Assembly: GCA_015056925.1 (NCBI GenBank) | Contig: SVFJ01000029.1 | Location: forward strand, 1 to 32,522 | DNA: 32,522 nt | Direction: 5' to 3' | Source: Lachnospiraceae bacterium | GTDB taxonomy: Bacteria; Bacillota; Clostridia; Lachnospirales; Lachnospiraceae | In this document: in pieces, positions 1 through 32,522 of the stretch | Layout: the number at the start of each line of letters is the position of its first letter | Position numbering within the stretch: the stretch's first letter is position 1 | Notes under the pieces: model-generated | Databases searched by the model: none | Seen by the model: the letters and a program-made list of their open reading frames with translations, nothing else | Told to the model about the DNA's origin: nothing | Program-made: the position numbers and the translations under genes

Positions 1-137
1 TACGTCTTAGGACATTTAAATAAAAACGCTTAGAAAAACTTTACTCGTAGCGTCTACTTTTGTGTTAAACCATAGACCGTTTCGTGGAGAAGGGCAGAGT
101 GCCGTCCGTTAGCTCGACAAACCCGAATTTGTCGCAT
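1..137 (+). repeat. 3' part of a structured non-coding repeat (copy W), cut by the window edge
   Basis: This stretch aligns end to end with 23020-23137 and with the reverse complement of 22549-22670. Shared blocks include CTCGACAAACCCGAA (113-127) and a block around 54-70 (CTACTTTTGTGTTAAAC) that is also in the two other copies. Near its end the arms CGACAAA (115-121) and TTTGTCG (128-134) pair around the loop CCCGAA. It contains no open reading frame and ends at the A-tract of the pectinase terminator. The left part of the copy should lie outside the window. Confidence 0.75.
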
Positions 138-165
138 AAAAAGGGCGCGTCTGCATGACGCACCC
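138..165 (-). terminator. Rho-independent terminator of the pectinase gene
   Basis: The arms 143-151 and 157-165 pair over 9 bp (one G-U on the minus strand) around a 5-nt loop. On the minus strand a run of T (138-142) follows. It lies 10 bases past the stop codon of the pectinase gene and directly abuts the end of repeat copy W. Confidence 0.85.
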
Positions 166-174
166 TCAAATTAC

Positions 175-3100
175 TTATTTCTGTACAAGTACCATGACAT
201 CTGTTAACTGATTTGTGAATAAACCAACGTTACCGATTTCATTTACTATACATGTTCTGTAAAGTTCGAAGCTTCCTGTGTATACATTCTTTACATAGAT
301 ATATGCAGGCTTACCTACATATCCGTAACCTAAATGTACATGAAGACCAACTTCCATAGAAAGTACTGTCTCTGTTGAAGGTGTAAGATCCCATGTATAG
401 AAGTCTGTAGCAAAGCTCTTAAGCTCTTCCTTAGTATATCCTAAGTTGATATCTGCCATCTGTGCTGTAATATCAATTGTATTGATAGTAAAGCCGATGC
501 CATTTCCAAGATGAGCCAATAAGCAGATATTACGTCCGAAGTACTTCTGGAGTACTGCAGCCTTTAATACCGCATCACCATTCTTGAATGCAATCTCCTC
601 GATTGGAAGACCATTAAAGCTGTCAACGATAGGAGCTAATGGCACAATACCATCTTCAATTACAGTAGCGCTTCCTGTTGAAGGAATTACTGTTGCGGAA
701 GGAGATGATGTCGAACCGCTTACTGAAGGCTTTGAAGGTGTTGATGGTTTAGAAGGTGTAATTGTACCACCTGCAATTGTTCCATCTGTTTCCCCTCCAA
801 TTACTACATCTCCTGAAGCAGAACCTCCAATTGACTCTCCTGCTGCTGCCTTGTCTGTTAATACTAAGAAACCATTCATGTTGATTGTTCCATCAGCATT
901 TCTTGTTGGCTCTGTGTAAGTCAATGACTCAAACCAGTCATCAGCTACCTTAACACCTTCTGTATTTACAGAAGCTGAACCATCCCAGTAGAAGGTAGTA
1001 GCATTCTTAACCTTAGCCGTATCCTGAGTACCCTTTAACTTAAAGGTTTCTGTTGTATCAAGGCTGACATTCTTTCTGTAGGAAACAACGCCTTCTGCTA
1101 CATATGCTGTGTTTGCTGCTGTATTTGTATAAAGTGCTACGTTGTAACTTCCGTTATCAAATGTTACACAATTGTATAACTGAATATCAGGACCACTGTT
1201 AGAATCAAGACCCTTTGCCTTATTATTGAATGCGATACAATTCTGAAGAACATGTTTACCCGGCATGCTGTCGCCGCCCATCTTGAAACCATTACCGTTT
1301 CCGGCATTTACTTCATTACCGTTCTCATCTAATACCCATCCATTCTTGTAAGCTACTGAGTTCTTGATTGTAACATCACCAATGCTTCCTGACTGAACCT
1401 TAGCAAATAAGTCCCAACCATCATCTGCATTGTGATGTGCGATACATCCATCAAATACGTTACCATCACCAACTGTTAACTTAGCTGCGAATCCGTCCGC
1501 ATCCTCGTAACCCTTATCTGCATTCAAATATGATGTACAGTTAAGAATTAAGTTATATGCCGGCCAATCCTCATATGTATCTGTTCCAAGATATCTTGAA
1601 ATCTGGATACCTGTGTTACCGTTCTTATATGCATTTACCTGGTCTACGATATTGTAATCACCTGAAATCTGCATACCCTTCTGAGCATCTGCTGATTTTG
1701 TTACATCAAAGCCCTTGAAGTACCAGTAGTCACCTGCTACTACCATACCTGCACAACGTCCGCCGAAATCAAATACCGGTCTTGTAGAAGCCTCAGGGTC
1801 AGCTACCATGTAAATCATAGCATCTGCTGTACCGTTAATACCTCTTTCAACCTTAATTGTACTTGTTAAGTCGTATGTACCTTCCATGATAACGATTGTC
1901 TGTCCAGGCTGTACATACTTCACTGCTGTGTATACATCCAACGGCTTAGCCTTTGTACCGTTACCTGTTGCAGTTCCGTTTGGTGCTACATAGAGAGAGT
2001 CTCCTGCCTCACCATATGCCTTAAAGATTACTGTATGCTCGAAGCTTACTGCTTCATAAGATAACATCTCTTCAAACTCGCTTGGCTTGTAATTCTTGTC
2101 AGGAGTAAATGTTACATTGAACTTATTGCTGCCTAATGCAAGCTCAACTACCTTAACAACCTTCTCATTTGCCTGAACTGTCTGGTTAATCACATCTGCA
2201 CCCTTAGCATCCTTGATTACAAGAGTACCATCTGCGTTACCAACAAATGTCAAGTCGTATACTGCTGAGTTTGCTACTGCTGCAGATGTAATCTGGTAGT
2301 TAGGTGTTACATAGGTAATCTCTCTACCCTCTGCCGGAGCGTCATCCTCAGGAGCAATTGTTGTAAACTCAATATCTGTAAACGTGATATCTGCATTTCT
2401 TGATGCAAAGAATCCTAAGTATACGGAATCCTTATCAAGCTGGCTTAAAGCCTCTGTATCATAATACTTCTTTGTTACAGTGTTACCCTCTAAGTCTGTA
2501 TAGCTTACGAAGTAACCTGTATTATTCTTCTGAATTGTAAACTTAAACTCTGTAATTGGATTCTCTACAGTTCCAGTTGGCTCTGTACCCTGATAGTTAC
2601 CTACAATATTGTAAGTACCTGCTCCATTTACACCACATGAGCTCTCTAATGCTGTTGTAGTTGTTACAAAGTTTGCATTAATAACATCTGTCTTACCTGC
2701 ATTGAAGTCAGCAAGATTGTCAGCTGTTACACCAACCTTCTCCTGTGCTCCAACACCAAGCTTCATGGAAACCTTAGCCTTTGTAGAATCATCTGTAATA
2801 GCACTCTTCTCAGCGTCATAGTAGTACTCTACCTTACTTGCGATTGCCATATAAGCATTGTTCCAGAACATTGTAGCATCACCATGCTTACCTACACGGT
2901 CAGCTGCCATAATACCAAAGCCTTCCTGTCCATTTGACAATGTCCATTCATTAACCTTAGCTGTAGCTGTTAATGTAAAGTTAGTTGTAGCAGGGTCAAT
3001 CTCTGTATAGTAGAATGCAAGACCATCTGTAGAACCAGGTACAATCTTACCCTTACCGCCTGTAGAGTAAACTCTTACGCTACCGTCCTCTAACTCTTCA

Positions 3101-6100
3101 TATCCATTGCTGCTTGTATTTGTACTTGAACCATATGCTGAGAAATACCATTTAACTTCTGCTGAAGCTTCAACTGTCTTCTCAATTGTTGCACTTGTTA
3201 CATCATTTCCTCTTACTGCTTCGAGCTTAATTGTATAAGTCTTACCAACCTCTAAGCTCTCTACAGTTGCCTTTAACTGAGTCGTCTCAACTGAGATATC
3301 TGTTCCTTCTACGGAAACGATATACTTCTGTGCTTCCTTCACTGCATCCCACTCAACCTCAACATTTCCGCTGCCTACATTGTAAGCACCCTTAATATTT
3401 GGAGTTGTCAATGGTAATACAAAATCAAATGTCTTAGTCTCGGCTGATACCTTATCCTCTTCGCCATCACGGATAGCCTTAACAGAGAATGTATATGTAC
3501 CTGAAGCTGTTGCTGTAAGAGTAACTGTTACCTCTCCGTCGCCTTCCTTCATAGAATTTGCATATGCTACTTCTGCGCCGCTTGCATCCATCATAGAAAC
3601 TGTAATCTTATCAGCTCCGTCATAACCGATATTTGCCTTAACTGTAACATCAATCTTATTTGCATCTTCTGCATTTAATACAATATTTGTAATCTCAGGT
3701 GTTGCAACAGTTGCCCAATCAGCTCTTGCAGGCTTAACCACTCCACCCGGAGTCTCTGTTACCTCTACCTTGAAGATGTAGTTGTTATTCTCTAAACCAC
3801 CAAGATAGTATGTTCCTGCCTCTGCTAATGAAAGCTCTGAAATAACAGTCGCATTCTTAGCTGCTGTAACATTTGTCTGAGCTACGACAGCACCTGTACC
3901 ATCAATGATAGCCATCTGACGATTATCATCACCGCCTTCTACCCACCAAATCTTTACAGTTGCAGCATTGCTTGTAGTAAACATTACTGCATTCTTTGCA
4001 GTAGTTACCTTACCACCTAAATTCAATCTCTGTGCTGATGTGTATCCGTCCTCAAATACCTTGTTGCTGCTATCTATCTTTGTCTTTGCACTGTAGATAA
4101 CTGTGAAGTAACCCTCTGTACCTGCCTTCTCTGTATCTCCATCTGCCTTTGTTCCTGCTGCAAATGCTGTTAAATCTGCTGCAGTATCTAACGTAGATAC
4201 AATTGGCTCTGCCGGAGCTTCTTCTGTTACAACTACCTTGAAGAAGTAATTGTTATTTGTTGCTCCACCAAGATAATATGTTCCCGCTTCTGCAAGTTCA
4301 AATGTAGAAATGCATGTTGCATTCTTAGCAATTGTTACATCAGTAATTGCAACCTGTGCTCCAGATGCGTCAAGAATAGCTACCTGACGATTATCATCGC
4401 CACCTTCTACCCACCATACCTTTACTGTTGCAGGATTGCTTGTTGTAAACTTAATTGCATTCTTCTCTGTGGTCATCTTTCCGCCAAAGTTTACTCTCTG
4501 ACTTGCTACATAACCATCATCAAAGGTCTTATTACTTCCATCAATCTTAGTCTTAGCACTATAAAGTAATGTGAAGTACCCCTCTGTACCGGCGTTCTCT
4601 GTATCTCCATCTACCTTTGTACCTGCTGCAAATGCTGTTAAGTCTGTTGTTGAATCTAACACAAACTCAGTCGTAGCTGATGGTGTATCAGGTACTACAG
4701 GAGTTTCAGAAGGTGTATTATCAACCTTATCTGTAGGAATAACTACTGTCATATCCTTACCTGCAAATGCATCCCAGTTACCCAAGAACGCTTCTACAGA
4801 AATAGTTGTTCCGTCTGCTAATACTGGCTCTGTTAATGTAGATGCCCATGAAGCTCTCTTGCTCTGGTTGTCAACATCCTTAGCCATCTCATATGTGCCG
4901 TACTCAGCACTCATCACTGATTCGCCACTTAATGAATTTAACCATCCTGCCGGCTGAATCAACGATGCATTGCTTTCGCTCCAATGAGCATCTAATGCAT
5001 CAATTACTGTATTATAGAATACAGCTTCACCAGAGTTTGCCTGCCATGGTCTTCCAAGGTATCCTGCCTTAGAAGTATATGCAGATGCTGTATCAACACC
5101 TGGTGTTGTAGATGTTACTGTACAGTTGTACATTAACAAACCTCTGCTGCCACTCTGTGTCTGAGCTGCTGTGATGTAACCTACATCATTCTTATCTTCG
5201 CTTGTATTGAATACTAAGTCACACTTAGCAAATACTGCTGTCATTCCACCAAAGATGTAGTCTGTACCACCGTAAACAGCACAATCATAGAATGCTGCTG
5301 TAGTACCTACTCCACCAAAGAGTGTATCCTGACGTCCGATAAACTTACAGTTATCGAAAGATACCTTTGATACATTATTTGCAATTGCAAGAGCTGCTGC
5401 TCTTTCTACATATGCTTTATTCTGTACTGTTGTATCTCCTGCCTTCATATCAGCTCTCTTCACAGAGCCTTCTCTGGCTGAAGTCTGCGCTACGATTACA
5501 TCGTTAGCTGCCTTCTCAGATACGTACTGGTTAAATGAATTCTCGAAGATGATACCTTCTGCCTGGAATCCACTCTCATAAACTACAACTGTAGCATTCC
5601 AATAGCTTCCGCTTGTTGTACCAGTTCCCGGATTCTCGAATAACGGATATCCGTTTTCTTTACTTACTTCAAGAACTTCTTCATCATACTTACAATCAGG
5701 TCCCATACTATAGTATGTATAACCATGTCCGTAGTAAGAAGTAATTCTTACTGCATTAGCATCGATATCAACACCCTTGTTCTTTGTTTCAATACTTGGT
5801 GTCTTGCTTGCATTCTTTAATGTTACATTTGGTGTATCAATTACAAGCATTTCCTCGTAGTTACCCGGCTGAATCTCGATTGTTACTCTCTGGTCTGCTG
5901 TTCTTGTCATAGCACGAACTGCATCAAGAGCATCATTAATTGTTGTGTAATCACAGCCTGATGCACCTACTGTTACAACTTCCTTATACTCTGCTGCCGC
6001 AACTACTACAATCTTCTTAATATAAGAAGTACACTGGTCACCTGCATTAATTACAACTGTACCTGCATTTCCTGTATAAGTATAAGATACATCCTTATCG

Positions 6101-9100
6101 CCACTGTTTGTATTATCAAAGTAGCTTACAGTTCCATCATCAAAACTGATATCCCAGTTATATCCTACACTTACCTTTACTTCACATGCTCCTGATACTG
6201 GAACAATGATAGAACCATTCTTAATTGCCATACCATACTGAGCACCGTGCTTCTTACCACCTGTAATTTCAAGTCCGTTATAAGAAGTCTGTCCTGTATA
6301 ATCATCACTTGTAAAGAACCACTCAGTAACCTCTGAGTTGAACTTAATCGTCTTTGTAACAGCTGCGCCATTTACCTTAATATTAGATGTAAGTCTCTGT
6401 TCAAAAGCACCGCTGTTTGTTACCTTAACGCTATACACACCATCTCTTAACTCGATACCTTCTGTACCTGTAAATGTGTATACATAGCCTTCTTCATTTA
6501 AATTAGTGAATGTAAATGTTGCATTTGCCAAATCTGCCGCTGTTGCACCTACTAAATCAAGTGTAACTGCATAAACCGGCTTCTTCGCAATCTCGATATC
6601 TACTGTAGACTCTTCAGTAACCTTAATTGTACTTGGAGTAACAAGCTCATAATCATTGATTCCTGAAAGTTCTACTGTATACTCGATACCTGTCTCTAAC
6701 TTAGCTGACCATGTTGTACCGTCAATTGCTACTGCCGGAACATAAATCTGGTCTGCCTTTAATGCAACGCTTAAATTAGCTGCTGTAGCTGCATCGATAC
6801 CCTTTAATGTACCTGTAACCTTTGCAAGATTAACTGCACCTACCGTTACATCAAACTGCTTATAATTATTGTCTCCGCCATCACCAACATTTAATGTGAA
6901 TACGTCATCGCTAATTACTACATATCCATCAGCATTCTTCAATGCCACTTCATACGAATATGCTTCATTTAATACTGCCGCATATGTACCGTTAGAAACT
7001 GTAGCTTCTGTTACAGCACCTGTAGAAGTATTTGTAAATGTTACTGCATATTCATTTGTTAATTCAGCCGGAGCTTCTACATAACCTACTACATTTACTG
7101 TCTGTGTATGCTGTCTGTAAACACGGCATACTACTAACTTCTCATCTACTGAATAAATCTTGTAAGTACCATCTGCCGGCGCATAGAAAGTCATAATCTT
7201 TGCTGCAGCTGAAGCCTCATATACATCTGACGCAATCACTTCACCTGTTTCTACGTTCTGGAAATTGATTGTAGAATTACCGCCATTAGAGCTTACTACA
7301 AAAGTAAGAATATCTCCTGCCTTTGCATCTACTCCAATATAAACAGCGTCTGACTTTGAACTATTAGAATAAAAATATCCTGTATATGTAACACCGTCTA
7401 ATGTCTTTGTCTTTTCGTCATGTCTTGAAATTGCTGTATTGGTTGTACGGATTCTGTTATTAACCTTACCACCCATACATACAGTCAATCCATCATCATA
7501 GAATGTCTCACCCAATGGCTGTACACCTGCTGAGCCCGGCACTACAGTATCTGCATACCAGCTATTAATATCATCTACTGTAAGAAGATTATTATATTTA
7601 TTGGTATCTAATACTTCTGCACCGAAATCCCATACATCAATCTTGCCATCCATTGACTCAATTACATCTACCGTAGGAAGCTCAGGCTTTGGCTCCTCAA
7701 CCTCAACCTCAGGATAATCTACTGCAAAGTAATACATATTAATACCACTGTCAGCAGAATATAAATAATAAGTTCCTGCTGCCGGAATCTCATATGTAAG
7801 CTTGCTGATAGATGTACCAAGTGCTGTCTGTGTTCCGATTACATTTCCGGAAGCGTCTGCAAGTACAAGAGGTCTGTCAGATGAGCTTGAGCTACTCTGC
7901 GCATATACGATTAAAGTAGCTGCATCTGTAGCTGTGTACTGAACACTTCTCTTTGTAATAGAACCCTTACCGTTTGTCTTTAATCTCTGTGTGAAATCAA
8001 ATCCATCAATAGACTTGCTATTTGCATCTACAGTCAGCTTGCTAGATGCTCCGTTAAGAACAAACTCACCAACTGTCATATTTGTAGTAATATCACCAGC
8101 TGTTAAATCAGAAACATTTAATGCTGTATCTGTTCCACCGATTGTTCCAACAGTAGAATCACCTGTATTATCTGAACCAGTGTTATCATCACCTGTTGTA
8201 TCATCGCCACCAGTTGTGTCGTCATTGCCTGAATCAGGAACAACATTCATATACTCATCACCTGATAATCTTGCACCAAGTGCCTGTCCATCAGAAGCCA
8301 TAGTTGCATATGCACTGCTATCAGCTAACTTAAGGAAGCCCTTTGTGTCAATATTACCATTCTCATCTCTCCATACCTTATGGAAATCTGTCGTTGTATC
8401 AGGTGCTGTTACACTAACAAAATCGCTAGCTGAAACTGTAACGATTGTTCCAAGCTTATCACCCTTTGCAATTGCAGTACTGTCAACTACGGAGTAATAT
8501 GCCGGCTTATTATTGTAATAAACACTATGGTCGATTGTTCCGATAAATGCATCAGAACCCATAGAATCTGTTGTGAATGATAAAAGATTAGAATTCTTTC
8601 CACCATTCTCTCTATTCATCTGGAAATTAGACTTCTTGCTCTCATATCTACTGTTATTGAATGATGTACAGTTTGTTAATGAAACTGCTGTAGGATTGTT
8701 ATTATCTGTAAATCCATGTGCACCATTCTCAAATGCGATACAGTTAATCAATACATGTGGTGTTCCAATACCTGAACCACCAAGCTTGAATCCGTTCATA
8801 TCGCCATTTGCGGAGCCTGCTCCATTTGTAAGTTTACCATTACGGAAAGCAATACAATTTTTAAAGGTAACAACACCAATAGGACCTGTTGCAGACTTTG
8901 CATAGCAATCCCATCCATCATCACTGTTGTTATAAGCCAGACATCCGTCAAATACGTTTCCTTCACCGCAGGTAAGCTTTGGTGCGAAACCATCTGCATT
9001 CTCACCATCAATATCAACATTATTAAAAGATGTACAATTCTTAATTAAGTTGTTTGAAGGCCACTGTGAGATACTGTTATAACCTGTCTGATATCTGCTT

Positions 9101-9852
9101 AACTGCAAGCCCGTATCATGGTTGCTTTCAAACACACACATTTCAATAATATTATTATCACCTGAGAGAAGCATACCATTATCTGCTGCTTCCTTGATTT
9201 TAATACCATAGAAATGCCAATAAGAACCGTCTAAAACAATACCTCTGTTTGACTTATCAGCATCTGAACCTGTATAGCCCATCGCTGAGAAATCAAATGT
9301 CACGTCTCCGCCATCAGCAACTACCTTCTTCATAGCACCTGCTGTACCGGAATTGCTCTCTTCGATAACAATCATCTTAGAGAAATTGTAAGTACCAGCC
9401 TTAACCTTAATAGCATAACCCGGCTGGATGTTCTGCAGAGCTTGTAAAAACTCATCCGCTGTCGAAACAGTAATATCTCCCTCTACCACTGTCTCTGCAG
9501 CTAATGCAACCGGTTCATCAGCTATCACTGTAACTGCTTCAGTTGTCTGCTCTGTTGTTACTTCTGTTGCTGCTTCACTCGCAGCTTCGGTTGTTGGCTC
9601 TACTGTTGCCACTTCTGTCGCAACTTCTGTTGTAGATACCTCGCCAGTTTCAGCAGATACGGAAGATTCAACATCTGTAGACCCTTCTGTAGTAACCTCT
9701 GTTGTTGCTTCTGTTGCAACTTCGGTTGTTACTTCGGTCATAGATTCTGTCACTTCAGTAGCTGTTACTGTCGACATGTTAGACATAACCAATGTAACTG
9801 ATAATACAGCTGCAAGGATTTGTCTGTACATTTTTCTCCTTAACCTACTCAT
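175..9852 (-). CDS. Giant secreted multidomain pectinase: PL9 pectate lyase, CE8 pectin methylesterase, second PL9
   Basis: A 3225-residue extracellular enzyme predicted to demethylate and cleave pectin. Residues 1-31 are a signal peptide; 32-115 are a Thr/Glu/Val-rich spacer built of TTEV-like units. PL9 domain 1 (about 120-480) has D287, D311, D312 and D315, spaced exactly like the Ca-binding Asp residues of Dickeya Pel9A, plus K356 in NGFKLGG as the likely base. Beta-sandwich modules fill about 570-1285. CE8 (about 1290-1640) has Q1508-D1509, D1531 (DYIFG) and R1601 (LGRPW). Two near-identical modules follow (about 1727-1880, 1885-2031), then an FN3-like domain (about 2142-2225) and a concanavalin-like module (about 2234-2500). 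PL9 domain 2 (about 2610-2990) has D2786, D2810, D2811, D2814 and K2857. A Pro/Ser linker leads to an unrecognised C-terminal domain (3075-3225). There is no LPXTG. The start is backed by GGAGG (9859-9863) six bases upstream. All three active sites look intact. Confidence 0.95.
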   Translation of the reverse strand: MSRLRRKMYRQILAAVLSVTLVMSNMSTVTATEVTESMTEVTTEVATEATTEVTTEGSTDVESSVSAETGEVSTTEVATEVATVEPTTEAASEAATEVTTEQTTEAVTVIADEPVALAAETVVEGDITVSTADEFLQALQNIQPGYAIKVKAGTYNFSKMIVIEESNSGTAGAMKKVVADGGDVTFDFSAMGYTGSDADKSNRGIVLDGSYWHFYGIKIKEAADNGMLLSGDNNIIEMCVFESNHDTGLQLSRYQTGYNSISQWPSNNLIKNCTSFNNVDIDGENADGFAPKLTCGEGNVFDGCLAYNNSDDGWDCYAKSATGPIGVVTFKNCIAFRNGKLTNGAGSANGDMNGFKLGGSGIGTPHVLINCIAFENGAHGFTDNNNPTAVSLTNCTSFNNSRYESKKSNFQMNRENGGKNSNLLSFTTDSMGSDAFIGTIDHSVYYNNKPAYYSVVDSTAIAKGDKLGTIVTVSASDFVSVTAPDTTTDFHKVWRDENGNIDTKGFLKLADSSAYATMASDGQALGARLSGDEYMNVVPDSGNDDTTGGDDTTGDDNTGSDNTGDSTVGTIGGTDTALNVSDLTAGDITTNMTVGEFVLNGASSKLTVDANSKSIDGFDFTQRLKTNGKGSITKRSVQYTATDAATLIVYAQSSSSSSDRPLVLADASGNVIGTQTALGTSISKLTYEIPAAGTYYLYSADSGINMYYFAVDYPEVEVEEPKPELPTVDVIESMDGKIDVWDFGAEVLDTNKYNNLLTVDDINSWYADTVVPGSAGVQPLGETFYDDGLTVCMGGKVNNRIRTTNTAISRHDEKTKTLDGVTYTGYFYSNSSKSDAVYIGVDAKAGDILTFVVSSNGGNSTINFQNVETGEVIASDVYEASAAAKIMTFYAPADGTYKIYSVDEKLVVCRVYRQHTQTVNVVGYVEAPAELTNEYAVTFTNTSTGAVTEATVSNGTYAAVLNEAYSYEVALKNADGYVVISDDVFTLNVGDGGDNNYKQFDVTVGAVNLAKVTGTLKGIDAATAANLSVALKADQIYVPAVAIDGTTWSAKLETGIEYTVELSGINDYELVTPSTIKVTEESTVDIEIAKKPVYAVTLDLVGATAADLANATFTFTNLNEEGYVYTFTGTEGIELRDGVYSVKVTNSGAFEQRLTSNIKVNGAAVTKTIKFNSEVTEWFFTSDDYTGQTSYNGLEITGGKKHGAQYGMAIKNGSIIVPVSGACEVKVSVGYNWDISFDDGTVSYFDNTNSGDKDVSYTYTGNAGTVVINAGDQCTSYIKKIVVVAAAEYKEVVTVGASGCDYTTINDALDAVRAMTRTADQRVTIEIQPGNYEEMLVIDTPNVTLKNASKTPSIETKNKGVDIDANAVRITSYYGHGYTYYSMGPDCKYDEEVLEVSKENGYPLFENPGTGTTSGSYWNATVVVYESGFQAEGIIFENSFNQYVSEKAANDVIVAQTSAREGSVKRADMKAGDTTVQNKAYVERAAALAIANNVSKVSFDNCKFIGRQDTLFGGVGTTAAFYDCAVYGGTDYIFGGMTAVFAKCDLVFNTSEDKNDVGYITAAQTQSGSRGLLMYNCTVTSTTPGVDTASAYTSKAGYLGRPWQANSGEAVFYNTVIDALDAHWSESNASLIQPAGWLNSLSGESVMSAEYGTYEMAKDVDNQSKRASWASTLTEPVLADGTTISVEAFLGNWDAFAGKDMTVVIPTDKVDNTPSETPVVPDTPSATTEFVLDSTTDLTAFAAGTKVDGDTENAGTEGYFTLLYSAKTKIDGSNKTFDDGYVASQRVNFGGKMTTEKNAIKFTTSNPATVKVWWVEGGDDNRQVAILDASGAQVAITDVTIAKNATCISTFELAEAGTYYLGGATNNNYFFKVVVTEEAPAEPIVSTLDTAADLTAFAAGTKADGDTEKAGTEGYFTVIYSAKTKIDSSNKVFEDGYTSAQRLNLGGKVTTAKNAVMFTTSNAATVKIWWVEGGDDNRQMAIIDGTGAVVAQTNVTAAKNATVISELSLAEAGTYYLGGLENNNYIFKVEVTETPGGVVKPARADWATVATPEITNIVLNAEDANKIDVTVKANIGYDGADKITVSMMDASGAEVAYANSMKEGDGEVTVTLTATASGTYTFSVKAIRDGEEDKVSAETKTFDFVLPLTTPNIKGAYNVGSGNVEVEWDAVKEAQKYIVSVEGTDISVETTQLKATVESLEVGKTYTIKLEAVRGNDVTSATIEKTVEASAEVKWYFSAYGSSTNTSSNGYEELEDGSVRVYSTGGKGKIVPGSTDGLAFYYTEIDPATTNFTLTATAKVNEWTLSNGQEGFGIMAADRVGKHGDATMFWNNAYMAIASKVEYYYDAEKSAITDDSTKAKVSMKLGVGAQEKVGVTADNLADFNAGKTDVINANFVTTTTALESSCGVNGAGTYNIVGNYQGTEPTGTVENPITEFKFTIQKNNTGYFVSYTDLEGNTVTKKYYDTEALSQLDKDSVYLGFFASRNADITFTDIEFTTIAPEDDAPAEGREITYVTPNYQITSAAVANSAVYDLTFVGNADGTLVIKDAKGADVINQTVQANEKVVKVVELALGSNKFNVTFTPDKNYKPSEFEEMLSYEAVSFEHTVIFKAYGEAGDSLYVAPNGTATGNGTKAKPLDVYTAVKYVQPGQTIVIMEGTYDLTSTIKVERGINGTADAMIYMVADPEASTRPVFDFGGRCAGMVVAGDYWYFKGFDVTKSADAQKGMQISGDYNIVDQVNAYKNGNTGIQISRYLGTDTYEDWPAYNLILNCTSYLNADKGYEDADGFAAKLTVGDGNVFDGCIAHHNADDGWDLFAKVQSGSIGDVTIKNSVAYKNGWVLDENGNEVNAGNGNGFKMGGDSMPGKHVLQNCIAFNNKAKGLDSNSGPDIQLYNCVTFDNGSYNVALYTNTAANTAYVAEGVVSYRKNVSLDTTETFKLKGTQDTAKVKNATTFYWDGSASVNTEGVKVADDWFESLTYTEPTRNADGTINMNGFLVLTDKAAAGESIGGSASGDVVIGGETDGTIAGGTITPSKPSTPSKPSVSGSTSSPSATVIPSTGSATVIEDGIVPLAPIVDSFNGLPIEEIAFKNGDAVLKAAVLQKYFGRNICLLAHLGNGIGFTINTIDITAQMADINLGYTKEELKSFATDFYTWDLTPSTETVLSMEVGLHVHLGYGYVGKPAYIYVKNVYTGSFELYRTCIVNEIGNVGLFTNQLTDVMVLVQK

Positions 9853-9880
9853 AAAAAACCTCCCTCTTTACTTGCAAGCT

Positions 9881-9894
9881 TGTAAGCGCTTACA
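9881..9894. promoter_or_regulatory. cre-type operator (CcpA or other LacI-family site)
   Basis: TGTAAGCGCTTACA is a perfect 14-bp palindrome and fits the Firmicute cre consensus at every position. It lies downstream of the predicted transcription start of the pectinase gene, between promoter and ribosome binding site. That position suits catabolite repression by blocking elongation. Binding by CcpA is inferred; a local LacI-family protein could also use it. Confidence 0.75.
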
Positions 9895-9924
9895 TTAATT
9901 GACATAATATGCCAATTAATGTAA
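9890..9924. promoter_or_regulatory. 12-bp perfect inverted repeat at the pectinase promoter
   Basis: TTACATTAATTG (9890-9901) and CAATTAATGTAA (9913-9924) are exact inverted copies 11 bases apart. The repeat overlaps the edge of the -10 box, the predicted start point and the cre palindrome. It may be an operator for a second regulator, or a 5' hairpin in the mRNA. Confidence 0.6.
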
Positions 9925-9952
9925 ATATATCAGATAACCCTCGTTTTTTCAA
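9924..9952 (-). promoter_or_regulatory. Predicted sigma-A promoter of the pectinase gene
   Basis: On the minus strand TTGAAA (-35, 9947-9952) and TATATT (-10, 9924-9929) are 17 bases apart. The predicted start is near 9917, about 65 bases before the start codon. Confidence 0.7.
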
Positions 9953-10044
9953 GTTACATAAGTCTATTTTTTGTGTTATGTTCACATTTCACTGCCGAAA
10001 TTTTTTGTATTTATTTAGTATATTTGCACAAAACCGGATTTAAC

Positions 10045-10076
10045 AAAAGAAGGAGCAGCCTGCGCTGCCCCTTCTT
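10045..10076 (-). terminator. Terminator after dnaJ
   Basis: The arms 10047-10059 and 10064-10076 pair over 13 bp (one G-U on the minus strand) with a 4-base loop, followed on the minus strand by TTTTGTT. The upstream arm reaches the dnaJ stop codon, so the operon ends here. Confidence 0.8.
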
Positions 10077-11254
10077 TAAAATTTATCGAAGAACTTTTTC
10101 TTCTTATCTTTTTTCTCTTCGCCGTTATCCTTGTTCTCCATGTTTTTTACCATTTCAAGTGAATTACCGGTTTCCTTGTCAAATTTTCTAAGAAGCTCTT
10201 TTGCTTCGCTTGAAAGCTTCTCTGGTACCTGTACCACAAGTGTAACATAGTGGTCACCACGAACCTCTTTATTTCTAAGAGATGGAACACCCTTACCACG
10301 AAGTCTGACACGTGTATCTGTCTGTGTACCAGCCTTCACATCATACACTACCTTACCATCTACAGTATCAATCAGAATCTCTCCACCAAGAGCTGCTACT
10401 GCATAAGAAATCGGCACTGTAGAGAAGATATTCATATCCTGTCTCTGGAAAATCGGATGTCTGTCAACTACAACCTCAACAAGTAAGTCTCCTCTTGGTC
10501 CGCCATGTGTTCCTGGCTCACCTTTATCACGAATTCTTACACTCTGTCCGTTATCAATTCCGGCAGGAATAGATACCTGAATCTTCTTGCGTGCTGAAAT
10601 ATAACCGCTTCCATGACAATCAGGACACTTCTCCTTAACCATCTTACCGGTACCGCCACAATCAGGACATGCCTGCGCATTACGAATGGTACCAAACGGA
10701 GTAGAATGCTGTGTCACTACCTGACCACGGCCGCCACATCTCGTACATGTCTCAGGTGATGTTCCCGGCTTAGCACCATTACCACCACAAGTCTTACATG
10801 TATCCTTAAGATTAAGGTCTAATTCCTTCTCCACACCAAATACTGCCTCTTCAAAAGAAATGCGCACGCTGGTACGAAGGTTGGCCCCCTTCATTGGGCC
10901 ATTATTATAGCTTGATGACCTTCTGCCGCCGCCAAAGAAATCACCAAAAATATCGCCAAAGATATCAGAGAAATCAGCTCCTCCAAAATCAAAGCCACCA
11001 AAACCACCACCGGCTCCGCCGCCTTCAAATGCAGAATGTCCGAACTGGTCGTACTGACGTCTCTTATCCGCATCACTAAGTATTGCATACGCTTCTGAAG
11101 CTTCCTTAAACTTCTTCTCAGCCTCGGCATCTCCAGGGTTCATATCCGGATGATACTTCTTTGCTAACTGTCTATATGCCTTTTTAATAGTGGCATCATC
11201 AGCGCCTCTTTCAACGCCTAGCACCTCATAATAATCTCTCTTCTGCTCTGCCAT
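10076..11254 (-). CDS. dnaJ: Chaperone protein DnaJ (Hsp40)
   Basis: Co-chaperone of DnaK that stimulates its ATPase and hands over unfolded clients in the cytoplasm. The 392-residue protein has the full type I layout. The J domain has HPD at residues 35-37. A Gly/Phe-rich region follows at about 75-125. Four zinc-binding CxxCxGxG repeats ([32 protein letters not shown]) lie at about 150-215. Then come the substrate-binding C-terminal domains and a Lys-rich tail. It is the last gene of the hrcA-grpE-dnaK-dnaJ cluster. A 173-base gap from dnaK contains a long hairpin and a short terminator, so it is probably made in lower amount than DnaK. Confidence 0.98.
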
Positions 11255-11283
11255 TATTTATCAACCTTTCAATTCAGATAACG

Positions 11284-11302
11284 AAAAATGCCCTATGGGC
11301 AT
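11284..11302 (-). terminator. Short terminator or attenuator between dnaK and dnaJ
   Basis: ATGCCC and GGGCAT (11288-11302) pair on the minus strand with a 3-base loop, followed by TTTTT (11284-11288). It lies about 30 bases before the dnaJ start. Partial termination would lower dnaJ relative to dnaK. The stem is only 6 bp, so it may be leaky. Confidence 0.5.
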
Positions 11303-11366
11303 TCTCCAAGCATAAAACTCAGTATTTCTTGGTGCTGTTTCTTGCACTTTAGAAATCACTCTTCTT

Positions 11367-11426
11367 ACACATAACTTAGAACTTCCGGGTACGGTACCTC
11401 CCGTACCCTAGAAGTTCTTTATGTGT
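11367..11426 (-). other. Very strong hairpin directly after the dnaK stop codon
   Basis: Three helical segments of 8 bp each stack into one stem: 11367-11374 with 11419-11426, 11378-11385 with 11411-11418, and 11387-11394 with 11401-11408. The apical loop is six bases (TACCTC), with a 3-base bulge and a small internal loop. The stem begins one base after the dnaK stop codon and has no T-run behind it. It is therefore more likely an mRNA 3' stabiliser or processing site than a terminator. Confidence 0.75.
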
Positions 11427-11427
11427 T

Positions 11428-13305
<1,878 letters not shown>

Positions 13306-13338
13306 CTATTATTAAACAAAATAAATTACTCTTTAAAA

Positions 13339-13944
13339 CTAAGATACTACTGCTACCATACTATATCTAATAACAGTATCTCTGTAAGTATAGCCTCTTT
13401 GTAACTCCTGTGCGATAACGCCTGACTCATACTCCTCACTCTCAACCTGCATCACTGCATTATGAAGATTCGGGTCAAACTCACAACCAACTGCTTCAAT
13501 CGCCTTAACATCCAACTTCTCAAGCTCTGTCATCATCTGCTTGTAAACCATGTTCATGCCTTCTGCAAACGGCTGCTTAAGCTCTTCCTCTGAAAGTGCT
13601 CCCAAGCCTCTCTCAAAGTTATCAACAACCGGAAGAATCTTCTCAATCACGCTTCTTGCACCAGTCTCGAACATTGCTGCCTTTTCCTTCTCGGTACGCT
13701 TTCTGAAGTTATCAAACTCTGCCATCTGACGCTTTACTCTGTCTTCAAGCTCATCAACCTTCTCCTGAAGCTTATTCTCTTTATCCTTCTTCTCAGCCTT
13801 TAGCTTCTTCTTCTCGGACTTCTTATCCGCTCCCTTAGAATCCTGCTCTGTATTCTCTGTCTCACTTGCTGTCTCTTCTGTATCGATTACGGATTCGTCC
13901 TGGGTGGTTTCTTCTTCTAAAATCTGTTCCTTATTCTCTTCCAC
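13339..13944 (-). CDS. grpE: Nucleotide exchange factor GrpE
   Basis: Releases ADP from DnaK so that the chaperone cycle can continue. Of its 201 residues, the first 55 are acidic and low in complexity. A Lys/Glu-rich coiled coil (about 45-100) comes next, then the family core with the FDNFRKRTEKE and PVVDNFERGL segments and the C-terminal beta domain. It sits 18 bases after hrcA and 45 bases before dnaK, so it is cotranscribed with both. Confidence 0.97.
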   Translation of the reverse strand: MEENKEQILEEETTQDESVIDTEETASETENTEQDSKGADKKSEKKKLKAEKKDKENKLQEKVDELEDRVKRQMAEFDNFRKRTEKEKAAMFETGARSVIEKILPVVDNFERGLGALSEEELKQPFAEGMNMVYKQMMTELEKLDVKAIEAVGCEFDPNLHNAVMQVESEEYESGVIAQELQRGYTYRDTVIRYSMVAVVS

Positions 13945-13962
13945 TCTTTCCCGTTCCTTTCT

Positions 13963-15021
13963 CTAATCCTTTTTATACAAAGTATCCAACTGACTCTTCA
14001 TCGTCTTGAGGGTACTTATTACCTTATCATAATCCATTCGTCTCGGACCGATGATTCCTATCGTTCCCTTCACACCCTCTTCAAGCTCATATGTTGCAGT
14101 TACCACACTGCAATCCTTCATGGTCTGAATCGGTGTCTCATTACCAATGTAAACCTGAATACCGGTTCCATTCTCATCTGTAAGCGTTTCCTGTACCAGC
14201 TCATTCAAAAGCTGCTTCTCTTCAAAGGTTGTGATTAACTCACTGGCTCTTTGCTGGTCCGCCAACTCAGGATACTTGAAAATATTGTTCGTTCCACTGG
14301 TATAAATCTCAATATCCTCGTCATTCTGCAAGGCTTCCGAAATCGTATCCAATATCGCCGAAACAATATCATCATAAATACCTGCCTGCTGCTTAAGCTT
14401 TGAAATCATCGCCAGATTAATCTCTTCAATACGCAATCCGTTCAGATTCGTATTCAATAGAAGATTCAGCTTCCAAATCGCTTCATCATCCAACACATCA
14501 TTCACAGGAATCATATGATTCTTAATTACATTCCCCTCGATTACTACCGTAATCAAAAGCTGTCTCTCATCCAGCTTGGAAATCTGTAGGAACTTCAAAC
14601 GATTCCCCTTCATCTGCGGTGCTGAAATCATCGTCGCATAATTGGTATTCACTGCAAGCATCTTAGCAACCTGCTTCAGTATCGCTTCCATCTTATCCTC
14701 TCTCTCAAGAAGAAGCTTCTGCATATCCTTGACTTCCTGCGTTGCCTGACTAAGCTGTTCTTCCTTCTCCTGCATCATCCTGTCAACATATAAGCGATAG
14801 CCCTTATCTGATGGAATGCGTCCGGCAGAGGTATGCGGCTGTATAATATAACCTAGCTCCTCTAAGTCTGCCATCTCATTACGAATCGTGGCTGAACTTA
14901 AGTTCAAGTCTGTATACTTCGAAATGGTTCGGCTTCCTACCGGCTCTCCTGTCTCCAAATAATTACGGATAATGGCCTGTAGAATTTTCAATTTACGTTC
15001 ATCTAATTCCAAACGGGTCAC
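13963..15021 (-). CDS. hrcA: Heat-shock repressor HrcA
   Basis: Repressor of class I heat-shock genes; it binds the CIRCE operator and depends on GroEL in well-studied species. The 352-residue protein has an N-terminal winged helix (about 5-75; SSATIRNEMADLEELGY is the recognition part) and the family signature PHTSAGRIPSDKGYRLYVD right after it. The dimerisation and GAF-like regions follow. It is the first gene behind the CIRCE site, 24 bases downstream, so it controls its own operon. Confidence 0.98.
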   Translation of the reverse strand: MTRLELDERKLKILQAIIRNYLETGEPVGSRTISKYTDLNLSSATIRNEMADLEELGYIIQPHTSAGRIPSDKGYRLYVDRMMQEKEEQLSQATQEVKDMQKLLLEREDKMEAILKQVAKMLAVNTNYATMISAPQMKGNRLKFLQISKLDERQLLITVVIEGNVIKNHMIPVNDVLDDEAIWKLNLLLNTNLNGLRIEEINLAMISKLKQQAGIYDDIVSAILDTISEALQNDEDIEIYTSGTNNIFKYPELADQQRASELITTFEEKQLLNELVQETLTDENGTGIQVYIGNETPIQTMKDCSVVTATYELEEGVKGTIGIIGPRRMDYDKVISTLKTMKSQLDTLYKKD

Positions 15022-15044
15022 TTCCTTTCTCTTCGAATCAGGTT

Positions 15045-15073
15045 GTTAGCACTCATTCAATTAGAGTGCTAAC
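15045..15073. promoter_or_regulatory. CIRCE operator
   Basis: TTAGCACTC (15046-15054), nine bases, then GAGTGCTAA (15064-15072) is a perfect match to CIRCE. One more G-C pair extends each arm to 10 bp. It lies between the promoter region and hrcA, the classical place for HrcA repression. Confidence 0.97.
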
Positions 15074-15081
15074 ATTTACAA

Positions 15082-15115
15082 GTATTAGGTTACTACTTAT
15101 CGTTTTTATTGTCAA
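15082..15115 (-). promoter_or_regulatory. Promoter region of the hrcA operon
   Basis: A perfect -35 box TTGACA lies at 15110-15115 on the minus strand. The -10 box is less clear. TAACCT (15087-15092) has the right 17-base spacing but matches poorly. TAATAC (15082-15087) matches better but is 22 bases away. Confidence 0.5.
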
Positions 15116-15154
15116 CAATCTTTTCTGGAATTATTTATTAAATAAAAATAAACA

Positions 15155-15194
15155 TAAAATTAAGCCAGTGATATCATATTTGAAATCACTGGCT
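15155..15194 (-). terminator. Terminator after the GH2 gene
   Basis: The arms 15163-15172 and 15185-15194 form a perfect 10-bp stem with a 12-base loop, followed on the minus strand by TTAATTTTATG. It lies five bases after the GH2 stop codon and insulates the hrcA operon from the sugar locus. Confidence 0.8.
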
Positions 15195-15199
15195 TATTC

Positions 15200-17650
15200 T
15201 TATTTTCTTACCTCAATCAACAATTCTGCCTCCTGCAATCCCTCTCCGGTTATCCGTAGCTTCATCTGTCCTACAGACTTTCCTGCCTGTACCACCACAA
15301 ACATCATTCCATGAAAAGCACTGTGTTCTGTGTCCTTCCACATTTCATGGCAATCCGGTCGTCCGTTATCAATGCCGAGCAATTTAGCATCTCCCGTCAA
15401 AGAAACCTGCAGCTTATGATTGGCAGTAGGAACCAGCCTGCCCTCTTTATCAACAATACGCACCTCTATCTGTGCAATATCTCTGTCATCTGCTTTCAAC
15501 ACTGCAACATCAGAATTTAGTTGTGTTGCATGCGCCTCGCCCGCTGTTTCTACCACATAGCGGCACGCTTCCTTTCCATCATGATAACCAATTACCTCAA
15601 GTTTTCCCGGCACATATGGCACATCCCAACTCAAAAACAAATCATCTGTATTTGTAGGACGCTTCATTCTATCAAAATGACCATATGTCTCTGTCATACC
15701 ATAGCACGGAAATCCCTTTGACTTCATACCATAAGACTTACCATTTACAAAGAGCTCTGCATCCTCGCAGGTTGTATAGCAAAGCACCGGTATTACCTTC
15801 CCTTCTTCTATCGGGAGATTCCAATGCGGGCAAAGATAAGCAAAGTGCTCCTCCCTATTCCATATACTCTTATAGAAATAGAAGGCATCCTTTTCAAAGC
15901 CACAGGTATCTAAACATCCGCATGCCGCAGAACGCCTTGGCCAATGAGCCTCTCCCAAATAATCAATACCTGTCCACATATAATCTCCTGCAACGAAATC
16001 GTGGGTCATAGTATAACGTAAAAGCTTTCCTGCTGCCACCGATGCCGAATAATACGGCCTGTACCAAAAATCCTTGGTGTTATGCTCAAAGATATATTCT
16101 CCCCGCACATAACCGGCAGATGGATTTTCCGAACCAATCACACAACGTTGCGGATATTTCTCATGGTCTTCATCATAAAAGCTCTCTGCTCTTTTTCTCC
16201 ACCTTCCCACATAATTGTATCCCACAACATCCAGTTCTTCCAAAAACTCCTGCCGTGCCTTTCTTGGCTCTGCCACAATCTGGTCATTGGCCTGCGTGAT
16301 ACATCTTGACGGGTCGATTACATGACAAATATCCTTGAGCCGTCTTACAATGAATTCGCCGCCCGCAACAACCTGCTCCGGCACCTCGTTTCCAATACTC
16401 CACAATATAATAGACGGATGATTGCGGTCACGGTATAGCATTGTTTTCAAATCCCATTCATGACATTCTTTAAAATACATGGAATATCCATAGCTGCCAT
16501 GTGTGTTGGTACCTGTTTCTTTTAGTTTCATATGCTCCCATTCATCAAACGCCTCATCCATAACCATAATACCCAGTTCATCACACAAATCCAACAATAC
16601 CGTATCCGGAGGATTATGCGCACAACGAATGGAATTTACACCCATATCCTTTAGTTTTCTCAAACGACGCTCCCAAATTGCTTTCGGAACCGCTGCCCCC
16701 ACACAGCCTCCGTCATGGTGTAAGCATACGCCATTTATCTTTACTTGTTTTCCATTTAATAAGAAACCTTTATTATGATGAAAGGCAATCTCTCGAATAC
16801 CTATTTTTTCCTCTCTTATCTCCAGACATTCCTCACCTTGCCAGAGGGACAATTGCAAACGATATAAGTCCGGTGTCTTTGGCGACCACAAACAAGGCTT
16901 ATCCACACTCATCTCAAATGTGCATGTATTTGTCCACACGTTTCGTGTCTCGCCCATATCTTTACCATCTCTGACAGGCGCTTCACAATCCCCCATCTGC
17001 CATTCCCCGCGTACAGTCTTTTCCGCCTCTAAAATCGTTGAACCATCCGGACTTTCCAGTTTATATCGTATACACGTCGGCTGATTTTCAAGTGCGGTCT
17101 CACTATGCAATACAAGCTCTGCCTTTATGTCCGCTTTATCCTCTGTTACTTCTGTCACAAAATATGTCCCGTATCTTGCAATATGAACCAAGCGCCTTGT
17201 TTCCAACCACACATTACGGGTAATTCCCGAACCCGAATACCATCTGGAACCAGGCTGTTTAGAATTATCCACAACTACCAATATTTTATTGTCCTTATCA
17301 TTTACTACATCTGTAACATCAATTTCAAAGGGTGTATAACCATAAATATGTCCACCCACATAGCTTCCATTTACATAGATGGAAGAATTCATATAAACTC
17401 CTTCAAAATACAGAAGGGCACGCTCTCCTTCTCTTCTCTCTACATCAAAGCAACTATAATACCAGCCAATTCCTGCCTTTACATATCCGCCGGAACCATT
17501 CGTGTCTGCCTTTTCATCAACAGGATATTCCGTACTCCAATCATGAGGAAGCTGTACCCCTCTCCAATCATATGCATCCAAAGCACCCATATCAGGTTCT
17601 GTACTTTCTCCTAGTCGAAATTTCCAATTATCATATAATCGCATTCTCAT
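15200..17650 (-). CDS. Glycoside hydrolase family 2, beta-galactosidase-like
   Basis: An 816-residue exo-glycosidase without a signal peptide, so it acts in the cytoplasm on imported oligosaccharides. The order is GH2 sugar-binding jelly roll (about 1-165), Ig-like domain (about 170-290), TIM barrel (about 295-600) and C-terminal beta domains with a DUF4982-like ELFVNGKS segment. The acid/base is E422 in WSIGNEVPEQ and the likely nucleophile is E508 in GSENPS. Beta-galactosidase is the best guess; beta-glucuronidase or another GH2 activity cannot be excluded. The gene starts two bases after the lacI stop codon, with its AAGGGG ribosome site inside the end of lacI, so the two are translationally coupled. 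ATG AGA ATG gives two possible starts two codons apart. Confidence 0.9.
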   Translation of the reverse strand: MRMRLYDNWKFRLGESTEPDMGALDAYDWRGVQLPHDWSTEYPVDEKADTNGSGGYVKAGIGWYYSCFDVERREGERALLYFEGVYMNSSIYVNGSYVGGHIYGYTPFEIDVTDVVNDKDNKILVVVDNSKQPGSRWYSGSGITRNVWLETRRLVHIARYGTYFVTEVTEDKADIKAELVLHSETALENQPTCIRYKLESPDGSTILEAEKTVRGEWQMGDCEAPVRDGKDMGETRNVWTNTCTFEMSVDKPCLWSPKTPDLYRLQLSLWQGEECLEIREEKIGIREIAFHHNKGFLLNGKQVKINGVCLHHDGGCVGAAVPKAIWERRLRKLKDMGVNSIRCAHNPPDTVLLDLCDELGIMVMDEAFDEWEHMKLKETGTNTHGSYGYSMYFKECHEWDLKTMLYRDRNHPSIILWSIGNEVPEQVVAGGEFIVRRLKDICHVIDPSRCITQANDQIVAEPRKARQEFLEELDVVGYNYVGRWRKRAESFYDEDHEKYPQRCVIGSENPSAGYVRGEYIFEHNTKDFWYRPYYSASVAAGKLLRYTMTHDFVAGDYMWTGIDYLGEAHWPRRSAACGCLDTCGFEKDAFYFYKSIWNREEHFAYLCPHWNLPIEEGKVIPVLCYTTCEDAELFVNGKSYGMKSKGFPCYGMTETYGHFDRMKRPTNTDDLFLSWDVPYVPGKLEVIGYHDGKEACRYVVETAGEAHATQLNSDVAVLKADDRDIAQIEVRIVDKEGRLVPTANHKLQVSLTGDAKLLGIDNGRPDCHEMWKDTEHSAFHGMMFVVVQAGKSVGQMKLRITGEGLQEAELLIEVRK

Positions 17651-17652
17651 TT

Positions 17653-18660
17653 CTAATTCCCCTTTCGGAAACCTTTTGTTGATTTACGTACCAGAATCTC
17701 ATAATCAATCTTCGTTCTGTCCTGATACTCCTTACCGATAAGACGATGAATCACCTGCTTGCATATCGCATTTCCTACCTTCTTTGCAGATATATTCACA
17801 GTTGTAACCGCCGGTGTAAAGCAGTTCAAATTTGAACTGTTATACAAAGACGCAACCGCAATATCCTTCGGAATCCGATAGCCTTCCGCCTGAAGATTCG
17901 ACATCAGTCTCGTGCAGATAACGTCATCCCCACACACTACACATTCTATTTTTTGTGCTATCAAATCATTAATCACTGCATCTACTGCATCTACACTCAG
18001 AAAATTTGTATAATAAATCTGCCTGCTCTTATCAATTCCATTCTTTTCCAATGCCTTGCAGAAGCCTTTATACCTGCTTTTATTTACAATATAATCAAAA
18101 GTCTCTGTGATAAATGCAAACTTACGATATCCTTCTCCTATTAAATAGGAAGTCAGCATTTCCGAAGCCTCTTCATTATCAATATCTACCTGTATAATAC
18201 CATCATACTCTGAATCGCCGGTAAGTCCAATCAGAAAATCCTGTTCCTTCAAATAACGTACTGCCTTATCTTCCTCCAGGCTTCGTGTCAGAATAATCGC
18301 ATCAACCTTCTTCTTTTCCACCAATGCCTGAATCCCTGAAATATCATTTGTTGTCGCTGTCGCAATTACAACATCATAATCCATAATTGCCGCTGTTTCA
18401 CAGATACCCAAAATACACTCCTGAAAATATGGCTCATTGCTGATATATACATCTGCCGGCAGAACAACACCCAAATTTCCCGTCCTCGTTTTTGCTTCTT
18501 GCTTTTGCAGCATTCTCTGCTCATTTATAAAATTTAAGATTTTATTTCTGGTTTCCTCACCAATTCTCCCCTTACCGCTCACAGCACGAGAAACAGTGGT
18601 GACTGATACCCCAAGTTCTTTTGCAATTTCCGTTATTGTCACAGCGTTGTTTCCTTTCAC
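17653..18660 (-). CDS. LacI-family transcriptional regulator
   Basis: Sugar-responsive DNA-binding regulator. The N-terminal LacI helix-turn-helix (ITEIAKELGVSVTTVSRAVSGKG, in two parts around VS) covers about residues 9-32, and a periplasmic-binding-protein-like effector domain follows to the end at 335. Two GTG starts are possible. The one at 18660 has GGAG eight bases upstream. The one at 18642 gives the usual family start (VTITEIA) and has AAAGGA in front. It is probably expressed by read-through from the transport genes and is coupled to the GH2 gene. Its likely targets are the TTGCGCAA palindromes around the promoter at 22427-22455, which is an inference. Confidence 0.93.
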   Translation of the reverse strand: MKGNNAVTITEIAKELGVSVTTVSRAVSGKGRIGEETRNKILNFINEQRMLQKQEAKTRTGNLGVVLPADVYISNEPYFQECILGICETAAIMDYDVVIATATTNDISGIQALVEKKKVDAIILTRSLEEDKAVRYLKEQDFLIGLTGDSEYDGIIQVDIDNEEASEMLTSYLIGEGYRKFAFITETFDYIVNKSRYKGFCKALEKNGIDKSRQIYYTNFLSVDAVDAVINDLIAQKIECVVCGDDVICTRLMSNLQAEGYRIPKDIAVASLYNSSNLNCFTPAVTTVNISAKKVGNAICKQVIHRLIGKEYQDRTKIDYEILVRKSTKGFRKGN

Positions 18661-18675
18661 TTAGCTTTCTCCAAC

Positions 18676-18699
18676 AAAAGCTGACCCTATGGGCCAGCT
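18676..18699 (-). terminator. Internal terminator between solute-binding gene and lacI
   Basis: AGCTGGCCC and GGGTCAGCT pair on the minus strand over 9 bp (one G-U) with a 3-base loop, followed by TTTTG. Only about 15 bases separate it from the lacI start, leaving no room for a promoter. lacI and GH2 therefore depend on read-through or on a promoter inside the upstream gene. Confidence 0.7.
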
Positions 18700-18729
18700 C
18701 CTGTCGTCATTATTCATGATATATATTAC

Positions 18730-20334
18730 TTAGCGTGTAGCATACCATGCATCATACTGCGCATAGAATTCATCATATACATTCTGTAAGCCAGCATCGT
18801 AGCACTTCTGAATCATTTCATCCAATGTTGCATCTACATCATCAACAAGGCCTAATTCAATCATAGGAACATAATCATTCAATACTGCGTTCACTGCTGC
18901 TGTATATGCTGAAACGTTTGTATCATCGAATACGAAAGTAATGGTTGGATTCATCTTTACTCTTGCATCCCATGCATCTGCAATTGCTTTCTCACGCTCA
19001 GGAGTTCCTGCCTGCTGTAAGTTACCATTCTTGATTGCCCAAGAAGCAGAAACTGTCATGTTTGGATATTCTGTTGCCTTTTCCAAAGCTGTGTAGTATC
19101 CATCTGCATCCATGCTGTAGTGCTCACCCTCAATACCAATACAGATTAATGAATTCAAATAAGTATCACACTTAATCAAATCAAGTACCATAGCTGCACG
19201 CTCAGGATTTGCTGAACCTGCTGCAATTGCCATATCATTGTTAGAATATGCCTCAGCACCTACCAGATTATTGGTTGTAAGGTCATATGCCGTACATGCT
19301 ACACCTTCTGTCTTCTCAGCCTGCTTCATATATGTAAATACGGAAGCATTCCAAGCAATAGAAGCACCCTGAAGGTTACCAAATGCATCATCATCTGTTA
19401 CTGTGTTTGTTAATGCGCCACGGCTCCAGCAGCCTGCATCAGCCATTTCCTTCATATCCTTTGCATATGCTCTAAAAGAATCAAACTCATATGCCATCTT
19501 AATATCTTCCTTAGTAGGAAGCTCGCCTGTGTACTCATACATCATGTCTAAGTAGTTGCTGTCCAATGCCAGGAATGTGTCTGTCTGCTGACGATATACA
19601 TCCCATAACTCGTTGTTATCACCGCATGCCGCTAATGCATAGATACCACTATCAGGTGTTTCCTTCTCTGCAATTGTAAGCATATACTGCTTATAGTCAT
19701 CCCAGTTTGCCAGTGGAGCAATTCCATACTTGTCCATCAAATCCTGACGAACTGCTACAATTTTACCCATTGACTGCGCCTGGTTAGAAGGAACAGCTAT
19801 TGTCTTTCCTGAGATAGTTGTCTCATCCCAGCTTTCTTTCGCCTGATACTTATTGGTCAAAGGCATTGCTCTTGCAATGAAATCATCTGTTAACTCATAG
19901 AATGAACCTTTTGCTGCCTCTGTATACATATAACACCAAGGTGCAGTAAAGATTAAATCAACCTCCTCACCACCTGCAAGTACCAATGAGTACATTGTCT
20001 GGTAATCAGACCAGCTCATAAATGTAACATCAAGATTCGTATTAAACGGCTCCAAATAGTCGTTGATTAATCCAAGAACCTTATCCCAATCATTTGGTGT
20101 ATCACCGATAAGATACATGTTAACTGTATAATCTTTTTTCAAATCAATCCCTGCATAATACTCCGGTAATGCTTTTACTTCTACGCCTCTTTCAATTGCA
20201 TCCGGAAGCCCCTCTAAAGATACAGTTGAAGCTCCTGCATCAGATGAAGATGTAGTTGTTGAATTACCACATCCTGTTAATGTAGATGCCAGCATACATG
20301 AAGCAAGCATCAATGCTAAAGTTTTTCTTTTCAT
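18730..20334 (-). CDS. Sugar ABC transporter solute-binding lipoprotein (LplA/YtcQ type)
   Basis: Captures oligosaccharides at the cell surface for the two permeases encoded just upstream. The 534-residue protein has a lipoprotein signal peptide with lipobox LTGC (lipid-bearing Cys22), then a Ser/Thr-rich spacer, and the long CUT1 binding-protein fold. Its ligand cannot be read from the sequence. Relatives in this transporter group take up plant cell-wall oligosaccharides such as rhamnogalacturonan fragments. It is third in the operon, 71 bases after the second permease, with AAGGAGG in front of the ATG. Confidence 0.93.
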   Translation of the reverse strand: MKRKTLALMLASCMLASTLTGCGNSTTTSSSDAGASTVSLEGLPDAIERGVEVKALPEYYAGIDLKKDYTVNMYLIGDTPNDWDKVLGLINDYLEPFNTNLDVTFMSWSDYQTMYSLVLAGGEEVDLIFTAPWCYMYTEAAKGSFYELTDDFIARAMPLTNKYQAKESWDETTISGKTIAVPSNQAQSMGKIVAVRQDLMDKYGIAPLANWDDYKQYMLTIAEKETPDSGIYALAACGDNNELWDVYRQQTDTFLALDSNYLDMMYEYTGELPTKEDIKMAYEFDSFRAYAKDMKEMADAGCWSRGALTNTVTDDDAFGNLQGASIAWNASVFTYMKQAEKTEGVACTAYDLTTNNLVGAEAYSNNDMAIAAGSANPERAAMVLDLIKCDTYLNSLICIGIEGEHYSMDADGYYTALEKATEYPNMTVSASWAIKNGNLQQAGTPEREKAIADAWDARVKMNPTITFVFDDTNVSAYTAAVNAVLNDYVPMIELGLVDDVDATLDEMIQKCYDAGLQNVYDEFYAQYDAWYATR

Positions 20335-20405
20335 GATATAATCCTCCTTTTTCTATGTTATGAAGCCACCTTCCAAGCTTCCAACATTCCACATTGTTTT
20401 ATTTC

Positions 20406-21338
20406 CTACCCCTTTACAGCACCAATTGTCAGACCTTTTACGAAATAACGCTGAACAAACGGATATAACAATACGATAGGTCCTGTTGCAATAATTGTCA
20501 TAGCCATCTTCATACCCTCTAACGGCACTGACGGAAGAGCAATACCGGATTTCTCAGCTACAATTCTCATCGCTTCAGCACTACCAAGCATTCTCTGTAA
20601 GTAATACTGTAGATTAAACATATTTTCATCTGTCACAAATAACATACAGTTATACCAGTCGTTCCAGTATGCCAAAGCCGAGAACAGACCAAGTGTCGCT
20701 ACAAGAGGCTTACTAAGTGGTAAAATCAGCTTCACAAAGATAACCATGTCATTCGCACCATCTATCTTAGCCGACTCTGTAATTGCATCAGGAATACCAT
20801 TCATAAATGTCTTTGCTATAATCATGTTCCATACTGAAAACATCAATGGCAAAATAAGTGCAAAGTATGTATTCTTCAAATGAAGATAACGAACACACAT
20901 CATATACCACGGCACCAATCCTCCGCTAAACAAAGTCGTAAAGAAGAAGAAGAACGAAAATCCGTTACGCCAAGGGAAGTCTTTACGAGACAACACATAT
21001 CCTGTCATAGTAGCCATAAGCACCGCCAGCACTGTACCGACCACCGTAACACCAATTGTGGTTCCATATGCCTTTAAAATGCTAACAGGATTCTTCAAAC
21101 ACAGCATATAACTCTGTAAATCAAAATCTGTCGGAATAATCGGGTAGCCATTTCGAATCAGAGAAGCCTCTGAAGTAAATGACGCAACGATAATCAGATA
21201 AAACGGTATTACACATACCAATGCAAAAAAGCCGATATAGACATACCCTATAAACTTTACGACCAATGCATCCTTTTGTCGGATTCCTTTTCCTTTTTCC
21301 AGCTCAACAGCATCAAATGTATCTTCCATCATTACCAC
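20406..21338 (-). CDS. Sugar ABC transporter permease (YtcP type)
   Basis: A 310-residue inner-membrane channel subunit of a CUT1 importer. After a short charged N-terminus, six hydrophobic segments are visible. The EAA-type loop, which contacts the ATPase, reads ESAKIDGANDMVIFVKLILP. The C-terminus (QRYFVKGLTIGAVKG) is typical of YtcP-like proteins. It lies 27 bases after the partner permease and is part of the same operon. Confidence 0.95.
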   Translation of the reverse strand: MVMMEDTFDAVELEKGKGIRQKDALVVKFIGYVYIGFFALVCVIPFYLIIVASFTSEASLIRNGYPIIPTDFDLQSYMLCLKNPVSILKAYGTTIGVTVVGTVLAVLMATMTGYVLSRKDFPWRNGFSFFFFFTTLFSGGLVPWYMMCVRYLHLKNTYFALILPLMFSVWNMIIAKTFMNGIPDAITESAKIDGANDMVIFVKLILPLSKPLVATLGLFSALAYWNDWYNCMLFVTDENMFNLQYYLQRMLGSAEAMRIVAEKSGIALPSVPLEGMKMAMTIIATGPIVLLYPFVQRYFVKGLTIGAVKG

Positions 21339-21365
21339 ACCTTTCCTTAATTTCTAACGCTCCCC

Positions 21366-22310
21366 TTAGTACAATGCATAATCAGGGTCGGCCTTCTTCA
21401 CCAGCTTGTTACAAATGGTAATTGTTATAAAACAAAGAACCGACTGATAAAGACCTGCTGCTGCTGATACACCAATATCGCCATTATTAATCAATAATCC
21501 AAATACATAAGTATCAATCACACCTGTTACCGGCTGCAATAATGCACTTGACTTTACTGTCTGATAGAACATACCAAAATCGCCGCGGAAAATATTTCCA
21601 ATTGCAAGCAATACCATAATTACCATTGTCGGTATAAGGGATGGGATGGTTATGTATCGAATCTTCTGCCATGCACTCGCTCCATCAATGGATGCCGCCT
21701 CAAACATCTCCTGGTCCAATCCTGTGATTGCTGCCAAATATACAACCGAACCGTAGCCTGTCTGTTTCCAAAGTTTTAGGAATATCAATACAATGGGCCA
21801 TGCTCCCGGTGTATTATATAAATCAAAGGATTCAAATCCCAAGAAATTGAGCACATGATTTACAACACCCTTTTCGTAATTAAACACGTTAAACATAATC
21901 GCACTAACAACAACCCAGCTGATAAAGTATGGCAGGAACATAAATGACTGTGCTATCTTCTTAAACCACTTACTTCCGATTTCATTTAACAAGATTGCAC
22001 TCCCCATCTCGAATACAACACCAAGTGATATAAATGCAATATTATAAAGTAGTGTATTACGTGTTACTTCCCCCAGCTTACCTGCCACAAGCAATGCCTT
22101 AAAATTATCAAGTCCATTCCACGGAGAGCCATAGATTCCCCCGGCATACTGGTACTTCTTAAACGCCAATACAATACCGCTCATCGGTATATACGAAAAA
22201 ATCAACATATAAATCACTGCCGGAGCTAACATCGCCAACAGCATCCAATGCCTTCTTACGTTTTTCAGAAATGGTACTTTATAGCTCTTTTTCGCTATCT
22301 CTTTCTTCAC
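21366..22310 (-). CDS. Sugar ABC transporter permease (YteP/LplB type)
   Basis: A 314-residue membrane subunit that pairs with the next permease. It has the family N-terminus (LLAMLAPAVIYMLIFSYIPM), six membrane segments and the EAA loop EAASIDGASAWQKIRYITIP. The start is GTG at 22310, preceded by AGGAGAGGG. It is the first gene of the operon, behind a clear promoter at 22427-22455. No ATPase gene is present; such importers often share a general MsmK-like ATPase. Confidence 0.95.
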   Translation of the reverse strand: MKKEIAKKSYKVPFLKNVRRHWMLLAMLAPAVIYMLIFSYIPMSGIVLAFKKYQYAGGIYGSPWNGLDNFKALLVAGKLGEVTRNTLLYNIAFISLGVVFEMGSAILLNEIGSKWFKKIAQSFMFLPYFISWVVVSAIMFNVFNYEKGVVNHVLNFLGFESFDLYNTPGAWPIVLIFLKLWKQTGYGSVVYLAAITGLDQEMFEAASIDGASAWQKIRYITIPSLIPTMVIMVLLAIGNIFRGDFGMFYQTVKSSALLQPVTGVIDTYVFGLLINNGDIGVSAAAGLYQSVLCFITITICNKLVKKADPDYALY

Positions 22311-22371
22311 CGCTCACCCTCTCCTTTTCTTCTGATTGCTTTTGCACATTTTTCAAATGTTTTTGCGCATT

Positions 22372-22379
22372 TTGCGCAA
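22372..22379. promoter_or_regulatory. TTGCGCAA palindrome in the permease leader
   Basis: The 8-bp palindrome with a central CG resembles a LacI-family operator core. It follows a second half-match (TTTTGCGCA, 22361-22369) and lies downstream of the predicted start point. The same palindrome occurs twice more upstream of the promoter. Confidence 0.5.
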
Positions 22380-22391
22380 CTATTTATACTA

Positions 22392-22412
22392 TGTTCATTT
22401 TTCATGTGAACA
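22392..22412. promoter_or_regulatory. Inverted repeat in the permease leader
   Basis: TGTTCA (22392-22397) and TGAACA (22407-22412) are inverted with nine bases between, with outer ACTAT and ATAGT arms at 22388-22392 and 22419-22423. It lies just downstream of the predicted start point, so it could be an operator or a 5' hairpin. Confidence 0.4.
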
Positions 22413-22426
22413 CTTTGTATAGTTTT

Positions 22427-22455
22427 ATTATAGTTTAGGGTGCTTTTATCGTCAA
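22427..22455 (-). promoter_or_regulatory. Predicted sigma-A promoter of the permease-SBP operon
   Basis: On the minus strand TTGACG (22450-22455) and a perfect TATAAT (22427-22432) are separated by 17 bases. It is the clearest promoter in the window. The start point would be near 22420, giving a leader of about 110 bases. Confidence 0.85.
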
Positions 22456-22517
22456 TTCGCACACATTACAATCTTATTTTCAAACTTTCATATACTTTAC
22501 ATAAAATTATGGCTGTT

Positions 22518-22550
22518 TTTGCGCAAATTTTGCACTCGTATTTTGCGCAA
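22518..22550. promoter_or_regulatory. Two TTGCGCAA palindromes upstream of the permease promoter
   Basis: TTTGCGCAAA is a perfect 10-bp palindrome at 22518-22527, and TTGCGCAA recurs at 22543-22550. With the copy at 22372-22379 they flank the promoter, an arrangement that fits a looping LacI-family repressor. The site at 22543-22550 touches the end of the adjoining repeat. Confidence 0.5.
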
Positions 22551-22747
22551 GTTCGGGTTTGTCGAGCCAACTGACGGTACTCGGCCTGCTCTTATCAGTG
22601 GACTTTATGTTTAACACAAAAGTAGACGCTACGAGTAAAGATTTGCTAAATGTTTTTAGCTAAGTGTTCTCTATTCACGGGACCGGCGCATATTCGCCAT
22701 CCTTGTCTCAAATACGCCTAGCGCCTTCATCCAAGCGGCGCTTCCCT
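22549..22747 (-). repeat. Structured non-coding repeat, inverted copy L
   Basis: This copy reads on the minus strand. Its end (22549-22566) is an exact inverted match to 23114-23131. Two stems are visible: 22721-22725 with 22737-22741, and 22685-22690 with 22713-22718. The conserved block CAAGGATGGCGAAT is at 22692-22705 (inverted). The second stem forms with a G-U pair only in the minus-strand RNA. No open reading frame fits. Confidence 0.75.
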
Positions 22748-22855
22748 ATTTACTCAAAAAACATTAATCAAATCTAATACTCTTCGCAATACTTTTGTGT
22801 TAAACATAAAGTCCACTTCCTAGAGCAGACAGAGTACCTGTGTATCGCAACCCCG
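22748..22855 (+). repeat. Truncated central copy C of the same repeat
   Basis: It contains a 28-bp perfect inverted match (22790-22817) to copy L (22597-22624), and flanking similarity over roughly 100 bases. It lacks the two 5' stems and the CTCGACAAACCCGAA end. Together with copy L it can form one long hairpin. Confidence 0.65.
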
Positions 22856-22877
22856 CTTTATTCGATAACCTAGGCGC

Positions 22878-22936
22878 AAGCACTAACAGACTTCATGCAG
22901 AAAGCCGGCGCAGGGTGTTAGAGTTTCTTAGTGCTT
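22878..22936 (+). other. Alternative stems in the spacer upstream of repeat copy R
   Basis: AAGCACTAA (22878-22886) pairs perfectly with TTAGTGCTT (22928-22936), and the latter is followed by TT. The overlapping CTAACA (22883-22888) can instead pair with TGTTAG (22916-22921). The two stems exclude each other. This part is not seen in the other copies, so its link to the repeat is uncertain. Confidence 0.4.
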
Positions 22937-22950
22937 TTGGAGTATACAGG

Positions 22951-23137
22951 AAACTGCCGACTGGATGGAGGCAGTAGGCGGCAATTTGAGCCAAGGATGG
23001 CGAATCGCCGCCGGTTCCGTACGTCTTAGAACACTTAAATAAAAGCACCTAGAAACTCTTAGCCCGTAGCTCTCGCTTTCGAATGAAACCTGTTAGGGAG
23101 AGCGCCGAGAGAACTCGACAAACCCGAACTTATCGCA
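22951..23137 (+). repeat. Structured non-coding repeat, copy R, most complete
   Basis: It starts with a stem CTGCC/GGCAG (22954-22958 with 22970-22974) around an ACTGGATGGA-like loop. A second stem GGCGGC/GCCGCC (22977-22982 with 23007-23012) encloses CAAGGATGGCGAAT (22992-23005). From 23020 it matches the window start almost throughout, down to CTCGACAAACCCGAAC (23114-23129). Its end abuts the terminator of the LamG lipoprotein gene. The compensating differences from copy L suggest a folded RNA. Confidence 0.75.
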
Positions 23138-23138
23138 C

Positions 23139-23173
23139 AAAAAAGACGCTTCGGATAAAATCCGAAGCGTCTT
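23139..23173 (-). terminator. Terminator after the LamG lipoprotein gene
   Basis: The arms 23143-23155 and 23161-23173 form a perfect 13-bp stem with a 5-base loop, followed on the minus strand by TTTTTT. Repeat copy R begins its homology on the far side of the T-run. Confidence 0.9.
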
Positions 23174-23195
23174 CTATGTTAAGTATTAGCATTGA

Positions 23196-24809
23196 TTACT
23201 GAATATCAAGACAGCAGTTATCTACTGTTAAGCAGTAGTATAAATCGCCATCAATTGCAATATTCTTGTATGACTGCTGATAGTTAGCACCTGCTGCTGT
23301 AACTACGTCACAAACAACATCTGCTGTTGCACCATTGTTAGTTACGTTAACTGTAACTGTAGCACCCTGTAAGTCAGCTGAAAATGTATCCCAATTCCAG
23401 TTGCTCTCTAATGTCCAACCGATTTCAGGATTTGCTGTATCCATAGCTGAGTTCCAACCCCAGTTATCTGCACGAACTACACCGTACTCTTTGTAATCAG
23501 CGTTATCAGCTGCGCTATGACCTTCTGCAACATTCTGAAGAATTACTACAAAGTTATTCCAGTTAGAAGCTTCTGCACCATGCCAGTTAACAAATGTCTT
23601 AGAAACTGTCTCACCCTCGGCAACAGCCCAAATATCACTATGAGCTCCCCAGAATGCTGTTGTACAATCTGTAGCACCAACTGCTGTTCCTGTAGGCTCA
23701 ACATTTACAGCAACAGGCTCCTCAACCTCTACTACTGTACCATCAGCTAAAACAGGCTCAACTGTTGCATCACCCATCTGATAGAGTGTTGCAACCTGAC
23801 CAGCTGTAAGAGCTGTATCATATACATATAAATCATCTACATAACCCTTGAAGATTGTATCCCAGTAGTTAATACCGAATAATGATTCGAACTCAGCATC
23901 GCCCGGCTCCATGATATTTGGAGCTAATGTAGCATCCCATGTATACTCGAAATATGTACCATTTGTGTAGTTATCCTGTGAATCGTATACCTTAGCACCG
24001 TTAATATAGTACTGAGCACCAGCTGTTGTAGAACCAAGAGGGCTTGCCTGCTCTTCACCTGAACATACGATAGTTACATGTACCCACTCTCTCTTTCCAT
24101 GGATAGAATCATCCCATCCATACATCCATGGCCAGCAGTCTGTACCGTCAGCTGCGTCAGATGCCTCATTACGACTCCATACGATAGGGAAAATCTTAGC
24201 AGAGTTAGCACCCCACTCAGACTGTGTTACGTTAAACCATGTTACGTTATTTCCTACGTCTGCTGCCTTACCCATGTTATAACCCATCTGAAGAGTTGCA
24301 CCATATGTAGCTAATCTGTCAGCGTTCATCCAATATGATACAGTATAAGCATCTGTGTTTGTAGCCTCAAGACCTAAATCAAGACCAGCCTTACCATCTA
24401 AGAAGATACAGTTACCAACAGGACCTGTTGCATACTGGAATGCACCCTCTGCAGGAGCGATATCAAATGTAGCTCCGTCGTTTGCACTGTCTGCAGCCTT
24501 CTCAACCTGAGTTACGAGTGTATAACCCTCATCTGCTCCATCAAATGTAAGGTGAGCAAATGGTGTCTCCGGAAGTGCTTCCGGCTCTGCTACTACAGGA
24601 CCTGCAGGAGCTTCCTCAACCTTTGTCTCCTCAACCTTAACTTCTTCCTTTACCTCTGCCTTAGTTTCTTCAACCTTAACTTCTTCCTTTGACTCCTCAA
24701 CCTTTGTCTCTGGTGTAGAAGTTGTGTCCTCTGCCTTGTTTCCGCAGCCTGTCATTAATGCTGCAAGCATTGTTACGCTAAGAACTGATGCTAATAATTT
24801 CTTTTTCAT
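23196..24809 (-). CDS. Surface lipoprotein with LamG-like and second beta-sandwich domain
   Basis: A 537-residue lipoprotein (lipobox MTGC, lipid-bearing Cys22). A spacer of KVEET/KEEVK repeats (about 30-70) would lift the rest off the membrane. A LamG/concanavalin-like domain covers about 85-350 (LTFDGADEG at its start, GYVDDLYVYDTALTAGQV at its end). A second domain of about 165 residues, rich in Trp and Asn (FWGAHSDIW, NWNNFVVILQN), resembles a carbohydrate-binding module; I do not recognise its family. No catalytic motif is visible, so a glycan-binding role at the surface is the best inference. It follows the solute-binding gene by 172 bases, has its own likely promoter and a structured leader, and ends at a strong terminator. 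Confidence 0.85.
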   Translation of the reverse strand: MKKKLLASVLSVTMLAALMTGCGNKAEDTTSTPETKVEESKEEVKVEETKAEVKEEVKVEETKVEEAPAGPVVAEPEALPETPFAHLTFDGADEGYTLVTQVEKAADSANDGATFDIAPAEGAFQYATGPVGNCIFLDGKAGLDLGLEATNTDAYTVSYWMNADRLATYGATLQMGYNMGKAADVGNNVTWFNVTQSEWGANSAKIFPIVWSRNEASDAADGTDCWPWMYGWDDSIHGKREWVHVTIVCSGEEQASPLGSTTAGAQYYINGAKVYDSQDNYTNGTYFEYTWDATLAPNIMEPGDAEFESLFGINYWDTIFKGYVDDLYVYDTALTAGQVATLYQMGDATVEPVLADGTVVEVEEPVAVNVEPTGTAVGATDCTTAFWGAHSDIWAVAEGETVSKTFVNWHGAEASNWNNFVVILQNVAEGHSAADNADYKEYGVVRADNWGWNSAMDTANPEIGWTLESNWNWDTFSADLQGATVTVNVTNNGATADVVCDVVTAAGANYQQSYKNIAIDGDLYYCLTVDNCCLDIQ

Positions 24810-24830
24810 GTTTTTCCTCCTTATATATCA

Positions 24831-24872
24831 CAGGATGCCACGTAATACCCGCTGCGACATCCTGCGTATTAC
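24831..24872 (-). promoter_or_regulatory. Candidate pseudoknot in the leader of the LamG lipoprotein mRNA
   Basis: In mRNA order: GTAATAC (24872-24866), one base, CAGGATG (24864-24858), nine bases, GTATTAC (24848-24842), four bases, CATCCTG (24837-24831). The first pairs with the third and the second with the fourth, each over 7 perfect bp. This interleaved order is that of an H-type pseudoknot, or of two alternative hairpins. It ends about ten bases before AAGGAGG, so it could control ribosome access. Which ligand or signal, if any, is unknown. Confidence 0.5.
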
Positions 24873-24891
24873 ATATATAGTTTTCAATACT

Positions 24892-24941
24892 CTATGGATA
24901 ACCATAGCTGTAACACCTTTTTGCTATTATCTAACAATAGC
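24892..24941 (-). promoter_or_regulatory. Two small hairpins in the same leader
   Basis: CTATGG/CCATAG pair at 24892-24897 and 24902-24907 with a 4-base loop. GCTATT/AATAGC pair at 24923-24928 and 24936-24941 with a 7-base loop. They lie between the predicted start point and the pseudoknot, so most of the leader is structured. Confidence 0.45.
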
Positions 24942-24969
24942 GTGTCCTTATGAAATTGTATACCAAAAT

Positions 24970-24998
24970 ATTATAACTCTATTATGAATTATCTGCAA
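24970..24998 (-). promoter_or_regulatory. Possible promoter for the LamG lipoprotein gene
   Basis: A perfect TATAAT (24970-24975) lies 17 bases from TTGCAG (24993-24998) on the minus strand. The -35 match is weak and lies in the last codons of the solute-binding gene. It would give a leader of about 150 bases. Confidence 0.5.
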
Positions 24999-26574
24999 CC
25001 ATCTGCTCATATAATGCTACTTCTTCGTCTGTCAAGATATCATATCCATCTGAGCCGAAGTAATCGAGCATAGCCTGTGCATGATAAAGGTTAGCCTTCT
25101 CTGTAGCCTCTAAAGCATAGTCAGCAGCCTTAGCTGTACCCTTATCTACTAAATCATGAATACCAATGCTGTTGAAATACTCATCACAGTAGTTCCAGTA
25201 ACCTGCGATAGATGTCCATCCGAATGGGATTGGCTGCATACAGCTTGCGAAGTAATTCTCCCAGTGAGCTACATGCTCTTCATCCATACCCTTTGTATAC
25301 ATTGCAATGTAAGCATCCCAAACTTCCTCATCCTTTGTAATAGGAGCCGGCATTACATCATACTTTAATGCAAGACCAGAAGCGTTTGTAAGAGTCTCAT
25401 CATTGTACATCTCGATTCTTGTCATCCAGCCATCTTTACCAAAGCTCATGAACTTTAAGAGCTCATATGCTTCACGAGGATACTCACATCCTGTTGTTAC
25501 TCCACCGAAGTCGATAGTAGCAATTGAATGATGGTCTGCTGAAGCATCTGCCTCACTTACTGCAGGTACAACATAAGGAATGATGTCTAAATCATACTGG
25601 TCGAAAGCTTCTGTAGCCCATGTACCCTGGTATGTCCAGAATGCCTCTGAGAATAATGCAACATGTCCTGTTGCACCAAACCAAGCTTCCCAGTCACCAG
25701 CCCAGTCTTCCATCTCCTGTGTCTCTACAGCAGGTGCTACATATCCACCAAGTTTAAGGTCAGAGAACTCCTGCTCACCAACAGCCCATACACCAAGGTC
25801 AAACTCTGTACCATTGAAACCAAACTCACCAATAATCTCCTGACTAGCAGCGATACCATAGTATGAGTCAAGTCTGTTATATACACCTAATCCGTAGTAA
25901 GCCATTCCATCAGGTGAATCAAGAACTGTACAATCCTTAATCAACTGAATCATCTCCGGCCATGTCCAATCCTGTCCCGGAACCTCTACGTTCAATGTCT
26001 CTAATACATTTCTATCAATGAACATAACACCTGGGAAGAACTTAACAGGAACTGCAAACTGAGCGTTTGTCATATATGTACCAATCTTTGCCGAACCAAT
26101 TGTATCAGCAAGATTAGCTGTCTCAGGGTCTGCATTCCAATACTCTGAAATATCTGCTAATAACATATTACTTAAAGCAAAGTCACAGTCTGAATACATA
26201 ATTGCATCAGGGCTGTCTCCGTTTGCAATAAGAGCTAATAATGTATCGTTATATGTTGATACATTCTCATACTTAACATTAACCTTGATATTTGGATATA
26301 ACTCCATAAATCTGTTTGCAAGGTACTGTACTGTCTCATCCTGGTCAAAGTGGAAGTATGTTAACTCGATGTTCTCATCTGTCAAATCGGTTGCCAGAGT
26401 ATATGTATATCCGTTAATCTCCTTCTCTGTTGCCTTCTCAGATGCTGTCTGCTTATCATCTGTAGATGATGATGATGTAGACGATGTAGATGATGAATCA
26501 TCTGTACCACCACAACCAACCAAACCTGCTACCATTACTGTAGAAAGTAATAAAGCCAATAGTTTCTTTTTCAT
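24982..26574 (-). CDS. Sugar ABC transporter solute-binding lipoprotein (family 1)
   Basis: A 530-residue extracellular binding protein. The signal peptide ends in lipobox VGC (Cys21), then a Ser/Thr/Asp-rich spacer, then the type 1 fold (ELTYFHFDQDETVQYLANRF, NGDSPDAIMYSDCDF). It serves the two permeases encoded just upstream, although a terminator and a 279-base gap separate them. It is probably expressed mostly from its own promoter and so more strongly than the membrane subunits. AAGGAGG lies seven bases before the ATG. The ligand is unknown; many Asp, Glu and aromatic residues are present but prove nothing. Confidence 0.93.
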   Translation of the reverse strand: MKKKLLALLLSTVMVAGLVGCGGTDDSSSTSSTSSSSTDDKQTASEKATEKEINGYTYTLATDLTDENIELTYFHFDQDETVQYLANRFMELYPNIKVNVKYENVSTYNDTLLALIANGDSPDAIMYSDCDFALSNMLLADISEYWNADPETANLADTIGSAKIGTYMTNAQFAVPVKFFPGVMFIDRNVLETLNVEVPGQDWTWPEMIQLIKDCTVLDSPDGMAYYGLGVYNRLDSYYGIAASQEIIGEFGFNGTEFDLGVWAVGEQEFSDLKLGGYVAPAVETQEMEDWAGDWEAWFGATGHVALFSEAFWTYQGTWATEAFDQYDLDIIPYVVPAVSEADASADHHSIATIDFGGVTTGCEYPREAYELLKFMSFGKDGWMTRIEMYNDETLTNASGLALKYDVMPAPITKDEEVWDAYIAMYTKGMDEEHVAHWENYFASCMQPIPFGWTSIAGYWNYCDEYFNSIGIHDLVDKGTAKAADYALEATEKANLYHAQAMLDYFGSDGYDILTDEEVALYEQMVADNS

Positions 26575-26595
26575 TGTTTTTCCTCCTTATCATCA

Positions 26596-26643
26596 CAACT
26601 GCTCTATTGTAGTACGACCTCTACAAACACCGTTACGCAGTTG
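26596..26643 (-). promoter_or_regulatory. Leader hairpin of the solute-binding gene
   Basis: CAACTGC (26637-26643 on the other strand) pairs with GCAGTTG (26596-26602), and TTGTAG/CTACAA (26607-26612 with 26621-26626) form an inner stem. The outer stem ends about eight bases before AAGGAGG, much as in the LamG gene leader. The rest of the gap back to the terminator is very AT-rich. I see no convincing promoter boxes in it. Confidence 0.5.
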
Positions 26644-26717
26644 AAAAATGCTTATGTTTAGTTTATACCATAATATTTCACAAAAAGATATAGTTTTTGT
26701 AAAAAAAGTTAAAGTTT

Positions 26718-26733
26718 TTTAGTTAAAACTAAA
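26718..26733. promoter_or_regulatory. Candidate operator TTTAGTTAAAACTAAA
   Basis: Two 7-base arms are exact inverted copies around AA. Further AGTT and AACT elements repeat on both sides (26708-26752). It lies upstream of the solute-binding gene and downstream of the permease terminator. The AT-richness makes chance possible. Confidence 0.35.
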
Positions 26734-26751
26734 ACTTTATGAAAACCTAAC

Positions 26752-26791
26752 TAAAATAAGATGCCGAAATTGTTTACTTTTTCGGCATCTT
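26752..26791 (-). terminator. Terminator after the permease gene
   Basis: The arms 26758-26769 and 26780-26791 form a perfect 12-bp stem with a 10-base loop, followed on the minus strand by ATTTTAG. It separates the permeases from the solute-binding gene. Confidence 0.75.
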
Positions 26792-26853
26792 ATCCATCTT
26801 TACAACATTTTTATTTTATCATGCTTTACAAAATTGCGCGCATTTTAGCTCAT

Positions 26854-27888
26854 TTACTCGCCTGTAATACCTGCACGGTCGATACTCTCTACGAAATATC
26901 TCTGTAATACAAAGTACATAATCAATACCGGTAAAATACTCAGCATAGTACCTGCCATACTGATAGACTCATTCAAGCTTGTAGCACCACTCTGCGCAGT
27001 CTGTGCATACTGAGAATAATTGCTTGCAAACTTATCAAGCTGAATAACCAGCGATGTCCATCCTGACTCTGTCATAATACCCGATACATACATCTGTGTC
27101 AAATATGACTCATTCCAATACCATACAAAGGAGAACAGGAATACTGTCAAAATCGCAGGCGCTGCTGATGGCAGAGAAATTCTGATAAACGACTTAAAAT
27201 ATCCTGCACCGTCAATCTGCGCAGCTTCTATCAATACCTTCGGCACCTGACGGAAGAACTGGAAGAATATCAGTATGAAAATCGGTGCATTGATACCCTG
27301 TGCCAACAGAGACGGCAGAATAAATGCCTTCAAGCTTCCAAGAATACCAATATTATTATAAAGTACGTAAGTCGGAATCATTGTAACCTGGCTAGGAAGA
27401 ATGAAGGAGAAAATAATCACTCCAAGGATAGCCTTCTTACCAGGGAACTCAAATCTAGCCAAACCATAGCCTACTACCGAGCATGACAACACATTCAAAA
27501 TCGTCGGAACTCCTGCAATGATAATGCTCATTACCAAAGACTTCCAGAAGTCCATACTTTTTCCTGCCTGTGCATAGTTTGCCAGATTCAATGTACTGGG
27601 AATCCAGTTGATGGAAGAATCCAACAAATCATCCAAATTCATCAATGAACTGCTAAGCATATACAAAATCGGATACAGGTAGATAAAGCCAATACAAATC
27701 AGCAGGGCATAAACCACTAACTGCTTCAAAAAGCCTTCCTGCTCCTTAGAACCAAATAAGAATCTTTGAATCTTATCCTTATCTGTCTCTGTCAGCTTAT
27801 GAGGTCTGAATGCGGCTTTAGTAGTCGCCTGAGCCATCGTAGGTTGAGTATTTGCGCTTTGCTCTTGCTTTTTCAATCTTCTTGGCAT
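26854..27888 (-). CDS. Carbohydrate ABC transporter permease (CUT1, MalG type)
   Basis: A 344-residue membrane subunit. A polar N-terminus of about 50 residues is followed by six membrane segments. The EAA loop is EAAQIDGAGYFKSFIRISLP and the end is RYFVESIDRAGITGE. The start at 27888 is backed by AAAGGAGG about ten bases upstream and lies 71 bases inside the preceding gene. A later ATG at 27837 has no ribosome site. Confidence 0.95.
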   Translation of the reverse strand: MPRRLKKQEQSANTQPTMAQATTKAAFRPHKLTETDKDKIQRFLFGSKEQEGFLKQLVVYALLICIGFIYLYPILYMLSSSLMNLDDLLDSSINWIPSTLNLANYAQAGKSMDFWKSLVMSIIIAGVPTILNVLSCSVVGYGLARFEFPGKKAILGVIIFSFILPSQVTMIPTYVLYNNIGILGSLKAFILPSLLAQGINAPIFILIFFQFFRQVPKVLIEAAQIDGAGYFKSFIRISLPSAAPAILTVFLFSFVWYWNESYLTQMYVSGIMTESGWTSLVIQLDKFASNYSQYAQTAQSGATSLNESISMAGTMLSILPVLIMYFVLQRYFVESIDRAGITGE

Positions 27889-28888
27889 TTCTTGCTGACC
27901 TCCTTTCTACCTTTCTCTCCATTCTTGCTTCTTTCTTCATAGCCTTTTTCGCTTTCTTAACCTGACGCTCATATACATCCTTACGCGCCATAAGAACCAA
28001 TGCGAAGAGTCCAACAATCAACAGTACCACAAGAGAATAAATCCATGCCATCGCTGATGCATATCCATATCCCTTTTCTTTTGTTCCCGAGAACATTGCA
28101 TTCTGTATCAAACCGATAATACTATTCTGGTCGTTACCGGAAATAAATACAACCGTATAAACAACATTAATCAAAATCATTGGCTTAATGGTAGGAAGCG
28201 TAATCTTCCAAAAACACTCCCAGCCCGAACCACCGTCAATCTGTGCAGCCTCATACATAGAACGGTCAATCTTCTGTAATGCAGATAAGAAAATCAAAAT
28301 CTGTACACCGGAGTACCAAAGAATCATAATCATACTCTGGAATAACTCTGAAATCGCATTTGCCATTCCCTTAGGTAAAAATGTCGAGATTGCATCTACA
28401 ATTGTCTGCGTATCAATTGTAGATATCGTTGCCGCCCCCTGTTCTGATAACATACCCATAACAGGTCCGCTTACTACGATAACCGGAAGGAAGAAAATCA
28501 ATCTAAAGAAGCCTTTAAACTTAATCTTACCATTCAACAGCATCGCAATAATCAAAGCAAACACTACAATGATCGGCACCGACAATATAGTTGACGTCAC
28601 ATATTCCACAATCTGAATCGGAAAATCCGGGTCAGAGAATAAAATCTGTGTAAAGTTTCCAGTCCCAAGGTAAGTGAACTTATATCCCTTGGGTGTAATT
28701 CTGATATTATTAAGAGCATACCAGAAGGAATTTCCCATGGTGTAAATGAGAAAAACCGCACAACCGATAATCCACGGTGTCACAAAGAGTAAACCTGTGA
28801 TTGCTTCACGCCTTGCAAGACGTCCCGGCTTAATCTTTGCTCTATTCTTTTTTTCAAGCTTTTTAGCCATTCTGCTTTCTTTACTCAT
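27818..28888 (-). CDS. Carbohydrate ABC transporter permease (CUT1, MalF type)
   Basis: A 356-residue membrane subunit with six hydrophobic segments and the EAA loop EAAQIDGGSGWECFWKITLP. Both ends are strongly basic. The C-terminal 50 residues (KKAKKAMKKEARMERK and onward) form a charged tail that is unusual for this family, and its coding sequence overlaps the start of the next gene. The start codon abuts the stop codon of the DUF5696-type gene (TAAATG), so translation is coupled. Confidence 0.95.
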   Translation of the reverse strand: MSKESRMAKKLEKKNRAKIKPGRLARREAITGLLFVTPWIIGCAVFLIYTMGNSFWYALNNIRITPKGYKFTYLGTGNFTQILFSDPDFPIQIVEYVTSTILSVPIIVVFALIIAMLLNGKIKFKGFFRLIFFLPVIVVSGPVMGMLSEQGAATISTIDTQTIVDAISTFLPKGMANAISELFQSMIMILWYSGVQILIFLSALQKIDRSMYEAAQIDGGSGWECFWKITLPTIKPMILINVVYTVVFISGNDQNSIIGLIQNAMFSGTKEKGYGYASAMAWIYSLVVLLIVGLFALVLMARKDVYERQVKKAKKAMKKEARMERKVERRSARNAKKIEKARAKRKYSTYDGSGDY

Positions 28889-31078
28889 TTACTTCACCAC
28901 CTTTGCAGATAAAGCATCAACTGTAACATCATCAGCTGTTACCGCCTTATCCGTATAGTTTACATAAATCACAACTCCATTATCGTATGTAACCTTATTG
29001 ACACCTGCTGATACCTTATCATGGCGGAGAATAAATGCTCCCTCTGTAGCATCCGCAATTTCCTTAAACTCAGTATCATACGCAATTACTGTATCTCTGT
29101 AGGTATCATACTTTGTGCTATAGAGGTCTGAAGAATTGGTATATATCAAATCTGCAGAATCCTCATAGGTAAGATAGAAGGATGGATATATACCTGCTTC
29201 TATCATCTGTAACTTGAACTCATTCTTGTTTGCCTGGAAGTTCACATAGTCAGAGTACATAGGAATACTTCCCTTTAATACCATTGACATAAATGGAATC
29301 TCTTCATCTTCATACATATATGCAGAAGAACCAAGCGGCATATCCAAGAACGCCTGCGCATCCTTCCAAAGGAACGCAAAAGGCTCCTCAAGAATTAAGT
29401 TTGTCTTATCGGCTACATTCGAAACGATATTCTCATAAGTATTCGCACAATCAAATCTTGTATAGAACTTACCACTGTAGCTGTAAGAGAAAATATTATT
29501 TGTAATACCTGCAAGTGCAAGATTCTTAACATCCTTATTTGTATATGACTTCACAAACTTATCTAAGATTGTTTCTGTCTTAAATGGTAAGACATAATTA
29601 AAGGTCTGATATACATTATCGCGTGATGTAAGTTCAAGCTTTCTCTTATTCACCTTCTTCACCGCATTAAAGGTTGTATTGTTCTCCTCAGGGTTAGAAA
29701 GTAACGCTTCGTTATAAAGATATACATCATAGTTCTTCTCAGCCCAATCAGCTATCAGCTTTGTTACCGCTGAAGTACCGCCAATCTCACCATCAGCCTT
29801 ATACTTTGTAATCGGAACATCGTAGAGACCACCTGCCTGCCATCCCTTGTATACAGCAAGCAAACTATCCACACCGTTACTCTGAAGGTCAGCAAACATC
29901 TCATCCATCTGCTCTGTAGTTGTCATGGTAACAGCTCTCTTGAATACCATAAACTCTTCTCTGTCTGTACCAAGAAAATCTACACGGGTCTTATACTCTG
30001 TTTCAGCTTTCTCAAGCATTCCGTTTGCCTGCAAATACTCACGATAAGCAACCGCCATACCCGAGTAATCAGCTGCCTCATCTGTTAACAGGACATAGCG
30101 AACCTGTAAATCACTATGTGTTCTATCCTTTTCAGCCTGTGTCACTGTACCCGAATTAGAATTATTCAATGGCTGAACATAAATCTTACGAATTGTAAAC
30201 TTTGCGAAACAACGGTTATAATTAACCATAACTCCATTTGGATGTGCCTCGATACTGGCTCTCTGATTACCATCCTCAACAATGGCAAGATAACCCATCT
30301 TATCCGCAGTGTGCATCATTCCAAATACAGGCGCAAGCACCTTTTCAGGGTCAACGACAGTATCATATCTCTCCCACAGCAATACTTCTGTTGTAGAATC
30401 TGTAAAACCTGCATCTGCACCGTAAATCACCTGCGAGAAACCACTTGAATAACGACCATCCTTGTCATCAAGGTAGATTAATGCACCATTTCCATCAGGA
30501 ATGAACATATAACCTTCCTTTGCATCAAGATAGCTATATCCCATCATAGGGAACAGACTTACCGTACCGATATATGCTGAACCATTTTCAAAGATAGACT
30601 CCTCAGGAACACGAACTACCAGTTCATCTCCCTCCAAAGCCACTTCAACATCTAATCCAAAGTCATACTCCTTAAACTCGATGCTCGCTCGGAAGCCGTT
30701 ATCTGTATACTGATAGCTCATCTCATTTGGTGAACTTACTAAATCAACCTGATAGGTATCATTAGCTCCCTTAATCGCTGTTAATACAACACCTGACTGC
30801 ATGTATGCTGTCCATGTTTTGTTATTGACACCATCATCATCCTCTGCCATCAGAGTAGAATATAACACCTTACCATTTGTCTTATTCTCCAGAATAACAG
30901 ACATGGTCGGCTCATATAAATACAATTTATAGCTATCGCTTTCTGCTACCTTCGCATACTCTGAAGGAATATTCGCAGTCGCAGAAGCTGTAAGCTTAGT
31001 ACCCGGCAGGCAAGTGATACACATAAGCAATGCCAAAGTCATTGCCAGAAGCATACATATCATTCTCTTTAATGTCAT
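28889..31078 (-). CDS. Secreted DUF5696-type protein
   Basis: A 729-residue protein with a signal peptide (MTLKRMICMLLAMTLALL) and no lipobox cysteine in the usual place. An N-terminal beta-rich part (about 35-340) is followed by a stretch that looks like a TIM barrel (about 360-620; for example SLLAVYKGWQAGGLYD). The overall fold recalls glycoside hydrolases, but I cannot name catalytic residues. The family is known to me only from transporter loci of this kind. I chose ATG 31078, four bases after the upstream stop codon. A longer reading from TTG 31135 would overlap that gene by 53 bases and put 19 extra residues before the signal peptide. Confidence 0.75.
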   Translation of the reverse strand: MTLKRMICMLLAMTLALLMCITCLPGTKLTASATANIPSEYAKVAESDSYKLYLYEPTMSVILENKTNGKVLYSTLMAEDDDGVNNKTWTAYMQSGVVLTAIKGANDTYQVDLVSSPNEMSYQYTDNGFRASIEFKEYDFGLDVEVALEGDELVVRVPEESIFENGSAYIGTVSLFPMMGYSYLDAKEGYMFIPDGNGALIYLDDKDGRYSSGFSQVIYGADAGFTDSTTEVLLWERYDTVVDPEKVLAPVFGMMHTADKMGYLAIVEDGNQRASIEAHPNGVMVNYNRCFAKFTIRKIYVQPLNNSNSGTVTQAEKDRTHSDLQVRYVLLTDEAADYSGMAVAYREYLQANGMLEKAETEYKTRVDFLGTDREEFMVFKRAVTMTTTEQMDEMFADLQSNGVDSLLAVYKGWQAGGLYDVPITKYKADGEIGGTSAVTKLIADWAEKNYDVYLYNEALLSNPEENNTTFNAVKKVNKRKLELTSRDNVYQTFNYVLPFKTETILDKFVKSYTNKDVKNLALAGITNNIFSYSYSGKFYTRFDCANTYENIVSNVADKTNLILEEPFAFLWKDAQAFLDMPLGSSAYMYEDEEIPFMSMVLKGSIPMYSDYVNFQANKNEFKLQMIEAGIYPSFYLTYEDSADLIYTNSSDLYSTKYDTYRDTVIAYDTEFKEIADATEGAFILRHDKVSAGVNKVTYDNGVVIYVNYTDKAVTADDVTVDALSAKVVK

Positions 31079-31082
31079 TCTC

Positions 31083-32522
31083 TTAGTTGCCAATGCGATA
31101 CACCACCTCTCCGCCAATGGCAATAATAAACTCAACTACCTGTGCCCAAAGTACATAGATAATGAAAATCAAAAGGGCAAGGATTAAAATTGTAAACACT
31201 GTTAATGCAAGCACTTTCCCAGTCTCTTTTACCGTATAATAATTTATTTCCTTCACTGCAAGTACAAACAGCACTGCACACCATGCATAGATTAAGAGGT
31301 ATGTAAATGTAATTAAGAACTCCTCGTTAATCGTTACGATATGAGAGAAAATAAACACTACCGGAATAAATGTAATATATGGTGTCAAAGAATACACGAA
31401 TGAACAATATAACTTCTTGATTGTACCTTCACCATCATTGATTGTAGATACAAGGTAACTACATCCCGTTACTGCAATCAAAACAATTACAATCGTTGCA
31501 ATATCAGAGAATAACTCATATCTACCTTCACGTACATTTTTCCAAAGGAAACCGCTCAAATACTTATTAATAATGAACTCAACCGCAAATACTGCAACAA
31601 GGAAGTTAGCAACCCTGACAGATGCCTTTCCTTCTCTTGCAATTCCGTAAGTACCTTCAAACGGATGCTTCATAAAATACCACGCATATTTCAGCTTTGC
31701 CAGGAAATCAATAGAACCAAACTTGGCTTTCATATCACGTATCGGCTGTAAAATATTCTTTTTCTTATCCCAGGTCTTAACCAGCTTAGAAAGAACCCAA
31801 AGAGCAACTACACACCATATAAAAGGAACGATATACTTCTTTAACGCAAGATTACGAATCTCCCAAGAAGCATCTGAATATCCTTCATAATCCTTTGCAA
31901 GCTTTGCATAATACTGCGCCATCTCATAGTTCTCTTCCTGGAAGTATGCTCTACCCATAGCCATATTCGCATAGTCAAACATACTGTTCATCTTAAGAAC
32001 TTCCTCTAATGGTGCCTTACTCTCTGTATAACGCCCTGTTGCATAGAGATTCAATGCTTCATGAAGAAGATTGGTAAACTCTGTTGGCTCAAAAACCTGA
32101 ATCTGTGCCTTATCCTGGTCAAGAATGTAAATCTTATCCTGTGTATCCACACCAATCGCACTTACTACCGTACAAAGACCAACTCGCTGTGTACCGTCAT
32201 CTGCACCACCGAATACATACAGAATCTCACCTTCATTGTTAAACTCATATACATAACCCTGCTGAGAAACCATAAATACATTATCATGGTTACCAGCTGC
32301 TACCGCTGCTGGAATATCATCATATGTATCAGGCTCAATCATATTCTTACCTGCAATATTCAATCTCTTCAGAGTATCATACTCCTCACCACGTGTAACC
32401 GTGTAGATAAGACCATTCTCATCAATACAAAGGTTATCAGGTGTAGAAGGAATATTAGATACCATCTTTGCTCTCTGAGCATCTGAAGCAATCGCTCTGT
32501 AAATAATTGTCTGCAGCGAACG
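31083..32522 (-). CDS. YIP1-family membrane protein with NHL-like and TPR regions (5' end outside window)
   Basis: The frame stays open to the window edge, so the start lies outside; 479 residues are visible. The first part has NHL-like beta-propeller units (STPDNLCIDENGLIYTV, DTQDKIYILDQDKAQIQVF). A TPR stretch follows (ALNLYATGRYTESKAPLEEV and EENYEMAQYYAKLAKDYEG). After a first membrane helix (YIVPFIWCVVALWVLSKLV) there is a basic cytoplasmic loop and a five-helix YIP1-like domain up to the C-terminus. The role is unknown. The domain order suggests an outside or surface sensor tied to a membrane domain. It is coupled to the DUF5696-type gene and the permeases. Confidence 0.8.
   Translation of the reverse strand, partial: RSLQTIIYRAIASDAQRAKMVSNIPSTPDNLCIDENGLIYTVTRGEEYDTLKRLNIAGKNMIEPDTYDDIPAAVAAGNHDNVFMVSQQGYVYEFNNEGEILYVFGGADDGTQRVGLCTVVSAIGVDTQDKIYILDQDKAQIQVFEPTEFTNLLHEALNLYATGRYTESKAPLEEVLKMNSMFDYANMAMGRAYFQEENYEMAQYYAKLAKDYEGYSDASWEIRNLALKKYIVPFIWCVVALWVLSKLVKTWDKKKNILQPIRDMKAKFGSIDFLAKLKYAWYFMKHPFEGTYGIAREGKASVRVANFLVAVFAVEFIINKYLSGFLWKNVREGRYELFSDIATIVIVLIAVTGCSYLVSTINDGEGTIKKLYCSFVYSLTPYITFIPVVFIFSHIVTINEEFLITFTYLLIYAWCAVLFVLAVKEINYYTVKETGKVLALTVFTILILALLIFIIYVLWAQVVEFIIAIGGEVVYRIGN

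Follow-up and report, generated by a model that had tools for sequence, protein, structure and literature searches.

The window analyzed here, a stretch of 32,522 nucleotides from a Lachnospiraceae bacterium (contig SVFJ01000029.1 of assembly GCA_015056925.1), contained a 583-bp element (22549-23131) that harbored two copies of the TwoAYGGAY motif (Rfam RF01731), copy L on the minus strand and copy R on the plus strand, arranged back to back and divergently. The element is probably (at roughly 60%) a mobile palindromic repeat whose stems are kept partly by template switching and which possibly binds CsrA when it is transcribed. This reading is favored by the RF01731 matches, the perfect and repeated terminal inverted repeats (TIRs), the multicopy state, the adjoining terminators, the changes confined to one stem arm, the conserved GGA loops, and the lack of a promoter match. 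The TwoAYGGAY family itself is known; its TIR-bounded, transposon-like context and the one-arm rewriting of its stems in sister species are added here.

Architecture and identity of the element

The element and the related features of the window are arranged as follows.

22549..22566, plus strand: left TIR, AAGTTCGGGTTTGTCGAG, 18 nt, 100% complementary to 23114-23131
22576..22624, no strand assigned: 3' outer stem arm of copy L, extending the Rfam core; inverted repeat of 49 nt, 88% complementary to 22790-22838
22626..22789, minus strand: TwoAYGGAY copy L, matching the whole model (1-168) at 91.6 bits against a gathering score of 43
22790..22838, no strand assigned: 5' outer stem arm of copy L, inverted repeat with 22576-22624
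22873..22905, no strand assigned: 5' outer stem arm of copy R, placed by eye; the same stem was aligned in the similar copy C7
22906..23072, plus strand: TwoAYGGAY copy R, matching the whole model (1-168) at 89.3 bits against a gathering score of 43
23073..23107, no strand assigned: 3' outer stem arm of copy R, placed by eye (compare C7)
23114..23131, minus strand: right TIR, pairing with the left TIR
23137..23179, minus strand: intrinsic terminator behind the ORF at 23196-24809 (minus strand), 14-pair stem that ends 10 nt from the element
1..112, plus strand: third TwoAYGGAY copy, truncated at the contig start so that its 3' part is left; letters identical to the 3' part of the C125 copy
113..130, minus strand: TIR of the third element, one mismatch
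141..167, minus strand: intrinsic terminator adjoining the third element, 12-pair stem, 10 nt from the element

The T-run of the terminator at 23137..23179 points towards the element, which lies directly downstream. The third copy gave no Rfam match because it is truncated. No ORF of at least 100 aa was found in the element, in agreement with the first-pass annotation, which had stated that no protein is encoded, and no sigma-70-type promoter match was found inside it. The stems and loops that had been described for the two copies were present in the sequence. Stem 1 is GCGCC/GGCGC around GCTTGGATGAA in copy L (minus strand) and CTGCC/GGCAG around GACTGGATGGA in copy R (plus strand), whereas stem 2 is GGCGTA/TGCGCC with one U-G pair in L and GGCGGC/GCCGCC in R; CAAGGATGGCGAAT is common to both. 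The hairpin loops read TTGGAT and AAGGAT in L, and CTGGAT and AAGGAT in R, so that GGA is present in all four loops of the window and the strict AYGGAY in none. The span had been given as 22549..23137; its last six bases lie beyond the element, and the TIRs, which make the hairpin pair a transposon-like unit, had been missed. Each half of the element has its own close copies elsewhere, the right half being 96% identical to C7 and the left half 90% to C85 and 89% to C160.

The first-pass annotation had proposed a new RNA family and had named an Rfam match as one finding that would speak against it. Both copies match RF01731 over its full length, far above the threshold, and a new family is therefore ruled out. 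The copies share with the published motif the two-hairpin top and the closing stem; TwoAYGGAY was published as a candidate RNA, whereas here it lies in a TIR-bounded element of the mobile type and at high copy number. In the parts of the published record that were available, the motif dates from 2010, when it was judged “probably” an RNA and unlikely to be cis-regulatory and was reported from human gut, gamma-Proteobacteria, and Clostridiales (PMC2864571). Its loops were later matched to a CsrA-binding motif, and CsrA-binding sRNAs were proposed for Clostridia (PMC4333381); one helix of the motif was lengthened in a structure-prediction paper (PMC7657543), and Rfam 15 lists it among the families improved by R-scape (PMC11701678). 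Within those parts, supplements aside, there was no mention of mobile elements, of many copies per genome, of inverted repeats at the flanks, or of template switching, nor of a tested function, and CsrA binding appeared as a single proposal.

Copies, terminal inverted repeats and probable mobility

The window genome (G000; 3.5 Mb in 183 contigs) contained 43 RF01731 matches, 42 of them over the cut-off, which bears out the earlier description of the feature as a multicopy repeat. In a survey of 60 genomes with stricter filters, under which G000 gave 37 matches, RF01731 was carried by 12 genomes (1 to 38 matches each), all within the 36 genomes of the same genus. Each copy is a long imperfect palindrome with closing stem arms of about 60-90 nt that vary between copies, and with a conserved three-way top that bears two GGA-containing loops. 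In G000, 23 of the 43 copies have a contig end within 750 nt, their 5' side being turned towards the break, as is expected of an element whose interior is a collapsed repeat. Six divergent pairs are whole on their contigs (C83, C41, C118, C27, C131, and C6); no TIR was seen around the C6 pair. The elements on C41, C118, and C131 (loci L043, L044, and L038) enclose, by eye, tandem arrays of palindromic units of about 50 nt, and the unit sequence differs in each of the three. Four G000 copies (C157, C125, the right one of C131, and the left one of C143) have a common replacement of loop 1, a longer insert without GGA. In G019, two copies about 4.7 kb apart (L243 and L245) match the flanks on either side of one G028 copy (L104), as though the intervening stretch had been lost or gained by recombination between copies.

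The 18-bp TIR had 33 matches with up to 3 mismatches in G000, compared with 4 for a reversed control pattern. The same TIR bounds elements of 213, 252, 211, 254, and 234 bp in L128, L140, L151, L153, and L160 of the MAG RGIG374, which have no ORF of at least 100 aa and no RF01731 match. Among the 20 TIR loci scanned out of 48, only L158, from a MAG labelled uncultured Clostridia, had both the TIR and an RF01731 match. The ends are thus not peculiar to the hairpins, and the TwoAYGGAY hairpins look like one of several passengers of TIR elements. A further short element bounded by this TIR was seen in L152 (Clostridia MAGs), and a lone TIR follows a gene on C1.

An intrinsic terminator precedes 18 of the 33 TIR ends (those with 60 nt of flank), one of these terminators (L028) being weak, vs. 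201 of 3000 positions drawn at random from the same loci; these positions include genes, and the contrast with intergenic DNA is therefore overstated. The window, C41, and C118 elements, for which both ends are in hand, have a terminator at one end, and one terminator per element would put about half of all ends behind a terminator.

With its short length (583 bp), perfect 18-bp TIRs, lack of a transposase gene, and many copies at different places, the element resembles bacterial MITEs. It differs from them in enclosing two divergent copies of one structured family, in often lying just behind intrinsic terminators, and in having no plain target duplication. The feature may accordingly be described as a putative non-autonomous, MITE-like element, which a transposase acting in trans on the 18-bp ends would have moved. 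MITE-borne small RNAs have been reported for Coxiella, according to the part of a review that was available (PMC10969869). Three points speak against this part of the preferred reading. No target-site duplication was seen by eye in the flanks inspected, for which no empty site pins down where the element ends; no transposase-bearing partner with the same ends was recognized among the loci read, contigs breaking inside the repeats; and no clean empty site was found when G028 loci L110 and L103 were compared with G019, G016, and G026. A DDE-transposase-like ORF in L156, judged from its translation, was considered as a partner and rejected, the nearest TIR pair being only 109 bp and lying beside the ORF. 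G013, a genome with no RF01731 match, retains the left gene at 79% identity, and similarity to the right flank of the window was not found there. Several TTTTGCGCA-type repeats and palindromes lie at 22337-22550 of the window, upstream of a permease gene, with similar letters in the G013 ortholog; these repeats are possibly regulator sites.

The type label of the family in Rfam, “Cis-reg”, would make each copy a leader that controls the next gene. Two solo copies, C30 (L002) and C40 (L031), directly follow T-box-like terminators and precede pheS-like and dapF-like genes (names from sequence reading), so that they stand between a T-box-like leader and a gene, which speaks for such a role. However, the 3' ORF runs in the same direction in only 20 of the 58 copies with both flanks and not in the other 38, and the founding survey, as far as it was available, regards a cis-regulatory role of the motif as improbable (PMC2864571). 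A leader function is therefore very improbable.

Covariation, strand signal and one-arm rewriting

The 583-nt element folds at -241.7 kcal/mol, a value that includes its own inverted ends besides the two hairpins, compared with -153.6 (sd 6.9) for 100 dinucleotide shuffles, none of which was as low. The first-pass annotation had also claimed compensating base changes with pairing kept, and these were found on a larger scale: among 36 of the 43 G000 matches (two partial ones, the chimeric C169, and the four with the loop 1 insert were left out), both sides had changed in 27 of 37 consensus pairs. In this alignment 96.5% of cells were paired vs. 78.9% in shuffles; cells with both sides changed numbered 243 vs. 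76.5 in shuffles, and 37 cells had only one side changed. When the partners were slid by 1-3 columns, paired cells fell to 37-47%. The copies are related, so the cells are not independent, and the structure that was counted is the consensus of the same alignment. Chance pairing is ruled out by the shuffled folding energies together with the covariation test.

Strong covariation in pairing therefore stands from the earlier claim of a structured RNA. The RNA nature is not established, since the balance of G-U and A-C mismatches varies and block changes occur in one arm. The single U-G pair had been taken to fix the RNA strand, a view that is likewise not established, since this balance differs between genomes. 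It was measured with a stem scoring that is blind to strand and allows G-U and A-C mismatches equally, on 94 copies (43 of G000 and 51 from relatives with loci). Pooled over 52 non-redundant copies, G-U numbered 152 and A-C 165 (gap penalty -3), and inside helices only (strict, gap penalty -4) 37 and 29. The control ratios were 39:0 for 26 tRNAs and 81:35 for 30 6S RNAs (19:4 inside helices), the latter being those of 53 listed matches with loci.

Split by genome, the counts fell into two patterns. The set of G000, G009, G018, G023, G025, and CAMHMG (29 copies) gave 73:58, strict 26:6, which is RNA-like on the Rfam strand, whereas the set of G008, G016, G019, G026, G028, G029, and G030 (23 copies) gave the reverse, 13:44 and strict 5:14, and rests mostly on G028 and G026. 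These counts cover outer and closing stems only, and a gap penalty of -4 was used for all set-split counts. The sets were divided after the per-genome strict counts (summed 32:12 and 5:17) had been seen; the p values of 0.0005 and 0.06 are therefore descriptive only. Folding energy agreed with this split only in part: the Rfam strand was the lower one in 40 of 41 G000 copies, 1 of 13 in G028, and none of 6 in G019, as well as in 6 of 7 G030 and 5 of 5 G008 copies, both genomes of the second set; G016 was about even (3 and 2), and the non-redundant copies overall were 30 vs. 21 for the Rfam strand. All 30 6S RNAs folded better on their own strand than on the complement, whereas the tRNA strand had the lower energy in only 18 of 26 and the higher in 7, which makes folding energy the weaker strand test. 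The strict 26:6 and the 40 of 41 G000 copies are as expected of an RNA and weigh against the preferred reading.

For 20 of 26 copies in the second set, the nearest 3'-side ORF runs antisense to the Rfam strand. The mRNA would then carry the complementary strand, on which the A-C mismatches of the closing stems (44, vs. 13 G-U) become G-U pairs, and both points would suit a 3' end element, a REP-like hairpin that protects the mRNA or stops read-through and for which the strand of the neighboring gene matters. On the other hand, the genes are plain ORF calls and the copies share ancestry, and the energies disagree, the complement folding better in G028 and G019 and the Rfam strand in G030 and G008, with G016 even. 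Elements of the window genome lie behind existing terminators, so that little transcript should reach the hairpins, and the conserved loops are left unexplained. A 3' end role is thus quite unlikely. Weak selection against A-C on whichever strand is read through is possible, and the energies of G030 and G008 speak against its simple form.

A possible origin of the matching changes was seen in sister species, which have many loci in common; 12 groups of orthologous loci were aligned, and two clear one-arm events were found. In L247 of G019, the 5' arm is the reverse complement of its own 3' arm over at least 22 nt, whereas in the orthologs the same stretch has 7 mismatches to the own 3' arm in G028 and 5 in G016. 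Within 11 nt, G028 and G016 agree at six positions at which G019 differs, and all six differing G019 letters complement the G019 3' arm. The flanks are 97% identical between G019 and G028 and 91-94% between G016 and either, which puts G016 outside and places the change in one arm in G019. In the second copy of L100 in G028, one arm was rewritten over a block of about 9 nt to match the other, with a one-base length change; the G019 ortholog and the neighboring copies in both genomes keep the other state. A possible third event, of two bases, was seen in L070 of G016. Both clear events lie in the outer part of the closing stem, at loci of the relatives; neither lies in the copies of the window or in the two apical hairpins, a point that counts against the preferred reading.

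Block changes of this kind are what template switching between the arms of a quasi-palindrome does; such blocks may also come from recombination with another copy. According to the part of a 2022 study that was available, template switching can create and maintain RNA hairpins (PMC8794818). In the proposed mechanism, template switching during replication would copy one arm onto the other and thereby keep part of the stem complementarity; for the copies of the window, we infer this from the two loci in sister species. Since the one-arm block changes occur at the level of DNA, covariation can arise without selection on RNA, and matching base changes are not by themselves proof of a working RNA.

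Conserved loops and their candidate recognizers

The conserved unpaired bases must be recognized by some factor. Loop 2 is CANGGA in 90 of the 92 copies that are 150 nt or longer, and loop 1 lacks GGA in at least 8 (6 were counted, and two more read CACGA). The invariant loop and junction bases could be explained by a purely selfish repeat only via a mobilizing protein, a point that counts against the preferred reading. CsrA is a reasonable candidate because the genome encodes one and the loops contain GGA, and that it recognizes the conserved loops when a copy is transcribed by read-through is conceivable, if somewhat short of probable. A protein that handles DNA is the alternative recognizer.

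CsrA (PF02599) is encoded in 12 of 12 carriers of RF01731 and in 39 of 48 non-carriers, so that its co-occurrence was rejected as a test of little use. Four carriers encode several copies (G026 4, G016 5, G028 7, and G019 8), compared with at most 3 in non-carriers, whereas G000 and G030, the genomes richest in TwoAYGGAY, encode one each. In G028, contig C9 (L221) carries three CsrA genes at spacings of about 4.6 kb, and no RF01731 is found there among the G028 matches listed.

A stronger form of the CsrA hypothesis takes the element as a decoy RNA, whose loops sequester a CsrA dimer, whose pairing is kept by selection on RNA, and which a mobile element spreads. The published motif-matching proposal (PMC4333381, seen in part), the near-invariant loop 2, the presence of CsrA in every carrier with 4-8 copies in four of them, the strict 26:6 of the first set (vs. 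19:4 for 6S RNA), and the better folding of the Rfam strand in G000 all agree with it. CsrA-sequestering RNAs (CsrB, RsmY, and RsmZ) likewise have GGA in hairpin loops and two sites per unit; they differ in that the hairpins here are candidate transcripts and candidate CsrA binders, lie on a mobile repeat, and have a loop 1 that is not always GGA. Against a decoy stand the CsrA genes of non-carriers, the single CsrA in the two richest genomes, the loops 1 without GGA, the absence of a promoter match in the element, and the second set, with its strict 5:14 and with a complement that folds better in 12 of 13 G028 and 6 of 6 G019 copies. The decoy is possible, yet doubtful.

REP sequences, the ends of IS200/IS605 elements, and attC sites are folded DNA hairpins that are bound by an enzyme. 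By analogy, the folded top could be bound as a single-stranded DNA hairpin by a transposase or recombinase, the loops being its binding site. The dispersal of the copies, solo and as inverted pairs, the scarcity of G-U pairs in the long stems of the G028 group, and the near-even pooled mismatches (152 vs. 165, strict 37 vs. 29) are consistent with such recognition. REPs are dispersed imperfect palindromes that also occur as inverted pairs near gene ends, and the TwoAYGGAY copies resemble REPs and BIMEs in all of these respects; their units are much longer and have a three-way top, and 7 of the 12 carriers lack the Y1 transposase (Y1_Tnp, PF01797), among them G000 and G030, the ones with most copies. 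Mobilization by the REP/RAYT route was rejected because PF01797 had no match in G000 or G030. Moreover, the TIRs are common to elements without RF01731, so that the hairpins are probably not needed for movement in the window genome, and no candidate enzyme was found. Recognition as single-stranded DNA is therefore unlikely.

For the preferred reading of a mobile palindromic repeat, CsrA binding would likely be a use of the transcribed strand in some lineages, as far as can be judged from sequence. Since TwoAYGGAY is a multicopy passenger of a TIR element, often behind terminators, it is to be treated as mobile in tests, and mobility would explain why copies face neighboring genes in either direction. 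The one-arm rewriting at orthologous loci bears on the wider issue of whether, and to what extent, covariation is proof of selection on RNA. That template switching can create and maintain RNA hairpins has already been published (PMC8794818, as far as available), and a dispersed bacterial repeat with many close copies would allow it to be measured. For the family as a whole, it may tentatively be proposed that TwoAYGGAY is a mobile DNA palindrome, that its covariation comes largely from template switching, and that its loops serve recognition of the folded DNA or of the read-through strand. If this is true, a listed Rfam family shows that compensating changes can be mutational in origin.
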